Assembly: GCA_017460625.1 (NCBI GenBank)
Contig: JAFUAT010000006.1
Coordinates: 1-43,470, forward strand
Direction: 5' to 3'
Length of the DNA: 43,470 nt
DNA from: Candidatus Saccharimonadota bacterium
GTDB lineage: Bacteria > Patescibacteriota > Saccharimonadia > Saccharimonadales > Saccharimonadaceae
Shown: positions 1-43,470 of the stretch, piece after piece
Layout of the letters: each line of letters begins with the position of its first letter
How positions within the stretch are numbered: the stretch's first letter is position 1
Notes under the pieces: model-generated
Seen by the model: the letters and a program-made list of their open reading frames with translations, nothing else
Told to the model about the DNA's origin: nothing
Database searches by the model: none
Made by a program: the position numbers and the translations under genes

Positions 1-317
1 AAGGCGATTTCTATAAAATGCTTGTAGCCTACGGTATGAATGGAAATAATTATTATGCTAATTCTAGTACTTCGCCAACTGGAGCTACTATTTACTCGGC
101 AATTTCTAGCGGTACAGTGCCTAGTTTCTTGCTCGCCGGCTACTACGACGATAGTTCGTTCAACAATGGGGGCAGCTACGGCTACTATTGGTCGTCGTCG
201 TCTGGCTCGTCGACTCTCGCCTATTACTTGTACTTCAGTTCGTCCCGCGTGAATTCGGCGAATAACTACGGTCGTCGTCGCGGATTCCCAGTGCGTTGTG
301 TGCTGAGCGAGAGTTAG
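1..317 (+). CDS. C-terminal part of a DGR target protein (C-type-lectin-like, FISUMP/DUF1566-type)
   Basis: The gene enters from the left edge with its reading frame open from base 3; only about 104 residues and the stop are visible. The end has the pattern YWSSSS..., followed by GFPVRCV, which resembles the Fibrobacter succinogenes major paralogous (FISUMP)/DUF1566 and formylglycine-generating-enzyme-like C-lectin folds that often carry DGR variable regions. The last 66 codons fall within the variable repeat, and the variable residues are mostly Tyr, Asp, Gly, Arg, Ser and Leu where the template encodes Asn. The role is inferred: a probably surface-exposed ligand-binding protein whose binding face is diversified. 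Signal peptide and N-terminal domains lie outside the window, so localisation cannot be judged. Confidence 0.85.
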   Translation, partial: GDFYKMLVAYGMNGNNYYANSSTSPTGATIYSAISSGTVPSFLLAGYYDDSSFNNGGSYGYYWSSSSGSSTLAYYLYFSSSRVNSANNYGRRRGFPVRCVLSES

Positions 318-345
318 TTCTAGTTTTCCTAGTTCCCTCTCTCCA
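116..345 (+). repeat. DGR variable repeat (VR)
   Basis: This 230-bp stretch aligns without gaps to the reverse complement of 2485-2714. There are 19 mismatches, all at positions that are A in the template: 9 A to G, 7 A to T, 3 A to C. They fall in 14 codons that are AAC or AAT in the template. The 3' part, from the last variable codon through the stop codon (315-317) and 28 bases beyond, is identical in both copies, as expected for an initiation-of-mutagenic-homing region. Confidence 0.95.
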
Positions 346-370
346 CGTCTTCAAAACTGGAAAAATTACT

Positions 371-399
371 TTGCGGATTTTCTGCACATCGTGTATAAT
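371..399 (+). promoter_or_regulatory. Promoter of the DGR accessory-RT operon
   Basis: TTGCGG (371-376), a 17-bp spacer and TATAAT (394-399) precede the accessory gene, leaving a leader of about 22 nt. No terminator hairpin is obvious between the target gene stop (317) and this promoter, so read-through from the target gene is also possible. Confidence 0.55.
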
Positions 400-427
400 A
401 GGACTAATAAACGGGTAGAAACGCAAA

Positions 428-1342
428 ATGGAAAAAACCGTTCTCTCAGATAAGGTGAGGGCAAAAGAAGAATACCTAGAACGCAAGCGTCGATTGCTCC
501 AAATTGAAAAAAATAATTATTCCAAGGTGTACGTGATCAGGTCGTTTGACGGGTGGTATAAAATCTTTGGTAATTCGGCGTTGATATTGTCTCGGTATCT
601 CATGCACAGAGTGGGGAGGCAGTATAAACTACACAAAGACAATGACTACATGGTGCGTGATAAAATCGGCAGTATTTCCATCCCGGAAAATTCGGTTGGC
701 GAACTAAAGATGCGGATGGAGAGCGCAAAGTTGAGACTAGCGCGTGAATGGGAGAAAGGGTTGGAATTTGAACTCGGTGAAACAATCTCCAAAGAAGACA
801 TGGCGCAGATGCTCCATGAAGACGAAATTCTCACCGAGAAGGCGAATCAACTGGTGGTGCCGCATGCTATCATGCCAGAGCTAAAGATGCGAGTTGTCGA
901 AATGGTACGAGTGGTGCACGAAGTGACTTCCAATCAGAAAGCGCTTTCTAAAATCGCGTTTCTTTCTGACATGGAAAGAAACGCGGTGGATATTGACATG
1001 ATGACGGTGGCGCTGGGGCGAAGAAAAATAGAAATAGACACCTGTCTTGAAATGATACTTGAAAAACTCGAAACGATGTATGAATACGTAACGGTAATGT
1101 CGGATTTAGAGATGATGACGCCCAAAAAATATTGGGAAGTCTTGAAGAAGATACGCGACGTGGAAAGCCAAATTATGCGCGAAATGAAGAAACAGGCAAT
1201 CAAAAAAGTTGAAAAAGAGCACGAAAAAGGAAAGGGACAAAATGCCAAGTCAAGAGGAAAAAAGAAAGAGAGTTCGGAATCTAAGGAACTTTCTAACTCA
1301 GATGAACGCCTATCATCCGCCGAAGAAAAAGAGACGGAATGA
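428..1342 (+). CDS. DGR accessory protein: MutS-domain-I-like N-terminus with Avd-like helical C-terminus
   Basis: 304 residues. Residues about 34-110 (YVIRSFDGWYKIFGNSALIL, then SISIPENSVGEL) resemble MutS domain I, the mismatch-recognition fold with its G-D-F-Y-E-x-F-G core. MutS-like accessory genes are a known DGR class. Residues about 150-262 look wholly helical; the stretch from about 222 to 250 (MSDLEMMTPKKYWEVL and onward) recalls the last helices of Avd, the four-helix-bundle partner of DGR reverse transcriptases. The last 40 residues are a Lys/Glu/Ser-rich tail overlapping the RT gene by 101 bp in another frame. Likely role: binds the template RNA or the RT and helps cDNA priming. 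The MutS-like part is moderately sure; the Avd-like part is an inference from helix pattern only. Confidence 0.7.
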   Translation: MEKTVLSDKVRAKEEYLERKRRLLQIEKNNYSKVYVIRSFDGWYKIFGNSALILSRYLMHRVGRQYKLHKDNDYMVRDKIGSISIPENSVGELKMRMESAKLRLAREWEKGLEFELGETISKEDMAQMLHEDEILTEKANQLVVPHAIMPELKMRVVEMVRVVHEVTSNQKALSKIAFLSDMERNAVDIDMMTVALGRRKIEIDTCLEMILEKLETMYEYVTVMSDLEMMTPKKYWEVLKKIRDVESQIMREMKKQAIKKVEKEHEKGKGQNAKSRGKKKESSESKELSNSDERLSSAEEKETE

Positions 1343-2459
1343 TAGGAATTTTTTGAAACGTCTGCCTCAGCGAGATGAAGATTTGGAAAGCACCTTACTC
1401 GAGTGCTATATTATGGCAAGGCGTGGTAAAAGACGGACGGCGGACGAACATAAATTTGAAGTATATCTAGAAGAAAATTTGTCACAACTTGCACATGATA
1501 TAATTAATCGACAGTGGAAACCAAGCCGGTCAAAAGCTTTTGTGACACATACGCCAGTAGATAGGGAAATTTTTGCCGCACAATTTAGAGATAGAATTGT
1601 ACACCATTTATTATATGCGGTAGTAGCACCGTGGTGGGATAAGAGATTTATTTATGATTCCTATTCTTGCCGGGCAGAAAAAGGAACGGACTTTGGAATT
1701 AGCCGGATGCAAAGTTTTATGCGGAAGGCGAGCGAAAATGGCAAAAACAAGGCATACGTCTTAAAAGGAGATTTGTCTGGATACTTTATGAGCCTGGATA
1801 GAAAAAGATTATATGAAAAAGTGATGTGGGGGCTAAAGAAACAATTTCCGAATGGTGGGTGGCTGTATCGGCTTTGTAAATATTTGTGGCGCGAAGTGAT
1901 TTTTGATGAACCGTGTTTTGGGGCTAGAATTGTTGGGAGTTTTAAGGATTGGGAATGTTTGCCCTATAACAAAACGTTGTTTCATCAACCTGATGGACGT
2001 GGAATTGTGATTGGAAATTTGACATCACAGCTCTTGTCGAATATTATGTTGAATGATTTTGACTGGTACGTGAAAAAGAAACTCGGTTTTGCTTTTTATG
2101 GACGGTATGTGGATGACTTTTTTATAGTGGTTCCTGAAAAAGAATTGACTCGGGCTAAAAAAGCGTTTTTCAATGAAATTCCTCTGAAGCTGAGCAGCAT
2201 GGAACTAACTATGCATCCAAAAAAGATTTATATCCAAGAAGTGAAGAAAGGGTGCCCGTTTCTTGGGAAAGTGGTGCGACCGTTCGTCTTGACGCCAGGA
2301 AGAAGATATTTAAAGAATATGAAGATTGCGCTAAATGCCTACGTGGACGGCAAGACGGGGTTTGACACGGCGAAATCTTACATCGGGATGAGTAGAAATA
2401 TGTCGGCTTATCTCGTGATTGATAAAACGATTGAACAGATTGAATCAAGAATTGGTTGA
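1242..2459 (+). CDS. DGR reverse transcriptase
   Basis: 405 residues. Copies the template-repeat RNA into cDNA with random incorporation opposite adenines. Visible motifs: DLSGYFMSLD (about 177-186, first catalytic Asp), IGNLTSQ (257-263, the DGR-type (I/V/L)GxxxSQ motif in place of the retroviral QG), and the catalytic YVDD (289-292). The ATG at 1242 is chosen because AAGGG lies five bases upstream; a TTG at 1209 in the same frame has no such support. It overlaps the accessory gene, implying translational coupling. The C-terminus ends only 25 bp before the template repeat, which lies on the other strand. Confidence 0.95.
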   Translation: MPSQEEKRKRVRNLRNFLTQMNAYHPPKKKRRNDRNFLKRLPQRDEDLESTLLECYIMARRGKRRTADEHKFEVYLEENLSQLAHDIINRQWKPSRSKAFVTHTPVDREIFAAQFRDRIVHHLLYAVVAPWWDKRFIYDSYSCRAEKGTDFGISRMQSFMRKASENGKNKAYVLKGDLSGYFMSLDRKRLYEKVMWGLKKQFPNGGWLYRLCKYLWREVIFDEPCFGARIVGSFKDWECLPYNKTLFHQPDGRGIVIGNLTSQLLSNIMLNDFDWYVKKKLGFAFYGRYVDDFFIVVPEKELTRAKKAFFNEIPLKLSSMELTMHPKKIYIQEVKKGCPFLGKVVRPFVLTPGRRYLKNMKIALNAYVDGKTGFDTAKSYIGMSRNMSAYLVIDKTIEQIESRIG

Positions 2460-2484
2460 AGGTATACAAAATGCTCTGAAGAAA

Positions 2485-2714
2485 TGGAGAGAGGGAACTA
2501 GGAAAACTAGAACTAACTCTCGCTCAGCACACAACGCACTGGGAATCCGTTACGACGATTGTTGTTATTCGCCGAATTCACGTTGGACGAATTGAAGTTC
2601 AAGTTATAGGCGTTAGTCGACGAGTTAGACGACGACGACCAATAGTTGCCGTTGCTGCCCCCATTGTTGAACGAACTATTGTTGTAGTTGCCGGCGAGCA
2701 AGAAACTAGGCACT
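2485..2714 (-). repeat. DGR template repeat (TR), inverted relative to VR and RT
   Basis: Reverse complement matches the VR at 116-345. Template codons at variable sites are all AAC or AAT, which gives wide amino-acid diversity without stops. Read on the minus strand it would encode an Asn-rich version of the VR segment, but an in-frame stop precedes the GTG at 2725, so it is not treated as a gene. In most described DGRs the TR is co-oriented with the RT gene; here it is opposite. Confidence 0.95.
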
Positions 2715-3017
2715 CCAAACCACACGTGCGGATCCTAGGGGAACATTAGATTCTAAAAAATCATTATGAGTTTATCGGCGACTTTTTAGATGAATTGACT
2801 CAGGTTTTGCTCGACCTTGCGGGAGAGATTTTTTCTGAGAGTCCCCTACGTCTTCAGGGATATTTTTTATAAGGGGATTTTAAAGCAGCGATTTTTAGCT
2901 TGGCCCTAATGTTTTGCTCGCAATTTTTTAAAAAGATTTGGCGCTTGATTTCTTGATGCTCTTCCCTTAGTCTAAATATACCTTCTGGTATATATTATAT
3001 ATACTTAATCTCTGAAA
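2715..3017. other. Intergenic stretch upstream of the TR (probable TR RNA leader)
   Basis: No convincing coding region on either strand. On the minus strand a promoter (2994-3023) would transcribe through this stretch into the TR. It contains small hairpins such as ATATACC-ttct-GGTATAT (2976-2993). I see no recognisable gene remnant. Confidence 0.4.
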
Positions 3018-3023
3018 TGACAA
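2994..3023 (-). promoter_or_regulatory. Candidate promoter for template-repeat RNA
   Basis: On the minus strand TTGTCA (3023..3018), an 18-bp spacer and TATAAT (2999..2994) face the TR. The first base of the -35 touches the terminator hairpin of the neighbouring DUF5684 gene, so this start would be insulated from it. Transcription would give an RNA with about 270 nt before the TR. Confidence 0.45.
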
Positions 3024-3050
3024 AAATCGGGGTCTTAAGACCCCGATTTT
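3023..3050. terminator. Perfect 28-bp palindrome, intrinsic terminator
   Basis: AAAATCGGGGTCTT is followed directly by its complement AAGACCCCGATTTT, with flanking A and T tracts on both sides. It sits just after the minus-strand DUF5684 stop and can work in both directions, separating that gene from the DGR. Confidence 0.85.
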
Positions 3051-3061
3051 GATTTGTTTGA

Positions 3062-3610
3062 TTACTTATCTAGGTTTTTGGCGCTATATTTGGCTTTTCC
3101 AAATCCTAGTACTAAAAGTACGATTTCTGGGACGAAGATGATCCCCAGAGTGTAGCCGATGCCTTTACCAAAGGCTTTTGCCAGACGATGGGCCACGATG
3201 ACATAGAAGACTATGCTGGTGATTATGCTTATAACTGCGGCGGCAATGAATGGAATGTAGTTGTTCCAATCGAGAGCGTTCAATTGCTCGGTGATGACTT
3301 CTTGGGATGCGGTGTAATCTATCGGGAGAGCGTTTACGCCCATCGCGATGCTACAAATGATGCTAATGCAAAGCGATGCCCAGAAAATGGCTTTTGAGCC
3401 TGCGATTTTATATAATATATACATGTCGTAGATTGGGATAAGGGATTTCCAACCTTTTTCGCCAGCTTTTTCGAAAAGACGCCACATGGCGATGATGAGA
3501 AGCACGCAGATAATGAGCCCCATGACGAAGAAGGTTCCGATGAATCCACCGGCAAAGGCAGCTTCCGCGGCTGTGAGATCGTTAATGTTTGATGTTGTTA
3601 AAGTATTCAT
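3062..3610 (-). CDS. DUF5684-family membrane protein
   Basis: 182 residues with about four hydrophobic segments (near 22-45, 72-92, 118-140, 150-168). The motif WRLFEKAGEKGWKSLIPIYD after the first segment is the signature of the DUF5684 family, often found next to signal peptidase-type genes in Gram-positive and CPR genomes; its function is unknown. A Shine-Dalgarno AAAGGAG and an extended -10 (3638-3646) precede it, so unlike many neighbours it has a leader. Monocistronic, bounded by the palindromic terminator at 3023-3050. Confidence 0.85.
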   Translation of the reverse strand: MNTLTTSNINDLTAAEAAFAGGFIGTFFVMGLIICVLLIIAMWRLFEKAGEKGWKSLIPIYDMYILYKIAGSKAIFWASLCISIICSIAMGVNALPIDYTASQEVITEQLNALDWNNYIPFIAAAVISIITSIVFYVIVAHRLAKAFGKGIGYTLGIIFVPEIVLLVLGFGKAKYSAKNLDK

Positions 3611-3637
3611 ATACTCCTTTCTACTTTTGTTATGGTT

Positions 3638-3646
3638 ATTATATCA
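3638..3646 (-). promoter_or_regulatory. Extended -10 promoter of the DUF5684 gene
   Basis: TGA-TATAAT on the minus strand, about 27 bases before the start codon, with an AAAGGAG ribosome-binding site between. Confidence 0.6.
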
Positions 3647-3715
3647 TGGTTATGGTTTTTGTGTCAAAAAATGGGGATTTTGGGGTTCTTATGGTTCGTT
3701 TCTGGGGGTTTCTGT

Positions 3716-3797
3716 AAAAAACGTGAGAAAAATCACGTTTTTCCCGCAAAAAACGTGAGAAAAATCACGTTTTTCCCGCAAAAAACGTGAGAAAAAT
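3716..3797. repeat. Tandem 32-bp palindromic repeat, 2.5 copies
   Basis: Two full 32-bp units (3716-3747, 3748-3779) and a half unit (3780-3797). Each full unit is an inverted repeat AAAAACGTGA-gaaaaa-TCACGTTTTT followed by CCCGC. This gives five ACGTGA/TCACGT half-sites at 3721, 3733, 3753, 3765 and 3785, with alternating 12- and 20-bp steps. It lies between divergent genes, directly upstream of the ATPase promoter, so an operator role is more likely than termination. Confidence 0.85.
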
Positions 3798-3806
3798 TGA
3801 AGAATG

Positions 3807-3815
3807 TGGTATAAT
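3807..3815 (+). promoter_or_regulatory. Extended -10 promoter of the DUF4143 ATPase gene
   Basis: TGG-TATAAT, 23 bases before the ATG. The last half-site of the palindrome array ends about 20 bases upstream, where a -35 or regulator contact would lie. Confidence 0.6.
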
Positions 3816-3838
3816 ATTAAGTATAAACAGGGGTCGCC

Positions 3839-5128
3839 ATGTATAGAAAAGCAATTTTTGAGTTAGAAAGATGGAAAAATAGTTCGTCTCATAAGCCTTT
3901 AATCGTTAAGGGTGCACGTCAAGTGGGAAAAACTTGGCTGGTTAAGTTTTTTGGTGAAGAATATTTTGATAATCTTGTCTATATTAACTTCGATAAGGAT
4001 GAGACCGCTAAGAATATTTTTAATTTAGATTATAATATCGAAAGAATTATTAGCCGTCTTGCTGCACATACGCATCAGGATATTTCGCCTGAGAAATCTT
4101 TGATTTTTCTTGATGAGGTTCAGGAGTGTCCGAAGGCTTTAGAGTCTTTAAAATATTTCGCCGAAGATCATCCGGAATATTTTGTGGTGGCTGCCGGTAG
4201 TTTGCTTGGTGTTTACATGAACGTGGATGGAGCTTTTCCAGTTGGGAAGGTTGATTTTGTAAATATTTATCCTTTGGATTTTTGTGAATTTTTGTATGCT
4301 TTAGGCGAAAAAGAAATTGCCAAAGCTATTTCTAACAAAGATTTTGAGTTTACTTTGCCTTTTCACGATAAGCTTATCGACCTTTATAAGACTTATCTCG
4401 TGACTGGCGGAATGCCGGCCGTTGTTAATAAGTATATCGAGACAAAAAGCTTTAACGAAGTGCGTAAGGAACAGGAATATCTTGTTGAAGCATATAATAG
4501 AGATTTCGGTAAGCACGCGCCGACTAATGAGATTCCAAGGATTATTGAGATATTTAATATTGTGCCAAATATTTTGGCTAAAGAAAATAAAAAATTTATG
4601 TTCGGCGCCATTAGAGAAGGAGCCAGAGCACGAGAGTATGAAGCGGCTCTGCTTTGGTTGGTAAATGCTGGAATTGTGACAAAGGTAACTTGTGCGAATA
4701 AGATTGCTTTGCCGATTTCTGCTTATTCTAATCATGATATTTTTAAATTATTCTATCTAGATGTGGGGCTGCTGGGATATATGGCGCGGCTTCGTCCGGA
4801 GACTATTTTTGCCGATGAGCCTTTTTTGAAAGAGTTTAAGGGGGCGATGGCTGAACAGTTTGTGTTTCAAGAGCTAATTTCACATGAGATAACGCCGTTT
4901 TATTATTCAAAAGACAATTCGCGCGTTGAGCTTGATTTCTTAGTGGATACTTCTGATGGGCCGACACCGATTGAAGTAAAATCTGGCGTGGCGCTTGCTA
5001 GCAAATCTTTTGCAGGTGTGATGAGAGAAAATGGTGAGCTAAAGCTTGGTTATAAGATTTCGTTGCTTCCTTATAAGGTAAATGACAGAATTGTAAATCT
5101 TCCGATTTATTTGACAGGTGAGATATAA
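3839..5128 (+). CDS. AAA+ ATPase with DUF4143 C-terminal domain
   Basis: 429 residues. N-terminal P-loop ATPase with Walker A GARQVGKT (25-32) and a Walker B/sensor region around IFLDEVQECP (near 95-105). The C-terminal half has the DUF4143 pattern, including the late VELDFLVDT...IEVKSG segment that resembles a restriction-endonuclease-like fold. Proteins of this family are common and multicopy in bacteria and archaea; their cellular role is unsettled. It starts at ATG with AGGGG upstream. It is monocistronic, with only a tRNA gene on the other strand following at once. Confidence 0.9.
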   Translation: MYRKAIFELERWKNSSSHKPLIVKGARQVGKTWLVKFFGEEYFDNLVYINFDKDETAKNIFNLDYNIERIISRLAAHTHQDISPEKSLIFLDEVQECPKALESLKYFAEDHPEYFVVAAGSLLGVYMNVDGAFPVGKVDFVNIYPLDFCEFLYALGEKEIAKAISNKDFEFTLPFHDKLIDLYKTYLVTGGMPAVVNKYIETKSFNEVRKEQEYLVEAYNRDFGKHAPTNEIPRIIEIFNIVPNILAKENKKFMFGAIREGARAREYEAALLWLVNAGIVTKVTCANKIALPISAYSNHDIFKLFYLDVGLLGYMARLRPETIFADEPFLKEFKGAMAEQFVFQELISHEITPFYYSKDNSRVELDFLVDTSDGPTPIEVKSGVALASKSFAGVMRENGELKLGYKISLLPYKVNDRIVNLPIYLTGEI

Positions 5129-5131
5129 AAA

Positions 5132-5207
5132 TGGAGCCGCGAGTCGGACTTGAACCGACGACCTGCCGCTTACAAGGCGGCTGCTCTACCAACTGAGCTA
5201 TCACGGC
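5132..5207 (-). tRNA. tRNA-Thr (TGT)
   Basis: 76 nt on the minus strand, with encoded CCA. Acceptor stem GCCGTGA/TCGCGGC (one T-G pair), D arm AGCTCAGTTGGTAGAGC, anticodon stem GCCGC/GCGGC with loop CTTGTAA, T loop TTCAAGT. Anticodon TGT reads ACA/ACG-type Thr codons. Confidence 0.95.
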
Positions 5208-5215
5208 ATAGGTTT

Positions 5216-5224
5216 ATTATAGCA
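5216..5224 (-). promoter_or_regulatory. Extended -10 promoter of tRNA-Thr
   Basis: TGC-TATAAT on the minus strand, 8 bases before the tRNA 5' end, giving a precursor leader of only about two bases. Confidence 0.55.
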
Positions 5225-5239
5225 CACCTTTTCAAATTA

Positions 5240-5248
5240 TGCTATAAT
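5240..5248 (+). promoter_or_regulatory. Extended -10 promoter of rmuC, leaderless spacing
   Basis: TGC-TATAAT with exactly six bases (TTTGTT) before the ATG at 5255, which places transcription +1 on the start codon. No ribosome-binding site fits. Confidence 0.65.
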
Positions 5249-5254
5249 TTTGTT

Positions 5255-6412
5255 ATGGAGATAATTTTAGGTGTTTTTGGGGGAATAATTGTTTTACTTT
5301 TAATAACAGTAATTGTTTTGATTCTGAAGAAAAAGCCAGAAGCGAAATCTGCTGACTATAAGCAAATGGAAGAGCGGTTGATTAGAATGGAAGGGGAGAT
5401 TAGTAAACTTAATCCAGAGATTGACAGGAACTTTCGTGAGAATCGTAAGGAAATTGCGGAGAATTTGGAGCGACTTCAGAGTAGCAACGAAAAGAATCTA
5501 TCACAACTTACGACTTCAAACGAGAAAAAACTCGAGGAGATGCGTGAAACGGTGGATGAGAAGTTAAAGGCTTCGGTGGAGAAACGGTTTAACGAAAGCT
5601 TTAAAGCGATTTCTGAGCAACTTTCAGAGGTTTATAAGGGGCTTGGCGAGATGAAGGGGCTGGCTAGCGGCGTCGGTGATTTAAAAAAGGTGATGGAAGG
5701 CGTAAAGACCCGAGGAATTTATGGTGAAGTGCAGCTTGGTGCGATTATTGAAGATGTTTTGTCAAAAAATCAATACGAAGAAAACATTATTACTAAAAGT
5801 GGTTCAAATGACCGTGTAGAATTTGCGGTGAAGATGCCGGGGAAGGAAACGGACGTGTTTTTGCCGATTGATTCGAAGTTCCCGGTGGAGAATTATTCGC
5901 GGCTGGTGGCGGCTTACGAAGAAGGCAATAAAACAGAGATAGCGGAATATCAAAAGGCGCTTTCATCCGACGTAAAAGAGCAAGCTAAGAAGATTTCGAC
6001 AAAGTATCTTGACCCACCAAAAACGACGGATTTTGGGATGATGTTTGTGCCAACGGAGTCGCTTTATGCGGAAATTATCAGGATTCCGGGGCTTTCGGAT
6101 GAAATACGGCAGAAATATAATATCGCGATTGCGTCGCCTTCGACTTTGCCGGTTATGCTTTCTGGACTTTTGATGGGCTTTCGTACGGTGGCGATTGAAA
6201 AACGTTCAGCTGAAGTGTGGCAAATTCTGGGCGCAGTGAAAGCGCAGTTCGGAAAATTTGGTGACCTCTTGGAAGGGGTACAAAAGAAATTGCAAGAATC
6301 GGCAAATAAGATTGAATCTGCCAAGACTACTTCTCGTCAAATTGAACGAAAATTAAAAGCCGTTGAAGAATTGCCAGAGGCTGATTCTGTTAAACTAATT
6401 GGCGAAGTGTAG
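5255..6412 (+). CDS. rmuC: DNA recombination protein RmuC
   Basis: 385 residues. One N-terminal membrane anchor (about 4-24), a long coiled-coil region (about 30-130), then the RmuC nuclease-like core with motifs GIYGEVQLGAIIEDVLSKNQY and DRVEFAVKMPG, and the conserved VFLPIDSKFPVENY block. RmuC limits inversions and large rearrangements in E. coli; the core belongs to the PD-(D/E)XK superfamily. The ATG at 5255 is chosen because upstream codons in this frame lie inside tRNA-Thr and because TATAAT sits six bases before it. Convergent with lepB, 29 bp apart. Confidence 0.92.
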   Translation: MEIILGVFGGIIVLLLITVIVLILKKKPEAKSADYKQMEERLIRMEGEISKLNPEIDRNFRENRKEIAENLERLQSSNEKNLSQLTTSNEKKLEEMRETVDEKLKASVEKRFNESFKAISEQLSEVYKGLGEMKGLASGVGDLKKVMEGVKTRGIYGEVQLGAIIEDVLSKNQYEENIITKSGSNDRVEFAVKMPGKETDVFLPIDSKFPVENYSRLVAAYEEGNKTEIAEYQKALSSDVKEQAKKISTKYLDPPKTTDFGMMFVPTESLYAEIIRIPGLSDEIRQKYNIAIASPSTLPVMLSGLLMGFRTVAIEKRSAEVWQILGAVKAQFGKFGDLLEGVQKKLQESANKIESAKTTSRQIERKLKAVEELPEADSVKLIGEV

Positions 6413-6441
6413 GGCAACTTTAAAAGTATAATTTTAGAGTT

Positions 6442-7110
6442 TTAGAATCCACGGATTTTATTGAACGGGAAGAGGCGGAGAATGACTGGGCCGATAACTC
6501 GGCAATACGGAATCGTGCCGAGACCGTTCCTGGAGTCCCAAGAGTTGGAACCTTCACGGTTGTCGCCAGAAACGAAGAGCTCGCCTTCTGGGACGATGGT
6601 ATCGACTTCGCCAGATGTGTATTCCTTTGGCCCTTCCATTTCGGAGACGCGCCAGTCTGTATCATAAATAAATCCATCTGGGTGTTCGTCATTATAAATC
6701 GTCATGACGCCGTCTTTTACGATGACGCGTTCGCCTGGAAAAGCAATGACGCGTTTGATAATGTATTGATCTGCGGCGCTTTCTGGGGCGGAGCAAGTCA
6801 TAGGATTCTCGACGCCGGCGGCTTTGTAATCACGAACTGCCCGTTCGTTTTCGTTCATAAAAACGATGATTTGCCCGCGCTCGGGGACGTATTCTTGACC
6901 TAAAAAGTGAGCCCAAGATACGGCGGCGCGATTTACGATGACGCGGTCGTCGTTTTCTAAAGTGTTTTCCATGCTTGAGCCGACTACATTATAAGAGCGA
7001 TAAATATAAGTGTTTAAAAAGACAGTACAGAGAACAATCGCCACAACAAACGCAGCTAAGCTTATCAAATCTTTGGCGATTGGATGTTTTTGAAAAAATG
7101 TTGGCTCCAT
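6442..7110 (-). CDS. lepB: Signal peptidase I
   Basis: 222 residues. Cleaves signal peptides at the outer face of the membrane. One N-terminal transmembrane segment (about 15-36), catalytic Ser46 in GSSMENTL, catalytic Lys119 in YIIKRVIAFPGE, and the SGDNREGSNSWDSR box near the C-terminus. The ATG at 7110 is preferred over an in-frame start 18 bases further upstream because TATAAT lies exactly six bases before it. Divergent from the membrane-protein/HtrA operon and convergent with rmuC. Confidence 0.93.
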   Translation of the reverse strand: MEPTFFQKHPIAKDLISLAAFVVAIVLCTVFLNTYIYRSYNVVGSSMENTLENDDRVIVNRAAVSWAHFLGQEYVPERGQIIVFMNENERAVRDYKAAGVENPMTCSAPESAADQYIIKRVIAFPGERVIVKDGVMTIYNDEHPDGFIYDTDWRVSEMEGPKEYTSGEVDTIVPEGELFVSGDNREGSNSWDSRNGLGTIPYCRVIGPVILRLFPFNKIRGF

Positions 7111-7116
7111 TTCTTC

Positions 7117-7125
7117 ATTATAGCA
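7117..7125 (-). promoter_or_regulatory. Extended -10 promoter of lepB, leaderless spacing
   Basis: TGC-TATAAT then GAAGAA and the ATG at 7110 on the minus strand. Confidence 0.65.
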
Positions 7126-7170
7126 CACTGCGCTTTTGATTTTGTAATTTTAAGTTTCTTTTAATATTTC

Positions 7171-7179
7171 TGATATAAT
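7171..7179 (+). promoter_or_regulatory. Extended -10 promoter of the 7188 membrane-protein operon
   Basis: TGA-TATAAT, eight bases before the ATG at 7188, so the leader would be about two bases. No ribosome-binding site is visible. Confidence 0.6.
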
Positions 7180-7187
7180 ATATAAGT

Positions 7188-7973
7188 ATGGCAGACTATG
7201 TATTAGCAAGAAAATCTAGAAATATCGCATCTAGTGCGGTACATGTACTTCTAAATATTTTGCTCGGGATGGGTGCAGTGCTTCTGACGGTCTTTAGTGC
7301 AAATCCGGCGCTTGGGATTGTGCTTGTCACGATGTCTAAATGGCGAGTTTTTGCGGTGAGGAGCCGGTATCTTTGGATTAATATCAAGGCAAATCTGGTG
7401 GATTATATTGTGGGTTTGTCGGTTGTGCTGTTGTCGTTTTACGCGGGGAGTTCGCTTCTTCCTGTCCATATAGTTTTGATGATTCTTTATGTTGTGTGGC
7501 TACTTTTTATTAAACCGATGTCATCTGAGAACGCTACGCAGATTCAATCGCTTGTGGCGGTTTTTCTCGGGATTTCGGCGACTACGATTATGTCGGCGGG
7601 GCTAAATTCGGTGGTGGCAACTTTACTAGCGTTTCTTGTAGGCTATGCCGCGAGCCGGCATGTTTTGGTGCAAACGGAAGCGGAAGATTTTACTTTGACG
7701 ACGCTTGTTTGTGGGCTGGTTTTTGCTGAGATCGCGTGGCTGTGTCATTCCTGGGCGATTATTTATAGTTTTGGTGAGAGCGGGATTCGGATTCCGCAGG
7801 CGGCGATTATCTTGACGATTTTTGCTTTCGTTTATAATTATGCTAGGCAGGCGATGGTGCGCTACCGAGAAGATTTTCGGTTTAGAAACATTGCTGGGCC
7901 GGTGATTTTTGCGATAATTCTGATTGGCATTGTGGTGATTTTCTTTAGTAAACCAGCGTTTAATATATATTAA
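7188..7973 (+). CDS. Polytopic membrane protein of unknown function
   Basis: 261 residues with about eight hydrophobic segments. Not recognised. Noticeable are a WRVFAVRSRYLWINIKANLVDY loop after the first two segments and an internal YAASRHVLVQTEAEDF loop; there are no enzymatic motifs. Seventeen bases separate it from the HtrA-like protease gene with no promoter between, so the two are probably co-transcribed and may work together in envelope quality control; that link is inferred from position only. Confidence 0.75.
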   Translation: MADYVLARKSRNIASSAVHVLLNILLGMGAVLLTVFSANPALGIVLVTMSKWRVFAVRSRYLWINIKANLVDYIVGLSVVLLSFYAGSSLLPVHIVLMILYVVWLLFIKPMSSENATQIQSLVAVFLGISATTIMSAGLNSVVATLLAFLVGYAASRHVLVQTEAEDFTLTTLVCGLVFAEIAWLCHSWAIIYSFGESGIRIPQAAIILTIFAFVYNYARQAMVRYREDFRFRNIAGPVIFAIILIGIVVIFFSKPAFNIY

Positions 7974-7990
7974 TAATAGAAAGGGTGAAA

Positions 7991-9217
7991 ATGGAAGAAG
8001 AAAAAAATAAAACTAACGAAAGCGTAAAAGCTTCAGAAGCTGAAAAAGTTGAGAAGGCTGAAAAGGTTGAAGATACTGAGAAGACCGAGAAGGGCTGCGG
8101 CTCTAACAAGGCAGCGATTTGTCTTGCATCCGTAGCGCTCGTGGCGGCGGTTACGAGTTCGGTGTTTTCGGTGCTGAGTTATCAAAAATCTTCTACGCCC
8201 CTAACCTTCCTTAGCTCTGGCTCGGATGGGAATTCGGCGAATTTTACGGAAGGCTCGATTGCGGACGTGGTAAATCGCTTGTCATCTAGTGTGGTTTCGA
8301 TTTTAACTTCGGTAAAATCTACTAGCTATTTCGGTAGAAGCGTTGAATCACAGGCGGCTGGTACTGGTGTGATTGTGACGGAAGATGGCTATGTTTTGAC
8401 TAATAAACATGTGATCGAAGGGGCTTCTAGTATCTCTGTGGTGCTTGATGATGGTACTACTTATAAAGATGTAAAGGTTGCGGCGGTTGATTCTTTGAAT
8501 GACGTTGCGTTTCTAAAGATTAACGATGTTTCTGGCTTAAAGCCGGCAACGCTTGGCGATTCAAAGACGATTACCGTTGGCCAGCAGGTGGTAGCGATTG
8601 GTAATGCGCTTGGGCAGTATCAAAACAGCGTGACCTCTGGTGTGGTTTCTGGAACTGGTCGGTCGCTCACGGCTACTGATTCTACTGGAACGATGAGTGA
8701 AAATCTTTCTGACATGATCCAGACCGATGCGGCAATTAATTCTGGTAATTCGGGCGGTCCACTCATTAATGCTGCTGGTGAGGTAATTGGTATCAATACT
8801 GCGACTTCATCTTCGGCTGAGAATATGGGTTTTGCGATTCCAATTGCCGCCGTGAAGGGCATGCTCTCACAGCTTAAGGATAAAGGTTCGGCAGAGCGGG
8901 CATACCTTGGTGTTTACACGGTGGAAATTACCGCTGATACGGCAAAGACTTATAATTTGCCAGTTTCTGCTGGTGCTTATCTTTATGCTTCTGGTGGCAC
9001 GTATTCAGCAATTGTCGCTGATAGTCCGGCGAGCAAGGCGGGGCTAAAGGATAAAGACATTATCACGGCTGTGAACGGAGCGAAGATTGGCGCGGCCGGC
9101 TCGCTTTCTACACTGATTGGAGAGTACAAGCCTGGTGATACTGTACAGCTTGCGGTTATTCGTGACGGAAAAGAAATTGCCATTAACGTGACGCTTGAGG
9201 GATACAAAGAGAAGTAA
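7991..9217 (+). CDS. HtrA/DegP-like membrane-anchored serine protease
   Basis: 408 residues. A charged Glu/Lys-rich cytoplasmic head (1-35), one transmembrane segment (about 39-62), a trypsin-like S1C domain with His140 (NKHVIEG), Asp171 (DSLNDVAFLKI) and Ser254 (NSGNSGGPL), and a C-terminal PDZ domain with a SPASKAGLKDKDIITAVNG core. It should act outside the membrane on misfolded or surface proteins. The ATG at 7991, preceded by AAAGGG, is preferred over the GTG two codons upstream. A hairpin at 9221-9244 follows. Confidence 0.93.
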   Translation: MEEEKNKTNESVKASEAEKVEKAEKVEDTEKTEKGCGSNKAAICLASVALVAAVTSSVFSVLSYQKSSTPLTFLSSGSDGNSANFTEGSIADVVNRLSSSVVSILTSVKSTSYFGRSVESQAAGTGVIVTEDGYVLTNKHVIEGASSISVVLDDGTTYKDVKVAAVDSLNDVAFLKINDVSGLKPATLGDSKTITVGQQVVAIGNALGQYQNSVTSGVVSGTGRSLTATDSTGTMSENLSDMIQTDAAINSGNSGGPLINAAGEVIGINTATSSSAENMGFAIPIAAVKGMLSQLKDKGSAERAYLGVYTVEITADTAKTYNLPVSAGAYLYASGGTYSAIVADSPASKAGLKDKDIITAVNGAKIGAAGSLSTLIGEYKPGDTVQLAVIRDGKEIAINVTLEGYKEK

Positions 9218-9220
9218 TTT

Positions 9221-9244
9221 TAAGCCTACTTTAACGCAGGCTTA
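9221..9244. terminator. Hairpin between convergent htrA-like gene and prmC
   Basis: TAAGCCT (9221-9227) pairs with AGGCTTA (9238-9244). The prmC stop codon (9231-9233 on the minus strand) lies in the loop. There is no long T tract on either side, so the termination strength is uncertain. Confidence 0.5.
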
Positions 9245-9869
9245 GAGTTATAATAAAGCCGTTTTCTTCTATTAAACTATATTTTGATTTTGCGTAATCG
9301 ATTATTTGTTTGTGCTGAGATGGGTCGGCTTCGAGAATAAGATATTTTGAAGTGGCGGTGTCGATTAGTTCTTTGATCAGTTTTAAACCACCATCTTCTG
9401 CAAAAAGGGCGATTTCTGGTTCTTTTGACAAAGAATCTAAATCTAGCCAATCCCAAGTTTTGTCTACATATGGCAAATTTGCTACAATTATATCAGGGGT
9501 TATATTGACATTTTTGAGTAAATGTGATATAATGGTAGTTATAGGCGCTTGATGTATTTCGGCGTTTTTTCTTGCTATTTTTAGGGCTTTTTCGGATATA
9601 TCTGATGCGTAGATTTCTACGTCTTTTAAAAGTTTTTTCAGTGTGATGGCGATGCAGCCAGAGCTGGTGCCGACATCTAGAATTTTTATGCCTTTGGGGT
9701 TTAGTTTCGCGGGAGTTGGTTTTACGCCGGGCAGGATTGGTCTTCCTACTAATTTTAAAACTTCATCTATGATTTGCTCCGTCTCGGGGCGGGGAATTAA
9801 AACATTTTCATCGACTATAAAATCATTTCCGTAGAAATTGACGGTTTTATTTGGCGAGTTCTCTTTCAT
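9231..9869 (-). CDS. prmC: Release-factor glutamine methyltransferase PrmC, short form
   Basis: About 212 residues. Methylates the Gln of the GGQ motif in release factors. Class I SAM-methyltransferase features: [15 protein letters not shown] (motif I) and ANLPYV, a variant of the NPPY substrate motif. PRPETE before motif I is typical of PrmC. It overlaps the upstream prfA by 23 bp, the classic prfA-prmC pair. The ATG at 9869 is chosen because the upstream frame is a shadow of prfA. The protein lacks most of the N-terminal release-factor-binding helical domain of E. coli PrmC (277 residues). Confidence 0.88.
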
Positions 9870-10884
9870 GTTTAATAAGCTCCGCAATGATGTCTTCGAT
9901 GTCGCCATCCATGGCGGCGCTGATGTTGCTACGGTTAAAATGAATTCGGTGGTCGGTGATACGATCTTGTGGGAAATTGTAGGTGCGGATTTTTTCGGAG
10001 CGGTCTCCTGTGCCAATGAGAGATTTCCGGGCAATGGAAGCGTTTTTTAGTTCTTCTTCTTTTTTCTTTTCGAGAAGGCGCGTGCGTAAAATATTCATGG
10101 CTTTGACGCGGTTTTGCTGTTGACTTCTTTCGTCTTGCATGGCTACGACGATGCCAGTAGGTAAGTGAGTAATACGAACGGCTGAGTCGGTAGTATTGAC
10201 GCCTTGACCGCCATGACCGCCAGAACGATAGATGTCTATTCTAAGGTCTTCTTGCTTGATTTCTAGGTCTTCTTCGGATGCTTCTGGCAAAACTGCAACG
10301 GTTGCCGTAGAAGTATGAATCCGACCTTGAGATTCGGTAACGGGAACGCGTTGGACGCGGTGTACGCCGCCTTCGAATTTAAGCTGGCCGTAGGCGTTAT
10401 CACCGCTAATTTTGAAAATTACTTCTTTCATGCCGCCGGCTTCGTTTTCGTTTTTGGACATTAGCTCGGATTTTAGATTATGATTTTCAGCGTATTTTAA
10501 ATACATGCGGTAGAGTTCGCCGGCAAAAAGGGAAGCTTCGTCGCCACCGGCACCAGCGCGAATTTCGATGATGGCTGGCTTGTCATCAGTGGGGTCATGC
10601 GGAGTTAGAAGTTCTTCTAACTTTTCTTCGTTTGACTTGATTAATGATTCAAGGGTCTTTATGTCTTCTTTAGCAATTTCACCAAGCTCTGGGTCTGATT
10701 CCAAGGTTCTAGCTTCTGATAAGTTGGTTTTTTCTTTTTCGATTTCTAGAGATAGATCGACGATTTCTTTAAGAAGGGTGGCGCGCTTTGACTTGGCCGC
10801 AAAATCTGGGTGTGTATAAGCGTCTGGGGATGACAAGAAATCTTCTATCTCCTTCATCTCAGCTTTTATTTTTGATAAATCCAT
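9847..10884 (-). CDS. prfA: Peptide chain release factor 1
   Basis: 345 residues. Terminates translation at UAA and UAG. Shows the RF1 stop-codon-recognition region around [21 protein letters not shown] (the P-x-T motif) and the catalytic loop [15 protein letters not shown] with GGQ. Preceded by TGT-TATAAT at exactly six bases, so probably leaderless. First gene of the prfA-prmC operon; divergent from tRNA-Val with only 22 bp between. Confidence 0.95.
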
Positions 10885-10899
10885 GCTATAATTATAACA
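10884..10899. promoter_or_regulatory. Overlapping divergent promoters for prfA (minus) and tRNA-Val (plus)
   Basis: The quasi-palindrome TGCTATAATTATAACA holds two extended -10 elements: TGC-TATAAT on the plus strand (hexamer 10887-10892) and TGT-TATAAT on the minus strand (hexamer 10896..10891). The hexamers share two bases. The plus-strand TG starts in the last base of the prfA start codon. RNA polymerase could probably open only one at a time. Confidence 0.6.
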
Positions 10900-10906
10900 T
10901 ATTTTT

Positions 10907-10983
10907 GGACCCTTAGCTCAGTTGGCTAGAGCGTACGATTCACATTCGTGAGGTCACAAGTTCGAATCTTGTAGGGTCCACCA
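10907..10983 (+). tRNA. tRNA-Val (CAC)
   Basis: 77 nt with encoded CCA. Acceptor GGACCCT/AGGGTCC, D arm GCTCAGTTGGCTAGAGC, anticodon loop TTCACAT (anticodon CAC), T loop TTCGAAT. The next gene starts 15 bases after the CCA without an intervening promoter, so tRNA and mRNA are probably co-transcribed. Confidence 0.93.
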
Positions 10984-10998
10984 TCAATAAGGAGAATT

Positions 10999-11367
10999 AT
11001 GAAAAAAGCTACACCAATTATCTGGGGGATCGCAATAATTGCGCTCGGCGTTATTTTCGCTGGTAATGCATTAAATTTATTTAATATCGACCTATTTTTT
11101 AAAGGTTGGTGGACTCTTTTTATAATTATCCCAAGTGTGTATGATATTTTTACTGAAGACCATAAGGTTGGTTCGTTTTTCTTTTTGTCCGTAGGTGTGG
11201 TGCTACTTCTAGCTGCGCAAGAAGTTTTCACTTACGAAGTAGCCTGGAAGGTGATTTTGGCTATCTTGCTAGTACTAATCGGCGCTTCCATCATCTTTAA
11301 GAGTCTCTTTAAAAGCAAAGGTAGTAAAGAAGTCGACAAAAAGGTAAAGGCCTTAAAGGATGACTAA
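10999..11367 (+). CDS. Small membrane protein, LiaI-LiaF-like transmembrane domain
   Basis: 122 residues with four hydrophobic segments (about 7-25, 35-47, 54-73, 80-97) and a Lys-rich cytoplasmic tail. The pattern IIWGIAIIALGVIFAGNAL followed by GWWTLFIIIPSVYDI matches the LiaI-LiaF-like/DUF5668 membrane domain, which in Firmicutes belongs to cell-envelope stress sensing. The extracellular LiaF C-terminal domain is missing. An AAGGAG site precedes the ATG. Probably transcribed from the tRNA-Val promoter. Confidence 0.82.
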   Translation: MKKATPIIWGIAIIALGVIFAGNALNLFNIDLFFKGWWTLFIIIPSVYDIFTEDHKVGSFFFLSVGVVLLLAAQEVFTYEVAWKVILAILLVLIGASIIFKSLFKSKGSKEVDKKVKALKDD

Positions 11368-11418
11368 TTGAGTCTCCTTTGGTATTGTTGTAATTTTTAC
11401 TTTTTTAGCATAAAAGCC

Positions 11419-11473
11419 TTGAAAATACTATATTTAGTGTGTTAGAATATTATTAAGACGCTAAATATGGGGG
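11419..11473 (+). promoter_or_regulatory. nrdD promoter with probable NrdR box
   Basis: TTGAAA (11419-11424), an 18-bp spacer and TAGAAT (11443-11448). The sequence ATACTATATTTAGTGT (11425-11440) sits within the spacer and closely matches the palindromic NrdR box (consensus near ACACTATATATAGTGT). A weaker second copy, CTAAATAT, lies around 11458-11473, about three helical turns on. NrdR represses ribonucleotide reductase genes when dATP is high. Confidence 0.65.
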
Positions 11474-11503
11474 TTAGGTGCATATCAATATCAAAGGAGG
11501 AAG

Positions 11504-13696
11504 ATGTTCAAGAAAATCAAAAAACGTGATGGGAAGATAGTAAATTTCAACCCTGATAAAATTGCTGATGCTATCGCTAAAGCGGGTGCGGCGACCGAAG
11601 AATTTAAGGTAGATAGAGCTAATGCTCTCACAGAGAAGGTACTAAAAAGAGCCGAGGAAGAATTAAAGACTCGGACGCCTTCAGTTGAGCAAATTCAGGA
11701 TATCGTGGAAGACGTTTTGATGGAGTCTTCTTTTAAACGAACTGCCAGAGAATACATTAGATTTCGTCAAGAGCGCTCCAGAGTGCGCGAGGCTAAGTCT
11801 GACCTAATGAACATCTATAAGACCATTTCTCACGCCGATGCGAGTGAAGATTCTGATGTAAAACGTTCAAATGCCAACGTTGATGGTAACTCTGCCATGG
11901 GTAAAATGCTTCAGTTTGGTGCGGAAGGGTCTAAAGTTTTTGCAAAAACCTTGTTGCTACGTCCAGATATTGCCGCGGCACATGATAATGGCGATATTCA
12001 CATTCACGATCTTGATTTTTATGCTACTGGTACGCTCACTTGCTGTCAGTCTGATCCTTTTGTGCTTTTTGAAAATGGTGGGTTTAATACTGGCCACGGG
12101 CATCTTAGAACACCAAATTCGATTGGCTCCTATGGGGCACTAGCGGCGATTTTGCTCCAAGCAAACCAAAACGAGCAACACGGTGGGCAGTCGATTCCTA
12201 ACTTTGATTATGCGATGGCTCCGGGGGTAAATAAATCTTTTAGAAAAGCTCTGAAACGCAATCTCGAAAAGTACAATAAATTTTCTGGTAAGAAGCTCGA
12301 TCTAGAAGTTAAAGACAAATATAATTACGGTGACGATGCTAAATTAGTTAAGGAAAAATGGCCGCAAGAAATTATCGATGCATCAAACGAAGACGTGGAG
12401 CGGGAAACGCTTCAGGCGATGGAAGGATTTATTCATAATTTGAACACGATGCATTCTCGTGCTGGGGCACAGGTGCCTTTTACTTCTATTAACTTTGGAA
12501 CGGACACAACTCCGGCGGGGCGACTAGTTTCTAAGTATTTACTCCAAGCGACCGAAAATGGTCTTGGCAAGGGTGAAACACCGATTTTCCCGATTTCTAT
12601 TTTCAAAGTAAAGTCTGGTGTAAATTACGAGCCAGGTGATCCGAACTACGATTTATTTAAGAAATCAATGGAAGTGTCGGCAAAGCGTTTATTCCCGAAT
12701 TTCTGTTTTATCGATGCACCATTTAATTTGAAATATTATAAAAAGGGCGACTATAGAACAGAGATTGCGACTATGGGTTGTAGGACGAGAGTATTTTCTA
12801 GTGTGTTTCCAGAGTCTGATGGTATCGTAACTGGGCGCGGTAACTGTTCATTTACGACTATTAATTTAGTTAGAATTGGTATCAAACATGGTATTTGTTT
12901 GAAAGAGCGAAAAGAAGCGGACTGGGATGGATTTTATAAAGAACTCGACGAAAAGATGGAACTAGTAAAAGACGAGCTACTTGAGAGATTTGAATTTCAA
13001 GCAAATCAGCACGTTCGTAATTTCCCGTTCTTGATGGGGCAAGGAAACTGGTTTGGTTCAGAGAAACTAGGCCCAAACGATACTTTAAGAGAAGTCATTA
13101 AGCACGGTACGCTCTCGATTGGGTTTATTGGACTTGCTGAGACTCTAGTTGCGATGGTTGGCAAGCATCATGGTGAAGATGCCGACGCTAGAGAACTAGG
13201 GCTTGATATTATTACTCATATGCGTGAAAAGTGTGACGAATATACAAAGAAATATCATCTGAACTTTTCAGTTTTGGCTACTCCGGCCGAAGGGATTGCA
13301 GGGCGCTTTACAAAAATTGATCGAAAAGAATTCGGCAAGATTAAGGGTGTAACTGATAGGGATTTTTATACAAATTCCTTCCATGTGCCAGTTTACTATC
13401 CAATTTCAGCTTTTGAGAAAATTGAGATAGAGGCTCCGTATCATGATTTGTGTAACGCTGGACATATCACTTATATTGAGCTTGATGGTGACCCTTCACA
13501 GAATTTGCCAGCCTTTGAAGCGGTGATTCGAAAGATGCATGATGAAGGTATTGGCTATGGTTCTGTAAATCATCCGGTAGATCGCGATCCAGTTTGTGGA
13601 TTCTCTGGTATAATTAAAGGTGAAAGATGTCCGCATTGCGGAAGATTAGAAGGAGATGTGAGTTTTGAAAGACTGGAACAGTGTTGTAATAAATAA
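11504..13696 (+). CDS. nrdD: Anaerobic (class III) ribonucleoside-triphosphate reductase, glycyl loop not found
   Basis: 730 residues. N-terminal ATP-cone (about 3-95), then the class III catalytic barrel with conserved Cys180 (TCCQSDP) and the finger-loop Cys426 (MGCRTRV). The C-terminal zinc-binding segment keeps Cys698, Cys709 and Cys712 (VCGFSG...CPHCGRLE). The chain then ends SFERLEQCCNK, exactly where family members continue into the RxxGY glycyl-radical loop. No Gly-Tyr codon pair occurs in any plus-strand frame of the next bases. A strong site AAAGGAGG precedes the ATG. nrdG overlaps the 3' end by 32 bp. Identity is secure; how the radical is held is open. Confidence 0.92.
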   Translation: MFKKIKKRDGKIVNFNPDKIADAIAKAGAATEEFKVDRANALTEKVLKRAEEELKTRTPSVEQIQDIVEDVLMESSFKRTAREYIRFRQERSRVREAKSDLMNIYKTISHADASEDSDVKRSNANVDGNSAMGKMLQFGAEGSKVFAKTLLLRPDIAAAHDNGDIHIHDLDFYATGTLTCCQSDPFVLFENGGFNTGHGHLRTPNSIGSYGALAAILLQANQNEQHGGQSIPNFDYAMAPGVNKSFRKALKRNLEKYNKFSGKKLDLEVKDKYNYGDDAKLVKEKWPQEIIDASNEDVERETLQAMEGFIHNLNTMHSRAGAQVPFTSINFGTDTTPAGRLVSKYLLQATENGLGKGETPIFPISIFKVKSGVNYEPGDPNYDLFKKSMEVSAKRLFPNFCFIDAPFNLKYYKKGDYRTEIATMGCRTRVFSSVFPESDGIVTGRGNCSFTTINLVRIGIKHGICLKERKEADWDGFYKELDEKMELVKDELLERFEFQANQHVRNFPFLMGQGNWFGSEKLGPNDTLREVIKHGTLSIGFIGLAETLVAMVGKHHGEDADARELGLDIITHMREKCDEYTKKYHLNFSVLATPAEGIAGRFTKIDRKEFGKIKGVTDRDFYTNSFHVPVYYPISAFEKIEIEAPYHDLCNAGHITYIELDGDPSQNLPAFEAVIRKMHDEGIGYGSVNHPVDRDPVCGFSGIIKGERCPHCGRLEGDVSFERLEQCCNK

Positions 13697-14216
13697 CATA
13701 AAAAACGCTCCGCAGCCGCCAGACGGAATGATTCGCTTATCTGGACCTTTAGAGCATGACAATATCGTAAACGGCGATGGATTAAGGGCGGTACTCTGGA
13801 CGCAGGGTTGCCCGAACCATTGTCCTGGTTGTCAAAATCCGGAAACTTGGGACTATGAATCTGGGTTTCTCGTCAGTATTGATGAAGTAATGGAGCGCCT
13901 GTCAAAATTCCGCGGACAGACTGGTATTACGTTCTGTGGGGGTGAACCTTTTGTCCAACCGGGAGCTTGTAAGGCGATCGCAGACAGAGTGCGAAAAGAA
14001 TTCAATTGGGATGTTTGGAGTTTTTCTGGTTTTACTTATGAACAGATAAAAGAAGCTGGTGGAGATGCATGGGAATTTTTGAAGTCTCTTGATGCTTTGA
14101 TTGACGGACCGTTTATATTATCACAAAAGGATCTGACACTAAAATTTCGTGGTTCTAAAAATCAGAGACTACTCCGTTTAGAATATCCTACTGGGAAAAT
14201 ATTATCAATTGAGTAA
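13665..14216 (+). CDS. nrdG: Anaerobic ribonucleotide reductase activating protein (radical SAM)
   Basis: 183 residues from the TTG at 13665, which has AAGGAG nine bases upstream; an ATG at 13728 would give the usual NrdG length but has no good ribosome-binding site. The radical-SAM cluster motif CPNHCPGC (C-x3-C-x2-C) and the glycine-rich TFCGGEPF are clear. It makes the 5'-deoxyadenosyl radical that abstracts hydrogen from the NrdD glycine. Its presence argues that a glycyl radical is still made although the NrdD next door lacks the usual loop. Confidence 0.92.
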   Translation: MKDWNSVVINNIKNAPQPPDGMIRLSGPLEHDNIVNGDGLRAVLWTQGCPNHCPGCQNPETWDYESGFLVSIDEVMERLSKFRGQTGITFCGGEPFVQPGACKAIADRVRKEFNWDVWSFSGFTYEQIKEAGGDAWEFLKSLDALIDGPFILSQKDLTLKFRGSKNQRLLRLEYPTGKILSIE

Positions 14217-14226
14217 AGGAGCAAAA

Positions 14227-15102
14227 ATGGCAAATAATTTCACCGTTTCGCCAATGAAACAAGTGATAAATTTAAAACCTGGAGAAGAATATCAGGGGTA
14301 TGTTTTGGTGGCTAACCCTTCTAGTTCGTCATCTGATTTTTCATTTGAAGCTAGTATTAACCCATTTTCGGTCTCTGGTGATGACTATAAAACCGATTTT
14401 AGTTATAAATCTGACTGGTCTAGAATTGTTGATTGGATGAAACTAGAAGACAGCGAAGGCACGCTTTCGCCAAATGATACCATGCGGATTAAATACACGA
14501 TTAATGTACCAACGGATGCCCCAGCTGGTGGTCAATATGCAATGATTGGGATTTCGAGTAAACCTTCAAATGAATCGGGTGTTTCGGATGTGTTTAGAGT
14601 AGGTAGTTTGATTTACGCTTTTGTTGAAGGCGTGACAAAGCGCGAAGGTCATATTCTTGAAAATAAGATTCCGGGGTTTGTGGCTTCTGGAAAACCGACG
14701 GTTCAGGTTAAAGTTGAAAATAATGGTAACGTTCACGAAACTTTAACGACCAAAATTACCGTAAAAAATGTTTTCACAGGCAAGGAAGAAGCGATCTCAA
14801 CAGAAGGTGACTCGATTTATGAGTCGATTATTATGCCAGAGAGCACTAGGGTTGTTTCCCGTACCCTTGAAAATTTGCCTGAGCTTGGCATTTATCAAGT
14901 TTCGCAGGATGTGTCATATATGGGTGACGAATCTCTTATTAGTAGTGTGATGATTCTTTGTCCAATTTGGTTTATTATTCTTGTTTTTGCAACGATTATT
15001 TCAATTGTTGGAATGGTTTGCTACGGCCTTCATCTCAAAAAGAAGAAAAAAGCACGAATTCTTCGTGAAAAGTCCGTGCAAGATTCAAAAGAAGATGAAT
15101 AA
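14227..15102 (+). CDS. DUF916-like protein with C-terminal membrane anchor
   Basis: 291 residues. The N-terminal beta-rich part (FTVSPMKQVINLKPGEEYQGYVLVANPS, then SDWSRIVDWMKLED and APAGGQYAMIGIS) matches the DUF916/WxL-interacting-protein type of Ig-like domain. A second Ig-like part follows (about 155-235), then one transmembrane segment (about 243-268) and a basic tail. The ATG at 14227 has AAAGGAG seven bases upstream. Oddly there is no signal peptide before the first domain and no upstream extension provides one. It follows nrdG by ten bases and precedes a secreted protein, its likely partner. Confidence 0.7.
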   Translation: MANNFTVSPMKQVINLKPGEEYQGYVLVANPSSSSSDFSFEASINPFSVSGDDYKTDFSYKSDWSRIVDWMKLEDSEGTLSPNDTMRIKYTINVPTDAPAGGQYAMIGISSKPSNESGVSDVFRVGSLIYAFVEGVTKREGHILENKIPGFVASGKPTVQVKVENNGNVHETLTTKITVKNVFTGKEEAISTEGDSIYESIIMPESTRVVSRTLENLPELGIYQVSQDVSYMGDESLISSVMILCPIWFIILVFATIISIVGMVCYGLHLKKKKKARILREKSVQDSKEDE

Positions 15103-15148
15103 AGGTATTGCTTTTTTAAAATACTAATGCTAAAATTAATTTATAAAT

Positions 15149-15787
15149 ATGGTCTACATTATGAATAACAAATTAAAACATCTACCAATCGGAATATTAA
15201 CTTTAACTACTGTGGTTAGTGGCGTGGCTTTATCTGCTCCTGGCGCGTTTGCTGAATCTTCAGCTAATGCTACGGTGACTGTAGGTGATGCATGTACATT
15301 TGCTATTACCTCAAATACCACAACTCTTTCAAGTATCGTGCCAGGTAGCGTTGTAAATACTGAAAGCGATACATCTCGCAATGGTATTTTTGACACTACC
15401 TGTAATAACCCAAATGGCTTTAAGATTCAGGCTATTGGTTATACTAACTCTACAGAAGGCTCTACTGTGATGAGTAGTTCTACAACTGGCTTATCAATTG
15501 CGACTGGACTTAATACCACTGGTAATACTTCTAGCTGGGCTTTTAAGGTAACAAATGCTACTGGTTCGGCCGGTGTTGCGATTGATTCCGACTATGCTTC
15601 GAGGGGTGCTAGCGATGATCTTTACCGTGTGATTCCATCAACAGCTGATGATTTAGTTACTTATACTGGTTCATCTTCAGCTGTTGTTACTGGTACGCTT
15701 AGAACTGATTATCGAGTTTATGTGTCTGCTAGCCAGGCGGCTGGCACCTACACCGGTGCGGTGCGATATACAATCGTGACATTGTAA
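15149..15787 (+). CDS. Secreted surface protein, WxL-like beta-sandwich
   Basis: 212 residues. Signal peptide (basic start, hydrophobic LPIGILTLTTVVSGVALSA, cleavage likely after AFA). The mature part is Ser/Thr-rich; its end, YRVYVSASQAAGTYTGAVRYTI, resembles the end of WxL-domain proteins, though no W-x-L motif is present. Two cysteines (after VGDA and in DTTC) could form a disulfide. An upstream TGC-TAAAAT (15128-15136) serves as promoter; a second ATG at 15161 is a possible start. The adjacent DUF916-like gene supports a peptidoglycan- or surface-bound complex. Confidence 0.7.
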   Translation: MVYIMNNKLKHLPIGILTLTTVVSGVALSAPGAFAESSANATVTVGDACTFAITSNTTTLSSIVPGSVVNTESDTSRNGIFDTTCNNPNGFKIQAIGYTNSTEGSTVMSSSTTGLSIATGLNTTGNTSSWAFKVTNATGSAGVAIDSDYASRGASDDLYRVIPSTADDLVTYTGSSSAVVTGTLRTDYRVYVSASQAAGTYTGAVRYTIVTL

Positions 15788-15813
15788 GATCGTTTTGTAG
15801 ACTAAATTCTTTT

Positions 15814-15839
15814 AAGCCCGCGTCAAAAGCGGGCTTTTT
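15814..15839 (+). terminator. Intrinsic terminator
   Basis: AAGCCCGC-gtcaaaa-GCGGGCTT followed by TTT, just after the secreted-protein gene. The same eight-base stem recurs at 33196-33218. Confidence 0.9.
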
Positions 15840-15848
15840 GTGCTATAC

Positions 15849-15854
15849 TATATA
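15849..15854 (+). promoter_or_regulatory. Candidate -10 of iscS
   Basis: TATATA exactly six bases before the ATG. Overlapping alternatives TATACT (15844) and TATAAT (15853) make the assignment uncertain. Confidence 0.4.
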
Positions 15855-15860
15855 TAATAT

Positions 15861-16916
15861 ATGGTGTATTTAGATTATGCGGCGACTACGCCGATTTTAC
15901 CTGAAGTAAGCAAAGCGATGAGAAAAGCGGAAACTTTGTTTTTTGCAAACGCATCGGCACTTCATACTCCTGGACATTTGTCTCGTAATGAAATTGAAGA
16001 GTGTCGCGCGATATTGGCAGAAATGATTGGGGCGGACCCTGACGAAATTATTTTTACTTCGGGAGCGAGCGAATCGAACAACACCGTGGTGAGAACTTTT
16101 GAAGGGCACAAAATTATCACTTCTCCGCTTGAGCACCATTCGGTTATAGAAGCGGCAAAGGTGTATGGTGGAGACAAAACTCCTACGCTTTATTCTTTTA
16201 TGCTTGCAAACAACGAAACGGGTGAGATTTTGGAATTGCCTAAGAAAAAACCTAATTCGTTTTACCATTCTGATTTAACTCAAGTGCTTGGCAAGATTCC
16301 GATTGATGTTAAAAAGTTAGGACTAGATTATGCGACATTTTCGGCGCATAAAATTGGTGGGCCAATCGGCGTTGGGGCTTTGTATGTCAAAAAAGATGCG
16401 CCATTTAAACCACTAATAATCGGTGGTTTACAGGAAAACAAACGGCGCGGTGGGACTTATAATACCGTTTCTATAGTTGGTTTTAAAGAGGCTTTAAAAT
16501 ACGCTCGAGATAATTGTATCTGGGAAAAATATGATACAGATGTTCGGAAGCTAAGAGATGCTCTTGCAAAAAGGATTTTAAAGGAGATACCAGGGAGTAG
16601 CTTGAACACGGATATAACCCCTGGTGCATCCTTGCCAAATATTCTGAATGCGTCGTTTAAGGCGGCGGAAGGTGAATCGATTCAGCTGTATTTAGATGCA
16701 GAAGGCATAATTGTCTCGACTGGCTCGGCATGTGCGGCTGGAGATATTAAGCCATCACATGTGCTTATGGCAAAGACTGGCGATGCGGAAGTAGCACATT
16801 CGTCAATTAGGTTTTCTTTTGGGCCAGAGAACACGATGGCTGACGTTGAGAAAACTATGACAGTCTTGCCTGGTGTTATTGATAGATTGCAAAAAATAAG
16901 TACTATCGGTCAGTAG
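15861..16916 (+). CDS. iscS: Cysteine desulfurase
   Basis: 351 residues. PLP enzyme giving sulfur from cysteine for Fe-S clusters and tRNA thiolation. Shows LDYAATTP at the N-terminus, EHHS, the PLP lysine Lys164 in SAHKIGGP, and the active-site loop with Cys291 in STGSACAAG. Shorter than E. coli IscS (404). Its stop codon lies in the left arm of a long inverted repeat shared with the convergent iscU gene, so the desulfurase and scaffold are neighbours facing each other. Confidence 0.93.
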   Translation: MVYLDYAATTPILPEVSKAMRKAETLFFANASALHTPGHLSRNEIEECRAILAEMIGADPDEIIFTSGASESNNTVVRTFEGHKIITSPLEHHSVIEAAKVYGGDKTPTLYSFMLANNETGEILELPKKKPNSFYHSDLTQVLGKIPIDVKKLGLDYATFSAHKIGGPIGVGALYVKKDAPFKPLIIGGLQENKRRGGTYNTVSIVGFKEALKYARDNCIWEKYDTDVRKLRDALAKRILKEIPGSSLNTDITPGASLPNILNASFKAAEGESIQLYLDAEGIIVSTGSACAAGDIKPSHVLMAKTGDAEVAHSSIRFSFGPENTMADVEKTMTVLPGVIDRLQKISTIGQ

Positions 16917-17011
16917 AAGAGAAACGCTAAGCGCGCCCTTCGGGCACGCTCCGGGCCGCTCTGGCCGAGTCTTTATGTCCCTTAGGACGACTTAGCGTTT
17001 CTCTTCTACTG
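16911..17011. repeat. Long inverted repeat joining the ends of iscS and iscU
   Basis: Arms 16911-16931 and 16991-17011 are perfectly complementary over 21 bp; pairing continues outward for several bases with two mismatches. The iscS stop lies in the left arm and the iscU stop in the right arm. The GC-rich interior has smaller hairpins (GCCC-ttc-GGGC; GGCC-gctct-GGCC; GTCC-ctta-GGAC). Probably a bidirectional terminator or RNA-stability element; its origin is unclear. Confidence 0.85.
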
Positions 17012-17402
17012 TACGATACTTTTCGATTGCGTCTTTTAAGGCGTCGTGGCCTAGGATGGAGCAATGAAATTTGTGTTTAGGCAGGGTACCAAGATAATCG
17101 TCGATATCTTTGGCGGTGATTTTTAGTGCATCGTCTAGAGTTTTTCCCTTGGCTATCTCAGAGAGAGCAGAAGTAGATGCTATAGCCGAAGCACAGCCAT
17201 AAGTCTTCCACCGGATGTCTTTTATGGTGTCGGTTTTTTTATCAACTTTGATATACATTTTCATTTGATCACCGCAGATAGGGTTGCCGACTAAGCCAAC
17301 GGCGTCATATTTGAAATTGGACTCATCGCCCATTAAAAAATTCCGAGGATTTAAGAAATGATCCTTTACAATGTCTGAATATACCCAATCTTGGCTCTCC
17401 AT
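16992..17402 (-). CDS. iscU: Fe-S cluster assembly scaffold IscU
   Basis: 136 residues. Scaffold on which the Fe-S cluster is built with sulfur from IscS. The three ligand cysteines are Cys43 (GNPICGD), Cys70 (YGCASAIAS) and Cys114 (HCSILG). The length and the lack of an internal insertion fit IscU rather than SufU. TGA-TAAAAT with six bases to the ATG suggests a leaderless transcript. Divergent from gpsA with 36 bp between starts. Confidence 0.92.
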   Translation of the reverse strand: MESQDWVYSDIVKDHFLNPRNFLMGDESNFKYDAVGLVGNPICGDQMKMYIKVDKKTDTIKDIRWKTYGCASAIASTSALSEIAKGKTLDDALKITAKDIDDYLGTLPKHKFHCSILGHDALKDAIEKYRTVEEKR

Positions 17403-17408
17403 AGCTAT

Positions 17409-17432
17409 ATTTTATCACAAAAATGCTATAAT
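17409..17432. promoter_or_regulatory. Back-to-back leaderless promoters of iscU (minus) and gpsA (plus)
   Basis: Minus strand TGA-TAAAAT (17417..17409) six bases before the iscU ATG; plus strand TGC-TATAAT (17424-17432) six bases before the gpsA ATG at 17439. Only 12 bp separate the hexamers, so polymerases at the two sites would clash. Confidence 0.65.
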
Positions 17433-17438
17433 AAGTGT

Positions 17439-18230
17439 ATGAAGATAGCGATTTTAGGTGCAGGGGCGTTTGGTACGGCGCTCGGCGAGATTTTGGCCGG
17501 TAAAGGCTATGACATTGATTATTACGATTCAAAGCTAGAACGTGAGAGCCTTGCTCATGTGCTTTCAGATACAAAATATATTGTGCTTGCGGTGCCTTCG
17601 ATGGCGGCGCCGTATCTTTTGCCGTATTTGCCAACAGAAAAGCCATTAGTTGTTACTACAAAAGGTTTTTTGGACGAGCATAACTTCCGTAATTTTAAGG
17701 ATTACATGATACTTAGCGGTCCTGGATTTGCAGCCGATATTAAAGCGCATAAACCTACACTTTTAACTGCTACAGATGAGAGAATCAAGGATTTGTTTGA
17801 GACTGAATATTTAAGCTTTGATTATACGCCTGACAAAAAAGGCGTTTTGATGTGTGGGGCACTTAAAAATATCTATGCGCTTTATGCTGGATTTCTAGAT
17901 TTGAAACCAGGAGATGTGGCACACGAAAAATATTTAACAGATGTGGCGGAAGAAATGAAGGCGCTTCTTATAGTTAACGGGGCGGATGGTAAAACCGTGG
18001 ATTTGTCTTGTGGCAAGGGCGATTTAAGGCTAACTTGTGACTATCCTTCTCGAAATTACGAGTTTGGACAGATTCTGAGAGAGAATTCATCTGCCCATCC
18101 AGAAAAGACTGTGGAAGGGTTGACTGCGCTGTCTAAAGTTAAACGTGGCGAAATAATTGTCCCTGAAACTGCGTTAATTCTTCGTAAATTGATGACCACC
18201 AGTGATGACTGGAATTCAGGAGAAAAGTAA
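17439..18230 (+). CDS. gpsA: Glycerol-3-phosphate dehydrogenase (NAD(P)+)
   Basis: 263 residues, short against about 330 for E. coli. Makes sn-glycerol 3-phosphate for phospholipids. Rossmann motif GAGAFGTALG at the N-terminus, LSGPGFAADI corresponding to the GPSFA motif, and catalytic lysine in CGALKNIYAL. The N-terminal domain appears trimmed between the nucleotide-binding strands. The stop overlaps the next ATG (TAATG), so translation is coupled to the helicase gene. Confidence 0.9.
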   Translation: MKIAILGAGAFGTALGEILAGKGYDIDYYDSKLERESLAHVLSDTKYIVLAVPSMAAPYLLPYLPTEKPLVVTTKGFLDEHNFRNFKDYMILSGPGFAADIKAHKPTLLTATDERIKDLFETEYLSFDYTPDKKGVLMCGALKNIYALYAGFLDLKPGDVAHEKYLTDVAEEMKALLIVNGADGKTVDLSCGKGDLRLTCDYPSRNYEFGQILRENSSAHPEKTVEGLTALSKVKRGEIIVPETALILRKLMTTSDDWNSGEK

Positions 18231-21200
18231 TGGGTTTAAATGAGCGTCAAAAACAAGCTGTCGAATATTTATCTGGGCCGCTTCTAGTTCTAGCTGGGCC
18301 TGGTACAGGCAAAACTCAGCTTTTATCTCATAAAGTAAAATATATTTTAGAAAATACCGATACCGGTCCAGAAAATATTCTCTGCCTTACTTTTACTGAG
18401 TCGGGCGCGTCAAATATGCGCGAGCGTCTCAAATCTTTGATAGGCAAGGAGTCAGTAAAAGTAAATGTAGATACTTACCATGCTTTTGGACAAAACATTT
18501 TGGCGCAATATAAAAATTTTTCCGCTGACTATACTAGAAGATTGGAATCGCCAGTTGATGAAGTTGCTCAGTATAAAATTGTAAAATCTTTGCAAGCAGA
18601 TTTGCCTGCTACAGATATTCTGGCGGGGGATAACGTAAAAGATATCATCAGTGTTATTTCCGAGGCAAAATCAGCTGGGCTCAGTGGAGAAGATTTGGAG
18701 AAAATTGCAAAACAAAACATCGAAGATTCTGAAGTTTTAACTAGCGCAATTTCGCCTCTACTTCTAAATATCGTTCCGAGAGCTTTTAAAGAATCTTATG
18801 AAAATGCTTACCTTCCAATTTATGAGATTTTGAAGGATTATATAGAAACTGCGCCGATTTTGAAGAATATTGAGCGTTCTATTACTGGAATGGCTAGAGA
18901 ACTAAAAACTGCTATTTCAGAGGCTGAATCGACGAAGAAAATCACGCCGCTTTCGGGTTGGAAGAATGCATATTTTGAAAAGGACGGGGATGGGAATTTT
19001 CGCTTGAACGATCGGATTGCCAATAAAAAGCTTAAATCTGTTGCTGTAATTATGCAAAAATACCAAAAGTATTTAGAAGAAAATGGATTATTTGACTTTG
19101 ATGATATGATTATGGAGGCCTTGAGAGCCTTAAAAGAAGACAAAGCATTTCTAGAGACTTTGCAGGAAAAATATCAGTTTATTATGCTCGACGAGTTTCA
19201 GGATACTAATCCGGTGCAGTTTGCAATTATTAAGGAACTGACTAATTATGAAAAGCCGCTAATTATGGCGGTCGGTGACGATGACCAAGCGATTTATGAA
19301 TTTCAGGGAGCAATGGCGACGAATTTGTCGGAATTTCAAAAACATTATGGGGCGGAGACTTTGGTTTTGACTGAGAACTATCGTAGCACGCAGGAGATTT
19401 TGGATTTTTCTAGATGTGTGATTGAGCAGGCGCCAAACCGATTTTTGAATGATAAAAAACTAATTGCTAAGCATAAAAATCCGACCAGGTCTCAGATTTT
19501 TAGATTTGAATTTTTGTCTTCTGACCAAGAATATAGTTTTATAGCTGAGAAAATCGCCGAGCTGGTTCATTCAGGAATTAGTCAAAATGAAATTGCAATC
19601 ATTTCTTCGAAACATAAATATTTTATGCCACTTCTTACTTTTCTAAAAGAATACCCTGAGATTAAAATTGCCTACGAAAGACGCGATAATTTGTTAGAAG
19701 ACGCTAAAATGCATGAGATTATTACGATTTTAAGATTGGCTCAGGAGATCGCAAGTGAGAAAAAACCAACAGTGTCGATTTTGGAGATTTTGTCTTATCC
19801 ATGGCTCAATGTGCCAACGCTCGAAGCAATTAGACTTGTTGGAAATGCTAGAGATGCGCATAAGAGCGTATTTGAATACCTTTTGAATCTTGACGATATG
19901 TCTGACTCGCTTCGAGATGCGGTTGATTTTATTGCTAAGCTGTCCCAAATGGCTTTAAATGAGCCGCTTGAAAATGTGATTCAGACAGTCGCTAATAAAA
20001 TGCAGATTGAAAATCTTGACCCGGTAGAAATGTTTAGATTTTATGAAAATTTGGCGGCTTTAAGAGCAAAACTAATAAAATATGCTGGAGAGAAACCACT
20101 TAGGGTTCTTGACCTGATTGAACTTGCCGATGATTATACTGCTGCAGGGATGCAGCTTACAATGCACAGCCCTTATAGAGATGCAGACGAAGCGGTGCAG
20201 GTTCTATCTGCTCATAAAGCAAAGGGACTTGAGTTCGAATACGTGTTTATTATTTCGGCTGACCATATGTGTTGGGGTAAGGGGAAGGGCAATAACAATC
20301 TACTTAGTTTACCAAAGAATTTGGTGCAAATCCGCCACACGGGCGTTTCTGATGGCGAGCAAATCCGACTTCTCTACGTGGCGCTTACTCGAGCAAAGCA
20401 AACGCTTTTTATTACCAATTCGCTGCATGATTTTGCGGGGAAAGCACCAGATAGGCTAGAGTATTTTGATGAGAAGATTGAGAAGCTAGACAATAACCGA
20501 GAGATTGTTTCTTCGCCGTTTTTGCCTACAAAAGTTGTTGAGACGCGCTACTTGGTTTCTATAACTGATAAAAATTTAACTCGCGGTCTTAAAAATTATT
20601 TGACGACATTTGCGGGCAATTCTTTAGACTTAAGAAGCGTATATAAAGAACGAGTAAAAAATTATCGAATGTCCGCCTCGTCTCTTACGTCTTTTATCGA
20701 CATTGTAAATGCTGGTCCACAGGATTTCTTTAGAAACTACATTCTGCGGGCAGAAATGCAGCCAGAAGACGAGTCACTAGCGCTTGGAAATTTAATGCAT
20801 GCGACTTTTGAACAGGTGACAAATAGTGGTATGTCTGACGCGGCGGCGGTAGAATATTATCTTTCTGAGCTAGAAAAAAGAGATTTGCCCGAAAATTTAA
20901 AATCACGAATTCGCGAAAAAGGTCCTTTAGAGTTAAAAATAGCGCTTTCTGCTTTTTCGAATGTAATTCGTAAGGGGAAAGCGGAAGTAGATTTTTCTTT
21001 TGAGCATTTAAACATTGGCGGAGTACCTGTGACGGGCAAAATTGACCATATTGTGGTTAATGAAGAACAAAAAACTATTGAAATTTTTGATTTTAAGACT
21101 GGAAAGTATCATAAGGAACGCTGGGCTTCGCATCCAACCCTATACAAATACATGCTACAGCTTGGCTTTTATAAATTACTTTTAAATAATTCACCGACTT

Positions 21201-21457
21201 ATGCTAAATATAAGGTAGAAAAGGCGCATATCTTGTTTGTGCGACCAGATAATGACGGCGAAGTATATGATAAGGTTTATGAGTTTGATTTTGACGCCGA
21301 AAAAGAGCTTTTAGAACTTATGCAGGCTGTTTTTGCGGAAATTTCTTCGCTCCGGTTTATGGATGACCCAGAAATATTTATACCGGCAAGTAAAGACTAC
21401 AAAATTAAAGATATTAAAGATTTCATCGCGCTTTTGCTTGCAAAAAATCCCCAATGA
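18230..21457 (+). CDS. UvrD/PcrA-type helicase fused to a RecB-like nuclease domain
   Basis: 1075 residues. Superfamily 1A helicase: Walker A AGPGTGKT (about 22-29), the LDEFQDTNPVQ Walker B, GDDDQAIYEFQGA, and VLSAHKAKGLEFEYVFI with LLYVALTRAK in the 2B/2A part. The C-terminal 300 residues form a PDDEXK_1-type nuclease with LMHATFEQV, KIDHIVV, FDFKTGK and the QLGFYK box. This layout suits double-strand end resection or repair, similar to AddA/AddB functions in one chain. Substrate specificity is not visible. Confidence 0.92.
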   Translation: MGLNERQKQAVEYLSGPLLVLAGPGTGKTQLLSHKVKYILENTDTGPENILCLTFTESGASNMRERLKSLIGKESVKVNVDTYHAFGQNILAQYKNFSADYTRRLESPVDEVAQYKIVKSLQADLPATDILAGDNVKDIISVISEAKSAGLSGEDLEKIAKQNIEDSEVLTSAISPLLLNIVPRAFKESYENAYLPIYEILKDYIETAPILKNIERSITGMARELKTAISEAESTKKITPLSGWKNAYFEKDGDGNFRLNDRIANKKLKSVAVIMQKYQKYLEENGLFDFDDMIMEALRALKEDKAFLETLQEKYQFIMLDEFQDTNPVQFAIIKELTNYEKPLIMAVGDDDQAIYEFQGAMATNLSEFQKHYGAETLVLTENYRSTQEILDFSRCVIEQAPNRFLNDKKLIAKHKNPTRSQIFRFEFLSSDQEYSFIAEKIAELVHSGISQNEIAIISSKHKYFMPLLTFLKEYPEIKIAYERRDNLLEDAKMHEIITILRLAQEIASEKKPTVSILEILSYPWLNVPTLEAIRLVGNARDAHKSVFEYLLNLDDMSDSLRDAVDFIAKLSQMALNEPLENVIQTVANKMQIENLDPVEMFRFYENLAALRAKLIKYAGEKPLRVLDLIELADDYTAAGMQLTMHSPYRDADEAVQVLSAHKAKGLEFEYVFIISADHMCWGKGKGNNNLLSLPKNLVQIRHTGVSDGEQIRLLYVALTRAKQTLFITNSLHDFAGKAPDRLEYFDEKIEKLDNNREIVSSPFLPTKVVETRYLVSITDKNLTRGLKNYLTTFAGNSLDLRSVYKERVKNYRMSASSLTSFIDIVNAGPQDFFRNYILRAEMQPEDESLALGNLMHATFEQVTNSGMSDAAAVEYYLSELEKRDLPENLKSRIREKGPLELKIALSAFSNVIRKGKAEVDFSFEHLNIGGVPVTGKIDHIVVNEEQKTIEIFDFKTGKYHKERWASHPTLYKYMLQLGFYKLLLNNSPTYAKYKVEKAHILFVRPDNDGEVYDKVYEFDFDAEKELLELMQAVFAEISSLRFMDDPEIFIPASKDYKIKDIKDFIALLLAKNPQ

Positions 21458-21511
21458 TAGTAAAATATGTTGATAGTACCTTAAAATGATTTTTTGAAAG
21501 GAGGTGATAAT

Positions 21512-21628
21512 ATGCGTCCGAGATTTAGAGTCCCGGTAAGGTGTATTAATTTTCCTTGCCCGAGATGTGGCAAAGTGTTCCTGACACAGATGCAGCTTGC
21601 AATACATGTTATATCTTGTGGTTCATAG
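21512..21628 (+). CDS. 38-residue zinc-finger peptide
   Basis: ATG preceded by AAAGGAGGTGATAAT, an almost full-length complement of the 16S 3' end. The product has two arginine- and proline-rich starts, then C-P-R-C-G-K-V-F, a 12-residue spacer, His and Cys (C-x2-C-x12-H-x3-C), a compact C2HC finger, ending after GlyS. A terminator follows at 21692. No family is recognised. The strong initiation site and the complete finger make a real gene likely, perhaps a small nucleic-acid-binding protein. Confidence 0.7.
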   Translation: MRPRFRVPVRCINFPCPRCGKVFLTQMQLAIHVISCGS

Positions 21629-21691
21629 GTTACACCTTTGCTATTTTTACACAGAACTATTAACGGCCGTTTCAGAAAATCATATTTCACT

Positions 21692-21720
21692 AGAGCCCCA
21701 GCACTATCCGGGGCTCTTTT
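21692..21720 (+). terminator. Intrinsic terminator
   Basis: AGAGCCCC-agcactatcc-GGGGCTCT followed by TTT, 63 bases after the zinc-finger peptide stop. Confidence 0.88.
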
Positions 21721-21730
21721 AATTTTACCC

Positions 21731-21759
21731 TTGAAAGTTATAAAGATTTGTGGTAAAAT
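21731..21759 (+). promoter_or_regulatory. Promoter of rpmG
   Basis: TTGAAA (21731-21736), 17-bp spacer, TGG-extended TAAAAT (21754-21759). The leader before the ATG would be only about four bases. Confidence 0.65.
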
Positions 21760-21769
21760 AGGTATAATT

Positions 21770-21979
21770 ATGGCAAAGAAGAATAATACAAAGCGTAAAC
21801 TTGTCGGGCTAGTTTCGGAAGAATCTGGTGTTAGAGCTTATTATACAAAGAAGAACACTATGAATACCCCAGATAAGCTAAGTCTTAGAAAGTACGATCC
21901 AGTGCTTAGAAAGCATGTTGTATTTACGGAGACTAAGAAAAATCTTGGCCGAAACGAAGTCAAGGAAAAGAAGCGTTAA
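21770..21979 (+). CDS. rpmG: Ribosomal protein bL33
   Basis: 69 residues. The core [25 protein letters not shown] is the bL33 signature. It lacks the CxxC pairs of zinc-binding bL33 forms. A Lys/Arg tail of about ten residues extends beyond the usual end. The ATG at 21770 is taken because the rpmG promoter lies directly upstream. Confidence 0.93.
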
Positions 21980-21982
21980 ACC

Positions 21983-22013
21983 AAACACCTGCAGAATATG
22001 CAGGTGTTTTTTG
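21983..22013. terminator. Terminator between rpmG and the GH57 gene
   Basis: AAACACCTGCA-gaata-TGCAGGTGTTT followed by TTT in the plus direction. The minus strand has a short A/T flank, so it may also end GH57 transcripts. Confidence 0.88.
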
Positions 22014-22035
22014 GTCTATATATTATATAGTGTGT

Positions 22036-23238
22036 TTATCTTTCTTTTAGTTTTAGACGGTAAGCGATATCTCTCAGGACGTTCATAAAATACATGTATG
22101 ATTCGTATGGAGAGGCATAGGCCGAAAAGTAAGCGTGGACGTCGCCATCGTGCCAGTATTTGGTGCACATAGAATATGGATGATCGGAGGTGGTGAGATA
22201 GCGCCAATCGGAAATTATTTTTTCGTCTTTAGTGTCTAAAATTCGGGTTCTTAGCGCGTATAGTTCTTTCATGGCACTTTCTTGCATTGGATTAGAAAGC
22301 CAGGCTGATAAATCGCGCTCGGTATCAGCCCAAGTGACGGTGCTTGGCATTGAGATTTCGCCGTCTGGAGCGGAAAGGTTAGCTGCTTCTGAAACAGTTA
22401 CGAATTTGTTTTCGTATTCTTTTAGCCACGATTCTATCAGTTTATCCATAAATTCAAAAATACCTGTATCGACCCATTGATGTTCGCCAAAAGTTTCAAA
22501 ATCCATGAATAGATTGATAAGATTGCCCTGAAGGCAGTCCATATCTAGCCAATTTTGGTATTTTTTGACGGTCAAAGGAAATTCTTTCCAACTTCGGTCG
22601 GAAAAACGAAAGGCGATGTCATCGGATAAACGGTAGTTTTTTAGAAGAAGTTTTAGATTGTTGCAACCAGTCGGGCGATAAACGTAATTTGGGCTTTTGC
22701 CGTTTAAAATTTTGTCCCAACCTTCAGCAAGGATAACATCATAGCCCTTTTCTTCGGCCCAGTGAGCTAACTCGTCATTGTAGGCTAGCTCGGTATTTCT
22801 AAAGGCTTTTGGAGTGACACCGAAGTATTCTTGGATTTTCTTGGTATGTAAATTAACTTGAGAATTGAATTCTTCTTTATCAAAGAAAAATGCTAGGGAA
22901 TGATAATATGTTTCGCCGACAATTTCGGCTTGACCACGAGCAACCATCCGGCGAATCTGAGCAATTAAATCTGGCGCCCAAGCGTAGGCTTGCTCTAGCC
23001 ATGTGCCGGTGATAGAGAAAGACACTTTGAAATCTGGGTGGGCTTGCATGTTTTTTTCGAGAAGATTTAACATTGGGCGATAAGATTTTTTCATGACCTT
23101 TTCGAAGATGCGCTTGTTAGACTGACGGCCGCTGTAATCATCATTAAAATAGTTTGAATCGTTTCCGACTTCAAAAACTGAGTACTGTCGGTAGCGGACA
23201 GGCTGATGAATGTGTAAATATAAACAAATTGCTCGCAC
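22036..23238 (-). CDS. Glycoside hydrolase family 57 (alpha-amylase type)
   Basis: 400 residues. Acts on alpha-1,4-glucans. The GH57 hallmarks are the N-terminal LHIHQPVRY, the nucleophile region AFRNTELAYNDELA and the acid motif MDFETFGEH. It begins at GTG, five bases after the stop of the glycosyltransferase gene, so the two form one operon that most likely makes or turns over a glycogen-like polymer. The exact activity (amylase, branching or 4-alpha-glucanotransferase) cannot be told. Confidence 0.9.
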   Translation of the reverse strand: MRAICLYLHIHQPVRYRQYSVFEVGNDSNYFNDDYSGRQSNKRIFEKVMKKSYRPMLNLLEKNMQAHPDFKVSFSITGTWLEQAYAWAPDLIAQIRRMVARGQAEIVGETYYHSLAFFFDKEEFNSQVNLHTKKIQEYFGVTPKAFRNTELAYNDELAHWAEEKGYDVILAEGWDKILNGKSPNYVYRPTGCNNLKLLLKNYRLSDDIAFRFSDRSWKEFPLTVKKYQNWLDMDCLQGNLINLFMDFETFGEHQWVDTGIFEFMDKLIESWLKEYENKFVTVSEAANLSAPDGEISMPSTVTWADTERDLSAWLSNPMQESAMKELYALRTRILDTKDEKIISDWRYLTTSDHPYSMCTKYWHDGDVHAYFSAYASPYESYMYFMNVLRDIAYRLKLKER

Positions 23239-23243
23239 CTTGA

Positions 23244-24464
23244 TTAACCCTTATGTTTTACTTTATTATATACCTTTTCACATCTTCTCGCAACTTTGTC
23301 CCAAGAGATTTTGTTGTACTCGTGGCTGACGTTTTTTTGCAAAAATGTTTTTAGAGCATCACTCGTAGAGATGGCGACAATTTCATCGGCGAGCTTGTCT
23401 TCGTCCCAAAAATCATACTTCATTGCAGACCAGATTACTTCTGAGACACCAGATTGATTGGTGAGAATTAGAGCGTCGCCGTGGTGGGCCGCCTCGAGCG
23501 CTGTAAGACCGAAAGGCTCAGAGACTGAGCTCATAACGAAGATGTCGGATAATGTGTAGATATCTCGGAGCCTTGAACCACGGATAAAACCAGTAAATAA
23601 TACATTTTTTGAAATACCGAGCGCGGCGGCGAGTGAGATTAGGCGGTTCCTTTCTTCGCCATCCCCAGCAAAAACAAAGAGAAGCTTGGGATTTTTTGAA
23701 ATGGCTTTGGCGGCGGCTTGCATTAAGAACTCAAGCCCTTTTTGGATAGTGAAACGCCCAACGGTTGAAACGATGGTGTAGCCGGATTCTTTTAAGTCGG
23801 TGATATATTTATAAATATGCTCGTCACAATGATAATCAGTTTTATAATATGATTCGTCTAATGAATTATAAATCACGTCGATTTTTTCAAGCGGGATTTG
23901 ATATTTTTCGTGGATGATATTTTTGGTGGCTTCAGACACTGCGATGATTTTGTCGGCCAAAATTAAACCTTCTTTTTCGATTTCATGAATCAAAGGATTG
24001 CCAGTGTGCATGCCCGCGCGGTCATATTCAGTGGCATGGACATGTGCTACAAGCGGCAAACCGTAATGTTTTTTGGCTAAAATACCTGCTTCGTAAGTTA
24101 GCCAATCATGAGCATGAACAACGTCTGGTTTAAAATCCATTAGATATTTATCGACAAATTCTTGATAGCTTTCTTGGATGTCGCGGATTGAAAGCATATC
24201 AGGTCGATCGATTGATGGAATGATTTTTTTCTCTACATCTAGCGAGCTATAGGCGCCGCCACCGTAGCGATGGATTGGATCAATTGGAGTTGCATTTAGG
24301 ACATGCATAAAATCAGTATCAGGATGCTTGGCGGTGTAGGGAACGACGAAGTCGATATCTTCGCCTAAGTCAGCAAGAGCGTGCGCCATATTTAAACAGG
24401 CGACGCCAAGTCCTCCACTATTGTGAGGTGGTAATTCCCAACCTAGCATTAGTATTTTCATCAT
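23244..24464 (-). CDS. GT4-family glycosyltransferase (glycogen/starch-synthase-like)
   Basis: 406 residues, GT-B fold. N-terminal ILMLGWELPPHNSGGLGVAC is typical of glycogen-synthase-like GT4/GT5 enzymes (glycine loop for the donor); VHAHDWLTYEAGILAK and the C-terminal donor site SVSEPFGLTALEAAHHG (E-x7-E type) follow. Two ATG codons in tandem (24464, 24461) follow TATAAT at five and eight bases. First gene of the operon with GH57. Confidence 0.9.
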   Translation of the reverse strand: MMKILMLGWELPPHNSGGLGVACLNMAHALADLGEDIDFVVPYTAKHPDTDFMHVLNATPIDPIHRYGGGAYSSLDVEKKIIPSIDRPDMLSIRDIQESYQEFVDKYLMDFKPDVVHAHDWLTYEAGILAKKHYGLPLVAHVHATEYDRAGMHTGNPLIHEIEKEGLILADKIIAVSEATKNIIHEKYQIPLEKIDVIYNSLDESYYKTDYHCDEHIYKYITDLKESGYTIVSTVGRFTIQKGLEFLMQAAAKAISKNPKLLFVFAGDGEERNRLISLAAALGISKNVLFTGFIRGSRLRDIYTLSDIFVMSSVSEPFGLTALEAAHHGDALILTNQSGVSEVIWSAMKYDFWDEDKLADEIVAISTSDALKTFLQKNVSHEYNKISWDKVARRCEKVYNKVKHKG

Positions 24465-24469
24465 TTATT

Positions 24470-24478
24470 ATTATATCA
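24470..24478 (-). promoter_or_regulatory. Extended -10 promoter of the GT4-GH57 operon
   Basis: TGA-TATAAT on the minus strand, five bases before the first and eight before the second ATG. Confidence 0.6.
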
Positions 24479-24497
24479 TACTTATGGCAAAATAAAA

Positions 24498-24659
24498 ATT
24501 CAAAATACTGTTTTTCTCATCGTTAAAATTTCGCCAAGATATTTTTTACAACATCAGGCTGATTTTTGGCTTTGTAACAAGTTCAAAGTCCGAAAATCGT
24601 GAAGTTGTAAAAAATATATGGGAAATTTTAAATGACTCGAAGAAATAGTTATTTTGAAT
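24498..24659. repeat. 162-bp imperfect inverted repeat (long hairpin)
   Basis: Arms of about 75 bp pair almost end to end: ATTCAAAATA (24498) with its complement at 24650-24659, TTAAAATTT (24523) with 24623-24631, ATATTTTTTACAAC (24539-24552) with 24604-24617, and GATTTTTGGCTTTG with CAAAGTCCGAAAATC further in, leaving a loop of about nine bases. It fills the gap between tRNA-Trp and the GT4 promoter. No gene is visible in it. Confidence 0.85.
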
Positions 24660-24684
24660 TTTACTAGGCGAAAATAATATGATT

Positions 24685-24760
24685 TGGCAGGGGTGGCAGG
24701 ACTTGAACCCACGACACGCGGTTTTGGAGACCGCTGCTCTACCAACTGAGCTACACCCCT
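24685..24760 (-). tRNA. tRNA-Trp (CCA)
   Basis: 76 nt on the minus strand with encoded CCA. Acceptor AGGGGTG/CACCCCT, D arm AGCTCAGTTGGTAGAGC, anticodon loop CTCCAAA (anticodon CCA), T loop TTCAAGT. Confidence 0.95.
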
Positions 24761-24774
24761 AGGTGCGTAACTTT

Positions 24775-24783
24775 ATTTTAGCA
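24775..24783 (-). promoter_or_regulatory. Extended -10 promoter of tRNA-Trp
   Basis: TGC-TAAAAT on the minus strand, 14 bases before the tRNA 5' end. Confidence 0.5.
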
Positions 24784-24790
24784 CAACTCG

Positions 24791-24799
24791 TGATATAAT
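24791..24799 (+). promoter_or_regulatory. Extended -10 promoter of the deacetylase gene, leaderless spacing
   Basis: TGA-TATAAT, then GAAAGT and the ATG at 24806. The two divergent hexamers (tRNA-Trp and this) are 13 bp apart. Confidence 0.65.
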
Positions 24800-24805
24800 G
24801 AAAGT

Positions 24806-25660
24806 ATGGAGCTTCGGCATTTCAAGGTCAGACTCAGAAAAATTTCTTTTATCGCTCTGATTAGTTGTTTTGTAATTTTACTTGTAACTATGGCGAGTAT
24901 TTTGATTGCTTCTGGTCGGATGGATGGCGATGCAAAGGTAATTGGGAAAGTTGATATTTCAAAAATCCCTTTTGACACCCAGACGGAAGTCAATATTGAA
25001 ATGGATAAGCCTGATGTTGCGATTTCTGAAAATTTTGAACATATAATGGGGACGATTTATTTAACTTTTGATGATGGTCCAGGTGATTATACGGGGAGAT
25101 TGCTCGATATTTTAAAAAAGCATGACGTGAAGGCGACTTTCTTCGTAACTGGTAGAGGTGATGATTCGCTGATTTTGCGCGAGCATAATGAAGGACACAC
25201 CGTCGGACTTCACACTTGGTCGCATGTTTATGAAGATGTGTATCGTAGTGTGGACAGCTATTTTGCTGATTTATACAAGATTCAGGATAGAGTTAAAAGA
25301 ATTACTGGTGTTGAGTCAAAACTGATAAGGTTTCCTGGGGGAAGTTCAAATTTAGTAAGCGCACAGTATGTACGTGGTCTTATGAGTACGCTCACGCGTG
25401 AAGTCGAGGCGCGTGGGTTTTCGTATTTCGATTGGAATGTGGTATCTGGCGACGCGGGTGGAACGTATACGTCGGATGGGGTATATAACAATGTTACTTC
25501 GCGCCTACGGGAAGGGGCAAATGTGGTTTTACAACATGATATAAAAGATTTTTCGGTTGATGCGGTCGATAGAATTATTGAATACGGTAAATCGCACGGG
25601 TTTGATTTTAAACCGCTCGATTCTAATTCGCCAACAATGCACCACGGCGTGAATAATTAA
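24806..25660 (+). CDS. Membrane-anchored polysaccharide deacetylase (NodB/CE4)
   Basis: 284 residues. One N-terminal transmembrane anchor (about 14-36), then the NodB domain: TFDDGPG (metal-binding Asp), GLHTWSH (H-x3-H), RFPGGSSN (R-P motif), FDWNVVSGDA and VLQHD. Such enzymes remove acetyl groups from peptidoglycan GlcNAc or other surface sugars, often giving lysozyme resistance. The substrate is inferred from the family. Confidence 0.93.
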   Translation: MELRHFKVRLRKISFIALISCFVILLVTMASILIASGRMDGDAKVIGKVDISKIPFDTQTEVNIEMDKPDVAISENFEHIMGTIYLTFDDGPGDYTGRLLDILKKHDVKATFFVTGRGDDSLILREHNEGHTVGLHTWSHVYEDVYRSVDSYFADLYKIQDRVKRITGVESKLIRFPGGSSNLVSAQYVRGLMSTLTREVEARGFSYFDWNVVSGDAGGTYTSDGVYNNVTSRLREGANVVLQHDIKDFSVDAVDRIIEYGKSHGFDFKPLDSNSPTMHHGVNN

Positions 25661-25681
25661 ATATAGACAATTTTAAAATTG

Positions 25682-25692
25682 TGATATAAAAT
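25682..25692 (+). promoter_or_regulatory. Extended -10 promoter of the 25702 operon
   Basis: TGATATAAAAT; read as TGA-TATAAA or as TAAAAT two bases on. The leader would be 3-5 bases. Confidence 0.5.
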
Positions 25693-25701
25693 AGAAGTAG
25701 T

Positions 25702-26196
25702 ATGGAAGGTAATAAATCTAAACCAAGAGCTCTTCTCGTCTTTGGAGCGCCGTGTAGTGGGAAATCTACTTTTAGTGAAAAATTCGCTGAGAAGTTTGAT
25801 TTGGCAATTTATGATTTTGAAGAGCTAAAAGCCAAATATCGTTTGACTCGAAAGAATATTTTATTAATTATTAAACTAATTGCTCGGACTGGCAAAACAA
25901 TCATTATCGAAGGTGGTCTTTCTACTGAAAAGGACCGTGAAGAAATTCGTAATTTGCTTAGAGCGGCCGGGTACGAGCCATCACTTATCTGGATTCAAAC
26001 TGATGTTACTACGATTCGTAACCGTTTGAAGGTGCGGTACAAATCCGTTTCAAAAGCAAAGGAAGTTTATGATACTGAGGTGAGCGCAATGGAAGCTCCT
26101 TCGGATTTTGAAGAACCAATTATTCTTTCTGGTAAACATACTTTTGAAACTCAAACAAAGCACGTCCTAGCTGGTCTTGCTGAAGTTTCTCGGTAG
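25702..26196 (+). CDS. Small P-loop kinase-like ATPase
   Basis: 164 residues. Walker A GAPCSGKST (15-23), an aspartate at the end of the next strand (AIYDFEEL), and an IIIEGGLSTEKDREEI stretch fit the zeta-toxin/adenylate-kinase-like AAA_33 type of kinase. An arginine-rich lid (IRNRLKVRYKS) follows. The substrate is unknown. The metalloprotease gene starts five bases after its stop, so they are co-transcribed. Confidence 0.8.
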   Translation: MEGNKSKPRALLVFGAPCSGKSTFSEKFAEKFDLAIYDFEELKAKYRLTRKNILLIIKLIARTGKTIIIEGGLSTEKDREEIRNLLRAAGYEPSLIWIQTDVTTIRNRLKVRYKSVSKAKEVYDTEVSAMEAPSDFEEPIILSGKHTFETQTKHVLAGLAEVSR

Positions 26197-26201
26197 TCGG
26201 T

Positions 26202-26747
26202 ATGCTAATAAAGGACGCAGAATTTGGTGAAGTTTTGGTGCGCAAAAACGCTTGGTCTACGGGTGTAAAATTCTCCGTTTCAACTTCTGGCAGATTGGCG
26301 ATGTCCGTACCAAAACACACACCAGATTTTTTGTTAAAAAGATATTTAAACTCTAATCGTGAAAGGATTCGCGAAAAACTTCCTTTGAAAGATCCAGCCG
26401 AGCAAAGAACTAGAGACTATCAGAAAAAGGTTCTTATGAAAAAGGCTAAAGATTACTTACCCTATCGTTTAGAATATTTTGCAAAATTATATGGTTATTC
26501 ATATGACAAATGTAGATTAACGCATGCAAACACGAGGTGGGGAAGCTGTTCTTCTAAACGAACCATTTCACTAAATATTGGACTAATGAAACTGCCTGAA
26601 CCACTTAGAGATTATGTGATTTTACATGAGCTTGCACATTTAAATCACATGGATCATTCAAAGGCTTTTTGGGCGGAAGTCGAAACGCACGATAAAAATT
26701 ATAAAGCTCATGACAAAAAACTAAAATTATTCAGTCCTGGAGTATAA
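26202..26747 (+). CDS. YgjP/DUF45-type metallopeptidase
   Basis: 181 residues. The DUF45 (M48-like, WLM-related) core: RWGSCSSKRTISLNIGLMKLP followed by VILHELAHLNHMDHSKAFW, giving the zinc motif HELAH and a third ligand in the downstream His. Soluble, no signal peptide, so it acts in the cytoplasm. Second gene of the operon starting at 25702. Confidence 0.9.
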   Translation: MLIKDAEFGEVLVRKNAWSTGVKFSVSTSGRLAMSVPKHTPDFLLKRYLNSNRERIREKLPLKDPAEQRTRDYQKKVLMKKAKDYLPYRLEYFAKLYGYSYDKCRLTHANTRWGSCSSKRTISLNIGLMKLPEPLRDYVILHELAHLNHMDHSKAFWAEVETHDKNYKAHDKKLKLFSPGV

Positions 26748-26773
26748 AAAACTCTAGCTTTTTATTTTGCTTG

Positions 26774-26782
26774 TGGTATAAT
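26774..26782 (+). promoter_or_regulatory. Extended -10 promoter of the sortase gene
   Basis: TGG-TATAAT, 21 bases before the GTG start; the leader carries AAAGGAGGTG. Confidence 0.65.
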
Positions 26783-26803
26783 AGATTCAAAAGGAGGTGC
26801 TAA

Positions 26804-27295
26804 GTGGAGTTAAAGCACAGACGTGATTACCGTAAGGTATTTGTAATATTATATGTATTGGCATTTGCCATATATTTAACCGTTGGTTTACAGCCGGCGG
26901 ACGCTGCACATTATGAGATTTCTGGGAAAATCAGTATTCCTAGTATCAATCTCACATCAAGCGTAACAACGCTTGAATTATCAGACAATCGTCTGAATAC
27001 GCCTGACACAATCGTTGGGAGCTATACTAGAGGGGAAAACAAGACCTTTTTAATCGGGCATTCAAGCACGGTTTTTAAGGACTTATATAAAGTCAAGCCT
27101 GGTGACAAGATTTCCTACGGTGACGTTGAATATACAATTACCAGTCTAGAAACTCTTGCAAAAGACGATATTGACATGAAAAAATTACTTGTCAAAACTA
27201 AAGAAAAAACTTTAGTCATCATGACTTGTGCTGGGGAAAGTCTGGAAGGAAACGACGCTACACACCGTTTGATTGTAACCGCCGTAGCCAAATAA
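26804..27295 (+). CDS. Sortase
   Basis: 163 residues, beginning at GTG behind AAAGGAGGTG. One N-terminal membrane anchor (about 11-30) and a catalytic domain with His86 (LIGHSST), Cys142 (IMTCAG) and Arg155 (THRLIV). Links surface proteins carrying a sorting signal to the wall or to one another. The class is not clear from sequence alone. Convergent with the GH97 gene with only five bases between the stop codons. Confidence 0.92.
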   Translation: MELKHRRDYRKVFVILYVLAFAIYLTVGLQPADAAHYEISGKISIPSINLTSSVTTLELSDNRLNTPDTIVGSYTRGENKTFLIGHSSTVFKDLYKVKPGDKISYGDVEYTITSLETLAKDDIDMKKLLVKTKEKTLVIMTCAGESLEGNDATHRLIVTAVAK

Positions 27296-27300
27296 ATATT

Positions 27301-29262
27301 TTAGATTTTCTTTAGCGAGATTGCAAAACCGCCACCCGGGGCCATATAAATGTCCAGGGTGTCGTTTTTTCCGACATGTTTTTCTGAAATATTGATACCG
27401 AATGGATTGTCGCGGAAGTGCGCATCTTCAGAATCAATATAAAGAAGTGCTTTATATACTCCTTCGTCGAGAAAATCTAAATTGATATGAACGTGACGGC
27501 TAGATGTGTCTGTAACGCCACCAATATACCAATTTGGAGAAAAACGATCTTTTCTTGCCACTACGTAAAAATCTCCGATTTCTCCAGAAAGCGGGATTGT
27601 CTTTTCAAAATTAGTTGGAACTTCTCGTACAAAGTTAAATAGTTCCGGGAAGCGTTCTTCGTAGATGAACGGACGGTCCGCAGCCATTGCCATGCCCGAA
27701 TAGATTGTAACAAAGTAGGCCGCTTGACGGGCAAGAGTCGTAGAGATGTATTTGACGTTATTTTTGATATCAAAAATACCATTTGTATAATCCATTCCGC
27801 CGGAAAGTAGCCGAGTGTAGGGAAGAAAACAGGCGTGGGAAGGTCCAATGGCTCCACCTTCATATTCCTGGCCACGTGCTCCTTCGCGAGTAAGTAGATT
27901 TGGCCAGGTACGCTCCAGACCGGTACCCTTGATCGGTTCATGAATATCTAGACAGATTTTCTTTTTGGCGGCTAGTTCGACAGTTTTTTGATAATGTCTG
28001 ACACCTGCCTGCGAATGATGAAATTCGCGATGGCCATTTATAGTAATCATACTGCCAGCGTAGCCTGTTTTAATATAGTGCACATTGTTTGCAGCATAAT
28101 AATTATAAGCATCTTCGAGCTGATTTTCGTAGTTATCCACGAACCCAACAGTTTCATGATGGCCGACAATTTCAATACCTTTTGCGGTAGCGTATCTCGC
28201 TACTTCTTCTAAGTCGAAATCTGGTGTTGGAACGGTAAATTTATTATTGACACCGTTTTCAAGCCAATTGCCCTCCCATCCTTCATTCCATCCTTCGATT
28301 AATAGGCCTTTAATGCCTAGTCTTACGGCGGCATCAATATATTCTTTGGCGTGGACTGTTGTGGCGCCGTGACGTTCTCCTGGCGCCCAAGTCCATTCAC
28401 CGACATACATTGCCCACCAAATGCCGATAAATTTTAATGTTTCCACCCAGCTAAAATCACCTACAGGCGGGTCATTTAGACAATACATAATGCGATTCGT
28501 GGTAAGTTCGATGGCAGAATCCGCAACCATAATCAGACGCCACGGAGTTTGAAACGGAAGATTTACGTGCGCCTTTGTACCATCAGACAGTGGTGTAATA
28601 TCCGAAAATAGCGCATCTTTTTCGTTTAATTTGATGGTCATGGAACCGTAGTCATAAAGCGCAGCCTCGTGGATTGACAAATAAAATCCGTTTGGAGTTT
28701 TGATAGTCAGCGGAGTATGAACTGATTTTTTTAGATCATAAACATTGGTGCGCTCATAGTTATATTCATAACGATCTGGTTGATAGGCTGGAATTTGCCA
28801 AGCAATGGAATTTAAATCTACATTAAATTCGGTTTGTTCTTCAGCGATGATTATTTTAGAAAAACTGGGCTGAGGTGGAATTTCATAGCGAAATGCTACG
28901 CCGTTATCGTAAACTCGGAACCGCAAAGTAAAAATGCGGCGTTTTTTGGTTGTCTCACCTAAATAAAAAGTAGATTCTGTGTAGGTATTATCTAAAAATC
29001 TGTCTTCGCCCCAGGACATTTCTATGGTTTCTTGATGACGGATGGTGCGACTTCTGATGAGTTTCAAACGGCTTTTTAATGGTTCTTCGCCACAAAGTAG
29101 AATGTCCAAGCGAGATTTATTTACTACTGATTTATTATCTTTGGTGACTGAATAATAAATCTGGCTATTTTTTAATAAAAAGGTACATTTCAGCCTGCCG
29201 TCAGGTGAAATTATGATTTTTTCTGCTTCGTCTTTTTGTAGCCATTTGGCCCACCAATTCAT
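27301..29262 (-). CDS. Glycoside hydrolase family 97 (alpha-glucosidase/alpha-galactosidase type)
   Basis: 653 residues. N-terminal beta-sandwich, central barrel with GERHGATTVHAKEYIDAAVRLGIK-type region, and a long C-terminal beta domain; the overall pattern (YDNGVAFRYEIP near 135, IEGWNEGWEG, LDIHEPIKGTG) is that of SusB-like GH97. No signal peptide: it begins MNWWAKWLQKDE, so it likely acts in the cytoplasm on imported or stored alpha-glucan with the GH57/GT4 pair. TGA-TATAAT lies six bases before the ATG. Confidence 0.9.
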   Translation of the reverse strand: MNWWAKWLQKDEAEKIIISPDGRLKCTFLLKNSQIYYSVTKDNKSVVNKSRLDILLCGEEPLKSRLKLIRSRTIRHQETIEMSWGEDRFLDNTYTESTFYLGETTKKRRIFTLRFRVYDNGVAFRYEIPPQPSFSKIIIAEEQTEFNVDLNSIAWQIPAYQPDRYEYNYERTNVYDLKKSVHTPLTIKTPNGFYLSIHEAALYDYGSMTIKLNEKDALFSDITPLSDGTKAHVNLPFQTPWRLIMVADSAIELTTNRIMYCLNDPPVGDFSWVETLKFIGIWWAMYVGEWTWAPGERHGATTVHAKEYIDAAVRLGIKGLLIEGWNEGWEGNWLENGVNNKFTVPTPDFDLEEVARYATAKGIEIVGHHETVGFVDNYENQLEDAYNYYAANNVHYIKTGYAGSMITINGHREFHHSQAGVRHYQKTVELAAKKKICLDIHEPIKGTGLERTWPNLLTREGARGQEYEGGAIGPSHACFLPYTRLLSGGMDYTNGIFDIKNNVKYISTTLARQAAYFVTIYSGMAMAADRPFIYEERFPELFNFVREVPTNFEKTIPLSGEIGDFYVVARKDRFSPNWYIGGVTDTSSRHVHINLDFLDEGVYKALLYIDSEDAHFRDNPFGINISEKHVGKNDTLDIYMAPGGGFAISLKKI

Positions 29263-29268
29263 AGTTTT

Positions 29269-29277
29269 ATTATATCA
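29269..29277 (-). promoter_or_regulatory. Extended -10 promoter of the GH97 gene, leaderless spacing
   Basis: TGA-TATAAT, then AAAACT and the ATG at 29262 on the minus strand. Confidence 0.65.
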
Positions 29278-29306
29278 TATGAAGTGTTTTTATTTTTTCT
29301 AAATAG

Positions 29307-29315
29307 TGCTATCAT
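29307..29315 (+). promoter_or_regulatory. Extended -10 promoter of the CapA-like gene, leaderless spacing
   Basis: TGC-TATCAT, then AAATGT and the ATG at 29322. Divergent from the GH97 promoter 29 bp away. Confidence 0.55.
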
Positions 29316-29321
29316 AAATGT

Positions 29322-30815
29322 ATGAGTACCCCCAGGAAAAGGAACAGAACGAAATTAATTATTTATCTGTTTAGTTTTGTTATAATCTCTGCTGGGGTTT
29401 TCTTTGGTGTGCAGTTTTTTACAAGGACTGGATTTTTTAAAATTCCAGGAGTTGTCTATTATGATGACAGTTTGAGCTCGGAAGAGATTGAAATTTTTAA
29501 AAATATTTTTAGTGATGATGTAATTCTAGATAAAGACGTGCGGATTAGTGCGAAAAATATTTTGCAACTTGATAGTTTAAAAAATAATGAACATATATAT
29601 AATATATATGTTCCAGTAACGGATTTTTATTCATCTGAATCGAATATCGCTACAAGCAGTGCTGAGCAGGTTTTTGATACTAGTTTTCAAACCGAAAATG
29701 GTTTTTCGTTGATTCCGTTCGACGAGCTTGATTTTACGAGGAAGCTTCTTTCAATCAATGATAATTATTATTTGGATGATTTTAATAGTGGTGCCGTGTT
29801 TAGGGTGATATCTTTTGATTCTGAAAAATACGATGAAGAGATTGAAAAATTAATTTCTAAGACATTTGACAAAGATTTCCCAAAAAAAGACAATGTCCTT
29901 AGTTTTATTCAGACTGGAGTGACTGCCTTGTCTCGCGGCATGAATCGAAAGCTACTTGAAGTCGGCGGTGATGCGACGTTCTTTTCTGAAAAGATTGGCG
30001 ATTTTCTCTCATCTTTTGATTTAACGCACACTTCGAATGAATCTTCTTTTTCTGATTACGCATCTGGGTCTAACATTTGTTCTGATAAAAGATTTATCGA
30101 CACTCTAGAGGCAATAGGACTTGATATTGTTGAACTTACTGGGAATCACAATCAAGATTGTGGTGATGAAGCTGCAATGGAAACGATTGATACTTACCTT
30201 AGCTCGGGGATTAAGATTATTGGTGGTGGTAAGACTGCTGATGAAGCTAAAGAGCCACTTAATATTAGCGAAAAGAACAACAATATAACAATGCTTGCCT
30301 TTAATCTTTCGACCGGCGGAGCAACGCTTGATGATACTCCTGGAGCTAATCAGTACAATGAGGCGGTGGCTGCAGAGCAAATTAAGACTGCAAAAACAAA
30401 CGGAGATTTGGTTATCGTAGATATTCAATATTACGAATGTAGTGCTTATGCGTCTGAATACGAGGATCCAATTTGCGATTATGCAAATTCATCGGCTGGC
30501 GACCAAATTGGTTTCTTTAGACATCTGATTGACCTTGGTGCAGACGTAGTTGTAGGTACCAGCGCGCATCAGCCGCAGACCTTTGAACTATATGGTGATG
30601 GTGTAATTTATTATGGGCTTGGGAATCTTTTCTTTGACCAAATTTGGTGGCCTGGAACAACTAGAAGTTTGATGCTTTCGCATTATGTTCACAACAATAA
30701 ACTTCTTCAGACTAAGATTATTCCGACGGTTTACGATAAAAACATGCAGACCGACTTAATGGATGCAGAAACCACTAAATGGTATATCGAAAGACTTTCT
30801 AAGGCTCGGCCTTAA
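29322..30815 (+). CDS. CapA-family (poly-gamma-glutamate synthesis-like) membrane-anchored phosphoesterase
   Basis: 497 residues. N-terminal anchor (about 12-32), a unique beta-rich part (about 40-190), then the CapA metallophosphatase fold: VGGDATFF, THTSNESSFSD, LDIVELTGNHNQDCG, VDIQYYE and VVGTSAHQPQTFELYGDGVIYYGLGNLFFDQ. The classic first motif G-D-x-M appears here as GGDATFF. It acts outside the membrane; family members take part in capsule or polyglutamate anchoring. The substrate is not known. Confidence 0.88.
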   Translation: MSTPRKRNRTKLIIYLFSFVIISAGVFFGVQFFTRTGFFKIPGVVYYDDSLSSEEIEIFKNIFSDDVILDKDVRISAKNILQLDSLKNNEHIYNIYVPVTDFYSSESNIATSSAEQVFDTSFQTENGFSLIPFDELDFTRKLLSINDNYYLDDFNSGAVFRVISFDSEKYDEEIEKLISKTFDKDFPKKDNVLSFIQTGVTALSRGMNRKLLEVGGDATFFSEKIGDFLSSFDLTHTSNESSFSDYASGSNICSDKRFIDTLEAIGLDIVELTGNHNQDCGDEAAMETIDTYLSSGIKIIGGGKTADEAKEPLNISEKNNNITMLAFNLSTGGATLDDTPGANQYNEAVAAEQIKTAKTNGDLVIVDIQYYECSAYASEYEDPICDYANSSAGDQIGFFRHLIDLGADVVVGTSAHQPQTFELYGDGVIYYGLGNLFFDQIWWPGTTRSLMLSHYVHNNKLLQTKIIPTVYDKNMQTDLMDAETTKWYIERLSKARP

Positions 30816-30847
30816 ATAACGTATAGTTTGTCAAAAATAAACGGTTG

Positions 30848-30856
30848 TGCTATACT
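30848..30856 (+). promoter_or_regulatory. Extended -10 promoter of the 7TM/CAP operon
   Basis: TGC-TATACT followed by a leader with AAGGAGG before the GTG at 30883. Confidence 0.6.
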
Positions 30857-30882
30857 AAAATCATAATAAGGAGGTCATCTAG

Positions 30883-32232
30883 GTGCATTTTATATATGTC
30901 TTAGTCATCGCGGTAGCCGTTTTGACAATTCTTGCGGCTCTAGCACATGTTTTTGGTAGCACTAAAAGCGATAAAATTAACAGTCTTTGGTTTTTGTCTG
31001 CTGCTATCGGTGAAGTAATATGGGCTGTTTCGATTGCGGTATTTTTGTCGCTTGGAAATGGCGAGTTTGATTATCAAATTGCTCCTTGGCTAATTAAGGG
31101 TATTTATATTGGCGCAATTTTAATGGACACATCTATACTTGGCTATGTCTCTTGGAAATATAAAATCGGAAAAGCTTTTACGGCGTTTTTTGCGATTGCA
31201 GGTATTATTCTCGCAGTGGTATTTATTTATGATCCGAGCGTGCTTTATTCGGAAATTTTGCTTGGTGGCGGTTCACCGTCAGTAGTAATCGATATGAGCA
31301 AAGGATTTTATATCGCTTATGAAATATACTTCTGCACTTTGATTCCTGCATTTTGCTTCTTCTTAATTTACAAAATCTTACACACATCTAATAAAAAAGC
31401 TAAAAATGGCTATTTATTCTTCCTGATTGGGCTTGGTGTTGCTGGGCTTCTTTCTGGCGTGTTTGATCTTTTGATGCCACCATTTCGATATGATTTGATT
31501 TGGGTTGGCCCGCTTGCCATCGGATTAACTATTCTTGGATTTTACTTTGCGATTTTGAAATTCAAAATGGTAAATCTTAACACTGGATGGCTCAAAATTA
31601 TGTCTTCCATCGTGCTTATTAGTGGAGCGTTTATTGTTTATCTATTAATTTTCCATTTAGTTTTTTCGGCACTATTTAAAGTTGATAATCCATCTTATCA
31701 AGTGATTCTCCTTAACTTTATAATGATTGCAATTGTGCTTGCACTTGTTCCGGCGTTCTCAGAGATTATGGAGATTACCAAGTCTCTCATTATGACTAAA
31801 CAGATTAATCTCCCTTATATTGTGAAAAAATTATCAAATGTTGGTCGTCGCAAAATTGACTATAAGGATATTTCTGGTTTCCTTTCTGAACATATGCATT
31901 TTTCCTACATCGGTTTTCTAATCAAGGGTAAATTCTATGTAGCTGATGATTGTAAAATTCCAGCGGAGCTAATAACAGAAATTAGTAAACTACCGGCGCC
32001 AGCTCATAGTGTATGGCAAAGTGTTTCGTCCATTTCTAAGAACGCTCTTGACGAGTACGACATTTCTAAAATTGCAGCTATTACCAGCGCCAATGGTGAT
32101 GTTTTAGGGCAAATGGTTTTTGGAAAACCCGTTTCAAAGAGCAATCTTGAACACAAAGATTTGGTTGAAGTCACGATGATCGTAAGTTTAATGGGAACGA
32201 TAATAGAGAATGGCGGCCGCAGCAAGTCTTAG
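30883..32232 (+). CDS. Sensor-like protein: histidine-kinase-type 7TM region plus GAF-like tail, no kinase domain
   Basis: 449 residues from GTG. Eight or so transmembrane segments in residues 1-310, resembling the 7TM N-terminal region of sensor kinases, then a soluble part (about 320-445) with a GAF-like pattern. No H-box, N-box or ATP-binding motif is present, so it cannot be a kinase by itself. It overlaps the CAP-domain gene by 23 bp, so the two are translationally coupled. The function is unknown. Confidence 0.7.
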   Translation: MHFIYVLVIAVAVLTILAALAHVFGSTKSDKINSLWFLSAAIGEVIWAVSIAVFLSLGNGEFDYQIAPWLIKGIYIGAILMDTSILGYVSWKYKIGKAFTAFFAIAGIILAVVFIYDPSVLYSEILLGGGSPSVVIDMSKGFYIAYEIYFCTLIPAFCFFLIYKILHTSNKKAKNGYLFFLIGLGVAGLLSGVFDLLMPPFRYDLIWVGPLAIGLTILGFYFAILKFKMVNLNTGWLKIMSSIVLISGAFIVYLLIFHLVFSALFKVDNPSYQVILLNFIMIAIVLALVPAFSEIMEITKSLIMTKQINLPYIVKKLSNVGRRKIDYKDISGFLSEHMHFSYIGFLIKGKFYVADDCKIPAELITEISKLPAPAHSVWQSVSSISKNALDEYDISKIAAITSANGDVLGQMVFGKPVSKSNLEHKDLVEVTMIVSLMGTIIENGGRSKS

Positions 32233-33172
32233 ACAAACCAAGATGACGATCTTGCTTTCTGTGAATGCAGTAGCAATTTTGCTTGCAGGCGTTTTGATAG
32301 CTGGCGCAATTCTTTTGAACGGTGGTCTAGACTTTAGGGTGGTCGGCGAACGGACCGATGAAGTTTCTGATTCAGCGTCTCAAGACGAACTAATTGGAGC
32401 GGAAACGAATTCTGAAACCGAGCTAACTGATGCACAAAAAAATTATATTACTTCTATCTATGCTACTTCTGCTGGCAATTCGGAGCCGGTTCCTGATGGA
32501 GAACTTTGGGCAGGTGATTCGATAGTGATTTATCAAACCGCAAATATGGATATCTGCGTAGGTGGTGATTTACAGAACCTAGGTCCAATGTATTGGCAGA
32601 CCAGCAATACTGACGTGATTTCTGGTTTTTATTCTAATGCTAGAACATGGCTAGGATATTCAGCTGATACTTGTAGATACCCTATCATAAATGGTGTCGG
32701 CAAAACCACTATTACTGCTGGTACGTATGACGGCACAAGGAGAGATAGTATTGACGTGATTGTAGTAGAAGTACCAGAGGAAAAATGGAAATATGAAGTA
32801 CTTTCTCTTGTGAACCAAGAACGCGTCAGAAATGGATTAGAAAAGCTTACTTGGGGTGAAACTTGCGCAGATGCAGCAGAAATCCGTTCTGAAGAAATCG
32901 TAAAGGTTTATTCGCATACTCGTCCTGACGGTAGTTCTTGGGACACTGCATGTCTTGAACCAAGCGGAGCTTCTACTTATACGGAAGGGGAGAACCTAGT
33001 AGTTGGGAATTCTGCCGTTTCGCCAGAAAGTGCTGTTGCCGCCTGGATGAATTCCGAGAAACACCGAGAAAATATTTTAAATCCTAACTATACTAAACTT
33101 GCCGTTGGTTTTTATTTTGACCCGGATACTAAATACAAAACTCACTGGTCGCAGTATTTCTCAAATTTCTAA
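32210..33172 (+). CDS. Secreted or anchored CAP (SCP/PR1-like) domain protein
   Basis: 320 residues. N-terminal hydrophobic segment (about 12-36), a linker rich in Glu/Thr, a beta-rich Big-2-like region (about 95-190) and a C-terminal CAP domain with LVNQERVRNGLEKLTW, the His of VYSHTRPDGSSW, the Glu of YTEGENLV and HRENILNPNYTKLAVGFYF. Bacterial CAP proteins are common in surface-associated and sporulating bacteria; their substrate is not established. ATG at 32210; a second ATG at 32243 is possible. Confidence 0.88.
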   Translation: MAAAASLRQTKMTILLSVNAVAILLAGVLIAGAILLNGGLDFRVVGERTDEVSDSASQDELIGAETNSETELTDAQKNYITSIYATSAGNSEPVPDGELWAGDSIVIYQTANMDICVGGDLQNLGPMYWQTSNTDVISGFYSNARTWLGYSADTCRYPIINGVGKTTITAGTYDGTRRDSIDVIVVEVPEEKWKYEVLSLVNQERVRNGLEKLTWGETCADAAEIRSEEIVKVYSHTRPDGSSWDTACLEPSGASTYTEGENLVVGNSAVSPESAVAAWMNSEKHRENILNPNYTKLAVGFYFDPDTKYKTHWSQYFSNF

Positions 33173-33190
33173 TAGCTATATTTTAAAACA

Positions 33191-33218
33191 AGAAAAAGCC
33201 CGCTATTAAAGCGGGCTT
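33191..33218 (-). terminator. Intrinsic terminator of the methyltransferase-like gene
   Basis: On the minus strand AAGCCCGC-tttaata-GCGGGCTT is followed by TTTTTCT. It also lies after the CAP gene but has no T tract in that direction. Confidence 0.85.
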
Positions 33219-33234
33219 AGATGTGGGTGGTGGT

Positions 33235-34266
33235 TTATAACTTTTCTAATGTTATCATTACTGAGGACGGACGTTCGTTATAAGTATCGATAGCGTATTC
33301 TGCGCTAAATTTCATGCCCCTATTCCAAAGGTTCTTACGGATAGTCTCTACGACTGCGATACAGCTTGCTGCGTCATCGTAGAGATACATCTTGGGCCAA
33401 TTAAAAATACTCATACTACGCTGAAGATACAGACAATTGATCTGGTAATCAAAGAAGAATATTCCATGGCTACCTAAAATCTGGTAAATTGCCGGCACAA
33501 TCTGGTGTGAGAACGTCTCAAGCGGAATATATGAAGGTACGCCGCTCAGTAAAACTAAATCTGCGTCCGTGCAAGGTGGATTCCGTAAAACAGAAACAAG
33601 GTCTGCTTTTTGATATTTAATCCCCAGATTCTCCAAGTTGCTAGTGAACAGTTCTTCGGGCTCTATGGTATCGTCGGAATCACAAGCATAAATTGTCTGT
33701 GCACACGGAGTAAACATAAAGCCATGCCATCTGGACCAAGCTAACCTTCCGGCGCCTAGGTCAATTACTTTGCTGCGAGCTCTGTTCTGGATGATGGTTA
33801 CGAGATCCGCTACGAAGAGCTGGCGTTCGCGGTTATAGACAAAGGTCGGGTCGTTCCTGACGAATGAAACTATCGGATCAGACGTCTTTTCGATTTTCTC
33901 GATCCAATTACCCTTTAAATCTTTGCCTGCACCGTATGCCATCTCCAACGCCTCCGACGGGGAAGTAGCAACCGCCACTAACCAGGGGAAGAAGAAATCA
34001 GACTCAGCACCTTTGTAATCTAGAGTAAACTGTGCCAAACCTTGGTTGTTTGCGATCATTCGTTCAACAAATTCCCAAAGTTTATCGAGAAAAGCAATAT
34101 CTACGTCTACATGAGCTTCGTAGAATGAATGCCTTATCTCGCTGATGATTTTATCGTCGGTTGGGCCCTTGTGATTCTTGTTGATGTCCACATAGGTCGT
34201 AAACTCGCTTGATTCCATTACGGCAGTTCTTTCGATCGGATCGTACAAATCCAGATTCCTTAGCAT
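33235..34266 (-). CDS. SAM-dependent methyltransferase-like protein
   Basis: 343 residues. Central Rossmann-like motif KVIDLGAGRLAWSRWH (motif I), then IYACDSDDTIEPEELF (acidic strand end) and DADLVLLSGVPSYIPLETF, consistent with a class I methyltransferase. The N-terminal 140 residues are helical and unlike known subfamilies. A strong site GGGAGGTGA precedes the ATG, with TGA-TATAAT upstream (34306-34314). It stands alone between two terminated operons. The substrate is unknown. Confidence 0.72.
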   Translation of the reverse strand: MLRNLDLYDPIERTAVMESSEFTTYVDINKNHKGPTDDKIISEIRHSFYEAHVDVDIAFLDKLWEFVERMIANNQGLAQFTLDYKGAESDFFFPWLVAVATSPSEALEMAYGAGKDLKGNWIEKIEKTSDPIVSFVRNDPTFVYNRERQLFVADLVTIIQNRARSKVIDLGAGRLAWSRWHGFMFTPCAQTIYACDSDDTIEPEELFTSNLENLGIKYQKADLVSVLRNPPCTDADLVLLSGVPSYIPLETFSHQIVPAIYQILGSHGIFFFDYQINCLYLQRSMSIFNWPKMYLYDDAASCIAVVETIRKNLWNRGMKFSAEYAIDTYNERPSSVMITLEKL

Positions 34267-34305
34267 AAAATCACCTCCCTATTAATCTACTCCACCCACG
34301 TTTAA

Positions 34306-34314
34306 ATTATATCA
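34306..34314 (-). promoter_or_regulatory. Extended -10 promoter of the methyltransferase-like gene
   Basis: TGA-TATAAT on the minus strand, about 39 bases before the ATG; the leader holds GGGAGGTGA. Confidence 0.6.
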
Positions 34315-34400
34315 TATTTTTTTATAAAAATTATATTTTTCTATCTAATAGCATGGTATTTCGCCTCTCAATTTTTAAATATTTTTTAAGGTTTCTATTA

Positions 34401-34406
34401 TATAAT
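34401..34406 (+). promoter_or_regulatory. -10 of the VTC/DUF4956 operon, leaderless spacing
   Basis: TATAAT, then GTAGTT and the ATG at 34413. No TG extension, unlike most others in the window. Confidence 0.6.
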
Positions 34407-34412
34407 GTAGTT

Positions 34413-35132
34413 ATGGATGAAAAGATATTCGAGCGAGTTGAGAAGAAATACCTAATTTCTGGAAAGCAGAAAAAAGCTCTTCTTAGTACAATTCGCAAAA
34501 ATATGGAGAAAGATGATTATTTCAAATCTGGAATAATGAATATTTACTTTGACACAGATAATTATGATCTCGTGATTAAATCGATCGATAATCCCGATTT
34601 CAAGGAAAAAGTCAGGGCGCGCTCGTACGATGGCTACGATAAAGTCTTTTTGGAAATAAAAACCAAGCTAAAAGAATGCGGTAATCGTGTTGGCCACAAA
34701 AGACGTTTTTTGATTTCTCACAGTGATTTTAAGGAGCTTACTAGTGGCAAGAAAACAGCAGTTGAACTGGCTTCTAGGAAAATTGAAACCAATTCTGATA
34801 TTCAGATAGCTAAAGAAATCGATTATATTTTAAACTATTTTGATTTAAAACCGAAGATCTTAATTTATTACAAGAGAGAGAGTTATGTCGGCGAAAATTC
34901 GCTTAGAATTACGTTTGACGAAAATCTAACTTACCGCAATGACAATCTTAGTTTTGTGAAAAAAGCTAGTGATAAACGCTTTTTTAAAGACGAAAAAAAT
35001 ATTATAATGGAAGTGAAGACTATGGGTGGCATGCCGCTTTGGCTTGTTTCTTTATTGTCTAAGAATAAAATTTATCCTGTACGTTTTTCTAAGATTGGTA
35101 AAATATACGAATTAATAAGAAAGGAGAAATAA
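34413..35132 (+). CDS. VTC-domain protein (polyphosphate-polymerase-like)
   Basis: 239 residues. Shows the VTC/CYTH-type tunnel-fold pattern: ERVEKKYLIS (E-x-K), NIYFDT, KVRARSYDG, VFLEIKTK, GHKRRF and a late IMEVKTMG. The family includes yeast Vtc4, which makes polyphosphate; bacterial members commonly sit beside DUF4956 genes, as here. Start at 34413 chosen from TATAAT six bases upstream. The stop overlaps the next ATG (TAATG). Confidence 0.88.
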   Translation: MDEKIFERVEKKYLISGKQKKALLSTIRKNMEKDDYFKSGIMNIYFDTDNYDLVIKSIDNPDFKEKVRARSYDGYDKVFLEIKTKLKECGNRVGHKRRFLISHSDFKELTSGKKTAVELASRKIETNSDIQIAKEIDYILNYFDLKPKILIYYKRESYVGENSLRITFDENLTYRNDNLSFVKKASDKRFFKDEKNIIMEVKTMGGMPLWLVSLLSKNKIYPVRFSKIGKIYELIRKEK

Positions 35133-35806
35133 TGTTTAATAGTATATTTGATACAAGTACAGCTGGGATGGAGGTTCCAACAGCGTTAATTGCGGCTGGC
35201 GCATCACTCTTAATGGGGCTAGTACTAGCGATAACTCATATGAAAACTTCGCGCGGCGCTACAAAGGGCTTTTTGGTCACTCTTACCGTTTTGCCGCTTC
35301 TCGTAATGGCGGTCATGATTATGATAAATGGCAATCTTGGCACTTCGATTGCGATTCTTGGTGCATTTTCTTTGATTCGTTTTCGTTCTGTACGTGGTAA
35401 TGCAAAGAATCTGCTTAGTGTTTTCTTCGCGATGATGATCGGCCTTGCCGCTGGGATGGGACATGTTTTATTCGGTGCAGTAATTACTCTTATTGGCGCC
35501 GTCTCTATCGTCTTCTTTACTTATGTGCCAATTTTTGAACCAAACAAAAAAGAAAAAATTTTGCGCGTTGTTGTGCCTGAAGATATGGATTATACAGAAA
35601 TCTTCGATGAGATTTTTAAAAAATATACTTCTTCGCATGAACTTTTGACTTCAAAAACTACGAATATGGGGAGCCTATACGATTTGACCTACTTCGTTAA
35701 GATTAAACATGGTGTAAAAGAGAAAGAATTTATGGACGAAATTCGTACTAAAAATTGTAATTTAAAGATTTCGCTTAGCCAGCCAATTCTAGAAGAGGAG
35801 CTGTAA
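35132..35806 (+). CDS. DUF4956 membrane protein
   Basis: 224 residues. Four transmembrane segments (about 16-36, 50-68, 72-90, 92-132 combined), with the conserved loop GNLGTSIAILGAFSLIRFRSVRGNAKN, then a soluble C-terminal ACT-like part. This is the DUF4956 signature. The gene pairs with VTC-domain genes across bacteria, which suggests a joint role, possibly export or membrane placement of the polymer. The stop overlaps the next ATG by one base. Confidence 0.88.
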   Translation: MFNSIFDTSTAGMEVPTALIAAGASLLMGLVLAITHMKTSRGATKGFLVTLTVLPLLVMAVMIMINGNLGTSIAILGAFSLIRFRSVRGNAKNLLSVFFAMMIGLAAGMGHVLFGAVITLIGAVSIVFFTYVPIFEPNKKEKILRVVVPEDMDYTEIFDEIFKKYTSSHELLTSKTTNMGSLYDLTYFVKIKHGVKEKEFMDEIRTKNCNLKISLSQPILEEEL

Positions 35807-37401
35807 TGAATAAAGCGACCCTAGCGGCGATTATTGCGGCTCCGGTTTTGCTAGTTTTCGCCGTCGTATTAAATCTTAATTACAATCATACCGGAGATAA
35901 CGCGGCGAATATTGCTGGTTCCATCAAGATTGACAATGGGGACTTAAAAATCAATTGGGATAGGTATAAGTATCACGATGTTGAACTCGGCAGTACTTAT
36001 ACAATTACTGAATCTGGCGTTTATCATTTGACTGGGGCGATTGATGATGGTTCTATAGTGATTAAAACCGATGCGGAAGCCGTAGTAAAGCTTATTCTTG
36101 ACAATGTTTCTATTACAAATCCTAATGGACCTGCGATTTCTTGCTATTCGGGCGATGATTTAGTGATAGAACTTATTGGCGAAAATTATTTGGAAGATGG
36201 TTCTAAATATTCTACTGATTATGACGAAGATGTAACTGGTGTAATTTATTCAAAATCCGATTTGACATTCCAGGGTGATGGGTCGCTTACGCTTAAGGCT
36301 AACTATCAAGATGGAATCGTAGGCAAAGACGATTTGACTTTCCGTGGTGGGTTGTATGTTATCGATGCGGCGGACGATGGAATTCGCGGAAAGGATTCTG
36401 TTCATGTCGAGAAAGGTGACTTTGAAATTGTTTCAAAAGCGGACGCCATCAAATCGACAAACGAAACTGATACTACAAAAGGGTTTATACTGATTGATGA
36501 TGGTTCCTTTAGCATCACTTCACAAGCAAAGGGCATAAAAGCCACAAACAGTATATTAATATATGGTGGTGATTACGAAATAACTTCTACCGATGATGGT
36601 ATTCATACTAATAATTACATTGGCATAATCGATGGGAATATCGAGATTGCCTCTAATGATGACGGTATTCATGCTGATGCCAGATTGATTATTGATGGCG
36701 GCAATATCAATATTTCAAAATCGTATGAAGGTCTTGAAGCGCAGAAAATTTCGATTAATGACGGCAAAATTTCCATCTACTCTAATGACGACGGTTTAAA
36801 TGCTGGCGGTGGCGCAGATGCATCTGCTACTAATAGGATGGGGGCGGGAGCGTTTGACGCTGATGAAAACTGCGAACTAGCAATAAATGGTGGCTATGTA
36901 TATGTAAATGCGGCTGGCGATGGAATTGACTCTAACGGGTGGTTGTATTTTAATGGCGGAACGGTGGTTGTAGATGGCCCGACCAACAATGGTAATGGCG
37001 CACTAGATTCTGGTTCTGGTATCGTGATGAATGGTGGAACGGTGGTTGCTGTGGGGGCTAGCGGGATGGCAGAAACGCTTGGCTCTTCCTCTAGTGTATA
37101 TAATATAAGTGTTTATTTTACTTCGGCTCTAGCTAAGGGAACTACTGTCGAAATACGTGATTCTAATGGAAAAACTATTCTTTCTCACGTTTCAGCAAAA
37201 ACATTCAACCATTTGTCTGCTGGCACGGAAGAGTTTAAAAAAGGTGAAACATATAATATATATGTAAATGATTCCCTTTATGACAGTTTCACGATTTCTG
37301 ACATCACAACCGTAGTCGGAAGTGGAGCTAACAATTACCGCGGAAATATGATGAATGGTGGTGGAAACGCGAATCAACAGAATGCTGGACAAAGGAGATA
37401 A
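35806..37401 (+). CDS. Cthe_2159-like beta-helix carbohydrate-binding protein
   Basis: 531 residues. N-terminal anchor or signal (about 5-24), then many short beta-strand repeats of the type DDGI-x-GKD, ADAIKS, AKGIKATN, DDGIHTNN and DDGLNAGGG, forming a right-handed beta-helix with Asp-rich turns, as in the Cthe_2159/DUF4353 family that binds acidic polysaccharide and calcium. The C-terminus is Asn/Gly-rich (NNYRGNMMNGGGNANQQ). It is extracellular. It lies in the operon with VTC-DUF4956, a frequent association. Confidence 0.88.
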   Translation: MNKATLAAIIAAPVLLVFAVVLNLNYNHTGDNAANIAGSIKIDNGDLKINWDRYKYHDVELGSTYTITESGVYHLTGAIDDGSIVIKTDAEAVVKLILDNVSITNPNGPAISCYSGDDLVIELIGENYLEDGSKYSTDYDEDVTGVIYSKSDLTFQGDGSLTLKANYQDGIVGKDDLTFRGGLYVIDAADDGIRGKDSVHVEKGDFEIVSKADAIKSTNETDTTKGFILIDDGSFSITSQAKGIKATNSILIYGGDYEITSTDDGIHTNNYIGIIDGNIEIASNDDGIHADARLIIDGGNINISKSYEGLEAQKISINDGKISIYSNDDGLNAGGGADASATNRMGAGAFDADENCELAINGGYVYVNAAGDGIDSNGWLYFNGGTVVVDGPTNNGNGALDSGSGIVMNGGTVVAVGASGMAETLGSSSSVYNISVYFTSALAKGTTVEIRDSNGKTILSHVSAKTFNHLSAGTEEFKKGETYNIYVNDSLYDSFTISDITTVVGSGANNYRGNMMNGGGNANQQNAGQRR

Positions 37402-37403
37402 AA

Positions 37404-38069
37404 ATGCGCATATTATACGTAGAAGATGAAAAGTACTTGGCCGATGCCGTGATGCATCTACTCACCAAAAATAAAATAATGGTCGACTGGGCGTCTGATG
37501 GCGAAGAGGCTTTAGAGCTTGCGCTTAAGCCTACGTATGATTGCATTGTACTAGATATCATGCTACCAACGATGTCTGGATTAGAGATTTTAGAGACGAT
37601 TAGAAAACGAGATATTAAAACCCCAGTGATTATGCTTTCGGCTCTAAATGAAGTTGAAGACAAGATTAAAGGTTTGGATCTTGGTGCGGACGATTATCTT
37701 GCGAAGCCATTTAAGACCGCCGAGCTAATCGCTAGAATTAATGCACTGGTTAGACGTCCGCCGGTTTATAATTCTCAGGAGCTTGGTTTTGGTGATTTGA
37801 AGTTTGATGTGACGAACCGCACTCTTTCTGGAGAGCCTTTAACGGATAAAGAAGCCGACATTCTCTCCATGTTCATGAAGAATCCAGGTAGCACGGTTAC
37901 CAAGGAACAAATTTTGACACATGTCTGGGGAAATGAAATGGTTCATGATGATAATTATGTAGAAGTTTACGTGAGCTACCTTCGAAAGAAACTAAAAAAT
38001 CTCGGCTCTAAAGTTAAAATAAAAACGATTCGTGGGCTTGGTTATAAACTGGAGAATCAAGATGTTTAA
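37404..38069 (+). CDS. OmpR-family response regulator
   Basis: 221 residues. Receiver domain with Asp51 as phosphoacceptor (CIVLDIMLP) and Lys101 (LAKPFK), followed by a winged-helix DNA-binding domain (VTKEQILTHVWG, VYVSYLRKKL). It begins just after the beta-helix gene and overlaps the kinase gene by eight bases. It probably regulates its own cluster or the downstream ABC transporter. Confidence 0.93.
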   Translation: MRILYVEDEKYLADAVMHLLTKNKIMVDWASDGEEALELALKPTYDCIVLDIMLPTMSGLEILETIRKRDIKTPVIMLSALNEVEDKIKGLDLGADDYLAKPFKTAELIARINALVRRPPVYNSQELGFGDLKFDVTNRTLSGEPLTDKEADILSMFMKNPGSTVTKEQILTHVWGNEMVHDDNYVEVYVSYLRKKLKNLGSKVKIKTIRGLGYKLENQDV

Positions 38070-39003
38070 GAAACTGAGAAATCGTTTGATTTTGATTAAT
38101 TTCTTAATTACGACTTTTGTGATTGTTGTAATTTTTACAACAATCTATACAGTATCTGCTAAAAGTGCCGAGAATCGTCCGCCTGTATTTCATGATGTTT
38201 TAGTTAAAAATGAACAAAGCGACGAATGGGAAAATATGATTTCCATGAACATCCGTGAAGAGCGTAAAACGGCCGCCGAACAGCTTCTTGTAACTTTGAT
38301 TGTTTCTGGGATTATAATTGAGCTGGTAGTGGTTTTTGTATCGTATTTTTTGGCGGAAGAAGCCATAAAACCAGTGAAAGAAGCATATAGCGCTCAAAAA
38401 ATTTTTATTGCAAATGCGTCTCACGAAATGAAGACGCCGATTGCTGCAATTTCGGCAAATCTAGAGGCGGCAGATATTAAAAACAATAAATGGATTAAGA
38501 ATGTTGAAATAGAAACTGCGAAACTCGCCACGCTAAATAACGATCTTTTAAATCTGGCCAGGACCGATTTGGTTTCTGATTCTTCTCAAGTTATTAAAAC
38601 GAGCGAAGTTAATTTAGCTGAGTTGGTTTCTAAAGTCCTGGATAGGTTTGAGTCTAGACTTGGTCGAAAGAAATTAACGAGAAAAATTGATTTAGACAAA
38701 AAAATAAAGATAAATGCTGCCGATTTTGAGCAGATTTTATCGATTTTGATGGACAACGCCGTAAAGTATTCTGATAAATCAATCACGGTTAAATTGACTG
38801 AGCATACGCTTATTGTCTCAAATGATGGCAAGCGAATCCCAAATGAAAAGTTGCCACATATTTTTGATAGATTTTACCAGACTGACAAATCGAATGAGGG
38901 CGTGGGACTCGGGCTTTCGATTGCTAAAAATTTAGTTGAAAAAAATCACTGGAAATTACACGTCCGTTCATTAAAACTTACGGTTTTCACTTTGACGTTT
39001 TAG
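38062..39003 (+). CDS. Sensor histidine kinase
   Basis: 313 residues. Two transmembrane segments (about 9-31 and 76-98) with a short extracellular part between (about 45 residues), then H-box His121 (ASHEMKTPIAAI), N-box DNAVKYSD, the degenerate SNDGKRIP G1 region and VGLGLSIAK. Partner of the regulator encoded just before it. The small sensory loop suggests sensing of a membrane signal or of antimicrobial peptides. Confidence 0.92.
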   Translation: MFKKLRNRLILINFLITTFVIVVIFTTIYTVSAKSAENRPPVFHDVLVKNEQSDEWENMISMNIREERKTAAEQLLVTLIVSGIIIELVVVFVSYFLAEEAIKPVKEAYSAQKIFIANASHEMKTPIAAISANLEAADIKNNKWIKNVEIETAKLATLNNDLLNLARTDLVSDSSQVIKTSEVNLAELVSKVLDRFESRLGRKKLTRKIDLDKKIKINAADFEQILSILMDNAVKYSDKSITVKLTEHTLIVSNDGKRIPNEKLPHIFDRFYQTDKSNEGVGLGLSIAKNLVEKNHWKLHVRSLKLTVFTLTF

Positions 39004-39006
39004 TGT

Positions 39007-39012
39007 TATAAT
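39007..39012 (+). promoter_or_regulatory. -10 of the ABC transporter gene
   Basis: TATAAT eight bases before the ATG at 39021, just after the kinase stop. A second TATA-like option overlaps it. Confidence 0.45.
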
Positions 39013-39020
39013 TATTAGTA

Positions 39021-42000
39021 ATGTTAGAGCTTAAAGGGATTTCTAAAATCTATACTGTGGGTGGTGTGCCGCAAAAAGCACTAAAGCACCTGGATTTAAA
39101 TTTTCGCAAATCAGAATTTGCGGCGATTTTAGGGCCGTCTGGTTCTGGTAAGACTACGCTACTTAATATTATTGGTGGGTTGGACAACTACGACGATGGC
39201 GATTTGAAAATCAACGAGGTTTCGACTAAGGATTTTAAAAATAAGGATTGGGATGCTTACCGCAATCATCGTATTGGGTTTGTTTTTCAGAGTTACAACT
39301 TGATTCCGCATCAGACGATATTAAATAACGTAAAATTAGCTTTAACACTCTCTGGTATTTCTAAATTTGAAGCAACAAGACGGGCAAAAAGAGCATTAGA
39401 ACAGGTGGGATTAAAAGAGCACATCGACAAAAAACCGGCGCAGCTTTCTGGTGGGCAGATGCAGAGAGTAGCGATTGCGCGGGCGCTCGTAAATAACCCA
39501 GACATTTTACTTGCTGACGAGCCGACTGGCGCGCTTGATTCTGATACTTCAATCCAAATCATGGAGCTGCTTAAAAAAGTCGCAAAAGACAAGCTTGTAG
39601 TCATGGTGACACATAATCCTGAGCTCGCCAGAAAATACGCTACTAGGATTATCACTTTAAAAGATGGGGAAGTGACGTCTGATTCGAATATTTACAACGG
39701 CAAAGTAAAAACGGATTTAGACGAAGAAAAGTCTGCTAGAAAACAACACAAAACAAAAATGTCGTTTTTCACTGCGCTTTCTTTATCTTTACAGAATTTG
39801 CTGACCAAAAAGGCACGAACTATTTTAGTAGCCTTCGCTGGCTCGATTGGGATTATTGGGATTGCACTGATTTTGGCTGTTTCAACGGGTTTTCAGGCTT
39901 ATATTGACAAAATCGAGCGAGATACTCTGACTTCTTATCCTTTGATGCTTCAAAAGGAATCTACCAATATTACTGGCATGTTGCTTAGTTTAACGGATAG
40001 CGGGGCGAAGTTTGACGATGGTAAACTCCATGAAAACCAGGTTTTAACTTCTACGCTTGGGAATGTTACACAGAATAATTTAAATGGGTTTATGGATTAT
40101 TTTAGAGCACATCAGGACGAAATAAAGGACGATGTGAGATTGACCGAGTATGAATACAACATCGATCCGATTATTTATACAGAAGATGCCACAGGAGCAA
40201 TCGCCAAATTAAATCCTAGCACAGTTTCTTCAAGCATTATGGGCGAGAGTTCGCTTCTCAATGCCTATTCTAATTTAACATCTGTCTTTCAACAGTATGA
40301 ACTTGAAAATATCGAGCGGGATACCACTATCATTGCTGGGAGATACCCAGAAAAGTATAATGAAATGGTCGTATATCTTTCGGAGCCTGACCAGATTTCG
40401 GATTTTTTGACCTATTCACTTGGTTTTCATGATACGAAAGAGCTCAGCGATATTATTACCAAAATTATGGGCGGGGAGAGTGTTGATATTAAAAATGAGC
40501 CTTTGACACTGGAATATGATGATTTACTTGGGCTAGATTTAAGACTAGTTTATGCTTCGGATATTTACAAATATAATAGTAAATACAATGTTTATGAAGA
40601 TATGTCTGATGACGCCGAATACATGAAAAATGTTTTTGATAACCAGTCTGAGCCTTTGAAAATCGTTGGCGTAGTAACTTCTTCGATGGAATTTTCATCT
40701 GGGAGCGGAGTATTTTATTTGCCGAGCCTAGTTACACATATTATCGAAAAATCTCGTAATTCTGAGATTGTTAAACGCCAGCTGGAAAACCCAACTATTG
40801 ACGTGTTTTCGAATACGGAATTTGGCAAAGAAAAAGATTCGTTTGATTTTAAATTCGAAGATTTAGTCAGTGTGGATCAGAGCAAAATATCCGCAGCATT
40901 TAAAACCACGATTGATCAAAATGCCATAGCCGCAAAAACTAAAGAATACATGACGGAGATTTCCGATGACATTACTGCGGACGTGGAACCAGTAAAAACC
41001 GCTCTTACGAACCGACTTGAGAGTTTAACCAATGGTTTTGGGTTAAAAATCCAGGGAATGATTCAAGATGGAACTTTTAATCCAATGACAGACACGGAGA
41101 AGATACCGGAGATTTTAAATGATTTCATGAGCGAGCAAGATTTTAATGAGCTAGCTTCGAAGTATTTGATTCCGGCGGACCAATTCAGAGAAATCTTTAC
41201 AGGTCTAATTGGACTTCAATTGTCTAACCCTGAAGGTTCTAAGGAAACGATAGATAAAACTATCACGGCGCTTTCTGTAAATATTACCGAAATCGTTATG
41301 AAATCTGAGATTTTGACAGCCGTGGGCGGGCTTACATCTTATCTTTCTTCTAGTTTTGCAAATGCTTTTTCGCTAGATGAGAGCGCGCTTCTCTCGGCCT
41401 TTACTTTAAATTTTTCTGAAGATGAGCTTGCACGCGTCGTGTCGGCAATGTTTAATAAGAGCGAAGCGACGCTAAATACAAATCTTGCTCTGATGGGGTA
41501 TCAAGATTTAGACGACCCCGAGCATATTTCTTTCTATTTTAATTCTTTTGATGGAAAAACTAGGTTTATTGAATTTTTGGAAAAATATAATGAACTCATG
41601 CGTTCAATGGAACATGATGCAGATGTGATTGAGTATTCCGATACTACGGGTATGCTCATGTCTTCGGTCAAGGTAATTGTAGATGCGGTTTCTTATGTTT
41701 TGATTGCATTTGTGTCTATTTCGCTTGTCGTAAGCTCAATTATGATTGGAGTGATTACTTATATTTCAGTGTATGAAAGAACAAAAGAAATCGGGATTCT
41801 TCGGGCAATTGGCGCCAGTAAGCGGAATATTTCGAATATATTTAATGCGGAAACGTTTATCGTTGGTCTTTTGTCTGGACTAATTGGAATTGGGATTACA
41901 TATCTATTTATTCCAATTATTAATGCGGCTTTGCATCATTTTACTGGTGACATACCGTTAAATGCTCAACTTTATCCGAATGCTGCTCTCATTTTGATTG

Positions 42001-42092
42001 CGCTTTCTATTGTACTAACATTAATCGGCGGGTTAATTCCTGCGAAAGCTGCTTCAAAGAAAGATCCTGTAGAAGCGCTTCGCTCAGAATAG
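39021..42092 (+). CDS. Fused ABC transporter ATPase-permease (MacB/FtsX type)
   Basis: 1023 residues. N-terminal LolD-like ATPase with Walker A GPSGSGKTT (38-46), signature LSGGQMQRVAIARAL, Walker B ILLADEPTGALD. A first transmembrane segment (about 265-290), a large extracytoplasmic region (about 295-860), and three C-terminal segments of the FtsX permease with the YERTKEIGILRAIGASKRNI loop. Fused ATPase-permease chains of this length are common in Firmicutes, usually controlled by an adjacent two-component pair, as here. Likely acts on envelope components or peptides. Confidence 0.92.
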   Translation: MLELKGISKIYTVGGVPQKALKHLDLNFRKSEFAAILGPSGSGKTTLLNIIGGLDNYDDGDLKINEVSTKDFKNKDWDAYRNHRIGFVFQSYNLIPHQTILNNVKLALTLSGISKFEATRRAKRALEQVGLKEHIDKKPAQLSGGQMQRVAIARALVNNPDILLADEPTGALDSDTSIQIMELLKKVAKDKLVVMVTHNPELARKYATRIITLKDGEVTSDSNIYNGKVKTDLDEEKSARKQHKTKMSFFTALSLSLQNLLTKKARTILVAFAGSIGIIGIALILAVSTGFQAYIDKIERDTLTSYPLMLQKESTNITGMLLSLTDSGAKFDDGKLHENQVLTSTLGNVTQNNLNGFMDYFRAHQDEIKDDVRLTEYEYNIDPIIYTEDATGAIAKLNPSTVSSSIMGESSLLNAYSNLTSVFQQYELENIERDTTIIAGRYPEKYNEMVVYLSEPDQISDFLTYSLGFHDTKELSDIITKIMGGESVDIKNEPLTLEYDDLLGLDLRLVYASDIYKYNSKYNVYEDMSDDAEYMKNVFDNQSEPLKIVGVVTSSMEFSSGSGVFYLPSLVTHIIEKSRNSEIVKRQLENPTIDVFSNTEFGKEKDSFDFKFEDLVSVDQSKISAAFKTTIDQNAIAAKTKEYMTEISDDITADVEPVKTALTNRLESLTNGFGLKIQGMIQDGTFNPMTDTEKIPEILNDFMSEQDFNELASKYLIPADQFREIFTGLIGLQLSNPEGSKETIDKTITALSVNITEIVMKSEILTAVGGLTSYLSSSFANAFSLDESALLSAFTLNFSEDELARVVSAMFNKSEATLNTNLALMGYQDLDDPEHISFYFNSFDGKTRFIEFLEKYNELMRSMEHDADVIEYSDTTGMLMSSVKVIVDAVSYVLIAFVSISLVVSSIMIGVITYISVYERTKEIGILRAIGASKRNISNIFNAETFIVGLLSGLIGIGITYLFIPIINAALHHFTGDIPLNAQLYPNAALILIALSIVLTLIGGLIPAKAASKKDPVEALRSE

Positions 42093-42106
42093 TACCGCAT
42101 TGAAGA

Positions 42107-42128
42107 GCCCCGGTAAAATTACCGGGGC
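42107..42128. terminator. Hairpin after the ABC gene
   Basis: GCCCCGGT-aaaatt-ACCGGGGC, a perfect 8-bp GC-rich stem 15 bases after the ABC stop. No long T tract follows on either strand, so it may be a weak terminator or a 3'-end structure for the minus-strand RNA. Confidence 0.65.
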
Positions 42129-42134
42129 CTTGAG

Positions 42135-42518
42135 AGATTTTATGGTGTACAAGGTTTAAAGGATGGTGGTGTGAATGCACTATGGGTGCAGTATTTCATC
42201 GTAAGATGAAAGTTGTTATCGTTTCTTGAAATATCTTTCGTTGGTATTTATACATTTTTTGGGAGTTCGTTGCGCTATTTATGTTAACTTCTCTTTAAAG
42301 GTGTTCATAAAAAACAGTTGTTGTAGAGCAATCGTGTCTACATTTGTTTTCCATGTGCGCAATCAGCTTTGACCACACCCTTTTACCTTGTCCACATTTG
42401 TAAGTTGCTACCCCCGGCCGTTAGGTAGGGATGGTATCACTGTTATCCATAGAACTTTGCTACTTCTAGCTCTCATTTGTGCATTTTGATGAGTAATGCC
42501 CCATGAAATAACGTGATA
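42135..42518 (-). ncRNA. Candidate structured noncoding RNA, minus strand
   Basis: No open frame of note. A minus-strand promoter (42525-42552) would start an RNA near 42518. The 5' part shows TATCACGTTAT pairing with ATAACAGTGATA about 65 nt on (one bulged A), enclosing GCTA-gaag-TAGC. Further on are CTACC/GGTAG, TGTAG/CTACA, TTTCATC-ttac-GATGAAA (42193-42210) and TGCAC-ccata-GTGCA (42176-42190). I do not recognise tmRNA, RNase P, 6S or SRP motifs. The ends are approximate. Confidence 0.45.
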
Positions 42519-42524
42519 GTATCT

Positions 42525-42552
42525 ATTTTACTATTTTTTCGCAAATTGTCAA
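42525..42552 (-). promoter_or_regulatory. Strong minus-strand promoter for the candidate ncRNA
   Basis: TTGACA (42552..42547), 16-bp spacer, TAAAAT (42530..42525). It is one of the best -35/-10 pairs in the window and faces no protein gene. Confidence 0.6.
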
Positions 42553-42568
42553 CATTTTTGCGAAAAAA
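42534..42568. terminator. Symmetric A/T-flanked hairpin
   Basis: TTTTTTCGCAAA and TTTGCGAAAAAA form a 12-bp stem around an 11-base loop. It overlaps the minus-strand promoter, so it may act as an operator rather than a terminator. Confidence 0.5.
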
Positions 42569-42784
42569 AATGGCTGGAACTTCAGGATGTAATTAGGAAC
42601 CCCGCAAAATATGAGAGGCTGCTGGAAAATGTCCATTACATCGCCTTTGGCCTAGGCATTACAGAGATGCATTAGCGTCCTATTATCATTATTATTTCTC
42701 AGATATTTGCCTAAGATGGGCATATTTTGTTTGCTTCGAGGAATAGCCAGTTTAAACGAAAAAATCACTATCGAACCATTTTAT
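42569..42784. other. Non-coding stretch before the last plus-strand gene
   Basis: No gene recognised. Holds an 8-bp inverted repeat GATGTAAT/ATTACATC (42586-42593, 42635-42642). The rest shows nothing clear. Confidence 0.3.
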
Positions 42785-42793
42785 TGATAAAAT
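42785..42793 (+). promoter_or_regulatory. Extended -10 promoter of the 42820 gene
   Basis: TGA-TAAAAT with a leader of about 20 bases carrying AGAGGAG. Confidence 0.5.
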
Positions 42794-42819
42794 TCAGGTA
42801 ATATCTAAAGAGGAGTTTT

Positions 42820-43011
42820 ATGGGTAAGCAAAACGGTGCTAAAAGAAATGCAATTAAGATAGAGTGGACGGAAGGAGCGAAGAAGAATGTCTACGAGCTA
42901 ATGATGGCTCTAGATAGGATTGACAAAGAACAGGCAAAGATGACGCCCGAAGAAAAGGAGCGCAATAAATGGGCGGCCTGGGATGGCGACAAGATGCTGT
43001 TCAAGTATTAA
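42820..43011 (+). CDS. Small charged protein of unknown function
   Basis: 63 residues, Lys/Glu-rich, probably helical in the middle (WTEGAKKNVYELMMALDRIDKEQ), with a Trp-rich end (NKWAAWDGDKMLFKY). AAGAGGAG precedes the ATG. A large hairpin follows 12 bases after the stop. Not recognised. Confidence 0.65.
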   Translation: MGKQNGAKRNAIKIEWTEGAKKNVYELMMALDRIDKEQAKMTPEEKERNKWAAWDGDKMLFKY

Positions 43012-43022
43012 GGAATATACAG

Positions 43023-43082
43023 CTGCGATAAAAAGATAACTCCAAAAGCAACATGGAGCTATCTTTGGATTAATTATCGCAG
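43023..43082. terminator. Bidirectional hairpin between convergent small genes
   Basis: CTGCGATAA (43023-43031) pairs with TTATCGCAG (43074-43082), and AAAGATAACTCCA with TGGAGCTATCTTT inside it (12 of 13 pairs). The right arm contains the stop codon of the minus-strand gene. Confidence 0.75.
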
Positions 43083-43352
43083 AATGCAATCCGTCATATC
43101 GTCTTCTATCTCGAGAATGGTCTTGCCATCAAAAGCTTTTGTCTCCAAAACCGATTCGGCGGGCGAGCAAATGGCAATTACGTCTCCGCCACCCTCATAT
43201 TTATCAGCAAATTTCCAAATTTTATAAGTATCTTCTTTTTTGTAATCTGCTTCAATATGATAAAAGAAACCATTGTAATTGAATTCAATTTCGCCACCAT
43301 ATCCTAAGACTTCCAGATATTCTTTTTTTGCTTTTTCTTGAGCTTCTGTCAT
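43074..43352 (-). CDS. Small soluble protein of unknown function
   Basis: 92 residues. N-terminal helix (TEAQEKAKKEYLEVLG), then beta strands (GEIEFNYNGFFYHIEADY, TYKIWKFADKYEGGGDVIAICS) and a C-terminal FDGKTILEIEDDM. This order is seen in small Firmicutes and CPR proteins of the F-x-Y-x-G-x-x-Y type with an FDGK end; some such proteins lie in toxin or immunity loci, but I cannot name a family. AAAGGA precedes the ATG, which overlaps the stop of the upstream gene (ATGA). Confidence 0.72.
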   Translation of the reverse strand: MTEAQEKAKKEYLEVLGYGGEIEFNYNGFFYHIEADYKKEDTYKIWKFADKYEGGGDVIAICSPAESVLETKAFDGKTILEIEDDMTDCILR

Positions 43353-43470
43353 AGCTTAATTCCTTTCAAGAATCCCTTATACTTTTCGTATAGGCTCTTA
43401 TTGATTATATCACCTTTTGTATTAGTGATTGGCATGGGCTCCGGCCTATCCTTTCCGCTATATGTATGCA
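43349..43470 (-). CDS. C-terminal end of an unknown gene running off the right edge
   Basis: An open frame on the minus strand covers the last 120 bases and stops at 43349-43351, overlapping the next ATG by four bases. Visible end: NTKGDIINKSLYEKYKGFLKGIKL. The overlap and shared strand imply an operon with the 92-residue gene. No family recognised. Confidence 0.6.
   Translation of the reverse strand, partial: HTYSGKDRPEPMPITNTKGDIINKSLYEKYKGFLKGIKL

Follow-up and report, generated by a model that had tools for sequence, protein, structure and literature searches.

The window analysed here, the whole contig C3 (43,470 bases) of a genome of 711,783 bases in 14 contigs, begins with a diversity-generating retroelement (DGR). 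Quite probably it represents a Saccharibacteria-specific DGR lineage, in which the template repeat (TR) would be a transcription unit of its own, convergent with the reverse transcriptase (RT) gene, and a leader-TR RNA would serve the homing of several variable repeats (VRs). The layout is common to dozens of relatives and suggests that their template RNA is built differently from that of the laboratory model. What seems new is the inverted template with its own predicted promoter, the conserved junction 5' of it, and the fused accessory protein. To our knowledge, the DGR mechanism is known almost solely from one phage system, in which the enzyme is recruited by an RNA on the 3' side of the template. 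A lineage that has no room for a 3' RNA, and that has a conserved 5' RNA, a fused accessory protein and a predicted template promoter of its own, offers a naturally occurring way to test which components are essential.

Judged by its sequence, the window element (Table 1) is a genuine DGR that is cut at the contig start. VR and TR differ at 19 positions in 230 nt and all 19 are adenines in the TR (nine A to G, seven A to T, and three A to C), in agreement with a preliminary description of this DNA; given the base composition of the TR, the probability of 19 out of 19 by chance is about 1.6e-12. The changes sit in 14 of the 19 AAY codons, the 14 that had been described before, and in the coding part of the TR 19 of 38 AAY adenines were altered versus none of the 13 other adenines (the AAY statistics cover the window locus). 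Over its last 64 bases (282-345), 28 of which follow the stop codon, the VR matches the TR exactly, and this segment is an IMH candidate. The RT has both DGR-type motifs, (I/L/V)GxxxSQ and YxDD: the motifs reported earlier were found as GIVIGNLTSQ and YGRYVDDF, together with an RVT_1 match. G-N-T-S-Q is invariant in 13 relatives, and RTs of known DGR phages are among the relatives of this RT. By RT, the closest named relatives are ruminant-gut Candidatus Saccharibacteria, including Ca. Nanosyncoccus alces, and the epibiont lifestyle of the lineage rests on this kinship.

The C-lectin-like end proposed for the target gene was borne out by matches of PF09603 and TIGR02145. A ligand-binding-type fold (the Fib_succ_major/FISUMP C-lectin-like domain) is thus present at the 3' end of the target gene, where the VR lies. 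With the DGR-like RT, the adenine-only mismatches and this target end, the earlier reading, a CPR-bacterial DGR acting on a protein with a C-lectin fold, is supported. The element had also been called complete, and this is only partly right: VR, TR and RT are there, but the 5' part of the target gene is missing since the gene extends past the start of the contig. The target may be an attachment protein that is being diversified at present. Absent from the preliminary description are the inverted orientation of the TR and its structured leader, the fusion in the accessory protein, and both the second DGR and the VRs at remote sites.

Table 1. Features of the DGR at the start of the window (positions are those of the window)
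Feature	Position	Strand	Remarks
Target gene 3' end, 104 aa	3..317	+	C-terminal Fib_succ_major/FISUMP C-lectin-like domain; PF09603 E=1.7e-6, TIGR02145 E=4.1e-6
Variable repeat (VR)	116..345	+	Gapless 230-nt alignment to reverse complement of 2485-2714
Accessory protein, 304 aa	428..1342	+	N-terminal MutS-domain-I-like (~1-125, weak fold match) and C-terminal Avd four-helix bundle (~146-259), both by predicted structure
DGR reverse transcriptase	1209..2459	+	IGNLTSQ, YVDD; overlaps accessory gene end; RVT_1 match
Template repeat (TR)	2485..2714	-	Opposite orientation to VR and RT; 3' end 25 nt from RT stop
Predicted three-way-junction RNA, 5' leader of TR transcript	2736..2848	-	Fold common with nearest relative L070
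Leader helix P1	2848-2842/2742-2736	-	7-bp closing helix
Leader helix P2	2839-2835/2803-2799	-	Predicted fold
Leader helix P3	2790-2779/2763-2752	-	Predicted fold
Predicted TR promoter	2994..3023	-	TTGTCA-N18-TATAAT, 11/12 consensus bases; 1 match versus 1.4 in shuffles
Bidirectional intrinsic-terminator-like hairpin	3023..3050	.	Sets TR unit apart from neighbouring gene

In the window, the TR is read convergently with the RT gene, and its 3' end is 25 bases beyond the RT stop codon. This arrangement is a feature of the lineage. Where the VR/TR pair of a related genome locus was clear, the TR sense strand was opposite the RT in 56 of 62 cases, almost all of them with the TR directly downstream (median gap 33 nt). 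For viral contigs we took the nearest 80 IMG/VR relatives, 68 of which had a clear VR/TR pair, and none of these 68 DGRs had an inverted TR, all of them having the TR on the RT strand. In the RT tree the inverted loci formed a single clade (support 98/90; 100/99 in an earlier tree) with few secondary changes: leader and TR are on the RT strand in L080, and the accessory-RT block is flipped between TR and VR in L017 and L120. In the sister clade, the TR is downstream on the same strand, while most outer relatives have it upstream. Orientation variants as such have been catalogued among the 122 DGR cassette patterns by order and orientation in PMC6642488 (for example G5, with an inverted RT). 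In the present lineage, VR and RT are on one strand and the TR on the opposite one, lineage-wide. The DGRs of clade 2 from CPR bacteria (PMC8144416) resemble the window DGR in host group, in being cell-encoded and in their C-lectin-like target ends; the main text of that survey has nothing on orientation or on an opposite strand.

The TR appears to be a transcription unit of its own, with a predicted promoter. Across loci, TATAAT on the TR strand clusters about 185 nt upstream of the TR. The idea that these loci generally have a terminator between RT and TR was rejected: TR-sense terminator-like sites were found in 11 of 57 loci versus about two expected, and thus belong to some loci only, such as the second DGR of this genome (L003), which has a clear hairpin between RT and TR.

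In two groups of syntenic loci (L070 and L113 versus L116; L093, L097 and L143 versus L107), the accessory-RT-TR block is flipped and the orientation of the target is unchanged. We deduced the replication strand from third-position GC skew and counted the 46 loci in which the skew was clear. The VR sense strand was the leading strand in 42 of them (91%) versus 67% of neighbouring ORFs (p=1.3e-4), and the association between target and replication was kept in both VR orientations (Fisher 1e-6). RT orientation showed no bias relative to replication and was the same as the background. When syntenic loci were merged the orientation test became weaker (p=0.007 to 0.04). In the genome of the window, four of the six VRs are co-directional with replication and two are seemingly on the lagging strand.

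It is quite possible that co-directionality is a general trait of large, well expressed surface genes, as the leading strand holds most of the neighbouring ORFs, and its share rises to 71% for ORFs of at least 400 aa. Against this, targets reach 91%, their orientation stays in the two syntenic groups where the RT cassette flips, and an independent preference is known: BPP-1 editing in E. coli prefers a target that is co-directional with replication (PMC12875486). If homing favours such targets, this would explain the fixed target orientation while the RT cassette flips. The wild genomes add comparative support for the dependence of DGR editing on replication direction recently seen in E. coli. 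We also considered whether the inversion protects the template by giving the TR the orientation in which homing is disfavoured. This suits the loci with an upstream VR but not the loci with TR and VR in tandem, and therefore we make no such claim.

The RT-binding spacer of BPP-1 lies 3' of its TR (PMC12875486). A structured 3' spacer of this type is absent between TR and RT in the window, where the TR stops short of the RT stop codon on the opposite strand, and its 3' flank is 25 nt followed by the antisense of the RT gene. There was no sign of a spacer hidden on the antisense strand of the RT 3' end, since no extra synonymous constraint was found there: the ratio of observed to expected synonymous codon identity was flat, and 1.0 in the last 20 columns. 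In canonical relatives, the TR 3' flank is about 15-20 nt to the RT start, and many viral contigs have about 30-65 nt here. Since this flank consists of RT antisense sequence in the inverted loci and leads to the RT start in the canonical ones, no common 3' element beyond the TR is possible.

On the 5' side, comparison of the loci indicates that a predicted three-way-junction RNA is conserved across the lineage. The window leader folds to the same P1-P2-P3 form as that of L070, with compensatory differences in P3. In an alignment of 30 leaders fitted to the model structure, 83% of the cells were paired and 183 cells had double changes versus 64.8 in shuffles; the covariation score of these 30 sequences was 0.711 versus at most 0.202 when slid. 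The counts for P1 are biased because this helix served to pick the first 19 training leaders. Helices P2 and P3 and the matches at loci outside the training set are more independent evidence. A YNMG tetraloop frequently closes P3 (on stems of at least 6 bp in 16 leaders versus 1.2 expected). The refined leader model, run over 1.45 Mb, matched almost exclusively in TR leaders, including that of L080, and had no match among the canonical control loci, L086 aside. Applied to 192 genomes of the phylum, this model gave two matches, both at DGR leaders. The leader of the second DGR in the genome of the window was matched by the covariance model (E=0.0067), while the window leader scored only 3.8 bits and is not recognised by the model itself, the case for it being the fold in common with L070.

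Since the 3' flanks are unrelated and the 5' junction is common across rearrangements, we infer a role of the leader in recruiting the RT-accessory complex, and we lean slightly towards reading it as an RT-binding module. It is rather unlikely that the leader instead regulates or stabilises the TR transcript (as an attenuator or a processing site) while the RT recognises a conserved TR 3' end. Downstream of the last changed A, TR and VR stay near-identical for a median of 53 nt, so the TR 3' end is constrained, and the BPP-1 spacer is on that side too (PMC12875486). However, the lack of any shared element beyond the TR, the presence of the 5' junction in both inverted and canonical loci, and the L080 locus, where leader and TR went to the other strand together, argue for the RT-binding module.

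The canonical relatives also have structured RNAs at this place. In L155, a match to the Rfam family RT-7 (RF03028, 132 bits) is directly 5' of the TR, and L018 and L021 have weak RT-7 matches, also directly 5' of the TR. Both RNAs are three-way junctions in which a 7-bp closing helix surrounds two hairpins. The RT-7 model, however, had no match in the window (E up to 1) or in two leaders of the inverted lineage (E up to 10), and therefore the homology of RT-7 and the inverted-lineage leader is only suggested, by plan and place. Rfam describes RT-7 just as an sRNA; the family gains a possible role here. We give about an even chance to the wider proposal that a 5' three-way junction is recognised in canonical RT-7 relatives and the inverted lineage alike, that leader and TR are one mobile unit, and that the fusion of a MutS-I-like domain to Avd co-evolved with the inverted form.

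According to its predicted structure (AlphaFold, pLDDT 86.6), the accessory protein is a fusion, with an Avd four-helix bundle behind a MutS-domain-I-like domain. Residues 150-259 matched BPP-1 Avd (4dwl; Z 14.3, rmsd 1.9, 107 aligned), which makes this an Avd-type accessory by fold, and the bundle also matched the DGR ribonucleoprotein 8ub7 (Z 14.7). When the N-terminal domain was modelled separately (pLDDT 95), the best match was MutS domain I, a weak one at Z 6.3 that was tied with GFRP, an unrelated fold, at Z 5.8. A Pfam search of the window protein gave no significant family, PF01624 included (one relative reached E=0.07), and no Pfam or PDB sequence profile was significant for shared domains. 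The fused accessory was found in 71 of the 80 loci; the nine others are loci cut by contig ends, five loci with the TR downstream on the same strand, and L128. Canonical relatives have an ordinary small Avd. A MutS-like accessory of DGRs, MSL (PF01624), is named in PMC10053308 with reference to an earlier survey. Like MSL, the window protein is encoded next to the RT, and its N-terminal domain has its best, though weak, fold matches in MutS domain I, but it lacks the PF01624 match and is fused to an Avd bundle.

These parts can be put together in a tentative mechanism. RNA polymerase would start at about position 2987 (minus strand) and produce the leader-TR RNA, and the RT and the Avd part of the fusion protein would bind the leader junction. 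The RT would then copy the TR with misincorporation opposite A. The mutated cDNA would replace the local and the remote VR, with the 64 identical 3' bases as the putative homing site, and homing would work best where the target is co-directional with replication. The outcome would be a varied C-lectin tip on secreted proteins. The window DGR resembles BPP-1 (brt, avd, TR, and the VR in mtd) in the adenine-specific VR/TR differences, the DGR-type RT, the Avd fold of the accessory, and the C-lectin-like target end with the VR at the C-terminus. Unlike BPP-1, its TR is inverted and downstream of the RT, its Avd is fused to another domain, and it has no room for a 3' spacer and has a conserved RNA structure 5' of the TR; it also differs in its remote targets and in the VR/TR identity at the 3' end. 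The proposed order of leader and then TR is closer to the msr-msd order of retrons than to the TR-spacer order of BPP-1.

Remote targets, which were not detectable in the survey PMC8144416, were found for both TRs of this genome. The window TR has a remote VR on contig C2, with 14 of 14 differences at TR adenines. The C2 target is a complete ORF of 460 aa whose N-terminus resembles a signal peptide and which carries a Fib_succ_major domain. A second DGR, likewise with an inverted TR, is at the start of contig C14, and its TR has VRs on C14, C9, C5, and C7, in which 19/20, 20/20, 23/24, and 26/31 differences, respectively, are at adenines. The C5 target contains an InlB-type repeat. The copy on C7, a truncated ORF of 68 aa in which some mismatches are not at A, has probably decayed. 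That the window element has itself decayed, leaving VR and TR as inactive relics, is improbable, as the reading frames of its RT and accessory protein are uninterrupted and conserved, and the window TR and both its VRs have A changes only, with zero background mutations. Several VRs of this genome are at contig starts (C3, C9, and C14), where the assembly breaks, yet it is extremely improbable that the inverted TR is an assembly artefact of the repeat pair, because the layout is found at 56 loci, which come from numerous independent samples and often lie well inside contigs, and leader and predicted promoter are on the TR strand as well. The two TRs together serve at least six VRs; in this parasite, whose genome is 0.7 Mb, one TR is shared by more than one secreted protein.

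Two contigs of the window's own genome, C9 and C14, are identical over their first 141 bases and then continue into different VR sequences (positions 1-350 of each compared). The assembly is broken at DGR target ends held in common, and thus target diversity is probably undercounted. At the related locus L081, the TR leader RNA is present twice behind a single RT (2530-2612 and 3084-3166, both on the TR strand), which suggests two template units. One Saccharibacteria genome of 0.7 Mb (G384, with locus L147) contains three RVT_1 genes, and therefore it is not unusual here for a tiny genome to have several DGRs.

The RT of locus L128 shares 49% identity with the window RT, and its MAG is labelled Deltaproteobacteria; this points to a misbinned contig or a transfer. 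This locus has no fusion accessory. In locus L045 and in about 6 of the 55 accessory N-termini, the accessory protein has an additional N-terminal helix-turn-helix domain (PF01381).

Each of the genome's two DGRs is followed by a gene that resembles an AAA ATPase with a DUF4143-type C-terminus. Since such genes are common, their placement may be due to chance.

AAA ATPase/DUF4143-like genes after the two DGRs (L003, second DGR locus)
Neighbouring DGR	Position	Basis
Window DGR	window 3839-5128	translation, by eye
Second DGR	L003:3212-4423	translation, by eye

A short palindromic unit (aaaacgtgagaaaaatcacgttttt cccgc) occurs in tandem copies at about 3716-3790 of the window.
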